A DNA stretch of 64,000 nt from Alloprevotella sp. OH1205_COT-284. GTDB taxonomy: Bacteria; Bacteroidota; Bacteroidia; Bacteroidales; Bacteroidaceae. This document shows, in pieces, positions 1-64,000 of this stretch. The stretch covers positions 1-64,000 of the forward strand of contig NZ_RQYI01000001.1 of NCBI RefSeq assembly GCF_003859795.1, written 5' to 3'. How positions within the stretch are numbered: the stretch's first letter is position 1; every line of letters starts with the position of its first letter. A model generated the notes under the pieces. The model was not told where the DNA came from. It searched no databases and worked only from the letters and a program-made list of their open reading frames with translations. Position numbers and translations under genes: made by a program.

Positions 1-75
1 GAAGGATTTTCTACCTAACGAGTAGAATTTTCTATCTCTTATGTAGAAAATCCCACTTCCCGGGGAGATGACATC
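1..75. repeat. 21-bp-period palindromic array, locus 1
   Basis: Three consecutive 21-nt units can be read: cores CTACCTAACGAGTAG, CTATCTCTTATGTAG and CCACTTCCCGGGGAG, each separated by a 6-nt A/T-rich spacer. The window begins inside or just before the array, so its left limit is unknown. It lies downstream of the SLC13 permease gene (3' end at 213). It belongs to the family also seen at 8.7, 13.7, 23.8, 36.2 and 44.2 kb. Function unknown. Confidence 0.7.
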
Positions 76-142
76 ACCTCCAAAAGACGAAAACACAAAA
101 AATGGCCGGAAAACCGCGCGGCACAAAAATCTCAAACCCGAC

Positions 143-175
143 GGGGTGCACAAAACCGCATCCTTTGTACACCCC
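143..175 (-). terminator. hairpin after the SLC13 permease gene
   Basis: GGGGTGCACAAA and TTTGTACACCCC pair at 11 of 12 positions around a 9-nt loop. It lies 38 bp beyond the stop codon of the minus-strand permease gene. There is no strong T-run, so its role as an intrinsic terminator is an inference. Confidence 0.4.
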
Positions 176-212
176 TCATGGATCAAAACGGGTTTCGGGC
201 AAACCGGCCGTA

Positions 213-2087
213 TCAGAAGGGGAAGAAAAAGGGAATGATCAAGATGGCAATAATGCCCATGACGATTTGAAGCGGAACGCCGAGCTTCACGTAGTCCATG
301 AACGTGTAGTGTCCGGCGTTCATAACCATGGCATTGGGCGGTGTGGAAATGGGTAATGCAAACACGGCAGAGGCAGCAATGGCGGCGGTCATCATGAAGG
401 GGGTGGGCGATACGCCCAACTGAGTTGCGGCACTCCAAGCTATCGGCGCGACAAGAATGGCCGTGGCGGAGTTGCTGATAAAGGTAGAAAGCACCGAAGT
501 CACAATATAAACCCCGACCAAAACTGTCCAAGGACCATAGGCTTGGAGTCCCTGCACGACGTTGGTGGCAATGAAATCGGAAATACCCGTGGAAGAAAGC
601 GCAGTGCTCATCGACATCATGGCGGCAATGAGCACGATCGATTCCCAACCGATCATTTTATAGGCAGTGTCAACGGAACGCACGCAGCCCAACAAAACCA
701 TCAGCAGACCGGCCACGATGACCGTTGTGACGGGCGGAATACCTATCTGATCGGAAAAGACCATCATCATCACCATGGCGCTCATGATGCCTGCCGCAAG
801 TGGGGCTTTGTGATCGAGTGCCACATTTTCGAGTTCTTCGTCGGGATTGCCGATGATGATCCATTCTCGCAAATTGGTCTTCATTTTTTTGATGTCGCTC
901 CAAGCTCCGTGTACCAACATCATGTCGCCCGAATGAATGGTTTGCTGCTGCACATCGCTCGATATGCAACGCCCGGCGCGCTTAATGGAAAGCACATTGA
1001 CATTGTTGCGCGTGCGAAATCCGGCTTCTTCTATGGTCAGATTAATGAGTTTGCTCTCCGGACTGATCAGTATTTCGGAGAGTCCGAGGTCATAGAAATC
1101 CAGTTTCGCATGATCTTCGCGCGTTTCTTCCGCAAAGAGCGTCAGATTGAAGATTTGCACCAATTCATTGATGTGCTCTCTCGTGCCGAGGGCATACAAC
1201 ACATCGCCCGACGAAAAGACGGTGTTGGCACTGACGGTTTCTTGCACGACGGTGCCGAGCAACTTGTTTCGCCGTTGCTCTTCGAGCAGCGTCACTCCAA
1301 AACGCCGATGCAGGTCGAGTTCTTGCGGTGTTTTGCCGACCATTTGCGAATTGTCGCCGATTTGGAGTTTGAAAATAAAGCTGTCCAGTTCATATTCGTT
1401 GAGGAGTTCGACGAGGGCATGTCCGTCTTCATCGTTTTCTTTGAGTTTAGACTTTTTTCCCATGAAGAACTTACTGAGCGGATAGAGCAACAACAATCCG
1501 GCCACAAAACAAACCAAACCGATGGGAGCGAAATCGAAAAAGCCAAAACCGCCCCGACCATGATCGCGCAGATACCCATCTACGATGAGGTTGGGAGGGG
1601 TGCCGATGAGGGTGAACATTCCTCCCATGCTCGAAGCAAAAGCCAAGGGCATCATGAGTTTCGAGGGGCTGATTTTGGCACTTTTAGCCATGGCCAAGAT
1701 GATGGGTAGAAGCAGAGCCACCGTACCTGTGTTGGATACAAATGCTGCCACAAAAGAGGTGACTCCCATGATCAGAAAAAAGAGTTTTGTTTCGCTCGTG
1801 CCGGCCATGCGCAACAATTTTCGGGAAACGGTCTTGGCCAAACCCGTTTGAAAAACGGCACCTCCGACAATGAACAATGCCAGCATGATGACTACGCTCG
1901 AATTACTAAATCCGGCCAAGGCGTCTTTCGGAGAAACAATGCCAAAAGCCAACAAAGCGGCCATGCAACACAAGGCGACGATGTCGCTACGCACTCTTGA
2001 AGACACAAAAGCCACAATCGTGGAAAAGAAAATGAGAATGGTCAGCACCGCGGGGGTGTTGTTCACAAGGTCATGAAGTGTTTTCAT
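213..2087 (-). CDS. SLC13/DASS-family permease with TrkA-C (RCK_C) domains
   Basis: Predicted inner-membrane anion/sodium symporter of the ArsB/NhaD-like SLC13 superfamily, about 624 aa. The sequence shows two hydrophobic halves of several membrane segments each (roughly residues 10-200 and 430-624) around a soluble middle part (about 210-390) that resembles two TrkA-C regulatory domains. Both halves carry the family-type re-entrant motifs: SNTGTVALLLP with GTPPN in the first, and SNSATAILVAP with STPPNAMV in the second. The start was set at the ATG at 2087. A longer open frame to 2336 would add a cysteine-rich stretch with no family resemblance. Substrate (dicarboxylate, sulfate or another anion) cannot be read from the sequence. 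Confidence 0.85.
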   Translation of the reverse strand: MKTLHDLVNNTPAVLTILIFFSTIVAFVSSRVRSDIVALCCMAALLAFGIVSPKDALAGFSNSSVVIMLALFIVGGAVFQTGLAKTVSRKLLRMAGTSETKLFFLIMGVTSFVAAFVSNTGTVALLLPIILAMAKSAKISPSKLMMPLAFASSMGGMFTLIGTPPNLIVDGYLRDHGRGGFGFFDFAPIGLVCFVAGLLLLYPLSKFFMGKKSKLKENDEDGHALVELLNEYELDSFIFKLQIGDNSQMVGKTPQELDLHRRFGVTLLEEQRRNKLLGTVVQETVSANTVFSSGDVLYALGTREHINELVQIFNLTLFAEETREDHAKLDFYDLGLSEILISPESKLINLTIEEAGFRTRNNVNVLSIKRAGRCISSDVQQQTIHSGDMMLVHGAWSDIKKMKTNLREWIIIGNPDEELENVALDHKAPLAAGIMSAMVMMMVFSDQIGIPPVTTVIVAGLLMVLLGCVRSVDTAYKMIGWESIVLIAAMMSMSTALSSTGISDFIATNVVQGLQAYGPWTVLVGVYIVTSVLSTFISNSATAILVAPIAWSAATQLGVSPTPFMMTAAIAASAVFALPISTPPNAMVMNAGHYTFMDYVKLGVPLQIVMGIIAILIIPFFFPF

Positions 2088-2386
2088 AAAAACAAACGAG
2101 AAGAAAGATAAAGATCTTGTAGTGTTCCTGCCGGCAGACGCCGACAAGCGCGAAAATAAAGATTTGCCGCAGATAAAACAAACAAAAACACATAAAAAGA
2201 CGACTTTCACCAAAATAAGCATAAAAACGACGCCGACAAAGCACCGACACATCTCGCAGAAAAGAGCGCACCCCCAAAAAATCCTCTCCGCCCGAAAACG
2301 CATTTCGGAGGGAGAGGAATGAAAAATCGACACCATTCGCCACGTCGGACAAGAAGGAGGTCTGAGAGCGAAGAGCGGGGAAGGGG

Positions 2387-3262
2387 CTATTTGATAGCGA
2401 TCAGTTCGACTTTGAAGACGAGCGTCGAATAGGGCGGAATGCCACGTGTACCGCGCTCGCCATAGGCCAACTCATAGGGGATACAAAGCTCGTATTCGGA
2501 ACCGACGGGCATCATTTTGAGAGCTTCCGTCCATCCTTTGATGACTTGCGTTACGCCGAAAGTGGCGGTTTGTCCGCGCTGATAGCTGCTGTCGAACACC
2601 GTGCCGTCAATGAGTTTTCCCTCATAGTGTACTTCTACCTGCGCCGTGTCGGCAGGCAGAGCACCCGTGCCTTGCTTCACCACCTTGTAGAGCAATCCGG
2701 AGGAAGTGGCTTTTACGCCTTTTTGCTTTTTATACTGCACGAGGAAATCGGCATTGGCTTTCTTCACTTGTTCTTCTTGATACTTAAACTGCGATTCCAC
2801 GATTTTGGCAGCCGAGTCGGGGGTGAGCGTTCCGCCGCCTCTCAAACCTTCGATCAGCCCTTGAAGCAACAAGTCGGTATTGACATAAGTCGTATCTTCC
2901 TTGCCGGTGGCCTGACGATTGATGAGGGGCACGTTTTGTTGTATGATCTGATGACCGATTTCAGAACCGGCGACAATCGAACGCATACGGGCGATTTCGG
3001 CTTCGGAGTAGTTGTTGCGGAGTCCCGAAATGAAGTTTTCGATCTGTGTGGAGTCTACGCCGTGACGCTGCTGCACGAACTGCAAAAGGCTGGGCACTTG
3101 CGCCATGCCGATGGCATAGGAAAAAGCGGAGGAGGACACCGATTTCAATGCAGGAATTTCCACCTTGGCGACTTTCTTGTTTTTCTTTTTGGAAGCGGCG
3201 TCGGCCGTGGCAGTTCCCAAGGAGAGTGCCAAAAGACAGAGCAGGAGATAACGGAATTTCAT
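2387..3262 (-). CDS. FKBP-type peptidyl-prolyl cis-trans isomerase, exported
   Basis: About 291 aa. An N-terminal signal peptide ([16 protein letters not shown]) is followed by a lysine-rich stretch, a helical FkpA-type dimerisation region (about 40-190) and a C-terminal FKBP domain. The FKBP core motifs [28 protein letters not shown] and the end VFKVELI are intact. Expected role: catalysing prolyl isomerisation or chaperoning exported proteins in the periplasm. The start at 3262 puts the signal peptide at the very N-terminus; an upstream extension to 3334 has no such logic. It is first in position, but last in transcription order, of three adjacent FKBP genes. Confidence 0.9.
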
Positions 3263-3369
3263 GAATGGAGGATGAAATAAAAGGTTGTGGGTTGTGAATG
3301 TCAAAACATTCTTCTCCGAACGGCAAACGAACATTGCCGAGCGGAGAAGAGCGATAAGGTAAAAAGAGA

Positions 3370-4281
3370 TTATTTGGCAGCTTTAGGTTCGGCAGGTGCT
3401 ACTTTCACCACCGTGATTTTGAAGATCAGTGCCGAATAGGGAGGGATCGGGCCTTGCGAATTGGCACCATAGGCCAAGTTCCAAGGGATGTAAACTTCCC
3501 ATTCGCTTCCTTCTTTCATGTTGGTCAGAGCAATCGTCCAGCCTTTGATGACTTGGTCGCAACGGAATTTCACGGTTTCTTCTTTCGACGAATCGAACAC
3601 GTTGCCATTGATCAGACGGCCTTCGTATTTGACCTCAACCACTTGGTCGGCCTTGGCCACGACACCGTTGCCTTCCTTCAACACCTTGTAGTACACGCCT
3701 TGGGGAAGCATCTTCACGCCGTCTTCTTTGGATTTTTGAACGATGAAGTCTTCATTTTTCTTTTTGGCTTCGGCATAAACCTTTTCATTGGCAGCGGCGG
3801 TCATGCGTTCCACCATGGACATGAAGAAAGGTTGCACGTTTTGGCGATCGAGGGTGTCTTTTCCGATCACAAGGGCGCTCTTGCCCTTGGAGGCATCCAT
3901 CATACCGGCAAGAAACTGCTTGGTGGAAAGGTGACGCGTGCTGTCGCCGGCGAACACTTGATTTTCAAGGCCGGTGAACATACGTGTTTTGATTTGCATG
4001 CCGCTCTGCATACCGAGCTGATAAGCCATTTCTTTTTTGTCGTCGGATACGTTCAACCCATCTTTCAGACCTTTGAAGAAAGCATCGGCATAGGCCGAGT
4101 CGCATCCGGCCTGCATGAGATAAGCCTTGATTTCTTCTTCGGAAGGACTGTTGGCCACTCCGAGAACATAGGAGAGAGTGTCCACTTCGGTTTTCAGATC
4201 GGCTTTCGGCAGTCCGGTTCCTTCGCATGCGCTCAAAAGAGCGGTGGTAGCCACAAAGGCTCCAAAAATTACTTTTTTCAT
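3370..4281 (-). CDS. FKBP-type peptidyl-prolyl isomerase, predicted lipoprotein
   Basis: 303 aa. The N-terminus has a lipoprotein signal with lipobox LLSAC (cysteine at about residue 19), so the protein should be lipid-anchored. A helical FKBP_N dimerisation domain (about 30-190) precedes the C-terminal FKBP catalytic domain with [32 protein letters not shown] and a final [10 protein letters not shown] strand. It is the middle member of a three-gene same-strand FKBP cluster, 20 bp from the cytoplasmic-type FKBP upstream and about 107 bp from the periplasmic one downstream. Predicted job: folding of envelope or secreted proteins. Substrates unknown. Confidence 0.9.
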
Positions 4282-4301
4282 TATAGAGATATTGTTTTGA
4301 T

Positions 4302-4889
4302 TTATTCGTTGATACCGAGAAGTTCCACGTCAAACACGAGGGCGGCATAGGGCGGAATGCTACCACCGGCTCCTTGTGCGCCATAGGCAAGGTTGTAGGG
4401 GATAAAGAAGCGGTACTTGGCTCCCACCGCCATGAGTTGCAGGCCTTCCGTCCAGCCGCCGATCACACCCGAAAGGGGGAATGTGGCCGGCTCGCCGCGG
4501 CGATAGCTGCTGTCGAACACCGTGCCGTCGATAAGACGACCTTCGTAGTGGCAGCGCACACGGTCGGCCGCCGTGGGCTTTTGGCCAATGGCAGATGTCA
4601 GCACCTGATATTGCAAACCGCTTTCGGTGACGACAATGCCTTCTTTGCGAGCATTCTCAGCCAAGAAGTTTTCGCCGGCTTCACGAGCTTCCTTGCCCGC
4701 GGCTTCCTGCTGTTCGCGCAGATATTCCTGCACCATGCCTTGCGCTTGCACTTCGGTCATTTCGAGGCGCTCTCCGCTCATGACTTGATCCACGGCGCGC
4801 ATGAAGTCTGCCGTTTCCAGTTCTTTGATGTTCATGCCCTTGATGTTTTGGCCGATGATCAGGCCGAGGGCGTAAGAAAGTTTATTCAT
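4302..4889 (-). CDS. FKBP-type peptidyl-prolyl isomerase, no signal peptide
   Basis: 195 aa. It starts directly with the FKBP_N helical dimerisation domain (MNKLSYALGLIIGQNIKG) and has no signal peptide, so it is predicted to be cytoplasmic, as for FklB-type enzymes. The C-terminal FKBP domain (about 100-195) has [33 protein letters not shown] and IPPYAALVFDVELL. It is the promoter-proximal gene of the three-FKBP cluster: a TATTTTTG -7 box lies at 4920-4927, about 31 bp upstream of the ATG. The cluster therefore pairs one cytoplasmic, one lipid-anchored and one soluble exported isomerase. Confidence 0.9.
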   Translation of the reverse strand: MNKLSYALGLIIGQNIKGMNIKELETADFMRAVDQVMSGERLEMTEVQAQGMVQEYLREQQEAAGKEAREAGENFLAENARKEGIVVTESGLQYQVLTSAIGQKPTAADRVRCHYEGRLIDGTVFDSSYRRGEPATFPLSGVIGGWTEGLQLMAVGAKYRFFIPYNLAYGAQGAGGSIPPYAALVFDVELLGINE

Positions 4890-4919
4890 TCGTTTTTAAT
4901 CTTATCGTATTTCAGCAAG

Positions 4920-4927
4920 CAAAAATA
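4920..4927 (-). promoter_or_regulatory. -7 promoter element for the FKBP cluster
   Basis: On the minus strand this reads TATTTTTG, matching the Bacteroidota -7 consensus TAnnTTTG, about 31 bp before the ATG at 4889. A T-rich stretch about 20 bp upstream could serve as the -33 element. Confidence 0.5.
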
Positions 4928-5098
4928 CACATTTATTTCGTATATTGAAAATCAATATCTTGTCAAATCTGTTTTTTCGTTCATTTTATCACATGGAAAC
5001 CAACTGCGAGTACCATTCGGCGAAGTTCATTGCCGTTTTCCGAGAAAGCCTCGCAGTCGCTTCTGCTCCCGAATGCCGCATGCGCGGTTGCGAAACGG

Positions 5099-5141
5099 AA
5101 AAAGCCGTCTGGAAACCATAAAGATTTCGAGACGGCTTTTT
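5099..5141 (-). terminator. intrinsic terminator of the YfhO gene
   Basis: AAAAAGCCGTCT and AGACGGCTTTTT form a perfect 12-bp stem with a 19-nt loop and a T-run on the minus strand. It lies 22 bp beyond the stop codon of the YfhO-family gene. The flanking A/T runs make it potentially bidirectional. Confidence 0.8.
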
Positions 5142-5163
5142 CCTACACATCGGGTCGGGCGTT

Positions 5164-7806
5164 TTAACTTGTCGGGCGTTGCTTGCGGAAGTTCGGGAGG
5201 CGATCGCCCAGCAAGACGAAGGCGAAACCGAGCATCAAGAGCCAGAAGGCGATGCGTGCCACGGTTTCGGTGGTGCTCACCGAGCTTGGGTGGAACGTCA
5301 AGACCACCTCGTGGCGTCCTGCCGGCACTTTAAGGGCACGGAGGAGGTAGTTGGCACGGCCGATTTCTACCGTTTTTCCGTCAATGGAGGCCGTCCAGCC
5401 GGGATAGTAGATTTCGGAGAATACCACCACTCCGCCTTGGGCACTCTCGGTGGTGTAGCGCAATTCGTTGGGCGAGTAGCTCGTGAGATTGACACGTCCT
5501 TCGCCAAGCGGCGAACCGTCAAGACGATCGGCAAAACGCTTGTCGGCCACGGCCTCGCGCTTGTTGTCGAGGTGTTTCAAGGCGGCGATTTCGGCATCGG
5601 CGTTGTCGACCATTCGGAGGGAGCGCACGAACCACCCGTTGCCGTTGGCCGAGGGATTGCGCAGAGCGACTTTGCCTTGCGAGAGAATGAACCACTTCGT
5701 GTTGAGCATGTTGAGCACGGGAGAGAGGCTGTCGGTCGGCACGCCCTGCATCACGGCGGCAAAGAGGCGGTCTTCATCGGCAAGGCCTTTGGCTGCGAGG
5801 GCGGCCGAGTCGGCGGTGAGGGAGGCATAGGCTCGATTGACGGCAGCGGTCACGGCCACACATTCATCCAGCAGATAGCGATCGATGAGGTCTTGGTAGC
5901 GATGAAGTTTGGCGGGGTGATAGCCGCCGACGGATTTGTGCCAATAGGCCGTTTGGTTGGAAGTTTCGTTGAACGGGTTGCCCACGCCGAGATTGGCGAC
6001 TCGGAAGTTGGGATCGCTGTCGGCCAGAATTTTGAGGTCGGCGGCGGTTTTTGCAAAGCCCTGTTGGCGCGCCTCCGGCTCAGAGAAACTGTCGGCATTG
6101 AGATAGCGGCGGTTCACGTTCCACATGTCGGCCAGCGTCATGACGAGCAGCAGACTCACCACGCTCCAAGCAGGGAGGAATTTGGGGCGACGGGTGTGCA
6201 GCACGATGAGAAGTGCGGCAGCGGCGATGAGGAGGAAAGACCGCCAAGCGTCGGCCGAGAGAATGGCCTTGTGCATGGTTTCGACGGCGGCGGAATATCC
6301 GGAGAGAAAGTCGGCCGGCAGTCCGGCGGATTTCATTTCCTCGAAGATTTGTCGGTCCTGCTGCGACATCACATCGGCCACGCCGGGAGCGAGGGCAAAG
6401 AGCAGGCAGAGGCCGGCCGTGAGGGCGAAGCTCGCGCCGAAAGCAATGCGCCCCCTGCGTTGGCCGAGCATTTCGGGACGGCGGAGCACTTCGGCCAAAC
6501 CGAGGATGGCGAGCAGCGGCATGGTGAATTCGGCCACGACGAGTGCCGACGAAACGGTGCGAAACTTGGCATACATCGGCAGGTAGTCGATGAAGACATC
6601 GGTGAGCGACATCCAGTTTTTGCCCCATGCAAAGAGGAGCGAAAGCACCGTGGCGGCGAGCAATGCCCATTTGGTGGGGCCGCGCACGACAAAGAGTCCG
6701 AGCACGAAAAGGAAACAGATGATGGCACCGACATAGACCGGACCGACCGTCATCGGCTGGTTGCCCCAATATTGCGACATTCCGGGCAGATAGCCCCCTC
6801 CGGTGGCCTGATAGAGTTGGGAGGCGTGGTTGTAGAAGTCGTCGTAGCCCTCGATGTCTTGCGCGTCGTCGCGCTCCATGATGCTTTGCGAACCGCCGCC
6901 TTTGAAGTTGGCAATCATCAGCGTGAGGGTTTCGTCGATGCCATAGCTCCACGCGGTGATGTATTCGCGATCGAGCCCTCCGGTGGCCTTCCGTCCCGAA
7001 AGATCGGTTTGGGTTTTGGAGCTCAGTTCGCCCGCTCCGCGCATCGATTCTTTGGAGTATTCCCAAGTGTGATAGAGATTGGAAAGATTGATCAAAGCCC
7101 CGATCAGCCCTCCTGCCACGACGACGGCCGTGGCTTTGCACCAACGCAGGTGCTCACCCTTGCGAAACGCATCGACGGCATGAGCCACGACGAGAAAGGC
7201 CATGAGAAAGAGGAAGTAGTAGGTCATCTGAATGTGGTTGTTCAACACCTGCAAGGCGGTGAACAAAGCCGTGACCAATCCGCCCCACAAATATTTGCCC
7301 CGATAGGCCAAGACGAGTCCGGCAATGGTGGGGGGAATGAAAGCCAAGGTACTGACTTTCCAAAGATGTCCGGCGGCGATGATGATGAAAAAGTAGCTCG
7401 AAAAAGCCCAAGCCACCGCACCAAACGCCGACAGGAGCGGTTTGAAACGGAATGCGCGCATGAGAATGTAGAAGCCCAACAGGTAGAGAAACAGGTAGGA
7501 CACGGGGCCCGTGGTGAAAAGGGCGATGATCCTGCCCACCACGCCGAGCGCATCGGTCGAATCGTAGGAGGGCGAAATCTGATAGGTGGGCATTCCGGAG
7601 AAGGCACTGTTCGTCCACCGGGTGCGTTCGCCCGTGGCTTCCAAGAAGGCCGTCTGCTCCTGCCCCAAGCCCATGCCGGCCACGGTGTCGTGGCCGCCGA
7701 GCACCAAGCCGCGGCTCACGGGCGAAGCAAAATAAACGAAACTCAGCACGAGGAAAGCAAACACGACCGCGACATCCGGCCACGAACGTTTGAGGAATTC
7801 TTTCAT
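5164..7806 (-). CDS. YfhO-family multispanning membrane protein
   Basis: About 880 aa. The first ~560 residues carry a dozen or so hydrophobic segments, and the C-terminal ~300 residues are mostly soluble before a final membrane segment (FWLLMLGFAFVLLGD). Early landmarks GGHDTVAGMGLGQEQ and the NSAFSGMPTYQ loop are typical of Bacteroidota YfhO-like proteins, which belong to the GT-C-like membrane glycosyltransferase fold. By analogy it may transfer sugars from lipid carriers to envelope glycans, but no substrate can be inferred. The start is the ATG at 7806; the next upstream candidate is a TTG. It is divergent from pfs, with facing promoters at 7839-7876. Confidence 0.8.
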   Translation of the reverse strand: MKEFLKRSWPDVAVVFAFLVLSFVYFASPVSRGLVLGGHDTVAGMGLGQEQTAFLEATGERTRWTNSAFSGMPTYQISPSYDSTDALGVVGRIIALFTTGPVSYLFLYLLGFYILMRAFRFKPLLSAFGAVAWAFSSYFFIIIAAGHLWKVSTLAFIPPTIAGLVLAYRGKYLWGGLVTALFTALQVLNNHIQMTYYFLFLMAFLVVAHAVDAFRKGEHLRWCKATAVVVAGGLIGALINLSNLYHTWEYSKESMRGAGELSSKTQTDLSGRKATGGLDREYITAWSYGIDETLTLMIANFKGGGSQSIMERDDAQDIEGYDDFYNHASQLYQATGGGYLPGMSQYWGNQPMTVGPVYVGAIICFLFVLGLFVVRGPTKWALLAATVLSLLFAWGKNWMSLTDVFIDYLPMYAKFRTVSSALVVAEFTMPLLAILGLAEVLRRPEMLGQRRGRIAFGASFALTAGLCLLFALAPGVADVMSQQDRQIFEEMKSAGLPADFLSGYSAAVETMHKAILSADAWRSFLLIAAAALLIVLHTRRPKFLPAWSVVSLLLVMTLADMWNVNRRYLNADSFSEPEARQQGFAKTAADLKILADSDPNFRVANLGVGNPFNETSNQTAYWHKSVGGYHPAKLHRYQDLIDRYLLDECVAVTAAVNRAYASLTADSAALAAKGLADEDRLFAAVMQGVPTDSLSPVLNMLNTKWFILSQGKVALRNPSANGNGWFVRSLRMVDNADAEIAALKHLDNKREAVADKRFADRLDGSPLGEGRVNLTSYSPNELRYTTESAQGGVVVFSEIYYPGWTASIDGKTVEIGRANYLLRALKVPAGRHEVVLTFHPSSVSTTETVARIAFWLLMLGFAFVLLGDRLPNFRKQRPTS

Positions 7807-7838
7807 GATTTTCAAGCGTTTTTTGGATTATTTCCCTG

Positions 7839-7846
7839 CAAAGATA
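7839..7846 (-). promoter_or_regulatory. -7 element of the YfhO gene
   Basis: Reads TATCTTTG on the minus strand (consensus TAnnTTTG), 32 bp before the ATG at 7806. It sits back to back with the pfs promoter element at 7869-7876. Confidence 0.55.
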
Positions 7847-7868
7847 CATCAAGCCGAGCGGAAATCCG

Positions 7869-7876
7869 TATTTTTG
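7869..7876 (+). promoter_or_regulatory. -7 element of the pfs-luxS unit
   Basis: TATTTTTG matches the Bacteroidota -7 box and lies 25 bp before the pfs ATG at 7902. No clear -33 element was seen. Confidence 0.5.
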
Positions 7877-7901
7877 CCAAGAAATAAATCACCACTCCTT
7901 T

Positions 7902-8597
7902 ATGAAAATCGGTATTCTCACGGCCATGTCGGTCGAACACGAACAGATTTGCAAACTGCTCCGATGCCCCGACAGCGTGGTCGAAGGCATTCACACCTAC
8001 ACCCTCGGACAAATCGGCCGACACGACGTCGTCCTCATGCAATGCGGCATCGGCAAAGTCAACGCCGCCATCGGCACCACCGCCCTCATAGCCCGCTTCC
8101 GCCCCGACGCGGTGGTGAGCACGGGCTGCGCCGGAGGGATCGACGAGGGGTTGAACGTAATGGACGTCGTGGCGAGCCGCACCACGGTGTATCACGACGT
8201 GTGGTGCGGCGAGGGCAACGCCTACGGACAAGTGCAGGGGCTGCCCGAACGCTTTGCATCGGACGAGCGACTGCTCCACACCGCGACACGACTGGCCGAC
8301 GATCCTACCATCGAAACCACCATCCGCACCGGCCTGATCTGCACGGGCGACAAATTCATCAGCGACCCTGCGACACTGGCACAAATCAAAGCCGATTTCC
8401 CCGACGGTCTGGCCGTAGACATGGAGAGTGCAGCCATTGCCCATGCGTGCCACGTACACGGCGTTCCGTTTTTGAGTTTCCGCATCGTCAGCGACACGCC
8501 CGGAGTGGACAACCATTGGCAACAGTATCAAGACTTTTGGGGCGAAATGGCACACCGATCTTTCGACGTGACGCGCCGCTTTCTCGAAAACCTCTGA
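7902..8597 (+). CDS. pfs: 5'-methylthioadenosine/S-adenosylhomocysteine nucleosidase
   Basis: 231 aa, full length for the MTA/SAH nucleosidase (MTAN) family. It cleaves adenine from S-adenosylhomocysteine and methylthioadenosine, giving S-ribosylhomocysteine for LuxS. Family motifs are visible: N-terminal GILTAMSVEHEQ, the glycine-rich VSTGCAGGIDEGLNVMDVV, and AVDMESAAIAHACH followed by FRIVSD, which supplies the catalytic aspartate and purine-binding residues. The next gene on the same strand, luxS, uses its product, so the two steps of activated methyl cycle detoxification and AI-2 synthesis are neighbours. The 210-bp gap between them contains a 21-bp-period array. Confidence 0.95.
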   Translation: MKIGILTAMSVEHEQICKLLRCPDSVVEGIHTYTLGQIGRHDVVLMQCGIGKVNAAIGTTALIARFRPDAVVSTGCAGGIDEGLNVMDVVASRTTVYHDVWCGEGNAYGQVQGLPERFASDERLLHTATRLADDPTIETTIRTGLICTGDKFISDPATLAQIKADFPDGLAVDMESAAIAHACHVHGVPFLSFRIVSDTPGVDNHWQQYQDFWGEMAHRSFDVTRRFLENL

Positions 8598-8691
8598 CCC
8601 TGCCCTCTCCGCTGCCCGCAGATTGCCGCACGAGCCTTTTCCACATCTCCCGCAGACCGCCGCGAAAAGCGGCCTAAGAGCCGGAGTTTTC

Positions 8692-8783
8692 TACCTCAGA
8701 CTTAAAAAATTCGGCCTCAGAGCTAAAATTTTCCACCTCAGAGCTAAATTCTCCCACCTCAAAGGCGGTTTCCTCCGCCACGC
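8692..8783. repeat. 21-bp-period array, locus 2 (luxS leader)
   Basis: Four units with cores CTACCTCAGACTTAA, CGGCCTCAGAGCTAA, CCACCTCAGAGCTAA and CCACCTCAAAGGCGG, each followed by 6 nt (AAAAAT, AATTTT, ATTCTC, and so on), keeping exact 21-nt spacing. The array ends about 25 bp before the luxS ATG, so it lies in the luxS leader if pfs and luxS are cotranscribed. Function unknown. Confidence 0.75.
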
Positions 8784-8807
8784 AACCTCAACCCACAGCT
8801 TTTGAAC

Positions 8808-9287
8808 ATGAAAAAAATACCCTCCTTCACCGTCAATCACCTCACTCTCCGCCGCGGCGTCTACGTCAGTCGGCAAGATGCCGTCGGCGGCGACATCGTC
8901 ACCACCTTCGACGTGCGCATGAAAGAGCCCAACCGCGAACCCGCCCTCCACATCAACGCCCTGCACGCCATCGAACACCTCGCCGCCACCTTCCTGCGCA
9001 ACCACCCCGCGTGGGCGGAGCGCGTCATCTATTGGGGTCCCATGGGCTGCCTCACGGGCAACTACCTCATTCTGCGCGGCGACCTCACCTCGCGCGAAAT
9101 TATCCCCCTGCTCGTCGAAACCTTCGAGTTTGTTGCCGATTTCGAGGGCGACATTCCCGGAGCCACTCCGCGCGATTGCGGTAACTACCGCCTAATGGAT
9201 CTCAACATTGCCAAATGGGAGGCTCGGAAGTATCTCGACGAGGTATTGCGCAACATTTCCGAAGACCAACTCTCCTACCCCGATTGA
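8808..9287 (+). CDS. luxS: S-ribosylhomocysteine lyase, autoinducer-2 synthesis
   Basis: 159 aa. LuxS converts S-ribosylhomocysteine to homocysteine and DPD, the precursor of AI-2, in the cytoplasm. The metal-binding HxxEH is present at residues 53-57 (HAIEH), with the third ligand Cys124 in RDCGNYRLMDL. The catalytic cysteine lies in GPMGCLTGNY (Cys81); many LuxS have GCRTG here. I took the ATG at 8808; a TTG two codons earlier is also possible. It follows pfs, which makes its substrate, and precedes a nitroreductase gene by 23 bp. Confidence 0.95.
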   Translation: MKKIPSFTVNHLTLRRGVYVSRQDAVGGDIVTTFDVRMKEPNREPALHINALHAIEHLAATFLRNHPAWAERVIYWGPMGCLTGNYLILRGDLTSREIIPLLVETFEFVADFEGDIPGATPRDCGNYRLMDLNIAKWEARKYLDEVLRNISEDQLSYPD

Positions 9288-9310
9288 CACAACCCCTCAA
9301 CCCTTTCCCC

Positions 9311-9841
9311 ATGAACGAAACCCTGCACACCATCCTCACGCGACGCTCCTGCCGCAAGTTCCTCTCCACGCCCGTCGAGCGCGAAAAAACAGACCGCGTC
9401 ATCGAAGCCGGACTTTATGCCGCATCGGGCAAAAACCAACAAAGCCCCGCCATCATCGCCGTGACCAACGCCGAGGTGCGCCGACGCCTCACCGAAGTCA
9501 ATGCCGAAATCTTGGGAAGACCGGGGTTCGATCCCTTCTATGGCGCACCGGTCATCCTCATCGTCTTGGCGCGCACCGATTGCCCGAACCGACAATACGA
9601 CGGCAGTCTGACACTGGGCAACATGATGCTCGCCGCCCACGCCGAGGGATTGGGCTCCTGCTGGATACACCGCGCCCTCCAAACCTTCGACCGCCCGGAG
9701 TGGAAGGCTTGGTTGGCCGAAATCGGCATCGACCCCTCGTGCGAATACGAAGGCGTTGGGCAGCTCGCCCTCGGCTATCCCGACGGCCAATTGCCGACGG
9801 CTCCTCCGCGTCGCGAGGGCAGAGTGTATCGAGTGGACTGA
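9311..9841 (+). CDS. nitroreductase-family flavoprotein
   Basis: 176 aa, short form of the nitroreductase fold. It starts with METLHTIL-like MNETLHTILTRRSCRKFLS, where the arginines and serine form the usual FMN phosphate contact, and continues with GLYAASGKNQQSP, GNMMLAAHAEGLGSCWIHR and GQLALGYPDG. It is predicted to be an FMN-dependent NAD(P)H oxidoreductase of the cytoplasm; substrate unknown. The start at 9311 was chosen because the conserved N-terminal motif begins there. It sits in a plus-strand run luxS - nitroreductase - yaaA, and belongs by content with the redox genes to 17.3 kb. Confidence 0.88.
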   Translation: MNETLHTILTRRSCRKFLSTPVEREKTDRVIEAGLYAASGKNQQSPAIIAVTNAEVRRRLTEVNAEILGRPGFDPFYGAPVILIVLARTDCPNRQYDGSLTLGNMMLAAHAEGLGSCWIHRALQTFDRPEWKAWLAEIGIDPSCEYEGVGQLALGYPDGQLPTAPPRREGRVYRVD

Positions 9842-9904
9842 CCTGACCGCTCCAACCGCCCCCGACATCGGAAAACCCCACGTTTCACCCCACGCTCCAC
9901 AACC

Positions 9905-10666
9905 ATGCAAATCCTCCTTTCGCCGGCCAAAGACATGACGCCCACCGCCGCCGTCGAAGTGCCGTTTTCCACCCGTCCGCTCTTTCAGGCCGAAGCCGAA
10001 AGCCATGCCCTCCAAATGAGCGAACTCTCGACCGAAAACCTTTCGCAACTCTTGGGCATCAACTCCCAACTGGCCGCGCTCAACAAGCAGCGTTATCACG
10101 ACTTCCTCGATCCCGAACCGCGCGCCGCGGCCGTACTCTCCTACACGGGCATGGCCTACCGACACCTGCGCGCCTCCGAGTTTTCGGAAGCCGACTTCCG
10201 CTTTGCGCAGGAGCATCTCTCGATAACGTCTTTCCTCTACGGCCTGCTCCGCCCCTTGGACGAAATCAAAAACTACCGCCTCGAAGGCAACGTCCGCCTG
10301 CCCGACCACGACGGAGCCACCCTTTTCCGATTTTGGCGCGAGCGGCTCACCGACGCGCTCATCGGGCGCACCCTCGCCGACGACGGCATTCTGATCTTTT
10401 TGGCCAGTGCGGAGATGAAACAGCTTTTCGACTGGAAGCGCGTGCAAAAAACACTCAACGTCTTTGCCCCCGACTTTCACGTGGATCAAGGCGACCGCCT
10501 CAAAACAATCGTGGTCTACACAAAAATGATGCGCGGTGCGATGGCGCGCCACCTCATCACGCGGCGTATCGACTCGCTCGATGCCCTCTCCGACTTTGAA
10601 TACGAAGGATTTGCCTACCGCCCCGAACTCAGCACGCCCCACAACGGCAAGTGGGTGTTGGGGTAA
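9905..10666 (+). CDS. yaaA: YaaA-family peroxide stress protein
   Basis: 253 aa, the usual YaaA (DUF328/UPF0246) length. The N-terminal MQILLSPAKDM, the central YTGMAYRHLRA, the FLYGLLRPLDEIKNYRLEG stretch and the C-terminal DFEYEGFAYRPE are family signatures. In E. coli YaaA belongs to the OxyR regulon and limits free iron and DNA damage under peroxide stress. Here it lies 4-7 kb from oxyR and ahpCF and close to bcp, which fits that role. No OxyR-like site was seen directly in front of it. Confidence 0.9.
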   Translation: MQILLSPAKDMTPTAAVEVPFSTRPLFQAEAESHALQMSELSTENLSQLLGINSQLAALNKQRYHDFLDPEPRAAAVLSYTGMAYRHLRASEFSEADFRFAQEHLSITSFLYGLLRPLDEIKNYRLEGNVRLPDHDGATLFRFWRERLTDALIGRTLADDGILIFLASAEMKQLFDWKRVQKTLNVFAPDFHVDQGDRLKTIVVYTKMMRGAMARHLITRRIDSLDALSDFEYEGFAYRPELSTPHNGKWVLG

Positions 10667-10699
10667 ACCTACCCAAACACTGCAAAACGCATTCTCATC

Positions 10700-12566
10700 A
10701 TGGACTTTGAACTGCAACTCCAAGAGTTTATAGACCTCTATACGGAGAACTACGAACTTGAATTCAAGAAAGGAAAAGGAGGATTTCCCGACTCGTTTTG
10801 GGAAACCTATTCGGCCTTTGCCAATACACAGGGAGGAACCATTATCATCGGAGTGAAAGAAAGTGCAAGAGGTTTCGCGCCCATGCGTTTACCTCTAACG
10901 GTGTTGGAGGAATATAAAAAGAAGTTTTGGAACGATGTGAACAATCCGAGCACCATCAGCCACAATCTTTTGAGCGAGAAGGATGTCATCATCAACGAAA
11001 AACTGGGGATCATATCTTTCTCCGTTCCCAAAGCGCACTACCAAGACCGCCCTGTCTTCCGAAAACAAACGCCTTATGGCAATACTTATAAACGCAACCA
11101 TGAAGGCGACTACAAATGCACACGGGAAGAAATCAACCGCATGTTTGCCGATGCCAATACACGGCAGTCATTCGACAGCAGGATCATCGAGGGTTTCACC
11201 ATCGAAGAAGACATCGATCCCATAACACTCCGCCAATATCGTCAGGCTCTGGACAATCGAAGTCCGGGACACCCTTGGCTGCTTGGAACGGACAAAGAAT
11301 TTCTGACTCACATCGGAGCTTATCGCACCGACCGCACGACCCGACAAGAAGGAGTAACAGTGGGCGGCTTGCTGGTGTTGGGAAAATGGACAAGCATTGT
11401 TGAAGCCAAAGAGTTGCATGATTTCTTTCCCGATTTCCAAGAGCGGATTTTTCAAGACAGCAACGAACGATGGGACGACCGCATCTATCCCGACGGAACG
11501 TGGGAGGCGAATTTGTTTCAGTTTTACCGTCGCGTTCTACCACAACTCTATAAACGAGTGCCACAACCTTTCACATTGAAAAACGGCATCAGAATAGACG
11601 ACAGCCCCCTGCATAAAACTCTTCGAGAAGCACTCTTCAACACACTGATACACGCCGATTACTCCTCCGAAGCCCATCTCATCATCGAGTCGTTGCCAGA
11701 TGCCATCCGCTTTTCCAATCCGGGCGATTTGCTGATACCCATTTCTCGTTACTATGAAGGAGGAGAGAGCATTTGTCGAAACAAAATCATCTCTCAAATG
11801 TTCATGCTGATCGGAGGAGCCGAAAAAGCCGGTAGTGGAGTGAGTATCATTCTGAAAGGATGGAGAGAAGGTAATTTCAGGAAACCTTTTGTAGAAGAAA
11901 CCGCCCTACCGGCACGCGTCACACTGACCTTGTCGCTCAACAGACTGCTTCCCGACGAAGCTCTCTCCGAGCTGAACAGAAGGTTTGGAAAAGAAGAATT
12001 GTCTTCTCTCGAAGGCGATGCCATTCGCCTTTTATGTCTTACTCTTTCATACGGAGAAATCAACCATTCCGCCTTATATGGAGAAATGGGGTTGCACACC
12101 TATGATCTCTCTAAACTTCTAAAAAAACTGGCGATCAAAGGTTTCTTATCTTCCACAGGCTATGGAAGAGGAAAAAAATACACGATTGGTGGCAACAACA
12201 CCTTTATCGGAGAGCAAATATCCGATGAACAAAAGCAAATATCCGATGAACAAAAGCAAATATCCGATGAACAAAAGCAAATATCCGATGAACAAAAAGC
12301 AAATATCCGATGAACAACTGGCTGCTATCGTAAAAGAACTTCCCAAAAAGATTACCAAAGAAAAATTGGCAGAAATCATTTGCCGCCTCTGTGCCATTCG
12401 CCCTCTTTCCAAAGAAGAACTCGGACATTATCTCCGAAGAAATCCGGACTATCTGTTCAAACGGATATTGGGGGATCTCATTGCAGAAAACAAACTGGCC
12501 TACTTATATCCCAATATGCCCAAGCATAGAAAACAGGCTTATCGCACCCCGACAAAAACATCATGA
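10700..12566 (+). pseudogene. AlbA_2/Schlafen-type ATP-binding protein, frameshifted in a heptad repeat
   Basis: The first frame (10700-12313, 537 aa) has an N-terminal AlbA_2 domain (EYELEFKKGKGG-like ELEFKKGKGGFPDSFWETYS, then GGTIIIGVKES) and a GHKL-like region (LREALFNTLIHADYS, IRFSNPGDLL, EKAGSGVSIILKGW). It then enters four copies of a 21-nt repeat encoding QISDEQK (12215-12299). The last copy has AAAAA (12294-12298) instead of AAAA, so the frame ends at QKANIR. In the +1 frame the protein would continue through QISDEQLAAIVKEL and a basic winged-helix-like tail to 12566 (about 621 aa in all). Proteins of this type are thought to be DNA-binding regulators or defence-related factors. It may be a true pseudogene, a phase-variable gene, a slippage-decoded gene or a sequencing error. 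Confidence 0.8.
12215..12317 (+). repeat. coding 21-nt tandem repeat (QISDEQK heptads)
   Basis: Three identical 21-nt copies (12215-12277), a fourth copy of 22 nt because of one extra A at 12294-12298, and an 18-nt partial fifth. The repeat length is a multiple of three, so copy-number changes would not alter the frame; only the A-run length does. Confidence 0.95.
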
Positions 12567-12614
12567 CAAGATAAAGACAACAATACTAAAAGCACTATTA
12601 AACCCTTACTCCCC

Positions 12615-13076
12615 ATGAACATAGGAGACAAAATACCCGAAATCCTCGGAACGGATCAAAACGGAAACGAGGTGAAAACGGCCGACTTCAAAGGCCGGAA
12701 AATCATTCTCTACTTCTATCCCAAGGACAACACACCCGGATGCACCGCCGAGGCCTGCTCGCTGCGCGATCACTACGACGAATTGCTCGAAACGGGCTAT
12801 GAAGTGATCGGCGTGAGTGCCGACAACGAGGAGAGCCATCGCCGTTTCATCGAAAAGCAACAACTGCCTTTCCGCCTCATCGCCGACACCGACAAAAAGC
12901 TGATCGAAGCCATGGGAGTGTGGGGCGAAAAAAATATGTACGGACGCATCACGATGGGATTGCTTCGCACCACTTTCCTCATCGACGAAGAGGGACGCGT
13001 GGAACACGTTTTCGCACCGCGACAAATTAAAACGAAAACTCACGCCGAACAGATTTTGAAACATCATCGTCCGTAA
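12615..13076 (+). CDS. bcp: thiol peroxidase of the Bcp/PrxQ type
   Basis: 153 aa, full length. Peroxiredoxin that reduces hydrogen peroxide and organic peroxides with thioredoxin. The peroxidatic Cys43 is in KDNTPGCTAEACSLRD, and the second cysteine five residues later (Cys48) is the usual resolving residue of the alpha-2 PrxQ type. The partner arginine is in the LLRTTFLID segment. It is the last plus-strand gene before the composite repeat element and lies convergent to oxyR. Together with OxyR, AhpCF and YaaA it forms a peroxide-defence block. Confidence 0.93.
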   Translation: MNIGDKIPEILGTDQNGNEVKTADFKGRKIILYFYPKDNTPGCTAEACSLRDHYDELLETGYEVIGVSADNEESHRRFIEKQQLPFRLIADTDKKLIEAMGVWGEKNMYGRITMGLLRTTFLIDEEGRVEHVFAPRQIKTKTHAEQILKHHRP

Positions 13077-13103
13077 AAAACCGACCGCCTCTCGAACCTG
13101 CAT

Positions 13104-13133
13104 AACCCGACCGCCGATTTTCTGCGGTCGAGT
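13104..13133 (+). terminator. terminator after bcp
   Basis: CGACCGC and GCGGTCG pair around a 9-nt loop, with AAC/GTT extending the stem across one mismatch; a TCTGTTTT tract follows. It lies about 28 bp beyond the bcp stop codon. Confidence 0.6.
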
Positions 13134-13239
13134 TCTGTTTTCACAGCCTCTCAGATTTCCAAAGGCGGCGATTTGTCGAAACAAAAAACCTCATCGTTCG
13201 CCCCGTCGCCGCGGCCGCCACTTTCGCTTCGATCGCGAC

Positions 13240-13760
13240 GCCGATGAAACGGCCATTTTCCGACGTTTATCCCCCTATTTTTTTGTTTTTGCCGTTTTGC
13301 CTCCGCTAAAACGCCTTTTTATTTGATTTTCAGCGGATTTCGTGCGAAGGCAAGTGAAGGCAAACTGTCGAAGCAATTTTCAAACAACTGAAAATCAAAA
13401 CATAACGGTGAAGGCAAAACGAGGTGTTTGCTTTCACCTGCTTCCGCCATTGCGGTGCGTAAAACGGCCTTTTCCCCATGCCGTGAAGGCAAAAAATCGC
13501 TTCAACACACTGATTTTCAAACAACTGCAAACAGAGAATTTATTTTGCCTTCACTTGCCTTCGCACGAAACACATTGATATTCAACAACTTTTCTCATTT
13601 TGCGAAGGCAGTGAAGGCAAAAACAATGAATAAGGGATACGCGCGTGCGCGCGAGAGAGGCTGTTTTTTCGCTCCGAAAGGAAGTAGATTTCCCTACCTC
13701 AGAGGTAGAAATGCCTGCCTCAGAGGTAAAGATGTGCAACTCGGAGGCAGTCGTGTTTTG
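13240..13760 (+). repeat. composite GTGAAGGCA / CG-tract / 21-bp-array element, copy A
   Basis: Copy A of a three-copy element. In order it has TTTTGCCTCCGCTAAAA (13295-13311), a 27-bp arm (13338-13364) holding two GAAGGCA words, an inner hairpin (13407-13418 with 13427-13438), a further GTGAAGGCA word (13483), the exact reverse complement of the 27-bp arm (13544-13570), a direct word pair (13602-13620), the alternating tract ACGCGCGTGCGCGCGAG (13639-13655), and a 21-bp array (13684-13755). Array cores are CTACCTCAGAGGTAG, CTGCCTCAGAGGTAA and GCAACTCGGAGGCAG. It fills the space between convergent bcp and oxyR. I see no gene in this stretch. Confidence 0.85.
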
Positions 13761-13858
13761 CCTGCTCTTTCCGTTGCTTGGTCGGGCATGGGCGAAGATC
13801 CAAAATCGAGGTTGCCGAAGATGAAAACCGTTTCGCAAACTGCCGGAAAATCAAAAAT

Positions 13859-13894
13859 CCGCCGCTTTCGTCCCGACGAGGGGCGAAGCGGCGG
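13859..13894 (-). terminator. intrinsic terminator of oxyR
   Basis: CCGCCGCTT and AAGCGGCGG form a 9-bp G/C-rich stem, and on the minus strand the hairpin is followed by GATTTTTGATTTTCC. It begins 29 bp beyond the oxyR stop codon. Confidence 0.75.
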
Positions 13895-13922
13895 TTTGTG
13901 TGGGTGGAGCAACGGCGGCGGG

Positions 13923-14855
13923 TCATTCAAAAAGCCGTTTTTGCGTTTTGCTGAGTTTCAGCATATCAGACGGCACGGATTGTCGTATTTCTTCGACGAG
14001 AATGCGGAGCAGGCTTCGGCGCACGATGTCTTTGGAAGTGAGCATCACCACCTCTCGGGTGGGTACGGGCACGGCAAAAGGACGAACGAGCTGTTGTTGA
14101 GCCGGGGAGAGTTGGAGGGTGCAGAGTTCGGGAATGAAGGTGGCACCCATTCCGCTTTCGACCATACGCATGAAGGTTTCGATGCTGCCGAGCTTGTAGG
14201 CCTTCTGGCTGTGGATCGCGCCTTTCAGATGACAGAACTTGACGAGCTGATCTCGAAAGCAGTGCCCCTCGTCGAGCAACCACAGCGGTTGGTCGCGCAA
14301 GTCGGTGGTGCGCACCGAGGGGAGGTTGTGGAGAGGGTTGGCGTCGGAAACATAGACGAAATACTGTTCAAAAAACAACGGGTTGGTTTCATACTCGTCC
14401 ATGCCGTCGAGCTGCGCCAAGATGCCGGCATCTATTTCGCCTCGATCGAGCGATTGCTTGATGGTGTGTGTTTTCATCTCGGTGATGCGCAGGTCGAGAT
14501 GAGGGTATTTTCGGGTGATGCGTGGAAAAAAACGCGGTATGAGATAGGGAGCGATGGTGGGCAGAATGCCGATGCGGAAAGTGCCGTTGAGCGATTGTTT
14601 TTCTTCGGCGATGCTGTCGCGCAGGTTTTTCACCTGTCGGAGCATGAGGCGAGCCTGCTCCACGATGTTTTCGCCCATGGACGTCGTGACGATCGGCTTT
14701 TGCTTTCGGTCGAAGATTTTGATGCCCAGTTCTTCTTCCAATTTCTGTATCATCGAGCTGAGCGTGGGTTGCGTGACGTCGCAGGCTTCGGCGGCTTTGA
14801 GAAAATGGCGATGTTCGGCCACGGCCACCACATATTCTAATTGTTGGAGTGTCAT
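13923..14855 (-). CDS. oxyR: hydrogen peroxide-sensing LysR-type regulator
   Basis: 310 aa, the usual OxyR length. An N-terminal LysR helix-turn-helix (MTLQQLEYVVAVAEHRHFLKAA to about 60) is followed by a substrate-domain fold carrying Cys199 and Cys208 in DEGHCFRDQLVKFC, the same two positions as the disulfide switch of E. coli OxyR. It senses peroxide and activates antioxidant genes. The gene is divergent from ahpCF and the intergenic region contains a matching operator. The start was set at 14855 because a -7 box (14888-14895) overlaps the longer candidate start at 14888. Confidence 0.95.
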   Translation of the reverse strand: MTLQQLEYVVAVAEHRHFLKAAEACDVTQPTLSSMIQKLEEELGIKIFDRKQKPIVTTSMGENIVEQARLMLRQVKNLRDSIAEEKQSLNGTFRIGILPTIAPYLIPRFFPRITRKYPHLDLRITEMKTHTIKQSLDRGEIDAGILAQLDGMDEYETNPLFFEQYFVYVSDANPLHNLPSVRTTDLRDQPLWLLDEGHCFRDQLVKFCHLKGAIHSQKAYKLGSIETFMRMVESGMGATFIPELCTLQLSPAQQQLVRPFAVPVPTREVVMLTSKDIVRRSLLRILVEEIRQSVPSDMLKLSKTQKRLFE

Positions 14856-14887
14856 TTCTGTGATCGGAAAGGTTTGGATTGATGCCA

Positions 14888-14895
14888 CAAAGTTA
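14888..14895 (-). promoter_or_regulatory. -7 element of oxyR
   Basis: TAACTTTG on the minus strand (consensus TAnnTTTG). It overlaps the alternative start codon at 14888, so translation from there is unlikely and the ATG at 14855 is favoured. Confidence 0.55.
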
Positions 14896-14967
14896 TAATT
14901 TTTATTTTGAAACTCAATGTAAAAACAGCCTTTATCCCTTTTGGAGAAAGGGATTGGCAGAGAGCCG

Positions 14968-15003
14968 ATAGATTTTTTCTATGATGCAATAGATGATTTC
15001 TGT
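14968..15003. promoter_or_regulatory. predicted OxyR operator upstream of ahpC
   Basis: Reads ATAG-N7-CTAT-N6-ATAG-N7-CTGT. The OxyR tetramer consensus is ATAG-N7-CTAT-N7-ATAG-N7-CTAT, so 15 of the 16 key bases match, with one spacer a base short. It ends at the start of the ahpC -33 element (15003), the position expected for an activator of that promoter. Confidence 0.75.
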
Positions 15004-15033
15004 TTGCAGGCCGAAGCAAAAACACTACCTTTG
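15003..15033 (+). promoter_or_regulatory. ahpC promoter
   Basis: A TTTG -33 element (15003-15006) and TACCTTTG -7 element (15026-15033) are 19 bp apart, the normal Bacteroidota spacing, 52 bp before the ahpC ATG. The OxyR-like operator abuts its upstream end. Confidence 0.75.
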
Positions 15034-15085
15034 CATCGTAATCCAAAGAAACATAGACTCAAACACATAAAACTCTCATAATAAT

Positions 15086-15652
15086 ATGCAATCCATCATC
15101 AACGCACAAGCACCTGAGTTTAAGGTTCAGGCTTTTCACAACGGACAATTCAAAACCGTGAGCAACGCCGACATCGAAGGCAAGTGGGCGATCTTCTTCT
15201 TCTATCCTGCCGACTTCACTTTCGTTTGCCCCACAGAGCTCGTGGACTTGGCCGAAAAATACGAAGCATTCAAGGCACAAGGTGTTGAGGTGTATTCCGT
15301 AAGCACCGACACTCACTTCACCCACAAGGCATGGCACGACACGAGCGACAGCATCAAGAAGATCAACTACCCCATGTTGGCCGACCCCACCGGTGTGCTG
15401 ACTCGCGGTTTCGGTGTGCACATCGAAGAAGAAGGTTTGGCCTATCGCGGCACTTTCTTGGTGAACCCCGAAGGAAAAATCAAGATTGCCGAAATTCAAG
15501 ACAACAGCATCGGCCGCAACGCCGACGAACTCCTTCGCAAAGTGGAAGCAGCCCTCTTTGTGGCATCTCACGAAGGCGAAGTTTGTCCCGCCAAGTGGAA
15601 GCAAGGCGGCGAGACGCTCAAACCGAGCATCGATCTCGTGGGTAAGATCTAA
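15086..15652 (+). CDS. ahpC: alkyl hydroperoxide reductase subunit C (peroxiredoxin)
   Basis: 188 aa, full length for a typical 2-Cys peroxiredoxin. The peroxidatic Cys48 is in FTFVCPTE and the resolving Cys167 is in GEVCPAKW. It reduces hydrogen peroxide and alkyl hydroperoxides in the cytoplasm and is recharged by AhpF, encoded 100 bp downstream. The promoter carries an OxyR-like operator, so induction by peroxide is likely. Confidence 0.97.
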   Translation: MQSIINAQAPEFKVQAFHNGQFKTVSNADIEGKWAIFFFYPADFTFVCPTELVDLAEKYEAFKAQGVEVYSVSTDTHFTHKAWHDTSDSIKKINYPMLADPTGVLTRGFGVHIEEEGLAYRGTFLVNPEGKIKIAEIQDNSIGRNADELLRKVEAALFVASHEGEVCPAKWKQGGETLKPSIDLVGKI

Positions 15653-15752
15653 GCAGATGAAACAAATGATAATGTAGGTTTTCAGAGGCGCGGAGGGATG
15701 GTGAAAAACTAATCCTTTCGCGCCATTTTTTACCAACAAACAAATACCATCA

Positions 15753-17309
15753 ATGCTCGACACAGCTCTCATTCAACAAGTAAAAGATATTTTTGCCGTT
15801 CTCGAAGGAACGTATGTTCTCGACTTTCATGCCGACGAACGCCACTCCGCTTACGGCGAGTTTTCCGACTTTCTCCAAAAATTTGCATCAACCTCCGAAC
15901 GCATCACCCTGAAAACGACCGCGGCCGAAGGACGATTGGATTTTTCGATTTTGAAAGACGGCAAGGAAACCGGCATTCGCTTTCGCGGCATACCGGGAGG
16001 GCACGAATTTACGTCGCTCCTGCTCGCCGTGCTCAATGCCGACGGCAAAGGCAAAAACCTGCCCGACGCCGCCCTGTTGCGCCGCATCGCCGCGCTCAAC
16101 AGCCCCATTCACCTCACCACTTATGTTTCGCTCTCTTGCACCAACTGTCCCGACGTGGTGCAAGCCCTCAACATCATCGCACTCGTTCACCCCGACATCA
16201 CACACGAAGTGGTTGATGGCGCACTTTTCCAAGACGAAGTCGATGCGCTCCGCTTGCAGGGCGTTCCCGCCGTGTTTGCCGACGGTAAACTCGTACACAG
16301 CGGCCGCGGCGAACTGGCCTCCGTTTTGGATAAGCTCGAAGAAACCTTCGGCTCCGTGCCCGACGCTTCGGCCGAACCGATTGTCTACGACTACGACGTC
16401 GTGGTTGTCGGCGGAGGCCCCGCCGGTTCGGCGGCAGCCGTCTACTCCGCGCGAAAAGGCTTGAAAGTAGCCGTTGTGGCCGAACGCATCGGCGGACAGG
16501 TGAAAGAAACCGTGGGCATCGAAAACCTCATCTCCGTGCCGCACACCACGGGAGCCGAACTGGCCGCCAACTTTGCCCGACACATGGCCGATTATCCCAT
16601 TGACATCTACGAAAACCGACGCATCGAAAACACCGATTTCTCCGACAAGAAAAAACAAGTCTTTGTCAAAGGCGGTGAAGTCTTCACCGCGCCGGCCGTG
16701 ATCATCGCCACGGGAGCCGGATGGCGCAAACTCGGCGTCGAAGGCGAGGCCGACTACATGGGGCGCGGCGTGCACTTCTGCCCCCACTGCGACGGGCCTT
16801 TCTACAAAGGCAAACGCGTGGCCGTGATCGGCGGCGGCAACTCCGGCATCGAAGCGGCCATCGACTTGGCCGGTTTGTGCAGCCACGTCACCGTGTTGGA
16901 ATTTGCCGACACGCTCCGTGCCGACACCGTGTTGCAGGAGAAAGCTCGCAGTCTTGACAATGTGGAAATCTTCACCTCTTCGCAAACAACGGCCGTTTTG
17001 GGCAATGGCGAAAAAGTGACAACCATCCGCGTGAAAGATCGCACCACCGACGCCGAGCGCGACATCGAGCTCGAAGGCATTTTTGTGCAAATCGGCCTTT
17101 CGCCCAACACGCAGCCGTTTGCCGAAACCCTCGAACTGAACGGCCGCCGCGAAATTCCCGTCGACAATTTCTGTCGCACCGCCACACAGGGAGTTTATGC
17201 CGCCGGCGACGTGACCGACGTTCCCTACAAGCAAATCGTCGTGGCCATCGGCGAAGGTGCCAAAGCGGCTCTCGCGGCTTTCGACGACCGCGTGCGCGGC
17301 ATCATCTGA
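15753..17309 (+). CDS. ahpF: alkyl hydroperoxide reductase subunit F
   Basis: 518 aa, full-length AhpF. The N-terminal double-thioredoxin-like domain (about 1-200) has the redox pair in SLSCTNCPDVVQ. The thioredoxin-reductase-like part has an FAD motif (VVVGGGPAGSAAAVYSARKG), the active CxxC in FCPHCDGPFYKG, an NAD(P)H motif (VAVIGGGNSGIEAA) and the terminal FAD motif GVYAAGDVTD. It passes electrons from NAD(P)H through FAD to AhpC. Probably cotranscribed with ahpC under OxyR control; a good terminator lies about 200 bp downstream. Confidence 0.96.
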   Translation: MLDTALIQQVKDIFAVLEGTYVLDFHADERHSAYGEFSDFLQKFASTSERITLKTTAAEGRLDFSILKDGKETGIRFRGIPGGHEFTSLLLAVLNADGKGKNLPDAALLRRIAALNSPIHLTTYVSLSCTNCPDVVQALNIIALVHPDITHEVVDGALFQDEVDALRLQGVPAVFADGKLVHSGRGELASVLDKLEETFGSVPDASAEPIVYDYDVVVVGGGPAGSAAAVYSARKGLKVAVVAERIGGQVKETVGIENLISVPHTTGAELAANFARHMADYPIDIYENRRIENTDFSDKKKQVFVKGGEVFTAPAVIIATGAGWRKLGVEGEADYMGRGVHFCPHCDGPFYKGKRVAVIGGGNSGIEAAIDLAGLCSHVTVLEFADTLRADTVLQEKARSLDNVEIFTSSQTTAVLGNGEKVTTIRVKDRTTDAERDIELEGIFVQIGLSPNTQPFAETLELNGRREIPVDNFCRTATQGVYAAGDVTDVPYKQIVVAIGEGAKAALAAFDDRVRGII

Positions 17310-17505
17310 ACGACGACGGCCGAAAAACGACATATCCACTGAAACATCATTTTGTTCATCAGGCAGTGATATGTGCTTTGAGGAGTTTTACAGCGACCTC
17401 AAACGGCAGTTCCCCCAACCAAACGCACAAAGACCCGATCACCGAAACGGCGAAACAGGTCTTTGAATGAAATATAATTTTCTGACTATCCTTTCTTTTT
17501 TTCCG

Positions 17506-17546
17506 GCACCAATATCGTCCGTTTTGCGATGATATTGGTGCTTTTT
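17506..17546 (+). terminator. terminator downstream of ahpCF
   Basis: GCACCAATATC and GATATTGGTGC form a perfect 11-bp stem followed by TTTTT. A weaker hairpin (AAAGACC/GGTCTTT, 17429-17464) precedes it. The remaining DNA from 17547 to 17675 is A/T-rich and shows no convincing gene. Confidence 0.75.
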
Positions 17547-17675
17547 GCGATATTGCTGTCCCGTAAAATTTAAGAGGTTAGAGATTTTGAGTTGAAATCC
17601 TTCATTTTTCGTAAAACAACTTTCCAAAAGGGCATTGAACAGAAAAATCAGATTTTTACCATACAGCATTTCTTA

Positions 17676-18227
17676 TCAAAAATTACGACCAAAACTTATA
17701 TAAGGATAAATAACTGCCGCACGATCAACACCATGGTCATTTTCTCCTAATTGGTCGTGCCTTCCCAAAGCCATGCCGGGATTAATCCCTGCGCGTACCA
17801 TAATACCATGTTTAGACTGATAGCGATAACCTAAATCCCAAAAGACAAAGGTGCCTGATCTGTCATACTGAACCTCTCTCCCTGCTTTGTCATGGTATTT
17901 GCATTCATAAAGTCCATAACTGAATCCCATACCGATTTCTGCATGATGTCTTCCTTTACCAATAAGATAATTTACAGCTATGGGAAAACTCCAACCGGTT
18001 GTATTCTCCGGAGCAGACTCAAAAAAATCTTGAGATTTGGAGTTGGTATAGGAGAAGCCGATTCTTCCTCCCCACCGGGTATGTTCATTAAAACGTGTAT
18101 CATAGTGAACTCCCACCGTAGTTGATGCCCCCAATAACTCTACGAATATCCCTTGCTCTCGTTGTGCATATAAGCAAGTAGGCAATATTACTAAGGAAAG
18201 AAATAAATATTTTAATTTCTCATTCAT
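17676..18227 (-). CDS. hypothetical outer-membrane beta-barrel-like protein
   Basis: About 183 aa, family not recognised. An N-terminal signal peptide (MNEKLKYLFLSLVILPTCLYAQ) is followed by a protein rich in alternating aromatic/glycine strands (GGRIGFSYTNS, HHAEIGMGFSYGLYE, FVFWDLGYRYQS) ending in YPYISFGRNF, with a C-terminal aromatic residue as in beta-barrels. This suggests a small outer-membrane barrel or a barrel-like exported protein. The ATG at 18227 gives a clean signal peptide; the TTG at 18239 is an alternative. The gene is clearly more A/T-rich than its neighbours, which may mean recent acquisition. It has no apparent operon partner. Confidence 0.7.
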   Translation of the reverse strand: MNEKLKYLFLSLVILPTCLYAQREQGIFVELLGASTTVGVHYDTRFNEHTRWGGRIGFSYTNSKSQDFFESAPENTTGWSFPIAVNYLIGKGRHHAEIGMGFSYGLYECKYHDKAGREVQYDRSGTFVFWDLGYRYQSKHGIMVRAGINPGMALGRHDQLGENDHGVDRAAVIYPYISFGRNF

Positions 18228-18447
18228 ATTTTTTCTCAAAAGAAGCGATAGTAAAAAGACTACACAATACCTATTTATGGCGATTTGGTTTGAACACCTG
18301 AATCTTAATTATGTTCACCCTAAAAAAATGGTTGATACATAGCCAAAGGTTCGAGCACATCACGAATAAAGTAGGGATGTTTGTCAAAAGCATAGTCCTC
18401 CTTTCGTACACTGTCGGGAGATCATTTTTCGGAAGACGCCTTTTCTT

Positions 18448-20790
18448 TTATCGGCGTTTTCCTTTTTTCTTACCTCCCGCATCGGCCTTCTTGTTCGCTT
18501 TTTTGCGTCCATACTCGGCCGGAGAGCTCTTGCGCCCTTTCGAGGAAGGGGCTTTTTTAGGAACGGGCGGCACATAGTTTTCGTCCTCGATGAGGGAGAA
18601 ATCGAGCTGTCGGCGTTCGAGATTGGCGCGTTCTACGCGAAATCTCACCTTGTCGCCCAAATTGTAAATGCGCTTGGTGCGGCGTCCCACGAGGCGGTAG
18701 TTGTCTTCGTCGAACTCGTAGTAGTCGCCCGACAGATCGCGCAACGGCACCATACCTTCGCATTTGGTGAGCACGTCTTCCACATAGATGCCGAATTCCG
18801 TCACGCCCGAAATCACACCGTCGAACTCCCGTCCGATGCGCTCGCCCATAAATTCCGTTTGCTTGTATTTGATGGACGCTCGCTCGGCCGTGGCGGCAAT
18901 CTGTTCGCGTTCGGAGCAATGCTCGCACAGACTTTCGTATTTTGTGACACTCACCGTTCGACCGCCCGCGGCATATTTTGACAACAGGCGGTGTACCAAA
19001 AGGTCGGGATAGCGACGTATGGGAGAGGTGAAGTGGGTGTAGTGGCGGAACATGAGGCCGTAGTGTCCGATGTTGTGTACGGAGTAGCGCGCTTTCATCA
19101 TGGCGCGGAGTGCGACCATTTCGATCACGCCTTCTTCTTTCTTGCCTTTCACCTCGCCCAAGAGTTTGTTGAGCGATTTCGACACGTCGGTCTTTGTGCC
19201 TTCGGTTCGCACCTTGTAGCCGAACTTGGCGACAAAGCCGCGCAGTTTTTCCATTTTTTCGGGGTCGGGCACGTCGTGAATGCGATAGGGCAGGACTTTC
19301 GGCTGTTTGCCTTTGGGCACGATTCCCACGCTTTCCGCCACGAAGCGATTGGCCAATAGCATAAACTCTTCCACGAGTTTGTTGGCGTCTTTGGCGATTT
19401 TGACGTAGGTGGAAAGCGGCTTTCCTTTTTCGTCGATTTCAAACCTCACCTCCGGCCGGTCAAAGCCTATGGCTCCGGCTTGGAAGCGACGCGCCCTGAG
19501 CTGTTTGGCCAATCGGTCGAGCCAAAGAATTTCTTTGCCCCATTCTCCTTTGGGTTGGTCGAAGCTGCCATCGATTTGGGGGTGATCGCCGGGAGTGGCG
19601 AGGTCGTCGGGCGAAGCCTGTCCGTTGCGCTCGATGATGTTTTGCGCTTCTTCGTAGGTGAAGCGTCGATTGCTGCAAATCACGGTCTTGACGGCTCTGA
19701 ATTTAAGCACGTCGCCCTTTTCGTTCATTTCAAACACGGCGGAATAGGCCAATTTTTCTTCGTCCTGCCGAAGAGAACAGATGAAGTTGCAGAGGCGTTC
19801 GGGCAGCATCGGTATGGTGCGGTCTACGAGATATACGCTCGTGGCTCTGTCGAAGGCTTCGCGGTCGATGGTACCTCCTTCTTCCACATAGTGGCTCACG
19901 TCGGCAATGTGTACGCCCACCTCCCATTTTCCACTGCCGAGTGGTCGGATGGAAAGGGCGTCGTCGAAGTCTTTTGCGTCGCGCGGGTCGATGGTGAATG
20001 TGGGCACGTCGCGGAAGTCTTCGCGTCGGGCAATCTCTTCGGGTGTGATGCCGGGTTCGAGTTTGTCGGCTGCCCGCTCCACATGTTTGGGATAAACATA
20101 GGGCAGGCCGTATTCGGCGAGAATGGCGTGCATTTCGGCATCGTTTTCTCCCTGTGCTCCCAACACGTCGATCACCTTCCCGATCGGGCTTTTTGAGTTT
20201 TCCGGCCAATCGGTGATTTTCACGACCACCTTGTCGCCGTTTTTTCCGCCTTTGAGCCGGTCTTTGGGAATGAAAATATCGGTGGCGAGGGCGCGCTCGG
20301 TGATCAAGAAGCCATAGCCTCTTTCCACCTGCAATCTGCCCACGAAGGTGTCTTTCGCCCGTTTGATGATTTCGGTCACTTCGGCCTCACGGGTGTGTCC
20401 GCGTCGTCGGGCGAGCATCGTCACGCGAACGTGGTCGCCGTCGAGAGCATGGTGGGAGTTGCGCTCGGTGACGAGAATGTCCTTTCCTCCGTCGTCGGGC
20501 ACAAAGACGTTGTGTCCGTTTTTCTTGCGGCGAAACACGCCCTCGATGACCTGCACCTCGCGCACGGCGTGTCGATAATTGCCTTTTTTATCGGTCGATA
20601 GGAAATCGTCGAACACCAATTCGTTGAGCACGTCGAGGGTCATCATCTTGGCCGGGTGGGTTCCGACTCCGACTTGCCGGAAGATGTCTTTCACGTTCAG
20701 TTCTTCGCCTCCGCTCTGCTCGAAAACGAGAAGCAACCGGTTGCGAATTTCTTTTTTGTTGAGGCGTTTGCCTTTACTTTGTTTGGCCAT
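18448..20790 (-). CDS. rnr: ribonuclease R (RNB-family 3'-5' exoribonuclease)
   Basis: 780 aa. It degrades structured RNA 3' to 5'. Seen in order: an N-terminal helix-turn-helix/RNase B OB-fold region (about 1-230) with GYGFLITE, the RNB catalytic domain (about 250-600) with the metal-binding DPRDAKDFDDALS and YSHFTSPIRRYPD-type YTHFTSPIRRYPDLLVHRLL, an S1 domain (about 640-725, GEREFDGVISG-like REFDGVISGVTEFGIYVED), and a lysine-rich basic tail (ending KKGKRR). The next gene upstream on this strand is murI, 36 bp away. Confidence 0.95.
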   Translation of the reverse strand: MAKQSKGKRLNKKEIRNRLLLVFEQSGGEELNVKDIFRQVGVGTHPAKMMTLDVLNELVFDDFLSTDKKGNYRHAVREVQVIEGVFRRKKNGHNVFVPDDGGKDILVTERNSHHALDGDHVRVTMLARRRGHTREAEVTEIIKRAKDTFVGRLQVERGYGFLITERALATDIFIPKDRLKGGKNGDKVVVKITDWPENSKSPIGKVIDVLGAQGENDAEMHAILAEYGLPYVYPKHVERAADKLEPGITPEEIARREDFRDVPTFTIDPRDAKDFDDALSIRPLGSGKWEVGVHIADVSHYVEEGGTIDREAFDRATSVYLVDRTIPMLPERLCNFICSLRQDEEKLAYSAVFEMNEKGDVLKFRAVKTVICSNRRFTYEEAQNIIERNGQASPDDLATPGDHPQIDGSFDQPKGEWGKEILWLDRLAKQLRARRFQAGAIGFDRPEVRFEIDEKGKPLSTYVKIAKDANKLVEEFMLLANRFVAESVGIVPKGKQPKVLPYRIHDVPDPEKMEKLRGFVAKFGYKVRTEGTKTDVSKSLNKLLGEVKGKKEEGVIEMVALRAMMKARYSVHNIGHYGLMFRHYTHFTSPIRRYPDLLVHRLLSKYAAGGRTVSVTKYESLCEHCSEREQIAATAERASIKYKQTEFMGERIGREFDGVISGVTEFGIYVEDVLTKCEGMVPLRDLSGDYYEFDEDNYRLVGRRTKRIYNLGDKVRFRVERANLERRQLDFSLIEDENYVPPVPKKAPSSKGRKSSPAEYGRKKANKKADAGGKKKGKRR

Positions 20791-20826
20791 GGCGTTGTAG
20801 GTATTGGATTTAAGGGGAAAGTGAAA

Positions 20827-21639
20827 TCAGAGCATTATTTTTTCCACTTCGATGTCGCATCCGGGCATGAATATGGAAGCGTTTTCAAGAAATTTGGCCG
20901 AGTCTTCGGTGGTGAGAAATCGTGCCGTTCCTCGTCGTTCGAGCCGGCAGTCCATTTCGGGATGCCGCCGCAGATAGTCGCGCAGTGCGGCCGCCACGTA
21001 GTCGCCTTGCGAGATGACGCGCACGCCGGGCGGTGTGTGTTTCACGATTTTGTTCATCAAGAGCGGATAGTGTGTGCAAGCCAAGATGAGGGTGTCGATT
21101 TCGGGGTCGATGCGCAAGATCTGGTCGATGCGTTTTTTCACGAAATAGTCCGCTCCGGGCGTGTCATACTCGCAGTTTTCCACCAGCGGCACCCACATCG
21201 GGCAGGCCACTCCCGTCACGCTGATGTCGGGATTTTGTTTGTGTATTTCGAGTTCGTAGCTGCGCGAGAGTATCGTGCCCTGCGTGGCCAAAACGCCCAC
21301 ATGTTGCGACCGCGTCAAGGTCGGCACGATCTCCACGGTGGGGCGAATGACGCCCAACACGCGCTTCTCTCCGCCGAGTTTCTCCAAGTCGTTCTGCTGA
21401 ATGGTGCGCAGGGCTTTGGCCGAAGCGGTGTTGCAGGCCAAGATGACCATTTCGCAACCACGGTCGAAAAGTGCCCGAACGGCTTCGAGCGTGTAGCGAT
21501 AGACCACATCGAAAGAGCGCGAGCCGTAGGGGGCACGCGCGTTGTCGCCCAAATAGAGATAATCGTATTCGGGCAGAAGGCTGCGAATCTGTCGCAAAAT
21601 GGTCAGTCCGCCATATCCGGAGTCGAAAACACCAATCAT
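20827..21639 (-). CDS. murI: glutamate racemase
   Basis: 270 aa. It makes D-glutamate for peptidoglycan in the cytoplasm. The N-terminal IGVFDSGYGGLTILR and the catalytic cysteines in ILACNTASAKALR and LILACTHYPLL are intact, so both halves of the two-base racemase are present. It lies 14 bp downstream of an ompH/skp gene on the same strand, an arrangement common in Bacteroidota, where ompH and murI sit in the outer-membrane assembly cluster. No bamA is present here. Confidence 0.95.
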   Translation of the reverse strand: MIGVFDSGYGGLTILRQIRSLLPEYDYLYLGDNARAPYGSRSFDVVYRYTLEAVRALFDRGCEMVILACNTASAKALRTIQQNDLEKLGGEKRVLGVIRPTVEIVPTLTRSQHVGVLATQGTILSRSYELEIHKQNPDISVTGVACPMWVPLVENCEYDTPGADYFVKKRIDQILRIDPEIDTLILACTHYPLLMNKIVKHTPPGVRVISQGDYVAAALRDYLRRHPEMDCRLERRGTARFLTTEDSAKFLENASIFMPGCDIEVEKIML

Positions 21640-21653
21640 TGCTCTGTGTGTGT

Positions 21654-22175
21654 CTATCGATGCGTGTTGAGTTTGGCTTTCACGAACGAAGTGGCATCTT
21701 CCGAAAGCGCGGGATTGAAATAGGGCATGGAGCCGGCGTCGGTGTCGATGATGCAGTCGTATCCTCTTTCGGAGCCCACCACGCGGATGGCGGCATCGAC
21801 TTTCGTGTTGATCGGGGCAAAGAGATCGGTCTCGGCTTTTTTGAGCAAGATTTCGGCCTCCCGTCGAAAGGCGAGCGATCGTTCCATCAGAATTTGCAAA
21901 TCACTTTGCCGTTTGAGCAAGATCGGTTCGGGCAGTCCTTTCTGACTTTGCAGAAATTCCGAAAACTGGCGGCGAAACTCCGTTTCGTTATAGTGCGTTT
22001 CGGCCTCATATTTGGCGCGAAGGGTGTCGAGTTGCGAGCGTGCTACCATGGTTTCGGGCAGGGCTTCGACAATGGCCTTTCGACTGAGATAGCCGTATTT
22101 CGCCACCGATTGCGCCGAAAGTCCGATGAAGGTCGCCAAGAGGAGGAAGGAGAGGAGAAAGAGTTGTTTTTTCAT
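21654..22175 (-). CDS. OmpH/Skp-family periplasmic chaperone
   Basis: 173 aa. A signal peptide (MKKQLFLLSFLLLATFIGLSA) is followed by the Skp-type layout: a short strand (KYGYLSRKAIVEALPE), a long charged helical hairpin (about 45-120), and C-terminal strands with RGYDCIIDTD. Skp/OmpH trimers hold unfolded outer-membrane proteins in the periplasm. It is the upstream partner of murI (14-bp gap). OmpH paralogues are common in this phylum and this copy has the common single-domain size. Confidence 0.88.
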   Translation of the reverse strand: MKKQLFLLSFLLLATFIGLSAQSVAKYGYLSRKAIVEALPETMVARSQLDTLRAKYEAETHYNETEFRRQFSEFLQSQKGLPEPILLKRQSDLQILMERSLAFRREAEILLKKAETDLFAPINTKVDAAIRVVGSERGYDCIIDTDAGSMPYFNPALSEDATSFVKAKLNTHR

Positions 22176-22247
22176 GAGAATTTGTTTTTTAGACGTCCGT
22201 ATGAAATGGGGCGTATTCGTGTTGCCGGCCGATGTTGCTCGAAGCCG

Positions 22248-22898
22248 CTATGACTCCGCCGCAAACTGCTTTCGCGACGGGCAGACATCGGCCAGTCCGC
22301 ATTTGTCGCAATGGGGTTTTCGGGCAGTGCAGACGTATCTGCCGTGGAGCAAAATCCAATAATGTCCGGCTGCCACTTTCGAGGTGGGAATGTACTTCAT
22401 CAGTGCCATTTCGACGGCATAAGGCGTCGTTGCCTTTTTGGGCACAAGCCCAAGTCGGTGCGAAACCCTGAACACGTGCGTATCCACGGCCAAAGCCGCC
22501 TTGTGGAAAGCCACGGCCTGCACCACATTGGCCGTTTTGCGCCCCACGCCGGGCAACGAGGTCAGTTCTTCGAGTGTGGAGGGCACTTCGCCGCCGAAAT
22601 CGCGCATCAATCCCTTTGCCAGTCCCACAAGGTGCTTGGCCTTGTTGTTGGGATAGCTCACCGTCTTGATGTAGTCGAAGATCACTTCCGGCGTGGCAGC
22701 GGCCATGGCTTCGGCCGTGGGATAGTCGGCAAAAAGCCGGGGTGTCACCATGTTGATGCGTTTGTCGGTGCATTGTGCCGAGAGTACCACTGCCACCAAC
22801 AGTTCGAAATTGTTGCGATAGTCAAGTTCGGTTTCGGTGGCATCCATGGTGCGCTCAAAGAAATCGAGCACATGGTTGAAAAGCTCTTGTTTGCGCAT
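22248..22898 (-). CDS. nth: endonuclease III, base-excision repair glycosylase
   Basis: About 216 aa. DNA glycosylase/AP lyase that removes oxidised pyrimidines. The helix-hairpin-helix is at LPGVGRKTANVV, with the catalytic lysine in the VLSAQCTDKRINMVTP motif region, and the aspartate in AVDTHVFRVSHRLG. The C-terminal 4Fe-4S ligands are in CTARKPHCDKCGLADVC (C-x6-C-x2-C-x5-C). The start was set at MRKQELF (22898), which leaves a 27-bp gap from the ribE stop; an upstream start at 22925 is possible but lacks family similarity. Confidence 0.95.
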   Translation of the reverse strand: MRKQELFNHVLDFFERTMDATETELDYRNNFELLVAVVLSAQCTDKRINMVTPRLFADYPTAEAMAAATPEVIFDYIKTVSYPNNKAKHLVGLAKGLMRDFGGEVPSTLEELTSLPGVGRKTANVVQAVAFHKAALAVDTHVFRVSHRLGLVPKKATTPYAVEMALMKYIPTSKVAAGHYWILLHGRYVCTARKPHCDKCGLADVCPSRKQFAAES

Positions 22899-22925
22899 AA
22901 TTTTCGTTGAGACCCTGTCGGACAA

Positions 22926-23528
22926 TCAGCCGAGTTGTTGCATTCGGGCAATGTATTTTCCGATGATGTCAAACTCCAAATTGACTTTCGTTCCCACCTC
23001 TATGCCGTGGAAGTTGGTGTTGTCGTAGGTGTAGGGAATGATGCACACTTGAAACGAGTTTTCGGTGGGGTTGCACACGGTGAGGCTCACTCCATTGACC
23101 GTCACGCTCCCCTTGTCCACACAGAAATATCCGCGTTGCGCCATTCGGCTGTCGTAATCGTAAGCAAAGGTGAAGCGATAGCTTCCCTCCTCGCTTGTTT
23201 TCTCGACGCAAACAGCCGTTTGGTCGACGTGTCCCTGCACGATGTGTCCGTCGAGCCGCCCGTTCATCATCATCGAGCGTTCCACATTCACCTCATCGCC
23301 CACTTTGAGCACTCCGAGATTGCTGCGTTCCAAGGTTTCGTTCATGGCCGTGACGACATATTGCTTGCCCTCCCGGCGCACCACCGTGAGGCAAACTCCG
23401 TTGTGTGCCACGCTTTGGTCGATTTTGAGTTCATCGCCGAAGGGGCATTCGAGGGTGAAATGTATATTTTCTTGTTCTTGCTCAATGGCCATGATTCGAG
23501 CCGTGGCTTCTATGATTCCTGAAAACAT
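22926..23528 (-). CDS. ribE: riboflavin synthase, alpha subunit
   Basis: 200 aa. It converts two 6,7-dimethyl-8-ribityllumazines into riboflavin. The protein starts with the conserved MFSGIIEATARI and has two lumazine-binding halves: the first has VAHNGVCLTVV and MNETLERSNLG, the second HIVQGHVDQTA and GSVTVNGVSLTV. The ATG at 23528 is fixed by the MFSGI N-terminus and by a -7 box at 23555-23562. It is followed by nth on the same strand. No FMN riboswitch was recognised in the 26-nt leader. Confidence 0.95.
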   Translation of the reverse strand: MFSGIIEATARIMAIEQEQENIHFTLECPFGDELKIDQSVAHNGVCLTVVRREGKQYVVTAMNETLERSNLGVLKVGDEVNVERSMMMNGRLDGHIVQGHVDQTAVCVEKTSEEGSYRFTFAYDYDSRMAQRGYFCVDKGSVTVNGVSLTVCNPTENSFQVCIIPYTYDNTNFHGIEVGTKVNLEFDIIGKYIARMQQLG

Positions 23529-23554
23529 AAGTGTATGAATTGTTGATGATACGA

Positions 23555-23562
23555 CAAAAGTA
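23555..23562 (-). promoter_or_regulatory. -7 element of ribE-nth
   Basis: TACTTTTG on the minus strand, matching TAnnTTTG, 26 bp before the ribE ATG. It rules out the longer start at 23567, which lies upstream of the element. Confidence 0.5.
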
Positions 23563-23619
23563 CGCATTTAGATTCGGAAACGGAAATCTCGGCAACATAA
23601 ATATGAAACCTTGACATTT

Positions 23620-23700
23620 CCCGGCCTTCGGCGGGCGGTTGCCGATCGCTCCATGAGGAAGCGGTGAAAGCAAGACGACCGCTGTGGCCGAAAGGCCGGG
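23620..23700. repeat. long-range inverted repeat next to composite element copy B
   Basis: CCCGGCCTTCGGC (23620-23632) pairs with GCCGAAAGGCCGGG (23687-23700), leaving one bulged A and a 54-nt loop. It lies between the ribE promoter and the 21-bp array of copy B. The rest of 23563-23754 shows no gene. Confidence 0.5.
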
Positions 23701-23754
23701 CATTTCGGTTTTTGAAAATCCCGCTGCTCCCCTCATGCACTTCGCCGCATTTGG

Positions 23755-24230
23755 ATGGGAGGTAGAATTTTCTAACTAAGCGTTAGTTTTTTCTACATGG
23801 GAGGCAGTGATCGCCGCGAAAGCAGAAGAGGAAAAAACATCGTCCCTCGCGCGCACGCGCGCGTTCCCTTGTGATTGAATTTTGCTTTCACTGCCTTCGC
23901 AAAACAGCACAACACACTGAACATCAATCCGTTTTGTGCGAAGGCAAATGAAGGAAGAATAAAAAATGGATTTGCAAAAATCTGAAAATCAACCCATTGG
24001 AGCTATTTTTTGCCTTCACCTATCCGAAATGGCAATGTTTCACACCGAGAGAGCGGAAGGAGGTGAAGGCAAACACTGCTTTTTGCCTTCACCGTAACAC
24101 CGCTGATTATCAACCCCTTGAAAAACCCTTTAAGGGGTTTGCCTTCACTTGCCTTCGCACAAAACAAACTAATAATCAAGACGATAGATCATTTAGCGAA
24201 GGCAAAACCGCAAAAAACAAAATATGGGGT
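23755..24230 (-). repeat. composite element, copy B (inverted)
   Basis: Same order of blocks as copy A but on the other strand. Array cores GGATGGGAGGTAG, CTAACTAAGCGTTAG and CTACATGGGAGGCAG (23755-23809) come first, then the alternating tract CTCGCGCGCACGCGCGCGT (23847-23863), then TGCTTTCACTGCCTTCGC (23883-23900), one arm of the stem (23932-23954), inner words at about 24010, 24062 and 24084, and the other arm (24138-24164). The two arms pair at 22 of 23 positions. Compared with copy A, a C in one arm has become T and its partner G has become A. It is the most diverged of the three copies and contains no conserved frame. It lies between ribE and a nitroreductase gene. Confidence 0.8.
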
Positions 24231-24247
24231 GAAATTGGGGGCAAAAC

Positions 24248-24302
24248 GCGGCTCGATGTCGTCTTGCTTCCGCACGCAAAGAACTTTTCGACATCAAGCC
24301 GC
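24248..24302 (-). terminator. terminator after the nitroreductase gene
   Basis: GCGGCTCGATGTCG (24248-24261) and CGACATCAAGCCGC (24289-24302) pair at 13 of 14 positions; on the minus strand the hairpin is followed by GTTTTG. It lies 40 bp beyond the stop codon. Confidence 0.55.
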
Positions 24303-24341
24303 GTGTGGTTCGTGTGGTTTGTCGGGGCGAACAAATCGCCG

Positions 24342-25067
24342 TCAGATTTTGTGATAAAACTCCTCGAAGGGCATGCGCAGACGATCGCCCCAAACACCGT
24401 CGGGCAGACGGATGCCGCAGGTGATGAGCATATTGATCTCCGCTCCGCAGGGCAGGTTGAGTGCGCGGCGAATGCGTCGCGAGTCGTAGCCCTCGACGGG
24501 GCAGGTGTCATAGCCCGCTTCGCTCATGCCGAGCATGAAGGTTTGCACGGCAAGGGCACAGCTCTTGTGAACCACGACGCGGGTGTCGCCCTCCGACACC
24601 TGACGCACGATGGGGCGAAACAGCCCGATGACGAGGGCAAGCATTTTGCGGAAGCAGCCGAGCAGTCCGAAAAAACGAGCATAGAAAAACGGCATGATGC
24701 GGCCGTAGTAGATCGTCATGCGACGAATGCGCTTGTCTTGTTTTTCGGCGGGAGAGGTGCGCCGAATGTTGTCCACCGATTGGTCGAGATTGGCTTTGGC
24801 GTGGGTGCGATATTTGTCTTGTCGTGTCACAAAGACCACCATTTGCCGAGCCGTGCGTGCCGTTTGCTGATCCAAGCAGGCATGGGCAAGGGTGCGGAGC
24901 AGTTGGGGGTCGGTCACGTGATAGGCTTCCCAAAGCTGCATGTTGGAACTGGTGGGAGCAAGCACGGCCTGTTCGATGCAGCGACGCACGATTTGGTCGT
25001 CGAGCCGGCGGTCGGGATCGAAATTGCGCACGGCGCGGCGGTGGTGGAGAATGTCTGAAAGTGTCAT
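24342..25067 (-). CDS. nitroreductase-family protein
   Basis: 241 aa. N-terminal MTLSDILHHRRAVRNFDP is the FMN-binding start of nitroreductases, with LAPTSSNMQLWEAYHV as the second cofactor segment and MLGMSEAGYDTCPVEG near the C-terminus, where family members close the FMN pocket. A hydrophobic insertion in the middle (YYGRIMPFFYARFFGLLGCF) is unusual for the family and could be an amphipathic or membrane-associated segment. It is 28 bp downstream of mutS on the same strand. Substrate unknown. Confidence 0.85.
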   Translation of the reverse strand: MTLSDILHHRRAVRNFDPDRRLDDQIVRRCIEQAVLAPTSSNMQLWEAYHVTDPQLLRTLAHACLDQQTARTARQMVVFVTRQDKYRTHAKANLDQSVDNIRRTSPAEKQDKRIRRMTIYYGRIMPFFYARFFGLLGCFRKMLALVIGLFRPIVRQVSEGDTRVVVHKSCALAVQTFMLGMSEAGYDTCPVEGYDSRRIRRALNLPCGAEINMLITCGIRLPDGVWGDRLRMPFEEFYHKI

Positions 25068-25095
25068 GAGAAAAAGCGTGAAAAGACCGAAGGAT

Positions 25096-27717
25096 TTATT
25101 TTCCGGTCAGTATTTTTCGGATTTCGTTGAGTTTGTTGAGTGCCTCGACAGGCGTGAGATTGTTGATGTCGAGATGAAGAATTTCGTCGCGAATGGAAGA
25201 AAGGACAGGGTCGTCGAGCTGAAAAAACGACAACTGTGTTCCGCTTCCCGAAGACGGTGCGGAAAGTTCTTCGGGCATATCGGGCATTTTTCCGTTGTTG
25301 GCATTGTTGGCTTCGAGTTGTGCAAGAATGACTTCCGCCCGCTTCACTATGGGCGAGGGCATGCCGGCCAATCTCGCCACGTGTATGCCAAAAGAGTGTT
25401 CGGAACCGCCGCGCGCCAACTTGCGCAAGAAGACAACGCGGTGATCCACCTCGCGCACGGAAACATTGTAGTTTTTGATGCGCGAGAAGAGGTGTTCCAT
25501 CTCGTTGAGCTCGTGGTAGTGGGTGGCAAAGAGGGTGCGGGCGTGGGCTTTGGGATGTTCGTGAATGTGCTCTACGATGCTCCAAGCTATGGAGATGCCG
25601 TCGTAGGTCGAGGTGCCTCGTCCGAGCTCGTCGAAGAGCACGAGCGAACGCTCCGTGAGGTTGTTCATGATGTTGGCCGCTTCGCTCATTTCGACCATGA
25701 AAGTACTCTCGCCCACCGAAATGTTGTCCGACGCTCCGACACGGGTGAAAATCTTGTCGACCACGCCGATGCGGGCAGCATCGGAAGGCACGAAACTTCC
25801 GATTTGTGCAAGCAGGGTGATGAGTGCCGTTTGACGCAACAGCGCACTCTTACCGGCCATGTTCGGCCCCGTGATGATGATGATTTGCTGGTCGTCGGTG
25901 TTGAGCAAAACGTCGTTGGGCACATATTCCTCGCCGACCGGCATGAGGGTTTCGATGACGGGGTGGCGACCGGCTTTGATGTCGATCACCAAACTGTCGT
26001 CCACCACGGGGCGGACGTATCTCCGCTCTTTGGCCAGATGCGCCATGGAGTGGTAGCAGTCCAAATCGGAGAGAGCGCGGGCATTGCGCTGCAAGTCGTT
26101 GATACATTGCGCCGCGGCCTGAACCAGCTCGGCGTAGAGGCGCGTTTCGAGCACAAGGATTTTGTCTTCCGCTCCGAGAATTTTCTCTTCATACTCTTTC
26201 AGCTCCTGCGTGATGTAGCGTTCGGCACTGACGAGCGTCTGTTTGCGTATCCATTCGGCCGGAACGTATTCCTTGTAGGTGTTGCGCACTTCGATGTAGT
26301 AGCCGAAGACGTTGTTGAAACCGATTTTCAGGCTTTGAATACCCGTTCGATTGATTTCGCGTTCTTGAATTTTGAGCAAATAGTCTTTACCCGATGTCTG
26401 GATTTCACGCAGTTCGTCGAGCTGCACATCCACACCGTTGTTGATCACTCCGCCCTTGTTCACGGCCAAAGGCGGATCGGTGCGGAGTTCTCGCTCGATG
26501 CGCTGCCGCAGTTCGGTGCAGGGCGAGAGCTGTTCGCCAATGGTGCGAATACTCTCCTGTGCGGCAGAAGCACACACGTTTTTCAGCACCATCACGGTTT
26601 CCAAGGCCTGCCGAAGCTGTTGCATCTCGCGCGGATTGATGCGGCCGGTGGCCACTTTCGACACGATGCGCTCCAAATCGCCCACCTTGGCCAACTCCAT
26701 CTCGCAGAGTTCGCGGAAATCGGGGTGGCGAAAGAAATGCTCGACGCTGTCGAGGCGACGCTCGATTTCGTCGACCGAACGGAGCGGAAAGAGCATCCAC
26801 CTGCGCAACTGTCGCGCGCCCATGGGGGTGAGTGTGCGGTCTACGACGGAAAGCAGCGAGCGGCCGTCGCCGTGGTTGGTGGAGATGAGTTCGAGGTTGC
26901 GAATGGTGAATTTGTCAAGACGAACGAAACGCTCCTCTTCTATGCGCGAGAGGCGCGTGATGTGGTCGGTTTGGTGATGCTGCGTGAGGTCGAGATAAGT
27001 GAGAATGGCTCCGGCCGCCGTCGTGGCGACATGCAGATGATCGACCCCGAAACCTTTGAGGTTTTTCACGTCGAAGTGTTTCAATACCTTCGTGCGCGCC
27101 GAGGTGTCGGCAAAAGCCCAGTCATCGAGTTCGAACACAAAATAGCGTCCCGAAAAGAGATTGTCGAATTTGCCCTTCAAACCGCGTTCCACCAATATCT
27201 CTTTGGGCATGAAACCGGCCAAAAGCTTGTCGATATATTCCACCTCTCCCTCGGCCACGAGATATTCTCCCGTCGAGATGTCGAGCAGGGAAAGCCCCAC
27301 GGAGGCCGCTCCGAAATGTATGGCCGCCAAGAAGTTGTTTTCGCGGCTTGTCAGCACGTTGTCCCCCAAGGCCACGCCGGGCGTTACCAATTCAGTGATG
27401 CCTCGCTTAACGAGTTTTTTGGTCTGCTTCGGATCTTCGAGTTGGTCGCAAATGGCCACCCGATAGCCGGCACGCACCAGCCTCGGCAGATAGTTGTCGA
27501 GTGCATGATGAGGAAAACCGGCCATTTCGGTCGAGCCGCTCGCTCCCTTTTGGTTACGTTTGGTGAGCGTGATGCCCAACACTTGGGAGGCCACGACGGC
27601 ATCGTCGCAGTAAGTTTCGTAGAAGTCGCCGCATCGAAACAGCAGTATGGCATCGGGATTGGCCGATTTCATGTCGTGAAACTGCCGCATCATCGGCGTG
27701 AGTTCTTCTTTTGCCAT
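25096..27717 (-). CDS. mutS: DNA mismatch repair ATPase
   Basis: About 873 aa, full-length MutS. The mismatch-reading motif is near the N-terminus ([16 protein letters not shown]; Phe-x-Glu). The ATPase domain has Walker [16 protein letters not shown] and the signature region [14 protein letters not shown] with Walker [18 protein letters not shown]. The C-terminal part includes the conserved FATHYHEL. The start is the ATG at 27717; a longer open frame upstream encodes hydrophobic sequence unlike any MutS and overlaps the promoter element at 27768-27775. Confidence 0.97.
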
Positions 27718-27767
27718 GGAGATATGAGGTAGAAATAAATTCGGAGTAAATCGGAAAAGTGAGCAAG

Positions 27768-27775
27768 CAAAGATA
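27768..27775 (-). promoter_or_regulatory. -7 element of mutS
   Basis: TATCTTTG on the minus strand, 50 bp before the mutS ATG. It lies between the uvrA stop and mutS, so mutS can be transcribed separately from uvrA. Confidence 0.5.
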
Positions 27776-27835
27776 CAAAAAAAGCACCACCTCAATAGGA
27801 GAATAGTGCATAAATTTGTAATCAACACCCAAACA

Positions 27836-30664
27836 TTACGCCATTTTTTCGCTCAAATAGCGAGCAGTGTAGCCCTTGCCGTGTTTCACCAACTCTTCGG
27901 GAGTGCCGGCAAACACAAGGCGGCCGCCTTCGGCTCCTCCTTCGGGGCCAAGGTCGATGAGGTGGTCGGCCGTTTTGATGACGTCGAGATTGTGCTCGAT
28001 GACCACGATAGAATGGCCACGGTCAATCAATGCGTCGAAGGCTTTGAGAAGGCGTTGAATGTCGTGGAAGTGAAGACCGGTAGTGGGCTCGTCGAAGATA
28101 AACAAGGTAGGTTCGCAACGCTCCTGTCCCAAATAATAAGCCAGCTTGACGCGTTGATTTTCACCCCCGGAGAGGGTGGAAGAAGATTGTCCGAGTTTGA
28201 TGTAGCCCAACCCCACGTCTTGCAGCGGACGCAAACGGCAGACGATTTTCTTTTTCTTGTTCGCGTCGAAAAACTCTATGGCCTGATTGACCGTCATGTC
28301 GAGGATGTCGCAGATGTTTTTGCCGGCGAATTTGACATCGAGCACTTCCGACTTGAAACGACGGCCGTGACAGCTTTCGCACTCCAAAACCAAATCGGCC
28401 ATGAATTGCATTTCCACCTTCACCGTACCCTCACCCTTGCACTCTTCGCAACGACCGCCGTCGGTGTTGAACGAGAAGAAGGCCGGAGTCATGTCCAGCT
28501 GTCGAGCCAAAGGCTGTTCGGCCATGAGCTTACGGATTTCATCGTAAGCCTTCACATAAGTGACGGGGTTGGAGCGTGAAGATTTTCCGATAGGATTTTG
28601 ATCGACAAAATCGACGATTTTGATGTCGGCGATGTTTCCCTCGATGCGCACAAATTCTCCCGGACGTTCGCCTCCTTCGTTGAGTTCCCGCCGCAGGGCT
28701 TGATAGAAAATGTCGCGCACAAGGGTTGATTTACCGGAGCCGGAAACACCCGTCACCACCGTAAAGACGTTGAGCGGAAACTTTACGTCAATGCCTTTGA
28801 GATTATTGTGACGGGCACCGATGATGTCGATCGAACGATTCCAACGTCGGCGAACGGAGGGTGTGGGAATGCTTTCCGCGCCGTTCAGAAAATTGACGGT
28901 GTGACTCTGCACGGAGGTTGTTTTCGAGGATTTCAAAACCGACATCGCCGTTCCGTTCCACACCACTTCTCCGCCGTTTCTTCCGGCTTCGGGGCCGATG
29001 TCGATGATGTGGTCGGCAGCACGAATGATGTCTTCGTCGTGTTCGACCACCACGACGGTGTTGCCTTGGTCGCGCAATTGTTGCAACACGCGAATGAGGC
29101 GATCCGTGTCGCGAGAATGAAGACCGATGGAAGGCTCGTCGAGAATGTAAAGACTGCCCACAAGCGAACTTCCCAAAGAGGTGGCCAGATTGATGCGCTG
29201 GCTCTCACCGCCGGAGAGCGAATTGCTCAAACGATCGAGGGTGAGATAGCTCAACCCGACTTCGTCGAGAAAGCGAAGACGATTGCGGATTTCGACCAGC
29301 AGGCGAGAGGCGACTTGGGTTTCATGCTCGTCGAGCTGCAACGCGTCGAACCATTCCGACAGTTCGCTCACGGGCATTCGCACCAAATCCGCTATCGTCC
29401 GTCCGCCGACGCGCACATAGAGAGCTTCTTTTCGCAACCGACTCCCCTTGCAAAAGGGACAAGAGGTTTTGCCGCGATAGCGAGAGAGCATCACACGATA
29501 TTGAATTTTATATTGATTTTCTTCGAGCATGCGGAAAAAGTTGTCGATCGAAACATCGCCTCCTCCTTCATCCCACACGATGCCTTTTCCGCCATGCCAA
29601 AGCAGCTCTCTCTGCGCATCGGTCAGATTGAAATAGGGCTCAAAAATGGGGAAATCGTGTTGTGCCGCTTTTCGCATGAACTCTTGTTGCCAAATGCTCA
29701 TCTTTTCACCGCGCCAACACATCACCGCGCCATCGTAGACCGACAAAGAGCGATCGGGGACGACGAGGCTTTCATCGATGCCGACAACACGACCGAAACC
29801 TTCGCACTTTGGGCATGCACCGGCCGGAGAGTTGAAAGAAAACAAGTTGTCGCCGGGTGTTTCAAAAACAATGCCGTCGGCTTCAAAGCGTGTGGAAAAC
29901 GACACCAGTTCGCCCTCGGGATAAAAACGCAACAAGCATTCGCCGTCACCCTCAAACAAAGCTGTTTCGACAGAATCTGTCAGGCGTGAAATGCCATCTT
30001 TCGAACCATCGACAACCAGTCTGTCAATCAACAAAAAAAGCCGCTTTTCGGCCAATGCCCGTTCATTCTCAAACAGAGCAGCCTCGCTCTCGACAGCTTC
30101 CTCCATGCGCAACATTTTTCCGTCGACGTCAAGCCTCGACAACCCTTGCTGCATCATCACTTCGATCTGCTCCTTGAAGGTGCGATCGTGCAGTGTTTTG
30201 AGCGGTGCGAGCACGGTGAAGCGCGTGCCGACAGGTCTTTTCAAAACGGCCTCCACCACGTCGTCGGCACTATGACGCCGCACTTCCTCTCCGCTCACAG
30301 GCGAATAGGTGCGACCGATTCTGGCAAAAAGCAAGCGAAGATATTCATAAATCTCTGTGCTCGTGCCCACGGTCGAACGGGGGTTGCGGCTCGTCACTTT
30401 TTGTTCGATGGCGATGGCGGGAGGCAATCCCTTGATGAAATCGCATTCTGGCTTGTTCATTCTTCCCAAAAACTGTCGCGCATAAGCCGAAAGGCTCTCC
30501 ACGTAGCGGCGTTGTCCTTCGGCATAGAGCGTGTCGAAAGCCAATGAGGATTTTCCGGAACCGGAGAGTCCGGTGATGACCACAAATTTTTCGCGAGGAA
30601 TCTCCAAATCTATGTTTTTGAGATTATTGACCCTCGCACCTTTCACGATGATGGCGTTGTTCAT
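27836..30664 (-). CDS. uvrA: excinuclease ABC subunit A
   Basis: 942 aa, full length. Damage-recognition ATPase of nucleotide excision repair. Both ABC modules are complete: the first with [19 protein letters not shown], signature [12 protein letters not shown] and Walker [12 protein letters not shown]; the second with [26 protein letters not shown] and [11 protein letters not shown]. Zinc-binding motifs are seen at [19 protein letters not shown] and CEECKGEG...CESCHGRRF. Downstream on the strand are mutS and, beyond it, a nitroreductase gene, giving a DNA-repair pair. Confidence 0.97.
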
Positions 30665-30727
30665 ACGGGAAATCGGGAGAATGTAAGATGAAAAAAAGGA
30701 AACGTCAATTCCTCTCGGAACTACGCT

Positions 30728-31618
30728 TTATTGTTGATGATGGCTTTTTCGCCGCATCACTCCACAAACAAATCTCGGAGCATCGAAACAGTCGTTTGAA
30801 GCGGACACATCGTCATAGCCGAGCAATTCAAACAATTCGAGCACATGTCGGTTGTAGTCGCGGTGGGTTTCGACGCAGAGCACGCCGCCGTCCGCAAGGT
30901 GCGTCGTGCCAAACCGACCGAGAGCGCGGTAAAACACCAGCGGATCGTAATCGGGTACGAAAAGTGCCGTGTGAGGTTCGTGTTCGACCACATGCCGAGC
31001 CATATCGGCCGCTTCGCGTCGGCGGATATAGGGCGGATTGCTCACGATGAGATCAAATGGTCTTTCGGGCGGACAACTCTCTTCCGAAAGGGGGATGACG
31101 TCTTTCTGTTCGAAGCGTATGTTTGCACCGAGCGAGGCGGCATTGCCACGCGCCACTGCGAGCGCATCGGGCGAAATGTCCCACGCCGTGATGTCGGCAT
31201 CGGGCAGGCGCAAGGCCAGACTTGCGGCAATGCAACCGCTACCCGTTCCCACGTCGAGAATACATGCCCGGCCTTTGGAACAACGTGCGGCGGCAAGCTC
31301 CACAAGCCCGACCGTTTCGACACGGGGAATGAGCACGGCGGGCGACACCTCGAAGAAATGACCGTCGAACTCAGCATGACCGAGCACGTATTGCAACGGT
31401 TCGCCCCGTTCAAGGCGGAAGATGTCTTCTTGAAGCCTGTCGTTTTCCTCACAGGTGAGCGAGAGAGTTTTGTCGAGCAAAATGTCGGTTCGGTTCACCT
31501 TGAAGCGATCGGCAAGATAGCAGGCGGCAATGGCTTTGGCTTCGCGTTCGTCGTAGTCGGGCGTGAGCCTCAGCGCAATCATGCGGTCGAGGCGGAACAG
31601 GGAATGATCGATTTTCAT
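30728..31618 (-). CDS. prmC: peptide chain release factor N5-glutamine methyltransferase
   Basis: About 296 aa. It methylates the GGQ glutamine of release factors. An N-terminal helical domain (about 1-90) precedes a Rossmann methyltransferase domain with the SAM motif ILDVGTGSGCIAASLAL and the diagnostic IVSNPPYIRR. The start at MKIDHSLF (31618) was preferred to a codon six residues upstream. It lies downstream of the sulfatase-fold gene on the plus side and is separated from uvrA by 63 bp. Confidence 0.93.
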   Translation of the reverse strand: MKIDHSLFRLDRMIALRLTPDYDEREAKAIAACYLADRFKVNRTDILLDKTLSLTCEENDRLQEDIFRLERGEPLQYVLGHAEFDGHFFEVSPAVLIPRVETVGLVELAAARCSKGRACILDVGTGSGCIAASLALRLPDADITAWDISPDALAVARGNAASLGANIRFEQKDVIPLSEESCPPERPFDLIVSNPPYIRRREAADMARHVVEHEPHTALFVPDYDPLVFYRALGRFGTTHLADGGVLCVETHRDYNRHVLELFELLGYDDVSASNDCFDAPRFVCGVMRRKSHHQQ

Positions 31619-31639
31619 GAGAGGGGGGGGGCACATGAT

Positions 31640-33490
31640 TTATTTCAGATGTTCAAGATCGCGATAGATCTTTTGCATAAACGCCTTGGCCTTGTTGAGG
31701 CGAATGCCCGTGGGGTCGGGAGTGGTGTTTGATGCGCCTCGAATGGCCAGTTCGTAGGTGGTGACGCCTGTCGAATCGATCAACGTGTAGCCTTCCGGCC
31801 ATGCGTGGAAGGCACAAGGGTTGGTGTAGGTTTGCGAGAGCACGTCGCGCGAGAAGCGGAAACGTTCGTGGCCGATGCCGAGCTGTCCGAGCAGCGTGGC
31901 CGGGAGGTCGGTTTGGTTGCAGATCGCCTCAACGCGACGCGGCTGTTTGACGGCACCTCCCGTCCAAATCATCGGGATGTGGTATTTGCGCGTGTCAAAC
32001 TCGTTGATGTCCACCGGCCACGAAACGCCGTGGTCGGGCAGAATGACGATCAGCGTATTGTTCCATTCGGGACGACGACGAAACTCCGCTATGAAGTTGC
32101 CGATCGATTTGTCGAGATAAGCAAAAGCATTGAGCACGGGATCGTCAAGCTGCTCGTGGGGCACTTCCCAAGGTTCGTGGCTCGAAAGAGTCAGTATCGT
32201 TTTGAACCAAGGTTTGTCGGTCGGCGTGCGGTCGATTTCTTTCAGCAGTTCGGCAAACATCAAGTGGTCGGTGATACCCCATTTGTGTGTGCCGCGGAGC
32301 TTTTCGGGAAAATCGGCATCTCCCATTACGAGGTCGTACCCCGTGGCGAGGAGGTAGGAGTTCATATTGGTGAAGTTCTTGTCGCCGCCATAATAGAACG
32401 CCGTGTTGTAGCCTTCGGCTTTGAGCGATCCGGCGATGGAGGGCAACACGCGCGACTTGGCCGGCATCTTCATCACACTGGCATCGGGGAAGGCCGGATA
32501 GCCGGAGAAAGCGCAGATAGTGCCGCGGTCGGTGCGGAAACTGTTGGCGTAGCAGCGCGAGAAGAACACGCCCTCTTCGGCCAACCGGTCGAGATGAGTG
32601 GTGACGCCTTTCGTGCCTTCGGTGCAGCCCACCACTCTTCCGCCACACCCTTCCATGAGAATGAGCAACACGTTGGGGCGTCGGACGGTGAGGAGGGAGT
32701 CGGTGGGGAGAATGCGGCTTTCAGTGTTGTAGCCCAAGGTTTCGAAGATCTTATCGGCCTCTTCGGGCGAAAAATAAAGTGCCTGTCGGGAGTAGTCTTT
32801 CTCTTTGAACAACGAGTAGAAGAACGAGAAAATCGGATTGACGGCCGAGTGGTTGAGATACTGATTGGAGGAGAAGTAAACCATGCCAACATTGGCCGTG
32901 GAAGTACCCACACCGCCGCGAACAGCCAAAAAGAGCAAACCGCCGACCAGCAACAGAACGGTGCCGAAAAACGACCGTTGCCTCATCGACGAGGAGCGGA
33001 GCAAGGCTTCTTTTTGAGGATAAAGTGTCCACAGCAAACGAGCATAACCGCCCACCAACAGAAGAAACACCACCAAGGCGACAACGACAAACCCGGTGTT
33101 GAGGCTGTCGGTTACTCCCGACGGATTGTCGAGGTAGGAAAGGCAGACGGCGTCGAGCTTAAAGCCCCATTTTTCGTAGAGAATGGTATCGACGATGAAG
33201 ACCAATATGACGGTCAGGGCGATGACGGAGGTGTAGACGCGATAGAGCAGACGCAGCAGGCTCTCGCACCGATTTTCTTTCACAAAAAGGCCGAACAGCA
33301 TTGCCAGCCACAAGGGTGCGGAGGCATAGGCCGCGACGTTGAGATCGAGGGCAAGACCGTGGGCAATGACTTGAAACGTGTCCGTCGGCGAAACCCAGCC
33401 GTTGTGTAGGAAAAACACGAATTTGGCGACGACGAAAGTTAAAACGAGCGTCGCATAGAATTTGAGGAGAAACGATAATCTTGTTGTCAC
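31640..33490 (-). CDS. LTA synthase / sulfatase-fold membrane enzyme
   Basis: 616 aa. Five or so N-terminal membrane segments (about 1-180) are followed by a large extracytoplasmic sulfatase/alkaline-phosphatase-fold domain. The metal site begins with VLLILMEGCGGRVVG, and the nucleophile region reads SFRTDRGTICAFSGYPAFP, where a threonine or serine is used in lipoteichoic acid synthase and phosphoethanolamine transferase relatives. Later motifs are LSSHEPWEVP and LIVILPDHGVSWPVD (metal-binding DH). In Gram-negatives such proteins usually modify envelope glycans or lipids with a phospho group. The start codon is GTG. The upstream neighbour is an MsbA-type exporter. Confidence 0.85.
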   Translation of the reverse strand: MTTRLSFLLKFYATLVLTFVVAKFVFFLHNGWVSPTDTFQVIAHGLALDLNVAAYASAPLWLAMLFGLFVKENRCESLLRLLYRVYTSVIALTVILVFIVDTILYEKWGFKLDAVCLSYLDNPSGVTDSLNTGFVVVALVVFLLLVGGYARLLWTLYPQKEALLRSSSMRQRSFFGTVLLLVGGLLFLAVRGGVGTSTANVGMVYFSSNQYLNHSAVNPIFSFFYSLFKEKDYSRQALYFSPEEADKIFETLGYNTESRILPTDSLLTVRRPNVLLILMEGCGGRVVGCTEGTKGVTTHLDRLAEEGVFFSRCYANSFRTDRGTICAFSGYPAFPDASVMKMPAKSRVLPSIAGSLKAEGYNTAFYYGGDKNFTNMNSYLLATGYDLVMGDADFPEKLRGTHKWGITDHLMFAELLKEIDRTPTDKPWFKTILTLSSHEPWEVPHEQLDDPVLNAFAYLDKSIGNFIAEFRRRPEWNNTLIVILPDHGVSWPVDINEFDTRKYHIPMIWTGGAVKQPRRVEAICNQTDLPATLLGQLGIGHERFRFSRDVLSQTYTNPCAFHAWPEGYTLIDSTGVTTYELAIRGASNTTPDPTGIRLNKAKAFMQKIYRDLEHLK

Positions 33491-33561
33491 AACAATGATG
33501 TTATGGATGAAAACGAGTTTAGTTGCTATGTTGTATTGGGTCGGGGGAGGGGCTTACTTTC

Positions 33562-33593
33562 GGCAACGGCAATGTCGTTCAGCTTCCGTTGCC
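33562..33593 (-). terminator. hairpin between the ABC exporter and sulfatase-fold genes
   Basis: GGCAACGG and CCGTTGCC form an 8-bp stem with a 16-nt loop, 21 bp after the ABC gene's stop. No T-run follows, so termination is uncertain. Confidence 0.35.
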
Positions 33594-33613
33594 TCAAACT
33601 CTCCCTCCGCGTC

Positions 33614-35458
33614 TCACAGCTGCTGCATGTCGTTGAGGCGTTTGTAGTAGCCGTTGAGTTGCAAGAGGCTGTCGTGTGTACCGCGTTCTACGATTCGTCC
33701 TTCGTGCAGTACGAGGATTTCGTGGGCATGGCGAATGGTCGAAAGCCGGTGAGCAATGGCGATCGTGGTTCGGCTCGACATCAGTCGCTCCAACGCCTCT
33801 TGCACCAAACGCTCGCTCTCGGTGTCAAGGGCGGAAGTGGCCTCGTCGAGAATGAGAATGTCGGGATTTTTGAGAATGGCTCTTGCGATAGAAATACGTT
33901 GGCGTTGTCCGCCCGACAATCGACAGCCACGATCGCCCACCGAGGTGTCGTATCCGGCTTCGGTGGCCATGATGAAGTCGTGGGCATTGGCCACTTTGGC
34001 GGCCTCGATGACCTGTTCGAGCGTAGCGTTTTCGACGCCGAAAGCAATATTGTTGAAAAACGAGTCGTTGAAAAGAATGGCCTCCTGATTGACATTGCCG
34101 ATGAGGGCGCGCAGATCGCTCAAACGGAGGGCGCGCACGTCTTTTCCGTCGATCAAAATGCTACCCTCCGTCACATCGTGGTATCGCGGCACGAGATCGA
34201 CCAACGTACTCTTTCCGCTTCCGCTCTGTCCGACAAGAGCCACAGTCTGCCCTCTCCGCACGGTGAAGTCCACTCCTCGAATGACGAGTTTGGGCTCTTC
34301 GTCGTTGGCATTGGCATAGGCGAATTTCACGTTGCGAAACTCAATGCTGTCTTCCAACTTTTCGACGGTAAGGGGATTTTCCGGTTCGCAAATGGGATTT
34401 TCGGCCAATAGAATTTTATTGACGCGCTCCATTGAAGCCAATCCTTTGGGAATGGAGTAGCTGGCTCTCGAAAGGTCTTTGAGCGGCTGAATGAGGCTGT
34501 ACAAAATCACCATGTAGAAGATGAACGTGGGGGCATCAATGGGACTGTTGTCGGAGAAAATGAGCGTTCCGCCATACCACAGCACAAGCACGATGAGACA
34601 GGTGCCGAGAAATTCGCTCACGGGGTGTGCCGATCCTTGCCGGGTGGACACCGAGGCTGAAATGTTGCGAAAGTCATTGGTGATTTTCTCAAACCGCTCC
34701 TGCATCTTGCGCTCCGCACCGAAGGCTTTGATGATGCGCATGCCGCCAAGGGTTTCTTCGAGTTGCGACATCGTTTCGCTCCACCTTGTTTGTGCCAACA
34801 TGCTCGATTGTTTGAGTTTTCGGCCGATTTTACCCATTGCCCACCCCATTAACGGCAACACGACGATGGTGAAAATCGTGAGTTGCCAAGAGGTGTAGAG
34901 CAACACGCCGAAATAAATGGTGAGCAACACGGGATTTTTGATGATCATCTCCAAACTTCCCATGATAGAATTTTCGATTTCGTTGATGTCGCCACTCATT
35001 CGGGCAATGATGTCGCCTTTTCGCTCGTCGCTGAAAAAAGAAAGCGGCAGGCGCGTGATTTTGCGATAAACGGCATTGCGAATATCGCGCACAATGCCCG
35101 TTCGCACCGGCACCATTGTGGCCACGGAGGCAAAGTAGCACGACGTTTTCAAGGCCGTGGCAAACACCAGAAACAAGCCGATCATGAGCAGCGTGGTGCT
35201 GGCACCGTATTCGGCAATCAGACGTGTGGTGTAGTAATAGAGATTGTTGATGAGGATTTCTTTCAAATCGTCGAACTGCCAAGGGCGAAACTCGTAGTGC
35301 TGCCGGTTGATGCCGAAAAGCAATTGGAGCATGGGCACAAGCGAAATGAAAGAAAAAATGTTGAGCACCGCACTGAACACATTGAATAAGAGCGAAGCTC
35401 CCAAATAAGCCTTATAGGGTGCGACGTAGCGTCGCATCATTCTGAAAAATTCTTTCAC
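33614..35458 (-). CDS. MsbA-like ABC transporter, fused permease and ATPase
   Basis: 614 aa, a typical half-transporter. Six membrane segments occupy about residues 15-330. The nucleotide-binding domain (about 370-614) has Walker [16 protein letters not shown], signature LSGGQRQRISIARA, Walker B ILILDEATSALD and the switch histidine in AIAHRLSTIRHA. It is predicted to export lipids or lipid-linked molecules across the inner membrane as a homodimer. The start is GTG with a -7 box 28 bp upstream. The sulfatase-fold gene downstream on the same strand fits a joint envelope role, but that is an inference. Confidence 0.9.
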   Translation of the reverse strand: MKEFFRMMRRYVAPYKAYLGASLLFNVFSAVLNIFSFISLVPMLQLLFGINRQHYEFRPWQFDDLKEILINNLYYYTTRLIAEYGASTTLLMIGLFLVFATALKTSCYFASVATMVPVRTGIVRDIRNAVYRKITRLPLSFFSDERKGDIIARMSGDINEIENSIMGSLEMIIKNPVLLTIYFGVLLYTSWQLTIFTIVVLPLMGWAMGKIGRKLKQSSMLAQTRWSETMSQLEETLGGMRIIKAFGAERKMQERFEKITNDFRNISASVSTRQGSAHPVSEFLGTCLIVLVLWYGGTLIFSDNSPIDAPTFIFYMVILYSLIQPLKDLSRASYSIPKGLASMERVNKILLAENPICEPENPLTVEKLEDSIEFRNVKFAYANANDEEPKLVIRGVDFTVRRGQTVALVGQSGSGKSTLVDLVPRYHDVTEGSILIDGKDVRALRLSDLRALIGNVNQEAILFNDSFFNNIAFGVENATLEQVIEAAKVANAHDFIMATEAGYDTSVGDRGCRLSGGQRQRISIARAILKNPDILILDEATSALDTESERLVQEALERLMSSRTTIAIAHRLSTIRHAHEILVLHEGRIVERGTHDSLLQLNGYYKRLNDMQQL

Positions 35459-35485
35459 GAAAAATCGTATTTATATATTGCCTTG

Positions 35486-35493
35486 CAAAAATA
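35486..35493 (-). promoter_or_regulatory. -7 element of the ABC exporter gene
   Basis: TATTTTTG on the minus strand, 28 bp before the GTG start at 35458. Confidence 0.45.
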
Positions 35494-35789
35494 CACAGAA
35501 AAAGCGAGACACCGACATCTTTCGGGCGAAATATCTTGTCTTAGAGCTACCGCTCACCGCTCATTTCTATCATATCGTTGCCTGCAAGACCGCGGCAAAA
35601 CCATACGCATTCCCAAAACCACACGCAGCAAAACCGCCGCCGATTTCTCCGCAATGTGAACGAACGCACCTTGGGTTGCGCATCAAGTGTGGTTTTTAGG
35701 GGGGGAAGATTGCCCCGTTACGGGAGGCTTATCTCACAATGATCTCATAAAATCGTCGAAAAACATACACTTCTCCTCCCATTTCACTG

Positions 35790-36240
35790 AATATCAACAA
35801 CATCGGAGTGTAGACAACAATTTTCCCATCTACACGAAAAATGGGGAAGTCAATGATACACAGACCAAAAGGAATGTAGACGGATTTCCCCAAAACCTAC
35901 TTATTATACATTTTATACATTCTGCGATTTCGAGCCTTTGCACGCTTTCCCGATGCAACGTGTAGGTTGTGACAACGAATGTAGACGATTTCCCGTGTTG
36001 CATACACTCACAACAATCTATATATCTGCGATTTACACAAAAAATGTAGACAATGTAGACAAAAAAAAGGAAAAAGTCTGGGTAAGGGCTGAAAATGTTT
36101 TTTTTACGAAGAATGGTTGCACCTCCTCTTCGACTTGTCGGGATATGCTTTGGTGCGTCGGAACGCGTCTTACCCAAGGAGTAGAACAAACGGAGTAACG
36201 AGTAGAAAAATCTATCACAGACCTAAATTCCGAAAGTTCC
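35790..36240 (+). repeat. diverged composite element: ATGTAGACA words plus 21-bp array (locus 5)
   Basis: Gene-free region between the ABC exporter and upp. It holds repeated TGTAGAC words (at about 35810, 35875, 35980, 36044 and 36053), inverted pairs TTATACATTTTATACATT (35903-35920), and a direct pair AATGTAGACAATGTAGACAA (36043-36062) with 9-bp spacing. These mirror the GAAGGCA word pairs of the 13, 24 and 44 kb elements. It ends in a 21-bp array (about 36170-36226) with cores TTACCCAAGGAGTAG, CGGAGTAACGAGTAG and CTATCACAGACCTAA. No long C/G-alternating tract is present. The stretch 35494-35789 shows nothing I can identify. Confidence 0.65.
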
Positions 36241-36316
36241 CAATCGCTTTTCTTTTTGCTTCTCTTCTCGGTAATTCGGACTTTCGACATTGGGACTATC
36301 CCCTCTCTCATGGTGT

Positions 36317-36352
36317 GAGGCCGCACCGGAACCAAAGCTCCGGAGCGGCCTC
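36317..36352 (-). terminator. hairpin downstream of upp
   Basis: GAGGCCGC pairs with GCGGCCTC, and inside it CCGGA with TCCGG, giving a strong stem about 44 bp after the upp stop. There is no T-run, so the role is inferred from position. Confidence 0.45.
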
Positions 36353-36395
36353 CAAACAAAAAGGCAGAAACGATGAGGGTACGCTGTCGAAACGG

Positions 36396-37055
36396 TTATT
36401 CCGACAGTTTGTCGCCGTAGCAAAGGTCGCCGGCGTCGCCCAGTCCGGGCACAATGTAGGCCGCTTCGTTGAGCACGGGGTCGATGGCAGCAATCCAAAG
36501 GGTGACGTCGTCTGAGGGAAAGAGTTGTTTGAGCCTTTCCACTCCCTCTTGACAGCCGATCACGGCGCAAATGTGCAGTTTGGCGGGAGTGCCTTTGGTG
36601 AGATAAGCCTGATAGGCCAAATTGAAACTGCCGCCCGTGGCCAACATTGGGTCGACGAGCATGAAAGTACAACCATTGAGATCGGGCGAGGCGATGTATT
36701 CCACACACACTTCGATGTCTTCCTTTCGTCCCTCTTTGCGATAGGCACTGACAAATGCGCTGTCGGCATCGTTGAAGACATCGAGAAACCCTTCGTGCAA
36801 AGCGATGCCGGCACGGAGCACGGTGCCGATGACAATGCGGTCGTCAATGGTATTGGCGTCGGCTTGTGCGAGAGGCGTTTGCACTACTTTCTTGCTGTAA
36901 TCGAGCGTGCGCGACACCTCGTAAGCCATGGCGTGGCCGATGCGGCGGAGGTTTTGGCGAAACCATGCGCGATTTTTTTGGATATTGACGTCGCGCAGCT
37001 CGGCGATGTAGTTGTTAATGACGGAGTTTTGTTCGGAGAAGTTGATAACTTTCAT
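36396..37055 (-). CDS. upp: uracil phosphoribosyltransferase
   Basis: About 219 aa. It converts uracil and PRPP to UMP (pyrimidine salvage). The PRPP-binding loop reads FMLVDPMLATGGSFN, and the N-terminal half has GTVLRAGIALHEGFLD; the C-terminal GLGDAGDLCYG is also typical. The start is MKVINFSEQN at 37055, which fits the family; a longer open frame to 37391 has no family similarity and runs through the gldN terminator. It is separated from the porN gene by that terminator. Confidence 0.93.
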   Translation of the reverse strand: MKVINFSEQNSVINNYIAELRDVNIQKNRAWFRQNLRRIGHAMAYEVSRTLDYSKKVVQTPLAQADANTIDDRIVIGTVLRAGIALHEGFLDVFNDADSAFVSAYRKEGRKEDIEVCVEYIASPDLNGCTFMLVDPMLATGGSFNLAYQAYLTKGTPAKLHICAVIGCQEGVERLKQLFPSDDVTLWIAAIDPVLNEAAYIVPGLGDAGDLCYGDKLSE

Positions 37056-37101
37056 AATATGTCGTATGTATTTGGATGCACGAAGAGAGAGAAACGGGCG
37101 C

Positions 37102-37151
37102 AAAAAAACTCCCCTTAGAGATGCTCTTTGTCGAACATCTCCTAAGGGGAG
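37102..37151 (-). terminator. intrinsic terminator at the end of the porPKLMN unit
   Basis: CTCCCCTTAG...CTAAGGGGAG with inner AGATG/CATCT gives a long stem (37109-37151), followed on the minus strand by AGTTTTTTTG. It starts 15 bp after the porN stop codon and separates the secretion genes from upp. Confidence 0.85.
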
Positions 37152-37165
37152 GGTGTTGTCGGTGT

Positions 37166-38239
37166 CTATCGTCGTTGGCGACGCACGGAATAGGTGCGCG
37201 ATGACGATGATGAAGTTTTCGAGGTTTTCACTTTCGGCGGCGATGCCGTGTTTTTTGAGGCAGAGCGCGATGCCCGTCGCGTCTTTTTGCGGCGATCGGA
37301 TGCGGTTTTTCCCGTGTCGGACGCATCGGCGGCTTGCACAAGGGAATCGGCGGCGGTCGAAAGAGATTTGGGTTTGGGAAGATTTCCCCAAACATGGTCT
37401 TGAAACATTTTCAGTTCGTTTTCGATGCGGGTGCGCTCTTTGGTTTGTGCGGAATCGGTGGTGGCGTATTGCTCGATAATGCGGTCTTGGAGGTTGGTGG
37501 CTTTGTAAATATCTCCGCGATAGCGATTGGTCGAGAAATAGTCATCGGCCGAGATGACAGCGGCATTGTTGAGATTGCTGCCCATGAGGGAAAGTTTGGC
37601 CAAATGGGGAGCGGCCTCCTCGTAGCTGATCCAGAAGAGGGGTTTGTATTGGTTTTCTCCTTCGCCAAATTCGGTGACGACGACCGGGCAAAGTGCCGAC
37701 ACCTTGGTGCGAAACGTGGCGGTGTGCTGATCGTAGTAAACGCTCTCTTTGAGGAAATAGACCTTGACGTCTTCCGAGGGAAGGTCGGCGTCATTGACAC
37801 GGAGTTTGCCTTCGACGGTTTCGTAGAAGATGCTGTTGTCGTCCATGATTTTCCGCCCCTTCACCACATGTGCCTCATCGAGATGCTCGTTGGCGTCGAT
37901 GGTATATTCGTAGGCCTTGATCTTCCCTCTCAGGATGAGTCGGAAGAGATAAACAAAAAGGTTTGCCCGATCGCGAGTGGGGGTGACGGGATAGTAGAGC
38001 GGCGCGTTCTCTTCCTGTTTGAGATGAATGCGTCGGTACACATCGCGTCGCCATGCGGCATCTTCGGGCATTTTGACGGCCGTCGGAAATTCGCGGATCG
38101 AGCCTTTGCCCGCGGTGCCGTTATTGGCGGCAGCTGTTTTTTTGGCCGCTGCCGCCTCGTTTCGGCGTGCAGGGGGCTGTGCTACGGCGGAAAGGCCGAC
38201 AAAAAGGAGCAAAAGGAAGAAAAGACGAGAGCACTTCAT
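37166..38239 (-). CDS. porN: type IX secretion component PorN/GldN
   Basis: 357 aa. Signal peptide (MKCSRLFFLLLLFVGLSAVAQ), then an alanine/lysine-rich stretch and a globular GldN domain with WRRDVYRRIHLKQEENAPLYYP, KVYFLKESVYYDQ, CPVVV and LFWISYEEAAPHLAK. The C-terminal third is basic and low in complexity (KKTRRASRSASKNT). PorN forms, with the lipoprotein PorK, the large periplasmic ring attached to the outer membrane in the T9SS. It is the last gene of the porPKLMN unit and is followed by a strong terminator. Length matches PorN/GldN proteins. Confidence 0.95.
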   Translation of the reverse strand: MKCSRLFFLLLLFVGLSAVAQPPARRNEAAAAKKTAAANNGTAGKGSIREFPTAVKMPEDAAWRRDVYRRIHLKQEENAPLYYPVTPTRDRANLFVYLFRLILRGKIKAYEYTIDANEHLDEAHVVKGRKIMDDNSIFYETVEGKLRVNDADLPSEDVKVYFLKESVYYDQHTATFRTKVSALCPVVVTEFGEGENQYKPLFWISYEEAAPHLAKLSLMGSNLNNAAVISADDYFSTNRYRGDIYKATNLQDRIIEQYATTDSAQTKERTRIENELKMFQDHVWGNLPKPKSLSTAADSLVQAADASDTGKTASDRRKKTRRASRSASKNTASPPKVKTSKTSSSSSRTYSVRRQRR

Positions 38240-38287
38240 AAAATCAAATATTCTGAGTGTCGGATATGGCGGTGATGCGCCGGGGGG

Positions 38288-39841
38288 TTAGTTGATGATC
38301 ACTTCGAGCGAGCCGGGCAGGGTACGCTCCATGCCGTCGGGGCCAATGGTGCGGACGCTGCTGATGTAGAAACGCTTGCCCTTGGAAAGCGTGCGAATGA
38401 GGTTGCGTTGGTCTTCGGTGAACGAGGCCGAAGAGGAGGCGCGGGTGAGCACGTTGCCCATGCGGTCGTGGAAGACGCATTCAAACGAGAGCACGCGGAA
38501 AGGAATGTTGAGCAGGCCGTCGTCGATAGCGGCGGTGAGCGATTTTGCGCCGACGATGCTGCCTTTGGCGATGCGACCGCCACTGATCAGATCGTCGCCC
38601 ACGGCGATGAAAACAGAGGGGTCGGGGAGCTTGCGCACCTTGAAAGAGAAACTTCCGAGCGATTGTGGCTTTCCGCCGACAACGCCATTGACGGAAAACG
38701 TCACGTCTTGTCCGACCTTGGAGGGACGAGCCACGTATTTTCCGTTGCCTTTGGGCGAGAGCGTACCGCCGTTGAGCGAGAGCGAGATTTTGTCGGCGGC
38801 CACGCCGGAAGCACTCACGGAAATGGGGTTGTCATAGCCGGCATAGAGCACGTTCATCAAATCGGCCGCCACGGTGGCACCGGTCGGAGGAGCGATGACG
38901 TTGTATTTTTGTCGGAACTCGCGGCGAATGATTTCGCCGCCGGCATTGGGAACGGTGATGTAGCCCGAAAAGTTGTATTCGCCGGGAGCACCGACACGAA
39001 AGTTATATTGTCCGCCGTTGTCGATGCGACGGCCGTTTACGTAGACTTCGGGGCGTTGCGTGGTGTCCACGGCCGCCATGAAGATGCGGCTCCGAAACTC
39101 GTCGCCCGGAAAGAGCGTGGTGGCTTCGGGCAGCACGTAGGCATTGAGTTCGTTTACACGCACGTCTTTGAGGTCGATGTTGGCGGCAAGGGTGTGCAAC
39201 ACTTCGCTTTCGGCCTTGCGGACATCGCTCTGCAACTTGCTCAACATCGTCACGGCGGCTATCGAGGGCATGGACTCAAACATGTATTCCTGCCAGTTTT
39301 TTCCGAGGTTGTCGGAATTGGCCGGAACTTCGGTCGAGAGGTTGGAGGCGATGAGTGCCTGTTGGCGTTTGTCGGAAATGAAAGAGGTGATCAGTTGGCG
39401 ATAGCGGTTGATGTGATCATAGAGTTTTCGTCCGCGCAGACTGACGGGGTTGAGCATAATGGTCGAGGCGGCTTCGAGATCTTCTTTGTTTTCCAAATTT
39501 TGAGGATCTCCGTCTCTCCCGTCGGTTTCGCGCGCAATCGCCCATTTGAGTTGTTCGGCCGTTCGACACAGACTGTCGGAAGCCATTTTGACGCGTTGTG
39601 CCTTTTCAAACCACGGTTTCACCTTTGTGGGATTGGCTTTGAGCTGTGTGGCGAAGTCGTCGTAAATGGCTTGGTTTTCTTTTTCCGCGTTGGCAATGGT
39701 GCGATCAAGACTGTCGCCCACGAGAACGAAACCTTTGAGTACGTCGTTGGAAACGTTGAGTGCCAGCATGGCCATCAACACGACATACATCAGGTTGATC
39801 ATCTTCTGTCGGGGCGATATTGGTTTTTTCTTGATAGACAT
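38288..39841 (-). CDS. porM: type IX secretion motor component PorM/GldM
   Basis: 517 aa, the usual GldM/PorM size. A short N-terminus and a single membrane helix (KMINLMYVVLMAMLALNVS, about 13-31) are followed by a long helical and beta-rich periplasmic region. PorM dimers link the inner-membrane motor (with PorL) to the PorK-PorN ring and turn with proton flow. Family motifs include VSNDVLKGFVLV and the C-terminal domains rich in beta strands. It lies 27 bp after porL and 48 bp before porN on the same strand. Confidence 0.96.
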   Translation of the reverse strand: MSIKKKPISPRQKMINLMYVVLMAMLALNVSNDVLKGFVLVGDSLDRTIANAEKENQAIYDDFATQLKANPTKVKPWFEKAQRVKMASDSLCRTAEQLKWAIARETDGRDGDPQNLENKEDLEAASTIMLNPVSLRGRKLYDHINRYRQLITSFISDKRQQALIASNLSTEVPANSDNLGKNWQEYMFESMPSIAAVTMLSKLQSDVRKAESEVLHTLAANIDLKDVRVNELNAYVLPEATTLFPGDEFRSRIFMAAVDTTQRPEVYVNGRRIDNGGQYNFRVGAPGEYNFSGYITVPNAGGEIIRREFRQKYNVIAPPTGATVAADLMNVLYAGYDNPISVSASGVAADKISLSLNGGTLSPKGNGKYVARPSKVGQDVTFSVNGVVGGKPQSLGSFSFKVRKLPDPSVFIAVGDDLISGGRIAKGSIVGAKSLTAAIDDGLLNIPFRVLSFECVFHDRMGNVLTRASSSASFTEDQRNLIRTLSKGKRFYISSVRTIGPDGMERTLPGSLEVIIN

Positions 39842-39868
39842 TCGTCGGGAATGTTGAATGTTTTCTAC

Positions 39869-40882
39869 TTATAATTCGGTTTCGCTTTGGGGATTGGCGG
39901 CAGAAGCTGTGGCGGTCATGGCGGCTGCGGGATTGCTCATGATGCTGAGCGTCTGCATCATGCGGGCATAAATACGATTGACCTCTTCGATTTTGGCCGC
40001 CAAATCTTTGGTTTGCGCATTGATGTCTTCAATGGTATTGACTTGTCGGGAAATGGAAGCAAAGTGCAGGTCGTAAACCTTGTTGATGCCGATGAGCGTG
40101 CGGTTGAGGTTTTCCATTTCCTGAGAGTCGCGTGTGAGTCTTGCGCTCTGTTCGTCTACTTTGGCAAGGGTTTCGTTGAGGGTGGTGAGTTTTCCGATGT
40201 AGTCTTGCGTGGCGGCTTCCATTTCGGGCGACAAAACGGCTTGTGCACGGCGCAGGAGTTCGTCGTTGGCCAAACGGATAATGGTGGCGAGTTTGTCGGC
40301 CTCTTGTTCCACGGTGGCGGTTCCTTCGGGGGTGTTGTAGAGGTTGGCGACGGCCGCCTGCCATGAACCGGCGGGAGCGTTTGCTGCGGCTTCTCCTTCA
40401 CCGGAAGAGGGAGCTACTCCGCTACCGACTGCCGATGTGCCGCCGATGATGATCGTCGAACCGCCCGGCACGCCGCTGCCGTGAGCCGCTGCCGGAGAAG
40501 AGGGTGTTTCGATTTCGGAAGCGCGGTGTTCGTGGTGGCGATGTTCATGTTCAATCTCGTGCTCGGTGCCGTGTTCGGTATCGTTTTCAATCCAACCTTC
40601 GGCGCGCTCGATTTCCTCGTCGGTTTCAAAATCTTTGGCCAATTCCTTGCCGATTTCTTCTTTGTCGAAAGGACGGTCGAAAGCGGCGAGAAAAAACACG
40701 ACGGCTTCGGTGCCCATGCCGAGGAAAAGCATGAGGTTGCCGCCGGGAATGTGGGTGAGTTTGAAGAGTGCGCCGAGAATTACGATGGCTGCGCCCCACG
40801 AATAGGCGTAGTTGAGAAAGGTTTGTCCGGGCACACTGTCCATCCAGTGTTGGAGGCGGACGACGATATTGAGTTTGCTCAT
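39869..40882 (-). CDS. porL: type IX secretion motor component PorL/GldL
   Basis: 337 aa. Two N-terminal membrane helices (about 20-75) carry the family motif FKLTHIPGGNLMLFLGMGTEAVVFF; the acidic residue in the second helix (GMGTEA) is the one proposed to handle protons in GldL. A helical cytoplasmic domain fills the C-terminal half (about 165-337). Between them is an unusually long linker (about 95-165) rich in His and Glu (EHEIEHEHRHHEHRAS) and then in Gly, Ser and Ala. PorL and PorM form the T9SS motor. The gene sits between porK and porM. Confidence 0.95.
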   Translation of the reverse strand: MSKLNIVVRLQHWMDSVPGQTFLNYAYSWGAAIVILGALFKLTHIPGGNLMLFLGMGTEAVVFFLAAFDRPFDKEEIGKELAKDFETDEEIERAEGWIENDTEHGTEHEIEHEHRHHEHRASEIETPSSPAAAHGSGVPGGSTIIIGGTSAVGSGVAPSSGEGEAAANAPAGSWQAAVANLYNTPEGTATVEQEADKLATIIRLANDELLRRAQAVLSPEMEAATQDYIGKLTTLNETLAKVDEQSARLTRDSQEMENLNRTLIGINKVYDLHFASISRQVNTIEDINAQTKDLAAKIEEVNRIYARMMQTLSIMSNPAAAMTATASAANPQSETEL

Positions 40883-40912
40883 AAGGCTAAGCGTTGATTG
40901 CGAGAGGAGGAA

Positions 40913-42364
40913 TTATCGTTTTTTCTTATCGCTGGTGTTGGAGCTGACCGTTGCTGCTTTGGAACGCACGCATCGGAAACCGACGAAAGATCGCGGATGA
41001 TTTTGGTATTCCCACGTGCGCCATGCCGATCGAATGAAAGAAAGGGGGTCTTTCCACGAACCGCCGCGCACGCTTTTTCGTTTTAGGAAATAGGGGTCTT
41101 CCTTGGCGGCGTCGTAGCGCAGTTCGGGATTGACATCGGCCATTGCGTTCACGCCGGCTTCGGTAAACACGGTGTTTGTCCATTCGGCCACGTTGCCGGC
41201 CATGTCGAAGAGGCCGTTGCTGTTTGCGCCGTAGATGCCCACGCGGGAGGTAATGAGGTTGCCGTCTTCGGTGTAGTTGCCGCGATCGGGCTTGAAGTTG
41301 GCAAAGAAGCATCCTTTTTCGTTTTTCGATTCTTGGCTTTCCCAAGGAAAGGGATTTCCTTCACGGCCGCGGGCGGCAAATTCCCACTCCACTTCGGTGG
41401 GCAGGCGGTAGCGTTGTATGTAGCGCGCCTCGGCTCCCATGCCGCGCAACAGATATTCGGTGCGCCATGCGCAGAAAGCCTGTGCCTGCTCCCACGTCAC
41501 GCCCACGACGGGATAGTCGTTGTAGGCCGGCGAGGAGAAGTAGTTTTTCATGTACACGCCGTTGTTGGCATTGGGAAAGTCATTGACCCACACAGTCGTG
41601 TCGGGATATACGGGCACGATGTAGGTGTTGAGAAAATCGTAGAGCGAAGAGAGGGGGCGATTGATGGTTTCGCGCACGATCTTTCCGTTTTCATCAATAT
41701 AGGCCGTGTCTTTTGAAATCATCACCACCTCTTCGGGATCGACCGCGATGTCGGTGTTGAGCACACGCTCTTCGGGATTAAGACGATATTTTCGGAGGGC
41801 GGCTTTTTCGTAGTCGAAGATTTCGTAGCGATAGTTGAGCTGCCGGTCGTCAAGCATTTTGGTGCCGTCGATGGGATGCGTTTTATAGACGCTTTCGAGG
41901 GCTCTGGCCTGGTCTTCGTTGGGTTTGCGCCACGGCAGAGGCTTGTTCCAGTTGAGATGAGGTTTGACAGGATCGCCGAATTTGTCGGTTTCAATTTTGT
42001 AGGTTTCGTCGCCGCCGAAAGAAGGATCGGCCATGCGCTCGCGCAAAATGCTGTCGCGCACCCATTCCACAAACTGCCGATACATCGAGTTGGTCACTTC
42101 CGTTTGATCCATCCAGAAGCCATCGACCGAAATTTCCTTTTGAGGAATCATCGTGCCCCACAGACTGTCGTTTTCTTGCAGACCGATTTGCAGATAGCCT
42201 CGTTTAATCTCGATCATGCCGTAGGGCGTCGGTTCCATAGGTGCATGGGAGCGTTGGCCGGTGACCTCGCCGCCGTTGCGCATGGCAACGCCGCTGCCGC
42301 CGAAGCAGGAAACGAGTACGGAGGCAATCGCCGCACCCCAAAAGAGTGTGAATATCTTTTTCAT
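40913..42364 (-). CDS. porK: type IX secretion lipoprotein PorK/GldK
   Basis: 483 aa. The N-terminus is a lipoprotein signal with lipobox VLVSC (Cys at about 20). The body is a formylglycine-generating-enzyme-like (FGE-sulfatase) domain with VDGFWMDQTEVTNSMYRQFVEWV, WEQAQAFCAWRTEYL, PTEVEWEFAARG and RGGSWKDP, ending with VGFRCVRS. In GldK/PorK this domain has a structural role: it forms the outer-membrane-attached ring with PorN. It is 81 bp downstream of porP and 30 bp upstream of porL. Confidence 0.96.
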   Translation of the reverse strand: MKKIFTLFWGAAIASVLVSCFGGSGVAMRNGGEVTGQRSHAPMEPTPYGMIEIKRGYLQIGLQENDSLWGTMIPQKEISVDGFWMDQTEVTNSMYRQFVEWVRDSILRERMADPSFGGDETYKIETDKFGDPVKPHLNWNKPLPWRKPNEDQARALESVYKTHPIDGTKMLDDRQLNYRYEIFDYEKAALRKYRLNPEERVLNTDIAVDPEEVVMISKDTAYIDENGKIVRETINRPLSSLYDFLNTYIVPVYPDTTVWVNDFPNANNGVYMKNYFSSPAYNDYPVVGVTWEQAQAFCAWRTEYLLRGMGAEARYIQRYRLPTEVEWEFAARGREGNPFPWESQESKNEKGCFFANFKPDRGNYTEDGNLITSRVGIYGANSNGLFDMAGNVAEWTNTVFTEAGVNAMADVNPELRYDAAKEDPYFLKRKSVRGGSWKDPLSFIRSAWRTWEYQNHPRSFVGFRCVRSKAATVSSNTSDKKKR

Positions 42365-42445
42365 AAGTCAATCAAATGCATCGTGGTGAAGAGCGGCCGT
42401 CGGCGGATGTCGGCAGACAGCCTCGGTGTGGCGTGAAGCGAGGGG

Positions 42446-43435
42446 TTAGAGCCACCTCACGCTTTTGTGCAGGTTGCGCCCTTTTTTGCCCAAATCCAAG
42501 TTCAAACGATAGGTGAGGGTGATTTCGTGCTGCCCGGCCGACAAGCCGAGGCCGGCGGTGTTGGCCTCGTAGCCGTAGCTCAGATCAATGCCTCGAAACG
42601 TGCCTCCGACAAAAAGCCCCACACTGCGACCCGGAGCGTAGTTGAGGCCGGCAGAGAGCTTCCGTTTTTCAAACTCATATTGTCCGCGCAGCGTCAGATC
42701 GAGCCGATAGTCGGTAAAATCGGTGCGCAACATGGCAGAAGGGGTTATTGTATAGAACGGATGGTTTAATTTTATATTGTATCCGCCGCTGAAATTCAGC
42801 AAACTTTTGACCTCCAAATCGTTGCTTTCTCCCAGCAACACCGTCGGCGCGGTCAGGCGGAGCATGGATATTCCGAGGTGAAGACTGCGCCTTGTGTATC
42901 CGGCTCCTGCCGAAAGGTCGAAAGCCGATCCCGTCAGTTTGGCCGAGGGGAAGGCCGGATCGTTACCGTCGGCCAAATCGGCTTTCGTGCCGTCGATTTC
43001 CTCCTGCAACATATCGGCTTGAAGTCCCACGGAGAGAGTGCCTCCGTATAGTTTTTGGTGATAGGCGTATTGCAGGGCGAAACGCTTGTGGGAAAACAGT
43101 CCGATGGCGTCATTCAGAAACATCGCCCCCACACCGTGCCGGGTCGTTCCCATGGCAAAAGCCATGTCGGCACCTGCCCACATGGTGCTTCCGGCGTTTT
43201 CAAAACCGGCGGCGTGCGTTTGCAGTGCGGCGTTGACGGTGAGTTGTGGCGATCTGCCCACGGCGGCCGGGTTCCACTGTGTTTCCACTTGGTGATATTG
43301 CATGAATGCCACATCTTGCTGTGCATACGCAGAGAAAGGAAACCAACCGCCCGACAACACGAGCACAGCCCACACGATACGACAAACGGCTCTCCTTATC
43401 GTTTGAAAGGAAAGACAGTCGAAACATGGGGGCAT
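42446..43435 (-). CDS. porP: type IX secretion outer-membrane protein PorP/SprF family
   Basis: About 329 aa from the ATG at 43435. Signal peptide (MPPCFDCLSFQTIRRAVCRI through FPFSAYAQ), then the PorP_SprF signature QDVAFMQYHQVETQWNPAAVG and a beta-barrel with repeated aromatic-rich strands such as FALQYAYHQKLYGGTLSVGLQ and GIDLSYGYEA. Start choice: a -7 box (43484-43491) overlaps the longest frame, so 43486 cannot be the start; 43474 would leave almost no leader, and 43435 gives a normal leader and signal peptide. It is the promoter-proximal gene of the unit porP-porK-porL-porM-porN. Confidence 0.9.
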   Translation of the reverse strand: MPPCFDCLSFQTIRRAVCRIVWAVLVLSGGWFPFSAYAQQDVAFMQYHQVETQWNPAAVGRSPQLTVNAALQTHAAGFENAGSTMWAGADMAFAMGTTRHGVGAMFLNDAIGLFSHKRFALQYAYHQKLYGGTLSVGLQADMLQEEIDGTKADLADGNDPAFPSAKLTGSAFDLSAGAGYTRRSLHLGISMLRLTAPTVLLGESNDLEVKSLLNFSGGYNIKLNHPFYTITPSAMLRTDFTDYRLDLTLRGQYEFEKRKLSAGLNYAPGRSVGLFVGGTFRGIDLSYGYEANTAGLGLSAGQHEITLTYRLNLDLGKKGRNLHKSVRWL

Positions 43436-43483
43436 CTCTCCGGTGAGGAGAGAAATGTGGTTCGTGTGAAACATTTTCGCCGA

Positions 43484-43491
43484 CAAATTTA
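43484..43491 (-). promoter_or_regulatory. -7 element of the porPKLMN unit
   Basis: TAAATTTG on the minus strand with GTTG 20 bp upstream, the Bacteroidota -33/-7 layout. Because the gaps within the unit are at most 81 bp, this probably drives all five secretion genes. The DNA from 43492 to 43727 shows no gene. Confidence 0.65.
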
Positions 43492-43727
43492 CGATAATCC
43501 CTTAATTACACCAACGTTTCGCGGCAACTTTTAGTATGTCGTCGCCCTAACGACGCGCTCGTAGAGGAATTGTCGTAAGCCAATTCGGGATAAAGAATAC
43601 TTGTTTTTTAGCTTGAAACAGTTTCATCGGAAGCCCCCAAAAAAGAGGATTATCTTACAGAGGTTTCTATTTTGCTACTTGTTACCTTTATCTTTTGATT
43701 GCCTTTTCTCTTTCGTCGCAGCGTTTT

Positions 43728-44276
43728 CGATGAAACCGCCCTTTTCGGCCGCTTTCTTACCCTATTTTTATTTTTTGCCGTTTTGCCTTCGCTAAAACGC
43801 CTTTCCATTTGAATTTCAGCGGGTTTCGTGCGAAGGCAAGTGAAGGCAAACTTTTTAATCGATTTTCAAACAACTGAAAATCAAGACATAACGGTGAAGG
43901 CAAAACGAGGTGTTTGCTTTCACCTGCTTCCGCCATTGCAGTGCGCAAAACGGCTTACATTCAAGGCAGTGAAAGCAAAAAATCGTTTCAATAAACTGAT
44001 TTTCAGACAACTGCAATCCGAGAACAGATTTTGCCTTCACTTGCCTTCGCAAGAAACTCACTGACATTCAGGAGATTTGCTCGTTTTGCGAAGGCAGTGA
44101 AGGCAAAATGCAATCACAAGGAATACGCGCGCGTGCGCGAGAGCGAAGTATTTTTGTGCCCACGGGAGGCGGATTTACTCAGGTCTGAGTTAGAAATTTC
44201 TGCAAGCCATGTAGTTTTTTCTGCGAGCCATGTAGAATGTCCCACCCGGCATGTGGCTTTTTCCACAAGGAGGGAA
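43728..44276 (+). repeat. composite element, copy C
   Basis: Very similar to copy A (13240-13760) and in the same orientation. TTTTGCCTTCGCTAAAACG (43783-43801), 27-bp arm (43824-43850), inner hairpin with GGTGAAGGCAAA and TTTGCTTTCACC (about 43893-43924), second arm (44030-44056; 26 of 27 pair), direct word pair (about 44086-44107), alternating tract ACGCGCGCGTGCGCGAG (44125-44141) and a 21-bp array (about 44157-44276). Array cores include TCAGGTCTGAGTTAG, CTGCAAGCCATGTAG, CTGCGAGCCATGTAG and CCACCCGGCATGTGG; this is the longest array in the window. It lies between porP and the gene ending at 44279. Confidence 0.85.
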
Positions 44277-44278
44277 CG

Positions 44279-44896
44279 TCAAAAATAGTTGATCACGTAG
44301 TGCTGTTTGTTGAGATTCGGATAGAGATAAATCAGTCCGAAACGATAGAGGTCAAACGTGACGACCGCGGAAGGCGCATGGCAGAGGGCTTTCCAAAGTT
44401 TTCGGGACGCGGCGTTTCGATGCGGACTGCGACACACGATGAGCGCGGGAGAGGAAACGGCGACGGGGTTGCTCAAAAAAATGTCGTCGGCCGAGATACA
44501 GTTCTGCAAAAAGTCGGAGCAATAGACGAAATCGCATGTTGCAATCAGTTCGGAGAGCGAAACGGGCGATGCGTAAACCGTCTGTCGGGCATGAGGTCGC
44601 GCGGCGCGCAGATAAGCCTCGACACGTCGGTCGGCCGTTCCGACCATGCCGATGCGATCGGCTTTTTGCGCATTGGCCAATCGAAACAGCAAACGCTCGT
44701 CTTTTTCCGACAGCAATCCCTGCCATGCCTTGCGTTGCCGCGAGAGCGGAGCATAGGCATAATACTCGTCGCGGCAATAGATGACGCCCGTCACCAAGTT
44801 GAAAGCAAAAGGGGAATGCACGCCGTAACCGCACCGATGACGGATGCGGCGAAACCACTCGAAGAGGCGACGAGAAAGACAATAGTCGGTGTTCAT
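44279..44896 (-). CDS. hypothetical protein, Rossmann/methyltransferase-like (Bacteroidota)
   Basis: 205 aa. It resembles a Bacteroidota family of short proteins whose N-terminus has GYGVHSPFAFNLVTGVIY and whose end reads like YPNLNKQHYVINYF; both are present, so the protein looks full length. The middle (ADRIGMVGTADRRVEAYLR, then ATCDFVYCSDFL) could be a reduced SAM-methyltransferase fold, but the glycine-rich SAM motif is not clear, so activity is doubtful. Function unknown. Its stop codon lies directly beside the 21-bp array of composite element C. It has no obvious operon partner. Confidence 0.7.
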   Translation of the reverse strand: MNTDYCLSRRLFEWFRRIRHRCGYGVHSPFAFNLVTGVIYCRDEYYAYAPLSRQRKAWQGLLSEKDERLLFRLANAQKADRIGMVGTADRRVEAYLRAARPHARQTVYASPVSLSELIATCDFVYCSDFLQNCISADDIFLSNPVAVSSPALIVCRSPHRNAASRKLWKALCHAPSAVVTFDLYRFGLIYLYPNLNKQHYVINYF

Positions 44897-45003
44897 GCGG
44901 CGAATGTACGTTTTCTTTTCGGACTATGGGCAGGAATGCCGCGAAAAAGCAAAAAAACGGCGGTGGCGTGCCCTGCCTTCACGATGCGACAGCCCGACGG
45001 CGG

Positions 45004-46050
45004 TCAAGAGAGCGGTTTCAGCATACAGCCTTCAAGACCGACCGTGAGCACTGCCGGCAAATCCGACTCCGGCAACCGTTCCCCCATGCGGAGTGCCACG
45101 TGTCCCATTGTGCGGCGAAGGTTGATTTCGATGCAAGGGTGCAACCCTTCGGGCGTAAACAGAACATCGACCCCCAAATCTCCCACATACGCGCCGCCGA
45201 TCAGTCGCTGCAATCCTTCGGAGAGCAGGGCGATCAGATCGTTGAGGGAGCGTTCGAGGACGGACGCGGGCAAGGCGTCGGCCGAGGTTTGTCGCCATGT
45301 TTGCAAGAAGCGCATTTTCAGAGCGTCGGCCTTGTCAATGAGGTGTCCGGCATAAGCTCCGTTTTCGGCCGTGGAGAAGAGGGAGCAGCCGACAAACTCT
45401 ACGCGCCCCGACTCGCAGCTTCCAAACTCCAACGCTCCGTCGGCTTCTCGGCGATACCACCGCTGCACCTCAATGCCGCCTTGTCGGTGCAGACACCGGC
45501 GCGCACGGGCTTCTGCCATCGCGTTTTGTCCGCCGCGATTGGAAAACACACCCCTTCCGCTGCTGCTCCACGGCTGTTTGAGCATCGCTCCGTCGGGATG
45601 TTGCGCCAAAACCTCGGCCACCTCCGACCACGAGGTACACCAGCGGCTTTCGCCGGGCAACACGCCGGGCGGAAGCCGTTGTCCGTTCAGCCATTCGAGA
45701 AGCCCGACCCCCGTTTTTCGACTGCTCAGCGCGCGCAGGCGGTCGAGCTGTCCGTCCGTGGGCAAGAGCCGATCCGGCGCCCCGATTCGGCGCAGCATTT
45801 GCACCAAACAGATGTCCCACCCCCACGGCTCGATGCGGCCGACCGTGTCCCAGTCGGGCGGCGTCGCGTCTTCGGGGAGCATGGACGGCGGAAAGACAAG
45901 ACAAACGTCTTCGGGCGGCATCCACCACCGAGGCAGATCGCCCAAAGCCGCGGCCAAACGGCGCGAAGCGAGCGTGGGAATGTGGTGCGGGCGGTGGACG
46001 GCCAACGCTTCGTCGTGCCAAGGATTAAACAAATGAAGGGTGCGCAACAT
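45004..46050 (-). CDS. hypothetical ATP-grasp-like protein
   Basis: 348 aa. N-terminal MLRTLHLFNPWHDEALA is a conserved start of a Bacteroidota family of unknown function. The second half resembles an ATP-grasp core: DGAMLKQPWSSSGRGVFSNRG looks like the nucleotide-binding lysine and glycine-rich loop, IEVQRWY a following strand, and GLHPCIEINLRRTMGHVALRM a metal-binding E-x-N segment. If active, it would be an ATP-dependent carboxylate-amine ligase acting in the cytoplasm; substrate unknown. It is divergent from the aminopeptidase P gene. Confidence 0.65.
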   Translation of the reverse strand: MLRTLHLFNPWHDEALAVHRPHHIPTLASRRLAAALGDLPRWWMPPEDVCLVFPPSMLPEDATPPDWDTVGRIEPWGWDICLVQMLRRIGAPDRLLPTDGQLDRLRALSSRKTGVGLLEWLNGQRLPPGVLPGESRWCTSWSEVAEVLAQHPDGAMLKQPWSSSGRGVFSNRGGQNAMAEARARRCLHRQGGIEVQRWYRREADGALEFGSCESGRVEFVGCSLFSTAENGAYAGHLIDKADALKMRFLQTWRQTSADALPASVLERSLNDLIALLSEGLQRLIGGAYVGDLGVDVLFTPEGLHPCIEINLRRTMGHVALRMGERLPESDLPAVLTVGLEGCMLKPLS

Positions 46051-46172
46051 GAAACTCCAAACGCAAAAACAACTGCTTTATTCAAAGAAGTTTACCCGGC
46101 CTGCCGAAACAAAATGCAGCATCTCGCCAACGGACGAAAGACAAAAGGCGGGGTTTTATATTAAAAGTTGTG

Positions 46173-46180
46173 CAAAGGTA
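46173..46180 (-). promoter_or_regulatory. -7 element for the ATP-grasp-like gene
   Basis: TACCTTTG on the minus strand, 122 bp before the ATG at 46050. It lies back to back with the plus-strand element at 46203-46210. Confidence 0.4.
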
Positions 46181-46202
46181 TAGGTTTCCCGTCTGAAATC
46201 AG

Positions 46203-46210
46203 TATCTTTG
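46203..46210 (+). promoter_or_regulatory. -7 element of the aminopeptidase P gene
   Basis: TATCTTTG, matching TAnnTTTG, 73 bp before the ATG at 46284. No clear -33 element. Confidence 0.5.
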
Positions 46211-46283
46211 CCCAATAATTATATTTAAAACCCAAAGAGTTGTTGGGAGTTTTGGGCGGCTCTTCCCGATCGCGGCTGCCCCG

Positions 46284-47723
46284 ATGTCCAACGTTCTTCC
46301 CAAATCTCGCCTTATGCTATTCCACCAAAACACCTACGTTGATCGACGTGCCCGCCTGCGCACACTCGTCGGAAACGGATTGATCGTGCTGATCGGCAAC
46401 AACGACAGCCCCTTCAACTACCCCTCCAACACCTATAAGTTCCGGCAAGACAGCTCTTTCCTCTACTTCTGCGGTCAGCACCGCGACGGCCTTGCCCTCG
46501 CCATCGACTGCGAAAGCGGCGTGGAAACCCTGATCGGCAACGACATTGACATCGACGACATCATCTGGACGGGCCCCGTGCCCTCCATGCACGACATGGC
46601 CGCCGAAAGCGGCATCGGGCAAACCGCCCCCATGAGCGAACTGGCGCGCCTCATCCAAACCGCCAAAGTGGCCGGACGAAAGGTGCATTTCCTCCCCCCC
46701 TATCGCCACGACACCATGATACAACTCATGGATCTGACCGGCATTCACCCCTCGCAACAACGAGAAGCGGCAAGCATGGAGCTGATCAAAGCCGTGATCG
46801 CGCTGCGCAACATCAAGACCGAAGAGGAAATCGCCGAACTCGAACGCGCCGCCCTCATCGGCTACGAAATGCACACCGCCGCCATGCGCCTTGCCGTCCG
46901 CCCGGGCATGACCGAAGCCTACATCGGCGGCGTGCTCGACGGCATTGCCGCAAGCCACGGCAGCCACGTGTCGTTTCAGAGCATCGTCTCGATGCACGGC
47001 GAAGTGCTCCATGGATATCCCTCTCCCAAAGTGCTTGAAAGCGGCCGCCTCCTGCTGGTCGATGCCGGAGCCGAAACTCGCGAACACTACTGCTCAGACC
47101 ACACGCGCACCACGCCGATTTCCGGACGCTACACCTCGCGCCAGCGCGACATCTACGACATCGTGGTCGATGCCCACGACCTTGCGCTCCGCCACGCCAA
47201 ACCCGGCGTGCGCTACATGGACGTGCATTTGGCCGTTTGCCGTCTGATCACCGAACGGCTCAAAGCCCTCGGACTGATGAAAGGCGACACGGACGAAGCC
47301 GTGGCCGCCGGAGCACACGCCCTCTTCCTGCCCCACGGACTCGGGCACGCCATGGGCATGGACGTGCACGACATGGAAGGCCTCGGACAAAGCAACGTCG
47401 GCTACGACGAAGAAACGCAGCCCTCCGCCCAGTTCGGACTGGCCAGCCTGCGATTCGGCCGGCGTTTGGAGGTCGGACACGTCGTCACCGACGAACCCGG
47501 CATCTACTTCATTCCCGATCTCATCGACCTGTGGCGAAGCAAGGGCACAAACAAGGAGTTCTTGAATTTCGATCTGATCGAAACCTACAAGGACTTCGGA
47601 GGCATCCGCATCGAAGACGACCTGCTCATCACCGCCGACGGCTGCCGGTTCATCGGAGAAAAACGCATCCCCTATCACGCCCAAGACGTGGAGGCTTTTC
47701 TCCAAGAAAACGCGGAAGCCTGA
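46284..47723 (+). CDS. pepP: Xaa-Pro aminopeptidase (M24B family)
   Basis: 479 aa. It removes N-terminal residues preceding proline. An N-terminal creatinase-like domain (about 1-170) is followed by the pita-bread M24 domain with the metal ligands visible in order: LLVDAGAE, YCSDHTRTTPISG, LPHGLGHAMGMDVHDMEG, VVTDEPGIYFIPDL and IRIEDDLLIT. No signal peptide, so it is cytoplasmic. A second ATG at 46314 is a possible start. Probably contributes to peptide catabolism, in line with the asaccharolytic life of many Porphyromonas. The next gene also encodes a peptidase. Confidence 0.93.
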   Translation: MSNVLPKSRLMLFHQNTYVDRRARLRTLVGNGLIVLIGNNDSPFNYPSNTYKFRQDSSFLYFCGQHRDGLALAIDCESGVETLIGNDIDIDDIIWTGPVPSMHDMAAESGIGQTAPMSELARLIQTAKVAGRKVHFLPPYRHDTMIQLMDLTGIHPSQQREAASMELIKAVIALRNIKTEEEIAELERAALIGYEMHTAAMRLAVRPGMTEAYIGGVLDGIAASHGSHVSFQSIVSMHGEVLHGYPSPKVLESGRLLLVDAGAETREHYCSDHTRTTPISGRYTSRQRDIYDIVVDAHDLALRHAKPGVRYMDVHLAVCRLITERLKALGLMKGDTDEAVAAGAHALFLPHGLGHAMGMDVHDMEGLGQSNVGYDEETQPSAQFGLASLRFGRRLEVGHVVTDEPGIYFIPDLIDLWRSKGTNKEFLNFDLIETYKDFGGIRIEDDLLITADGCRFIGEKRIPYHAQDVEAFLQENAEA

Positions 47724-47791
47724 ACACCGCACGGACGTCGGCTTTGACCGAACAGAATATTATCAACACATCCATAAAACCATTCATTTCA

Positions 47792-49012
47792 ATGAAAAAA
47801 GTACTTCTTGTCGCCCTCGCCGTTCTCTTTGCGGTGAGCGGAGCCGAAGCGCGCAAAAAGAAAGCCGCTCTCCCCAAAGACACGCTCGTCTTCACCACCG
47901 TTGTGGCTCAACCCGTGACCTCGATCAAAAACCAAAACAACTCCGGCACCTGTTGGGCATACTCCGCTTTCGCCTTCTTGGAAAGCGAAGTGCTCAAAAA
48001 AAATCCCGGCATGAAACCCGAAGACATCGACCTCTGCGAGTCGTTTCTCGTGACCAAGACCTACACCGACCGCGCCGATCGCAACGTGCGCACCCATGGC
48101 GACGCCAGCTTCTCGCAAGGCGGTTCTTTCTATGACGCCATTTTCTGCATGGAGCAATACGGCCTCGCGCCCGAAGGCGTCATGCCCTATCCCAACACCC
48201 TCTATGGCGACTCGCTCTTCAACTTCAAACAGTTTTGGCCGGGGCTCGAAGCCTATGTCAAATCCGTGTCGTCGCCCGAAAACAAAACCATCAACCCCAT
48301 TTGGAAGAAAAACGTGCAATACATGCTCGACGGCTATTTCGGCACAGCCCCCGAAACGTTCACCGTGGCCGGCAAGGAGTACACCCCAAAAACCTATGTG
48401 TCCGACTATCTCCGCCTCGACCCCGCCGACTACGTCAGCCTCACGTCCTACACGCACCACCCCTTCTACGGACAGTTCATTCTTGAAATTCAAGACAACT
48501 GGCGTTGGGCTTCGTCCTACAACCTCCCCATCGACGAATTGATGGAAGTCATGGAGAGTGCCGTGCGCAACGGATACACCTTTGCATGGGGCGCCGACGT
48601 GTCGGAAGACGGCTTCTCGCGCCGCACCGGCAAGAACCGCTGCGTAGCCACCGTGCCCGACACCAAAAGCACCGCAGGAGTAGGCTCCGACCAGTCGCGC
48701 TGGACAGGAGAAAAGGCCGGTGCCAAAATCTCCGAAAGCGACACCAAAGGCGAAAAGACCATCACGCAGGAAATGCGCCAACTCGCCTACGACAACCGCG
48801 AAACCACCGACGACCACGGCATGCAGATCTACGGCATCGCCAAAGACCAACACGGCAAGGAATATTTCATGATGAAAAACTCTTGGGGAGCTTTCGGCCC
48901 CTACAAAGGATTTTGGTATATTTCCAAGCCCTATGCCGCCTACAAGACGATGAACATCGTCATCAACAAGAACGCCATACCTGCCCCCATTCGCGCCAAA
49001 CTCGGCATCTGA
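47792..49012 (+). CDS. C1B-family cysteine peptidase (bleomycin hydrolase / aminopeptidase C-like), exported
   Basis: About 406 aa. A signal peptide (MKKVLLVALAVLFAVSGAEA) is followed by a papain-like fold with all catalytic parts: the nucleophile region KNQNNSGTCWAYSAFAFLES, the histidine in DDHGMQIYGIA, and the asparagine in YFMMKNSWGAFGPYKGFWY. C1B enzymes are usually cytoplasmic; the signal peptide places this one in the periplasm or outside the cell, as in other Bacteroidota. The ATG at 47792 fits the signal peptide. It follows pepP by 68 bp on the same strand, and a strong terminator follows. Confidence 0.9.
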   Translation: MKKVLLVALAVLFAVSGAEARKKKAALPKDTLVFTTVVAQPVTSIKNQNNSGTCWAYSAFAFLESEVLKKNPGMKPEDIDLCESFLVTKTYTDRADRNVRTHGDASFSQGGSFYDAIFCMEQYGLAPEGVMPYPNTLYGDSLFNFKQFWPGLEAYVKSVSSPENKTINPIWKKNVQYMLDGYFGTAPETFTVAGKEYTPKTYVSDYLRLDPADYVSLTSYTHHPFYGQFILEIQDNWRWASSYNLPIDELMEVMESAVRNGYTFAWGADVSEDGFSRRTGKNRCVATVPDTKSTAGVGSDQSRWTGEKAGAKISESDTKGEKTITQEMRQLAYDNRETTDDHGMQIYGIAKDQHGKEYFMMKNSWGAFGPYKGFWYISKPYAAYKTMNIVINKNAIPAPIRAKLGI

Positions 49013-49033
49013 TCGGGCATAATTCTCCCACTC

Positions 49034-49076
49034 AAAAGCCGCCGACAACTCCGCTCCCGGATTGTCGGCGGCTTTT
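49034..49076 (+). terminator. terminator after the C1B peptidase gene
   Basis: AAAAGCCGCCGACAA and TTGTCGGCGGCTTTT form a 15-bp perfect stem with a 13-nt loop. It begins 21 bp after the stop codon. Confidence 0.85.
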
Positions 49077-49171
49077 GTCACGCGCACGTGTCAAACCATT
49101 CGAGAACGCTTAACCCAAACCCCAAAAACCGTTAATAAGTAAAGCCGAGAGAGAAGAAAGTCGGAAGAAAG

Positions 49172-49204
49172 TTTGTAGGGCGAAAAACTTTTTTCGTAAT
49201 TTTG
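49172..49204 (+). promoter_or_regulatory. pckA promoter
   Basis: TTTG (49172-49175) and TAATTTTG (49197-49204) are 21 bp apart, a near-ideal Bacteroidota promoter, about 93 bp before the pckA ATG. Confidence 0.7.
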
Positions 49205-49297
49205 TCACGGAGAGAGAAAGCACCTTCCGACAAGATCGGAAAGCCGAACAGCCTCTTCCGCAACCTGCCAATTAACAACCCATAAATACTTTAACCA

Positions 49298-50902
49298 ATG
49301 GCAACATTAGATCTTACCCAGTACGGTATTACCGGCGTTACCGAAATCGTACACAACCCCTCTTACGAAGTACTTTTCGAAGAAGAAACCAAGGCCAGCC
49401 TCGAAGGTTACGAAAAAGGTCAAAACACCGAGCTTGACACCGTAAACGTGCTCACCGGCATCTACACCGGTCGCTCGCCCAAGGACAAGTTCATCGTAAT
49501 GGACAAAAACTCCAAGGATACCATCTGGTGGACTTCTGACGAGTATAAGAACGACAACAAACCCATGACCGAAGAAGCTTGGACTGTGGTGAAAGACCTC
49601 GCCAAGAAAACGCTCTCCAACAAGCGCCTCTTCGTTGTCGATGCTTTCTGCGGTGCCAACCACGACACTCGTCTTGCCGTTCGTTTCATCGTGGAAGTAG
49701 CTTGGCAAGCTCACTTCGTGACCAACATGTTCATCAAGCCCACGGCAGAAGAACTCGAAAACTTCACCCCCGACTTCATCGTTTACAACGCTTCAAAAGC
49801 CAAAGTAGACAACTACAAAGAACTCGGGCTCAACTCCGAAACCTGCGTTGCCTTCAACATCACTTCCAAAGAACAAGTGATCCTCAACACTTGGTACGGC
49901 GGTGAAATGAAGAAGGGTATGTTCTCCATGATGAACTACTACCTCCCCCTCCGCGGCATCGCTTCCATGCACTGCTCTGCCAACACCGACCTCGACGGCA
50001 AAAACACCGCAGTGTTCTTCGGACTCTCCGGAACCGGTAAGACCACCCTCTCCACCGATCCCAAGCGTCTTCTCATCGGTGACGACGAACACGGCTGGGA
50101 CGACAACGGCGTCTTCAACTTTGAAGGCGGTTGCTATGCCAAGGTGATTAACCTCGACAAAGAAAGCGAACCCGACATCTACGCCGCCATCCGTCGCAAC
50201 GCACTCCTCGAAAACGTAGTGGTAGACGAAAACGGCAAGATCGACTTCAACAGCAAGGCCAACGGCGAAAACACTCGCGTATCTTATCCCATCGACCACA
50301 TCGAAAAGATCGTACGTCCCGTTTCTGCCGCTCCCGCTGCCAAACAGGTGATCTTCCTCTCGGCCGACGCTTTCGGAGTGTTGCCCCCCGTTTCCATCCT
50401 CGACGCCGGTCAAACTCAGTACTACTTCCTCAGCGGATTTACCGCTAAGCTCGCAGGAACTGAACGCGGCATCACCGAACCCACTCCCACCTTCTCCGCT
50501 TGCTTCGGACAAGCATTCCTTTCGCTCCACCCCACCAAGTATGCGGAAGAACTCGTTAAGAAGATGGAAGCCAACGGCGCGAAGGCTTATCTCGTGAACA
50601 CCGGTTGGAACGGTACCGGCAAGCGCATCACCATCAAGGACACCCGCGGCATCATCGACGCCATCCTCGACGGTTCGATCGAAAAGGCCGAAACCAAGAC
50701 CGTGCCTTTCTTCAACTTCGTGGTGCCCACCGCCCTTCCCGGCGTGAACCCCGCTATTCTCGACCCCCGCGACACCTACGCAGATGCCGCTCAGTGGGAA
50801 GAAAAAGCCAAGGATCTTGCAGGACGTTTCATCAAGAACTTCTCCAAGTACACCACCAACGAAGCCGGTAAGGCTCTCGTGGCATCGGGCCCTCAGCTCT
50901 AA
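49298..50902 (+). CDS. pckA: phosphoenolpyruvate carboxykinase (ATP)
   Basis: 534 aa, full-length ATP-type PEPCK. It interconverts oxaloacetate + ATP and PEP + CO2 + ADP. The kinase-1a P-loop reads [16 protein letters not shown], followed by the metal-binding [13 protein letters not shown]; the PEPCK signature is at [12 protein letters not shown], and [12 protein letters not shown] (substrate binding) is near the N-terminus. In succinate-forming Bacteroidota it often runs toward oxaloacetate, saving energy as ATP. Codon usage is strongly biased, as for a highly expressed gene. A clear promoter precedes it. Confidence 0.97.
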
Positions 50903-50925
50903 TCTGACTAAACTTCATACGTAAG

Positions 50926-51008
50926 AGGTGCGTCAAAACTTTATTTTAGGCGTGCAGTACACGAAGATTTCTTCGCCCTGCCGCTCAACATAAAGTTTTG
51001 GCGCACCT
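50926..51008 (+). terminator. long inverted repeat after pckA
   Basis: AGGTGCGTCAAAACTTTAT (50926-50944) pairs with ATAAAGTTTTGGCGCACCT (50990-51008) with one mismatch, enclosing 45 nt. A TTTTCTTTTTC run follows. It starts 23 bp after the pckA stop and could be its terminator, although the long loop is unusual. Confidence 0.55.
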
Positions 51009-51079
51009 TTTCTTTTTCAAAGATACAATTTCCCCAAACTTGCACATAGCGGCTTGCAGACGCTTCTTTTTCGGGCTTT

Positions 51080-51272
51080 AAGAGATCGCTGCCAAACTAC
51101 ACGTCCGTCCCAAAATCCATTTTGAGGAGCGGGTCATTTGAGGCTGTATCTTTGGAGCTGTTCGGACACTATCAATTTTGAAACTTACACACTTTTTCGG
51201 ACACTACCCTTACACTTTTCAAGAATAGTAACCAAACTTCAAAATCGTATCTTTTTCATCAAGCAAAGAGAA
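51080..51272. other. gene-free stretch with repeated TTCGGACACTA
   Basis: No convincing gene. TTCGGACACTA occurs twice (51159-51169 and 51199-51209) and CCCAAAATCC resembles part of the hairpin at 51273. It may be the remains of an insertion-sequence end; nothing more can be supported. Confidence 0.3.
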
Positions 51273-51311
51273 GAGGTCGTTCCAAAATCCATACGATTTT
51301 GGAACGACCTC
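51273..51311 (-). terminator. terminator of the HU gene
   Basis: GAGGTCGTTCCAAAATC and GATTTTGGAACGACCTC form a perfect 17-bp stem with a 5-nt loop. It starts 31 bp after the HU stop codon. The following U-tract on the minus strand is weak (CTTCTCTTTGC). Confidence 0.7.
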
Positions 51312-51342
51312 ACAAATATGATGAACAAAAATATGTTCAGCC

Positions 51343-51609
51343 TTATTTGATTTCGAGCTGTGCACCGGCCTTGAACTTCACGACTTTCTTGGCAGGAATT
51401 TGAATTTTTTGTTTGGTGGCGGGGTTAATACCTTCGCGAGCGGGACGTTCGTTCACAGAGAAAGTTCCAAAACCGAGAAGAGCAACTTTACCTTCTTCCT
51501 TAATGCCGTTGGCAATAGCGTCGAGAGCGGCATCGATAGCGGCTTTGGCTTGTGCTTGTGTGAGATTTGCTTGTTTTGCAACTGCACTTACGAGTTCTGT
51601 TTTGTTCAT
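51343..51609 (-). CDS. HU-family DNA-binding protein
   Basis: 88 aa, the usual HU length. Nucleoid protein that bends DNA as a dimer. MNKTELVSAVAKQANLTQAQ and VALLGFGTFSVNERPAREGINP, with the DNA-clasping Pro in the arm (GINPATKQK), are typical. High lysine content and strong codon bias suggest high expression. It is a single-gene unit with its own promoter (51660-51667) and terminator (51273-51311). Confidence 0.95.
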   Translation of the reverse strand: MNKTELVSAVAKQANLTQAQAKAAIDAALDAIANGIKEEGKVALLGFGTFSVNERPAREGINPATKQKIQIPAKKVVKFKAGAQLEIK

Positions 51610-51659
51610 ATTGATTATTTTTTAGAGTTGATGTTTCGTTAAGAAATCGCTTTTCGATG

Positions 51660-51667
51660 CAAATATA
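51660..51667 (-). promoter_or_regulatory. -7 element of the HU gene
   Basis: TATATTTG on the minus strand with a CTTG about 20 bp upstream, 51 bp before the ATG. Confidence 0.6.
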
Positions 51668-51787
51668 TTGTAATGTATTGGCTTTCACAAGCTTTTTTCC
51701 TTTTTTTTTATGCCTCAATCCAATGTTCTGCTTATTTTTTTAATAAAGAGTAGAAAAAAGGAGAAAAAGCAAGATATTCAGCACTTT

Positions 51788-54169
51788 TTAGCGGATAATA
51801 GCCACTTTGGCCGCCACGGCGTTTTTGCTATCGGGTGAGGCGATGTGAAAGTAGTAAATGCCGCTCCCTACGCGAGTGCCGTCGTAGCCGCGGCCATTCC
51901 AAATGAAAGTGCCGCCCAAAGAAGTGCCGTGTGCCACGGTACGACCACCGGCATCGGTCACCTTGATGTCGGCATCGGAAACAAGTCCGTCGAGCACGAT
52001 GTCGCCCTCATAATCGGGACGAACGGGATTGGGATATACGCGCAAGGCTTCTCGACGAAGAGAGGGGAGAGGTTCGGAAACGTGGCTCTCGTAGGAGAGC
52101 AAACCGCTGTCGGTGGCAATCATGACCTGACCCGAAACAGGGTGGCAGGCGATGCTCCAAATGTTATCGGAAAGAAGAGGAGAGTCGGCCGAAGTAAAGT
52201 GGAGGATCATACGCTCTCCGTCGGGAGAAAAGAGGTAGATGCCGTTGCCTTCCGTACCGATCCATTTGCGGTTGGCACCGTCAATGGCAATGGCCGTCAC
52301 CGCCACTCCGGAGAGCAGATAGTCGGCATAGTTGGTGCCGTCGTTTCGGGGCACTTTGACTTGCGTGACGTGAAAATCTTTGTTAAACCAGCGATCGGGA
52401 TCTTCTACTTTGAAAATGCCTTGATCGGTACCGAGCCAAACGGCTCCGTCTTTGTCTTCAACCATGGCAAAACCTCGTTGAAAGATGCAACTTGCACCGT
52501 CTTGGTTGAAAAAGGAAGAGCGATAAACGGCGATGTCGTCGTCGGTGTTGTCGATAGTGCCGTTGTAGTCGATGCAGAAGAAGCCTCCGGCGTGATTATT
52601 GACGGTGCGGCGAGAGGCTACCCAAAGACGGCCTCGGCTGTCGATGAGGGTCTTTTCGAGCGTGGGGGCTTGTTTGAGCGAAGGGTGATAGAGCCCTTTC
52701 CAAGAGCCGTCGGGCTTCAACACCCAAAGGGTGGTGTCGCGCTGATTATTGACAACAAACAAGTTTCCGGCCTTGTCGAATACCACGCCGTCGGTGCGGA
52801 CGTATTCCACCCCGACGGGATCTTTGTAAAGAGCGGTCACGCTGTTGAGCGCGGAGTTGCCACGGCTGTATTGACGGGCTATTTTTCCGAAACGCTCCGA
52901 GAAATCGTATTCATAAATGCCGGTGCGGGCTGTGGATACGAAATAACGCCCTTTGCGATGAGGGTCGGTGGCGATGCAGGTGGCGTCTTCGAAGCGCGAA
53001 CCGATGTAACCGTCTGCCGTGGTGGGGGCGTCGAAAAGTTTCCAACGCTGTCCGTCGTAGAGCATGGCGGTTTGGGGAAGATGGTCGGCGTCGGTGGGAT
53101 CAAGACGACCGGCGGCCACAAGGAGATCGGCACCGTCATAGGTCATATAGTATTGTCTGTCGTAGCGAGGGCCGAAACCGCCTATGGAGAGCGACGCAGC
53201 CGCATAATCAATGGCAGCACCTTTGGGAGCAACGGAAACGACGCCGCGCCCATCGAGAGCGACCCAAAAACCGCCCTTGCCGTCGGGTTCAAAGAAATTT
53301 CCTTCGGAGGGTCGGGTGAAGATTTCGGGAGTTTCGCCGCCTTTCGCATAAACGAGAAGATGACCGGGAGCAACGGCCACGACATTGTCATCGACATCGG
53401 CATGAGCTCCGGTGAGAGAATAGTTGCCGATTTGACGAGCCGATGAGGGAGTGTCGGCATCGGGAGAAGCTGCGACATACCACACTCCGGCGGCCGATTG
53501 CTCGGAGGGAGAGGTGATCAGATGAAGCGCAGAAGCGGTGGAGATAAGGGAGAGTGTCTTGTGAGGAAAATAGTTTTTCCAAAGCGAAGTGTCGGAAAGA
53601 TTGTCGGTAGAGCGGGCATAAATCACGCCGCCGTCGGTGCGGGCAACAAAAATGTGTTGTCCGAAAATCGCCACGTCGTTGCAAGAACCGATGCGATAAA
53701 AACCTCTGAACTCCCGTTTGGCAAGATCTACCCAGAAAAAACCGACGTTGGTGGAAATGAAAGCGTGATCCTGCCGCACGCTGAGTTGGTGCAACTGGAT
53801 GTCGCTATCGTTATCTCTCTTGATCTGCGGAAGATTGATCACTTCACCGGTTTGCGGGGAGAAAAGATCGATGTTGCCGTCGGCATAAAGGAGTACAAGG
53901 AGTTTTCGTGTTTTGCTGTATCCGATCTCCTTGATGCGCTTGCCGTTGAGCCCATGACTGACACGATCGACGGTGGTAATTTCGGTCGTGGAAATGTTAT
54001 AAATGAGCAGATTTTCGCCGAAAAGGGCATAAAGCTCTTCGCCGGCACGAAGACATTGTTTGCCGTCGTGGTAGGAAAGGTGGAGCGACCAAGGGTTTGT
54101 TGCCGAAAAGCCCGAAGCGAAAGGAAACAGACAACAAAAAGAAAAAAACAGAAAGAGATATTTGTTCAT
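51788..54169 (-). CDS. porZ: PorZ-like type IX secretion surface protein
   Basis: 793 aa. A signal peptide (MNKYLFLFFSFCCLFPFASG) is followed by WSLHLSYHDGKQCLRAGEEL, a start characteristic of PorZ, then two long beta-propeller-like regions (roughly 25-330 and 340-690) and a C-terminal T9SS sorting domain (LRVYPNPVRPDYEGDIVLDG to the end) as in cargo. PorZ is a surface component of the attachment complex, needed for processing and anchoring of T9SS cargo to A-LPS in P. gingivalis. The assignment rests on size, domain order and N-terminus. It is downstream of rdgB and a GT gene on the same strand. Confidence 0.82.
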   Translation of the reverse strand: MNKYLFLFFSFCCLFPFASGFSATNPWSLHLSYHDGKQCLRAGEELYALFGENLLIYNISTTEITTVDRVSHGLNGKRIKEIGYSKTRKLLVLLYADGNIDLFSPQTGEVINLPQIKRDNDSDIQLHQLSVRQDHAFISTNVGFFWVDLAKREFRGFYRIGSCNDVAIFGQHIFVARTDGGVIYARSTDNLSDTSLWKNYFPHKTLSLISTASALHLITSPSEQSAAGVWYVAASPDADTPSSARQIGNYSLTGAHADVDDNVVAVAPGHLLVYAKGGETPEIFTRPSEGNFFEPDGKGGFWVALDGRGVVSVAPKGAAIDYAAASLSIGGFGPRYDRQYYMTYDGADLLVAAGRLDPTDADHLPQTAMLYDGQRWKLFDAPTTADGYIGSRFEDATCIATDPHRKGRYFVSTARTGIYEYDFSERFGKIARQYSRGNSALNSVTALYKDPVGVEYVRTDGVVFDKAGNLFVVNNQRDTTLWVLKPDGSWKGLYHPSLKQAPTLEKTLIDSRGRLWVASRRTVNNHAGGFFCIDYNGTIDNTDDDIAVYRSSFFNQDGASCIFQRGFAMVEDKDGAVWLGTDQGIFKVEDPDRWFNKDFHVTQVKVPRNDGTNYADYLLSGVAVTAIAIDGANRKWIGTEGNGIYLFSPDGERMILHFTSADSPLLSDNIWSIACHPVSGQVMIATDSGLLSYESHVSEPLPSLRREALRVYPNPVRPDYEGDIVLDGLVSDADIKVTDAGGRTVAHGTSLGGTFIWNGRGYDGTRVGSGIYYFHIASPDSKNAVAAKVAIIR

Positions 54170-54226
54170 GACTGTCGGCTATGAGAAACGAAATCCGAAA
54201 AGGAGGTTTGGCTGAAATACAGGAAA

Positions 54227-54808
54227 TCAGACTTCCAGAAATTCGCAGAGTTTGACAACGGCTCTCGCACGGTGAGAAAGGCTGTTTTTGACAGCCACTC
54301 CCAGTTCGGCAAATGTTTTTCCCGTTTCTTCGGGTGAAAAAAGAGGGTCATAGCCGAAACCTTCCGTACCGCGACATTCGGTGGCGATGTAGCCTTCGAC
54401 CTTGCCTTCAAAAAGATGTTCTTCCCCTTTTAGTATTAACGCAACAACTGTGCGAAATTGTGCACGGCGGTCGCTTTTTCCATCCATTTCCTTCAAAATC
54501 TTGGCCACGTTGGCTTCGGGATCGTTGCGGTCGGGATAGGCATAACGGGCGGTGCGCACGCCGGGGCGTCCGTCGAGAGCGACGACTTCGAGTCCCGTGT
54601 CGTCGGCAAAGACGTCGAGGCCGTAGCGTTCGTAAATATAGCGCGCTTTTTGAAGTGCGTTTTCTTCGAGCGTTTCGGCCGTTTCGGGAATGTCGTCGTG
54701 GCAGCCGATGTCTTGGAGAGAGAGAATTTCAAAACGGTCGCCCACAACGGCGGAGATTTCGGAGAGCTTATGGGGGTTGTTGGTGGCAATGACAAGTTTT
54801 TGTTTCAT
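54227..54808 (-). CDS. rdgB: XTP/dITP diphosphatase (RdgB/HAM1)
   Basis: 193 aa. It hydrolyses non-canonical purine nucleoside triphosphates (XTP, dITP), keeping them out of DNA. Starts [18 protein letters not shown] (nucleotide-binding SNNxxK equivalent). Other motifs: [33 protein letters not shown] (catalytic acidic residues) and [11 protein letters not shown] with [10 protein letters not shown]. The ATG at 54808 overlaps the stop of the upstream GT gene by 4 bp, indicating cotranscription. Confidence 0.95.
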
Positions 54809-55653
54809 GACGGGATTTCGGATGTAGAGCAAGAGGTGCTGTTGTCGATAATGAGAAGAGGGAGATTGCCCAGTTGGGCGGCAGCGTCGGTGAACGAACT
54901 CCAATAGCTGCCCAGCAGTCGGGAGGTGCGAGCAAGGCAGAACAAGTCGATCACGGCTTCTTCGATGCCGCGCAGTTCGGCACGACTGCCACGACAATGT
55001 TGCGTAAAGATGCGGTCGGGAAAGGTCTCGTACAATCTGTCTTTGAGCGAATTGTCGTCGGTGGCAAGAAAAAAGTCGGCCATAGGATCTTCGGAAATGG
55101 TGCGACGAATGGCTTCGAAAAACATCGGTTCGGTGCTGTGTGCCATGCTCACCGCGTTATCGGTTCGGCGAATGTGCAACCCCACGGTGTGGCGGGAGAA
55201 TGAGCGCGAAAGAGCCTCGATTTTCCGTTGCAGATGCGGCAATGGTTGCAGGCGTCGCCACATGTCGTCGGGCGTGGCACAGAGGTCATAGCCCGTGGAG
55301 ATATAAAGCCGCCGGTGGACGGCGATGCACTGTGACAGTTGCGTGGCAGTGAGATTGGAACGGAAGTTCACCCATTGCGCGTCGTAGCTAAACCGTCGCA
55401 GCAAGCCGGGGATGTGGAGGTTGGCACGGCAAACGGGCGTGTAAAACCAATTGTAGGGACGAACGGAAAAACGCTCGCCCGTGTAGGTTTCGGGTTCAAA
55501 GAGCCGATGAAGCGGAGCTGCACATTCGGCACTGACCGCCCAAGCCACCTCCACCCGACAATCGGAAAACTGCTCCGTAAGCCACAAGGCGGAGAGCGCA
55601 GCCCGAAGTCGGTTGCACAATCCGCCTTGTAGAACGAGGGTGATATGGGTCAC
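54805..55653 (-). CDS. GT-B glycosyltransferase, fucosyltransferase (NodZ/GT11-like) superfamily
   Basis: 282 aa. N-terminal [19 protein letters not shown] is the GGLGNR-type loop of fucosyltransferases; the diagnostic HxRxxD-like motif is [11 protein letters not shown]; then [14 protein letters not shown] (peptide motif II-like) and [15 protein letters not shown] (motif III-like) follow. It is predicted to transfer a deoxyhexose from a GDP-sugar to a glycan, but donor and acceptor cannot be read. The start codon is GTG. It overlaps rdgB by 4 bp, and the porZ gene follows; an envelope-glycan role is an inference from that. Confidence 0.78.
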
Positions 55654-55716
55654 GATAAAAGTCGGTTGTCAGAATAAAAGAGGAAGCCGTTGTGTCGCGG
55701 CACGACGGCCTGATAC

Positions 55717-56739
55717 TTAGGGTACGGCGGTAGTTTCGATACCGTTTTTTTCGGCGGCCGAACTTGCCATATTGTTTTTCTTTACGCCTTTCTCGCTCTT
55801 GGCCTTAACCTTGATTTGATCAAAGCCGTAGCCAAACACGCCGTGGGCGAGGGTCTGGCTCACAAAGGCGTTGGGATCAATGCTTTGAATGATGCGGAAA
55901 ATGGTGGTCGATTCGCGCTTTTTGGCCAATACGACGAGTACTTTCCGCTCCTGTTTGGTATACCAACCTTGTCCGCTCAACACCGTCACACCGCGGTGCA
56001 ACTCGTTGATGGCGGAGGCTATGGCGTCGTATTTTTCGGAGAAGATAAGGAATTGTACGGATTTCCGACCGCTGTTGACCACGAAGTCGATCATGATGCT
56101 CATCACGATGAGCGTAGTGTAGCCGTAGAGCAGAGATTGCAAACTGCCGTTGGGCAAAAAAATCGCCGAGGTGATGATGCCCACGTCGCTGAGCATGATG
56201 AGCGTGCCGAACGACATGTCTCGATACTTGTTGACCATGGCGGCAATGACATCGGTGCCGCCGGTGGAACCGTTGCGCGAGAAAATCAAGCCCATACCCA
56301 TACCGATGATCGTTGCGCCGAAGATGCTGCTCATGAAGGCGTTGTCGACGAGAATCGGCAAATTGACACTTTGGTTGAAACCGGCGGGAAAGAGTTCGGA
56401 ATTGACTTTCCAAAGGTATTGCATCAGCCACTCCACACCCCACAGCTGAATGGTGAGCGTGGCGACAGCCAAAATGGTTTTAAGCGAAAAACGCCACGAC
56501 AATACTTTGGCCGCAATGATCAGCAGAATGGCATTGGCCAAAAAGAAAGTATATTCCACTTTCCACCAGCCCGTGGCATAGAAGATGACGGCTCCCAACC
56601 CCGTAGTGCCTCCCGGCGTGATTTCGTGGGGGACGAGGAAGCATTTGAAGCCGATGGCATAGCCGAGCAGACCGAGAAAGATGAGCAAAAAGTCTTTGAC
56701 TTCGAGCCAAACGTTGGTTTTGATTGTGGTGATGGGCAT
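55717..56739 (-). CDS. YitT-family membrane protein with DUF2179
   Basis: About 340 aa. Five to six N-terminal membrane segments (LLIFLGLLGYAIGFKCFLVPHEITPGGTTGLGA is the family start) are followed by a soluble DUF2179 domain (about 240-310; SAINELHRGVTVLSGQGWYT). The protein ends with a short low-complexity tail (KKNNMASSAAEKN). Function of the family is not established; transport is suspected. The start at MPITTIKTN (56739) was chosen since an upstream extension to 57153 lies inside leuS in a different frame and is not family-like. The leuS stop lies 53 bp upstream. Confidence 0.85.
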   Translation of the reverse strand: MPITTIKTNVWLEVKDFLLIFLGLLGYAIGFKCFLVPHEITPGGTTGLGAVIFYATGWWKVEYTFFLANAILLIIAAKVLSWRFSLKTILAVATLTIQLWGVEWLMQYLWKVNSELFPAGFNQSVNLPILVDNAFMSSIFGATIIGMGMGLIFSRNGSTGGTDVIAAMVNKYRDMSFGTLIMLSDVGIITSAIFLPNGSLQSLLYGYTTLIVMSIMIDFVVNSGRKSVQFLIFSEKYDAIASAINELHRGVTVLSGQGWYTKQERKVLVVLAKKRESTTIFRIIQSIDPNAFVSQTLAHGVFGYGFDQIKVKAKSEKGVKKNNMASSAAEKNGIETTAVP

Positions 56740-56755
56740 GAATTGAAAGTACAAG

Positions 56756-56783
56756 CCTCCTCTCCGCAAAAGCGAAGAGGAGG
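56756..56783 (-). terminator. hairpin between leuS and the YitT gene
   Basis: CCTCCTCT and AGAGGAGG form an 8-bp stem in the short leuS-yitT gap. No U-run follows, so it may be a processing or attenuation site instead. Confidence 0.35.
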
Positions 56784-56792
56784 AATGAATAA

Positions 56793-59630
56793 TTATTTTT
56801 TCAAAACAATATTGACGATGCGACCGGGAACGACAATGACTTTGGCCACTGTCATACCTTCCAGATATTTTTGGCTCTGTTCGGCGGCAAGGGCGGCCTT
56901 TTCGATGTCGGCGGCAGTGGCATCGGCGGCAAAGTCGAGCGTGAAGCGCGTTTTCCCGTTGAAGGAGATGCCGAGTGTGACACTGTCTTCTTTCAGATGC
57001 TCTTCGTTGAACTCCGGCCAACGGGCGTCGCACACGGAACCGCTGTTGCCCATGGCGTGCCACAGTTCCTCGGCGATGTGCGGTGCAAAGGGGGAGAGCA
57101 GCACCACGAAGGTTTCGAGCACGGAGCGGCTCGTGCATTTTTGTTGCGCCCATTCGCCGACGGCAATCATGAAGGCCGAAACGGAGGTGTTGTAGGAGAA
57201 CTCCTCGATGTCTTCGCTCACTTTTTTGATGAGCTTGTGCAGGCTTTTGAGGTTTTCTTTCGTCGGCGCGTCATCGGTCACGACAAAGGCGTCGCCTTTA
57301 TAGAAAAGATTCCATGCCTTTTTGAGGAAGCGGAAGCAGCCGTCGATGCCGTTAGAGTCCCACGGCTTGCTCTGATTGAGAGGGCCGAGGAACATTTCGT
57401 AGAGGCGAAGCGTGTCGGCACCGTATTTTTCGATGATCGTGTCGGGATTGACCACGTTGAACATGGATTTCGACATTTTCTCCACCGCCCAGCCGCAGAC
57501 GTAGTGGTCGTTTTCGAGCATAAATTGTGCATCGGCATATTCGGGACGCCATGCCTTGAAGGCTTCGAGATCGAGGATGTCGTTGTTGACGATATTGACG
57601 TCGACGTGTATGGGCGTGACGTCGTACTCGTCTTTCAAGCCGAGGCTGACGAAGGTGTTGGTGTCTTTGATGCGATACACAAAGTTGGAACGGCCTTGAA
57701 TCATGCCTTGATTGACGAGCTTTTGGAACGGCTCTTCTTTCGGGCTGATGCCGATGTCGAAGAGGAACTTGTTCCAAAAACGGGCGTAGATCAGGTGGCC
57801 TGTGGCGTGTTCCGATCCGCCGAGGTAGAGATCCACGTTTTGCCAATAGTTCACGGCCTTTTCGCCGACAAGAGCTTGGCGGTTGCGCGGATCCATGTAG
57901 CGCAGATAGTAGGCCGACGAACCGGCAAATCCGGGCATGGTGCTGAGTTCGAGGGGGAAGACGGTTTTGTGGTCGATGCGCGTGTTGTCCGCCACTTTAT
58001 TTTCGACGATGTCCCAAGCCCATCGGGTGGCGTTGCCGAGGGGTGGTTCGCCCGTTTCGGTGGGCAGAAATTTCGACACTTCGGGAAGTTCGAGGGGCAG
58101 GCACTCGGAGGGAATCATCCGGGGCATGCCGTCTTTATAGTACACGGGGAAGGGTTCGCCCCAATAACGCTGACGGCTGAAAATGGCATCGCGCAGGCGG
58201 AAATTGACTTTGATGCGTCCCATTCCCTGCTCGGTCACAAACTTTTTGGTGGCGGCAATGGAAGAGAGGACGTCCAAGCCGTTGAGCGAAAATCCGTGAT
58301 GAGAGGTTTTGCCCTCTTGCGGACTGTTCATCACGATGCCCTCTTTGGCATCGAAACTCTCCCGGCTCACGTCGGCTCCCTCGATGAGCGGAACCACGGG
58401 CAGCCCGAAATGGCGCGCAAAGGCATAGTCGCGGCTGTCGTGAGCCGGAACGGCCATGATGGCTCCCGTGCCGTAGCCGGCCAGCACATAGTCGGAGATC
58501 CAAATGGGAATAGCCTCGCCCGTGAAGGGATTGACGGCATAAGCTCCGGAGAACACGCCGCTCACTTTCTTGTCGGCGATGCGTTCGCGCTCGGTGCGCT
58601 TTTTGGTGGCTTCGACGTAGGCTTCGACTTCGGCGCGGTGTTCGGGGGTGGTGAGCTGTTCCACGAGTTCGCTCTCGGGAGCGAGCACCATGAACGTCAC
58701 GCCGAAGATCGTGTCGGCGCGCGTGGTGAAAATGGTGAACGTCACGTCGCTGTCTTTCACGGCAAACTTCATCTCCGTTCCTTCTGATCGGCCGATCCAG
58801 TTGCGTTGCGACTCTTTGAGCGAGTCCGTCCAGTCGATCGTGTCAAGACCGTCGAGCAGGCGTTGGGCATAGGCACTCACGCGCAAACACCATTGTTTCA
58901 TCTTCTTCTGAACAACGGGGTGTCCGCCGCGTTCCGAAACACCATCCACCACTTCGTCGTTGGCCAGCACCGTACCCAGTTCGGGGCACCAGTTCACCAT
59001 TGTTTCGCCGAGATAGGCGATTCGGTAGTTCATCAAGACTTCTTGCTGCTTCACCTCGCTCATCGCGCCCCATTCGGCTGCGGAGAAGGACAGCTCTTCG
59101 CTTTGTGCCACGTCGAGCCCGTTCGTACCTTCTTTCTCGAAATGCTCCACGAGTCGGACTATGGGCTGAGCCTTTTGGCAGCTGTTGCAATAATACGATT
59201 CAAACATGCGCTGAAACGCCCATTGCGTCCAATGGTAATATTCGGGGTCGCAGGTGCGGATTTCCCGATTCCAGTCGAATCCGAACCCGATTTTGTCGAG
59301 TTGTTCACGATAACGGGCAATGTTTTGCGCGGTGGTCACGGCCGGGTGTTGCCCCGTCTGTATGGCATATTGCTCCGCGGGGAGTCCGTAGGCATCGTAG
59401 CCCATGGGATTGAGCACGTTGTATCCGCGCAACCGCTTGTAGCGGGCGTAGATGTCAGAAGCGATGTAGCCGAGGGGGTGGCCTACGTGGAGACCGGCTC
59501 CGGAGGGATAGGGAAACATGTTGAGCACATAGAATTTCTCTTTGTCCGTGCGCTCTTCCGTGCGATAAGTTCCCTCTTTCGCCCATGTTTCACGCCAACG
59601 TTGTTCGATGTCTTTGAAATTATATTCCAT
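56793..59630 (-). CDS. leuS: leucyl-tRNA synthetase
   Basis: 945 aa, full length. It charges tRNA-Leu. The class I HIGH equivalent is [17 protein letters not shown]; the connective (editing) domain contains [19 protein letters not shown] and the [12 protein letters not shown] motif; the KMSKS site reads [15 protein letters not shown]. The anticodon-binding and C-terminal domains follow. Its own promoter (59660-59667) is upstream. The bulky length (over 850 aa) matches other Bacteroidota LeuRS with an extra insertion. Confidence 0.97.
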
Positions 59631-59659
59631 GAATAGTATTATTGTTTCGTTCTAAGTTG

Positions 59660-59667
59660 CAAAGTTA
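59660..59667 (-). promoter_or_regulatory. -7 element of leuS
   Basis: TAACTTTG on the minus strand with CTTG 20 bp upstream, 30 bp before the leuS ATG. Confidence 0.6.
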
Positions 59668-59756
59668 CATTAAGGCATGCTAAATAACAAGGAAAAGCAT
59701 GAGTTTTCCGATCGGCAAGTCCGAAGAGGGTGAAGCTATTCTGCCCGAATGCGGGT

Positions 59757-60992
59757 TCAACGATTGAGCAATCGTTTGCTGAGTGCATGCACGGGATAAA
59801 CGACAGAGAGAAATCCCACGAGCACAACGGTGAAGAATACGAGGAGTACGTCTTTGAAATGAACGCTCACGGGATAGGCTCGAATGATGAAACTGTCGGC
59901 ATTTCCCAATCGAAGAAGCTCAAATTCCTGTTGTAGCCAACACAGTCCGATGCCGACAATGATACCGATGCCGGCGCCGAAAAGAGAAATAAGTCGTCCT
60001 TCGGTCATGAAGATGTTGCGAATGCTGCCCGAAGAAAGTCCGAGATGACGAAGGGTTTCGACATCTTCCCGCTTCTCGATGATGAGCATCGAAAGCGAAG
60101 AGATGATATTGAAACAGGCCACGAGAACGATGAAAGTCAGAAAAATATAAGCAATGAGTTTTTCGATCTGCATGATGCCGAACACTTCTGCCTGCTGTTC
60201 CATTCTGTCGAGCACATCGTAGCGATCGCCAACGATGTCGAGCAACTGTTTTTTAACGCGCTCCGTGTCTGCTTCGGGGTGCAATTTGAGTTCGAGGCGA
60301 GATATTTTTCCCTCTTTCTCAAAGAGCTGCGTGGCAAAATCAAGTGAGGTGAGAATATAGTGATCGTCGTATTTTCGCTGCCCCACCTCGAAAGCCACCC
60401 CATTGGAATGGAGGTTTTCGACAGAGAAAGACTCTATGGGATTTGAAATATTGATGCGTTCTCCGCTTCGTGGCGCACAAATTTGCAGTTGTCCGAAATC
60501 GACAGTGCCTATTTGTTGTGCCAACCCCTTTCCGAGAATACCATATTTAACCTCGGCGGCTTCGAGCAAAAAAGGATTTTTTTGTCCTTTCTCACCAATG
60601 AGAATGGAGCGTATCCCCGTCACGGTGTCGAAGTGTCGATCCACTCCTTTTATTTTAATGACAAGCGGATGTCCCCGAAAGAGAATCAGTGCATTTTCTT
60701 CGAGGGTGGCCGAAGCCGCTTTCACCTCTTTGTGTCGGCGAACGAGTTGGAGAATAGAGTCGTTCTCTTCGATAAATTTCCCTTTTGTCGGAACGACCAC
60801 CAGCTCCGGATCGAAAGCGGTGTAAAGACTGCCGATCAAATCACGAAAACCATTGAACACGCTGAGCGTGCAAATCATGGCTGCCGTGGCCAGTGCGATG
60901 CCTCCGACGGCAATGGCCGAGATGAGATTGATGGCGTTGTGGCTCTTTTTGGAAAAGAGATAGCGGCGGGCGATGAAAAAAGAAAAAGACAT
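59757..60992 (-). CDS. LolC/LolE-like lipoprotein-transport permease (FtsX family)
   Basis: 411 aa. One N-terminal membrane helix (ISAIAVGGIALATAAMICTLSVF), an extracytoplasmic MacB-like domain (about 45-270), and three C-terminal membrane segments (from LIAYIFLTFIVLVACFNII). This is the layout of the FtsX-type permease of the Lol lipoprotein-release system. The start motif FFIARRYLFSKKSHNAINLIS is typical of LolC/E in this phylum. The partner ATPase (LolD) is not in this window. It follows rbfA by 4 bp, so the two are probably cotranscribed. Confidence 0.85.
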   Translation of the reverse strand: MSFSFFIARRYLFSKKSHNAINLISAIAVGGIALATAAMICTLSVFNGFRDLIGSLYTAFDPELVVVPTKGKFIEENDSILQLVRRHKEVKAASATLEENALILFRGHPLVIKIKGVDRHFDTVTGIRSILIGEKGQKNPFLLEAAEVKYGILGKGLAQQIGTVDFGQLQICAPRSGERINISNPIESFSVENLHSNGVAFEVGQRKYDDHYILTSLDFATQLFEKEGKISRLELKLHPEADTERVKKQLLDIVGDRYDVLDRMEQQAEVFGIMQIEKLIAYIFLTFIVLVACFNIISSLSMLIIEKREDVETLRHLGLSSGSIRNIFMTEGRLISLFGAGIGIIVGIGLCWLQQEFELLRLGNADSFIIRAYPVSVHFKDVLLVFFTVVLVGFLSVVYPVHALSKRLLNR

Positions 60993-60996
60993 GATC

Positions 60997-61332
60997 CTAT
61001 TGATGAAGGAGTTTGTCTATGTTTTCAAGATAATCCAGCGAATCGTCGATGAAAAATTTCAATTCGGGAATGATGCGCAACTGATGCCGAACACGGGTGC
61101 CCAACTCATAACGCAGGGAAGAGGCATTTTGGGTGATATTGTTCAGTATTTCTTCGCCTCTTTCCGAGGGGAAGATACTCAAATAAGCCCGACAGATACT
61201 CATATCGGGACTGATGTAGCATTTGCTGACCGACACGAGCACACCGGGCATGGCTTTGGTTTGAAGCAGGAAGATGTCGCTGAGCTCTTTTTGCAGCAAG
61301 CGCGATATTTTTTGTTGGCGTGTGGTTTCCAT
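60997..61332 (-). CDS. rbfA: ribosome-binding factor A
   Basis: 111 aa, normal length. Binds the 30S subunit late in maturation and helps 16S rRNA processing. It has the KH-like RbfA fold: TRQQKISRLLQKELSDIFL at the start, MPGVLVSVSKCYISPDMSICRAYLSIFP in the middle, and LRYELGTRVRHQLRIIPELKFFIDDSLDY at the C-terminus. It lies 21 bp after the O-methyltransferase gene and 4 bp before the LolC-like gene in the queA-folK-omt-rbfA-lolC unit. Confidence 0.95.
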   Translation of the reverse strand: METTRQQKISRLLQKELSDIFLLQTKAMPGVLVSVSKCYISPDMSICRAYLSIFPSERGEEILNNITQNASSLRYELGTRVRHQLRIIPELKFFIDDSLDYLENIDKLLHQ

Positions 61333-61353
61333 TGTGTTTCAAAAAGGAGAAAA

Positions 61354-61995
61354 TTATGATGATTTTTTTCGTATGAGTGTCAAGCCGTCGCGAATGGGAA
61401 GGATGACGTTTTCCACTCGATGATCGGCCGCAATTTTGTCGTTGAACGCTCTTATGCCGACGGTTTGAGGGTCTTGTCGTTCGGTTTCAACGACATGTCC
61501 GTCCCAAAGCGTATTGTCGGCAATGATGTATCCGCCGACATTGAGCAGAGGCATGACCAAATCGAAATACTCGCAATAATCTCGCTTGTTGGCATCCATA
61601 AACACGAGATCGATATTGAGATTCATGGCAGGGAGCAGGGTGCGTATGTCGCCGATGACCATTTCGATATTCACGCTTTTGCTCCACGGACTTCCTTCGA
61701 GCCACGGCCGCGTGAAATCCTCTTGTTCATCGTTGATTTCAAACGTGATCAGGCGGCTGCCTTCGGGCATGCCCGATGCCATTGCCAAAGCCGAATATCC
61801 CGAATAAGTTCCGATTTCGACCACAGTTTTCGGGGCGATCAGCTCACAGAGCATTTTGAGCAACTGTCCCTGCAAATGACCGCTGGCCATGCGCGGACGT
61901 ATGAGCTGCAAATTCGTTGCCCGATAAAGACGACGAAGATAGGGATGTTCGGCCGTGATGTGATCGAGGATGTAGTCGTCGAGTGTTTCTGACAT
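61354..61995 (-). CDS. O-methyltransferase, class I SAM-dependent (COMT-like)
   Basis: 213 aa. A small O-methyltransferase of the family-3 type. The N-terminal helices (about 1-50) precede the SAM motif TVVEIGTYSGYSALAMASG. LITFEINDEQEDFTR and LDLVFMDANKRDYCEYFDLV supply the second motif and the metal-binding aspartate region, then GGYIIADNTLWDG. Such enzymes methylate small catechol-like or other hydroxylated molecules; the natural substrate in Bacteroidota is unknown. It lies between folK (6-bp gap) and rbfA. Confidence 0.92.
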   Translation of the reverse strand: MSETLDDYILDHITAEHPYLRRLYRATNLQLIRPRMASGHLQGQLLKMLCELIAPKTVVEIGTYSGYSALAMASGMPEGSRLITFEINDEQEDFTRPWLEGSPWSKSVNIEMVIGDIRTLLPAMNLNIDLVFMDANKRDYCEYFDLVMPLLNVGGYIIADNTLWDGHVVETERQDPQTVGIRAFNDKIAADHRVENVILPIRDGLTLIRKKSS

Positions 61996-62001
61996 CTTTA
62001 C

Positions 62002-62901
62002 TTAGAGAAACAACTGATAAACATTCGTTTCGCGAGGCTCAAACCCTTCTTTCCGATAAAGTTCATTGGCTTCGACACGAGAGGGACGAGAGGTGAGCAT
62101 CACTTTTTTAACTCCCAATGCCACGGCTTTTTGTTTTGCCCACTCCAACAAACGGTGGCTCAATCCTCTGCCCCGATAGGCAGGGTCGATCACGACGTCT
62201 TCTATCCAAGCCTTTCGTCCGGTCGGACTGAAAGTTGTGCAAAGCGTGATCATTCCGCAAGGCCTTGTCGTGCCGTTTTCTCTGTGGAGCAACAACGCCA
62301 AATGGTTTTCGGAAGAGCCGATGAGGTGCCGATAGTCTTCCCACGACAGCGACTTTCCGGGAGAGAGCATCTCGATGAGGGCAACGACAGCTTCCCATTC
62401 GGACATGTCGGCCGTTTTCGGTTCCGTTACGACAAAAGGCAGGAGTTCGTGTTCCATTTCCGAGAAAGTTTTGAAAGGCGGCAGTGCATATTGTTCTTTG
62501 GGAGCAATCTCTGCCAGCGGTTGCATGACAAACGATCGGTTTCCCATTTCGGGATGAGGAAGTTTGAGCATGTCGGTGTCCACCACGAGCGTGCCATATT
62601 GCAGGAGGTCGATGTCTATGGTTCGATCAAAATGAACGCCATTCACGCTTTTGCGATGACGGCCGAGCTCTCGTTCTATCTCTTGCGTCAGGCGCAACAC
62701 CTCGAAAGCCGGCAAGTCGGTTTCAAAGCAAGCGGCAGCATTGAGAAAAAGATGCTCGGAATCCATATCCGCCGGCCATGTTTCGTAGAAGTCCGAGCGT
62801 CGAAGCAAAGAGCCGATACGCCGTTCGATGCTTTCGATCGCATGATTCAGATTTTCAGATCTGTTTCCGAGATTGGAGCCAAGACCGATATACAGTTTCA
62901 T
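62002..62901 (-). CDS. folK: HPPK (FolK) fused to a GNAT acetyltransferase
   Basis: About 299 aa, roughly twice a normal HPPK. Residues 1-140 are 6-hydroxymethyl-7,8-dihydropterin pyrophosphokinase: LYIGLGSNLGNR, the catalytic FDRTIDIDLLQYG (Asp95, Asp97), and LPHPEMGNRSFVMQPL. Residues about 165-299 form a GNAT fold: AWIEDVVIDPAYRGRGLSHRLL contains the acetyl-CoA R-G-x-G loop, followed by GVKKVMLTSRPSRVEANELYRKEGF. HPPK is a folate-pathway kinase. The acetyltransferase substrate is unknown. The start at 62901 is fixed by the HPPK N-terminus. It follows queA by 19 bp. Confidence 0.92.
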   Translation of the reverse strand: MKLYIGLGSNLGNRSENLNHAIESIERRIGSLLRRSDFYETWPADMDSEHLFLNAAACFETDLPAFEVLRLTQEIERELGRHRKSVNGVHFDRTIDIDLLQYGTLVVDTDMLKLPHPEMGNRSFVMQPLAEIAPKEQYALPPFKTFSEMEHELLPFVVTEPKTADMSEWEAVVALIEMLSPGKSLSWEDYRHLIGSSENHLALLLHRENGTTRPCGMITLCTTFSPTGRKAWIEDVVIDPAYRGRGLSHRLLEWAKQKAVALGVKKVMLTSRPSRVEANELYRKEGFEPRETNVYQLFL

Positions 62902-62920
62902 AACGTCTTTTACAACGATC

Positions 62921-63976
62921 TTAATCCACAATCAGCATGACATCGCCATAAGTACCGAAACGATAACCCTCCTTGATGGCTTCCTCATAGGCAGCCATGG
63001 TATAATCATAGCCTCCGAACGCCGCGGTGAGCATGAGCAGCGTGGAGAGCGGCATGTGGAAATTGGAGAACATGGCGTTGGCCACCGAAAAATCATGGGG
63101 TGGGAAGATGAATTTGTTTGTCCACCCTTCGTATTCTTTGATGTGCCCTTCGGTGCTCACTGAGGCTTCGAGTGCGCGTTGCACCGTCGTTCCCACCGCA
63201 CATATTTTGCGCCCTTCGTCTTTGGCCTTATTGACGATCGAGCAACATTCGTGATTGACAAACATTTGCTCGCTGTCCATTTTGTGTTTGGTCAAATCTT
63301 CCACATCAGTTTGTCGGAAGTTGCCCAATCCGCAGTGCAGGGTGATAAATGCACTTTCAATGCCTTTTATCTCCATTCGCTTCATCATCGACTTACTGAA
63401 ATGCAAGCCTGCCGTAGGAGCGGTGACGGCACCTTCGTGTTTGGCAAAGATACATTGGAAACGCTCCAAATCTTCCGGTTCGGAGGGTCGTTTGATGATT
63501 TCGTGAGGAATGGGAGCTTCTCCGAGGGCATAGAGCGATTTTTTGAACTCTTCGTGCTCTCCGTCGTAAAGAAAGCGGAGTGTTCGTCCTCTCGACGTGG
63601 TGTTGTCGATCACTTCGGCCACGATCGAATTGTCGTCGCCGAAATACAATTTGTTGCCGATGCGAATTTTACGCGCCGGATCGACCAACACATCCCACAA
63701 TCTGAGATCTCTGTTCAATTCGCGCAACAAAAACACCTCGATGCGTGCGCCCGTTTTCTCTTTGTTGCCATAAAGTCGGGCAGGAAACACCTTGGTGTCG
63801 TTGAACACAAACACATCGTGCTCGTCGAAGTATTCCAAGAAATCTTTGAACATCCGATGCTCAATTTCTCCCGTTGTGCGATGAAGCACCATCATTCGAG
63901 ATTCATCTCTGTGGGGAGTGGGATATTCGGCTATTTGCTCTTCGGGGAGTTTAAACTTGAATTGTGAGAGTTTCAT
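62921..63976 (-). CDS. queA: S-adenosylmethionine:tRNA ribosyltransferase-isomerase
   Basis: 351 aa, full length. It makes epoxyqueuosine in tRNA by transferring the ribosyl part of SAM. The N-terminal half has [24 protein letters not shown] and [15 protein letters not shown]; the C-terminal half has [33 protein letters not shown] and [37 protein letters not shown]-like segments ([23 protein letters not shown]). It is the first gene of the unit queA-folK-omt-rbfA-lolC in the window; its promoter was not identified in the 24 bp that remain. Confidence 0.95.
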
Positions 63977-64000
63977 TATCGTGAAGGATGATTGAAAATT

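What the first reader, a model, noticed from the sequence alone, without database searches (positions are those of the whole stretch)
44157..44276. Family of intergenic arrays with an exact 21-bp period and a palindromic 15-bp core
Six intergenic places (1-75, 8692-8783, 13684-13755, 23755-23809, 36170-36226, 44157-44276) hold three to five tandem units of a 15-bp core plus 6-bp A/T-rich spacer. The core tends to CTACC...GGTAG (ideal CTACCTCAGAGGTAG), so each unit is nearly self-complementary. Core sequence varies a lot between and within arrays, but the 21-bp spacing does not. 21 bp is two turns of B-DNA, so successive cores would face the same side of the helix. That combination (conserved spacing and symmetry, loose sequence) is what one expects from a binding platform for a dimeric protein or from a transcribed stem chain, not from a simple minisatellite. 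I do not know of a description of this family, but I cannot search.
Basis: partly seen in the sequence, partly recalled or inferred. Interest (0 to 1): 0.8.

Follow-up and report, generated by a model that had tools for sequence, protein, structure and literature searches.

The report
Intergenic DNA arrays phased every 21 bases
Between the genes of this bacterium and several relatives lie many short arrays of partly mirror-image DNA units whose letters differ from family to family but whose spacing, 21 or 22 bases (two turns of the double helix), does not, which suggests unknown proteins that dock side by side on one face of the DNA.

Summary
A test that uses no motif, run on 305 kb of intergenic DNA sampled from 10 species of the genus, finds 116 self-similar segments at lag 21 and 21 at lag 22, against 0-11 at each other lag from 14 to 40. 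Unrelated sequence families with different core lengths share the pitch. Four of the six window arrays are one end of ~0.5-kb dispersed non-coding elements. Arrays lie in convergent, co-directional and divergent gaps at similar density, come and go between close species, and show units inverted in place. Core halves do not covary, against a one-unit RNA stem. The REP transposase RAYT was not found in the own genome. Best reading: REP/MITE-like interspersed elements whose units are half-site pairs for dimeric DNA-binding proteins stacked on one helix face. No binder was identified. New variant of a known kind; ten literature searches found no description of the shared two-turn pitch.

The parts
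8..91 (.). Array 1: four units at 21 bp (cores at 11, 32, 53, 74), at the start of the contig
8688..8771 (.). Array 2: four units (cores at 8691, 8712, 8733, 8754) between a phosphorylase-superfamily gene and luxS; no larger element
13691..13753 (.). Array 3: three units (cores at 13694, 13715, 13736), with the perfect CTACCTCAGAGGTAG core
13172..13778 (-). Dispersed type A element (TGCCTTCACTGCCTTC word pairs) that ends in array 3
23748..23810 (.). Array 4: three units (cores at 23751, 23772, 23793)
23749..24263 (+). Dispersed type A element that begins with array 4
36170..36226 (-). Array 5: three non-palindromic units TTAGGTCTGTGATAG / CTACTCGTTACTCCG / CTACTCCTTGGGTAA (read on the minus strand)
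35583..36292 (-). Dispersed type B element (CTACATTGTCTACA word pairs) that begins with array 5
44155..44277 (.). Array 6 (the given finding): five to six units, cores at 44158, 44179, 44200, 44221, 44242 and a weak one at 44263
43696..44277 (-). Dispersed type A element that ends in array 6

Best explanation
These are members of several families of short, non-coding, interspersed elements in the intergenic DNA of this genus of Bacteroidales. An element is an array of about 2-8 units; a unit is two inverted half-sites, and units follow each other at exactly 21 bp (22 bp in some families), two turns of B-DNA. Shown: the pitch, its independence of the letters, turnover of arrays between close species, units inverted in place, independent variation of the halves, similar density in all kinds of gap, and, in the own genome, arrays as one end of ~0.5-kb dispersed elements. 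Inferred: the pitch is held because dimers of sequence-specific DNA-binding proteins sit side by side on one face of the helix; each word family has its own binder; and binding serves either the multiplication of the element (transposase-like) or the packing of intergenic DNA. Which of the two cannot be told here.
For: Motif-free lag test, 10 genomes of the genus, 305 kb of gaps: 116 segments at lag 21, 21 at lag 22, 0-11 at the other 25 lags from 14 to 40. Motif-free dyad test, 14 genomes: 30 clusters at 21, 17 at 22, 5 over the other 16 spacings together; with other arms 22, 15 and 10. Different core lengths at one pitch. No covariation of core halves, z from -2.6 to +2.0 in 35 position tests. 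Density per kb of gap 0.53, 0.57, 0.56 in co-directional, convergent, divergent gaps of seven genomes. In 25 orthologous gaps of G022 and G016 arrays are in both in 5, in G022 only in 6, in neither in 14; inner words inverted in place at two loci. Dispersed bodies.
Against: No binding protein was found or sought beyond one transposase family. Arrays fold well as RNA in several species, so a role as RNA is possible. The signal is weak in G003, G004 and G008. Coding sequence also shows an excess at lag 21 (28 against 15 at 18 and 16 at 24), so some bias towards 21-bp duplication may exist without any binder. The dyad result rests largely on one genome, G010.
Confidence: 0.45

Rival explanations
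1. The arrays act as RNA: transcribed hairpins at gene ends that stop transcription or protect messenger RNA. Outer units are often inverted copies of each other, so a whole array folds into one long stem with runs of U.
For: Median folding z of arrays -7.9, -6.7, -5.7, -4.5, -2.3 in G022, G016, G043, G010, G000 against -0.5 to -1.3 for other gap DNA, lengths not matched. Outer units inverted in 8 of 9 strict three-unit cases in G022 and 6 of 10 in G016. In co-directional gaps 59 of 76 array segments lie nearer the upstream stop.
Against: Divergent gaps, which need no terminator, are as rich as convergent ones. A hairpin does not need a 21-bp pitch, still less the same pitch in unrelated families. 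No covariation within units. In the own genome the fold is only modest.
Confidence: 0.2
2. Neutral DNA: tandem duplication and template switching at quasi-palindromes make and remodel the arrays, with no binder. The 21-bp pitch would come from the copying machinery.
For: Units inverted in place and an extra 84 bp (four times 21) in one orthologue. Excess at lag 21 also in coding sequence, 28 against 15 and 16 at lags 18 and 24, and a 21-bp x 5 repeat in a window gene. Long arrays at contig ends.
Against: Neighbouring units often differ in their inner words and orientation while pitch and edges stay, which fresh duplication does not give. Other lags in gaps are nearly empty.
Confidence: 0.2
3. 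Operators of ordinary cooperative repressors that regulate the neighbouring genes.
For: Several palindromic sites at two-turn spacing are typical of cooperative repressors (general knowledge, not tested here).
Against: Convergent gaps are as rich as divergent ones and arrays tend to lie away from start codons; arrays turn over between close species; genes next to the type B copies are unrelated housekeeping genes in both orientations.
Confidence: 0.08

Closest known systems
REPs / BIMEs and REPINs (GTAG- and CGTC-tagged palindromic repeats, PMC3733652; first of eight parts and passages read)
   Same: Short palindromic repeats, many copies, extragenic, several families per genome, units in opposite orientation next to each other.
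   Different: REPs are 20-40 bp hairpins with an unpaired GTAG or CGTC tag, mostly between co-directional and convergent genes, GTAG ones tied to RAYT genes. Here there is a fixed 21/22-bp pitch, no such tag was seen, divergent gaps are as rich, and RAYT was not found in the own genome.
BrickBuilt MITE with a 23-nt minisatellite in Porphyromonas gingivalis (PMC4596501; passages read)
   Same: A tandem array inside a dispersed non-coding element in a Bacteroidales genome, 19 places in one genome, copy number varying between strains.
   Different: Unit of 23 nt with another consensus, and terminal inverted repeats shared with insertion sequences; no pitch shared by unrelated families is described in the passages seen.
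Iterons of plasmid origins and operator arrays (recalled, no call)
   Same: Binding sites about two helical turns apart, bound on one face.
   Different: A few sites at one origin or promoter; here arrays are scattered over the whole sampled chromosome.

Membership tests
REP / REPIN | Associated RAYT (Y1_Tnp, PF01797) gene in the genome | tested here: not met
   No match in G000 or in array-rich G043; one match each in G010, G016 and G022; 28 of 58 genomes in all.
REP / REPIN | Unpaired GTAG or CGTC tag at the foot of each hairpin | tested here: inconclusive
   No dedicated search was made; in the printed arrays GTAG is part of the paired edge in G000 and is missing in most families.
MITE | Dispersed non-coding copies | tested here: met
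   Type B at 13 places in 463 kb; type A and G010 elements aligned.
MITE | Terminal inverted repeats matching a transposon, and target duplications | tested here: inconclusive
   G010 elements have inverted CG-rich ends with GCCTTCAC-type words; no transposon partner was searched for; aligned gaps with and without arrays showed no clean duplication.
BrickBuilt | 23-nt repeat unit | tested here: not met
   Pitch 21, less often 22; lag 23 gives 3 segments against 116 at 21.
Intrinsic terminators | Location at transcript ends, hence missing between divergent genes | tested here: not met
   34 of 130 divergent gaps hold arrays, 29 of 112 convergent, 74 of 420 co-directional.
Protein-binding array | A protein that binds the units, with loss of binding when the phase is changed | not testable with these tools
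   Needs binding assays.
Known structured RNA | Match to an Rfam family | tested here: not met
   No match at gathering threshold in the whole window.

The most novel reading that the evidence does not exclude
Intergenic DNA of this lineage obeys a geometric rule: many unrelated palindrome families have been shaped to a two-turn pitch by a set of related dimeric proteins (or one oligomer with changing specificity) that coat intergenic DNA on one helix face genome-wide, an undescribed chromosome-organising or element-spreading system.
Probability: 0.3. Interest if true: 0.85.

Novelty: new variant of a known kind. Interest (0 to 1): 0.62.

Why it matters
Small intergenic repeats are usually defined by their sequence. 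Here the letters are free and the geometry is fixed, over many families and several species, so a search for helical phasing in place of letters may uncover elements that sequence-based repeat finders miss, and it points to proteins that can be fished out with array DNA. Long arrays also lie at ends of contigs of the own genome, so they may hinder assembly.

Tried and rejected
Minisatellite growth alone: not sufficient, because unrelated families share the pitch. REPIN/RAYT: transposase not found in the own genome, though present once each in G010, G016 and G022. Terminators alone: divergent gaps as rich as convergent. Leader of a gene family: the type B element looked like a conserved upstream region, but its neighbours are unrelated and in both orientations. 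Phage or plasmid origin: the exact three-unit frame is in 1 stretch of viral contigs, the body word in none, and window:43380-44290 has no match in plasmids or phages. Spread of the CTA frame over the order: 86 of 295 genomes have a match, but outside the genus forward and reversed-control counts look alike by eye, 0-8 each; among 251 genomes of the family, outside the genus, high counts only in G404 (30) and G407 (50). Exact frames in Treponema, a spirochaete, a Bacilli and a Bacteroidetes record may be chance minisatellites. A dyad-distance count with perfect arms (second half) was too strict to say anything. Synteny over ten genomes: 147 rows, many pairs counted in both directions, with arrays in both 3, one 15, neither 129; too few to judge. 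The gap-similarity script stopped with an error after the listing of the main group, so gaps with arrays outside that group were not listed.

Full report
What was checked. The six places were read and confirmed. In the own genome (G000, 2.31 Mb in 93 contigs) the core occurs at 98 places with at most two mismatches, against 1 for the reversed pattern. I read 463 kb of it (window plus 20 stretches) and trained a unit matrix: 34 arrays score 20 or more, against 0 in one resampled copy and 1-4 when chained at 22, 23, 24 or 26 bp; at threshold 14 it is 41, 1 and 2-17.

The family is wider than its letters. But a frame that leaves the inner nine bases free (CTA-N9-TAG, six A/T, CTA-N9-TAG, at most one mismatch) matches in 26 of the 58, up to 76 per genome, while the reversed control matches in 7 of them with 1-2; inner words differ by species, for example TCGGCGGAC in G002, GGTCCGAGG in G008, AGTAACGAG in G000.

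So I dropped motifs and asked at which lag intergenic DNA resembles itself. In the five best-sampled genomes (G000, G010, G022, G043, G016) lag 21 gives 22, 22, 35, 21 and 27 segments, lag 22 gives 4, 14, 5, 4 and 2, and the other lags from 15 to 30 give 0-3. G006 has 7 and G007 has 9 at lag 21; G003, G004 and G008 have 2 each, one of the two in G008 being a run of N. Pooled over these ten genomes (305 kb of gaps, stricter threshold, N excluded) lag 21 gives 116 and lag 22 gives 21; each of the other 25 lags from 14 to 40 gives 0-11. Controls: three genomes of other families (53 kb) give 0 and 1, the genome G222 of another genus of the family 1 and 3, E. coli (25 kb of gaps) 0 and 0; at the looser threshold E. 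coli gives 1 at lag 21 and 1 each at 24 and 26. Coding sequence of the ten genomes also has more at 21 (28) than at 18 (15) or 24 (16), with 0-1 at 19, 20, 22 and 23. A second motif-free test, three or more dyads at exact spacing, gives 30 clusters at 21, 17 at 22 and 5 over the other 16 spacings together in 14 genomes, most of them in G010 (there 9 gaps at 21 and 7 at 22). With arms shifted by one base it gives 22, 15 and 10.

Different units, same pitch. G022 alone has CTGCAGTGCTTGTAG plus six, GTGGCAGGCCTTGCCAC plus four, and a GTGTCAAGCCGAGATAC set; G016 has GCAAGCCTTGC plus ten; G010 has ATAAACCAAACCTTGGTTTAT as a full 21-bp palindrome and, at 22 bp, GTCYCTTCGCGAAGRGAC, TGGCGTTTCAACGCCA and others; G006 TGTCAGCTGACA; G007 and G003 ATCTCCGAGAT. 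This is the heart of the finding: the spacing is shared, the letters and the core length are not. The family names are my grouping by eye.

Larger elements. In the own genome many arrays are one end of dispersed non-coding elements of about 0.5 kb. Of the 139 gaps of at least 150 bp in the 463-kb sample 49 fall into one similarity group; 34 of these 49 hold an array, but shared arrays alone can join a group, and the script stopped before listing gaps with arrays outside it. The bodies themselves were aligned: type A with TGCCTTCACTGCCTTC word pairs and a CG/CA run next to the array, and type B with CTACATTGTCTACA pairs; both have words about ten bases apart in both orientations. Type B lies at 13 places of the sample, query included. 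One array of the A sort stands before a B body (L025:15691), so the parts recombine. Whole-genome searches with one copy each list 9 long matches for A (9 of 104 candidates scored) and 11 for B (11 of 73 scored), both with the query itself, so these are lower bounds; B was found in no other of the 58 genomes. G010 has a shorter relative of A with a CG-rich run at both ends in most of the ten copies aligned.

Turnover. G022 and G016 share collinear DNA (54 orthologue pairs, median 92% protein identity). Of 25 orthologous gaps, arrays are in both in 5, only in G022 in 6, only in G016 in 0, in neither in 14. Two of the six are weak and one has recognisable units in G016, so three are clear. Where both have an array, inner words are found inverted in place: CTACAGTGCTTGTAG against CTACAAGCACTGCAG at 56.8 kb, and the second unit at 72.0 kb; at 78.3 kb G016 has an extra 84 bp, four times 21.

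Place. Over seven genomes and 662 gaps of at least 100 bp, arrays occur in 74 of 420 co-directional, 29 of 112 convergent and 34 of 130 divergent gaps; per kb of gap that is 0.53, 0.57 and 0.56. In co-directional gaps 59 of 76 array segments lie nearer the upstream stop than the downstream start. This is what one expects of elements that land anywhere in non-coding DNA and are weeded out near promoters. It is not what one expects of terminators or operators.

RNA or DNA. The halves vary independently: 35 position tests in five sets gave z from -2.6 to +2.0 (units in the G000 and G010 sets were picked by a matrix, which may bias them; the G043 set has only two cores and says nothing). Arrays as a whole do fold well in some species: median z -7.9, -6.7, -5.7, -4.5 and -2.3 in G022, G016, G043, G010 and G000, against -0.5 to -1.3 for 85-base pieces of other gaps, lengths not matched. 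Outer units are often inverted copies of each other (8 of 9 strict cases in G022, 6 of 10 in G016, 0 of 1 in G000). So a role as RNA is not excluded, but it does not explain the pitch.

What it most likely is. Interspersed repeats of the REP/MITE sort, built from inverted half-sites at two helical turns. The simplest cause of a common pitch in unrelated sequences is the helix itself: proteins on successive units face the same side. I infer dimeric binders; none was found. RAYT, the mover of REPs, has no match in G000 or G043 but one each in G010, G016 and G022. One viral contig holds the exact three-unit frame; the type A word is in no viral contig and the element has no match in the phage and plasmid collections.

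What is known. Ten searches (listings only, except where named) showed no paper on a 21-bp pitch shared by families. I saw passages of PMC4596501 (BrickBuilt, 23-nt unit) and PMC5771137 (which says that short repeats of 3 to 31 bp were not annotated), and the first of eight parts plus passages of PMC3733652 (REPs). The library lacks most subscription journals, so an earlier description is possible.

Taxon. Porphyromonas is not supported. A contig of G026, same genus as the window's genome, has the length of JAGKTZ010000070.1, titled Prevotellaceae bacterium isolate cow7.9, and the same array sequence; G404, same family, has the array positions of CALUJS01, titled uncultured Phocaeicola. Such titles can be wrong; no tool named the genus.

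Noticed in passing
window 12213-12317: A 21-bp repeat in five nearly perfect copies (97%) at the 3' end of a coding frame (10700-12313), same period as the intergenic arrays but coding.
   Followed up: no
window 43580-43657: A 77-base stretch outside the element has copies at 74-82% identity in G006, G007, G010, G030 and G056, some at contig ends; perhaps the end of an insertion sequence. Not a tRNA by ARAGORN.
   Followed up: partly
G000 contigs C5, C11, C14, C15, C19 (L184-L188): Contigs of the own genome begin or end inside long arrays of CTAAGTAACGAGTAG units, so array length is not resolved there.
   Followed up: partly
L025:15691-16275 and the alignments: An alternating CG/CA run (such as CGCGCGCACGCGCGCG) stands between array and body of type A elements and their G010 relatives; in mosaic copies an A array stands before a B body.
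   Followed up: no
L083 and L089 (Treponema MAG): Runs of ten or more 21-bp units with CTA, GTTCNGAAC-like cores and TAG in a spirochaete; chance or a parallel case.
   Followed up: no
window 8598-8807 and G007:C14 near 49690: The gap between the phosphorylase gene and luxS holds a 21-bp lag segment in both G000 and G007, with quite different letters.
   Followed up: no
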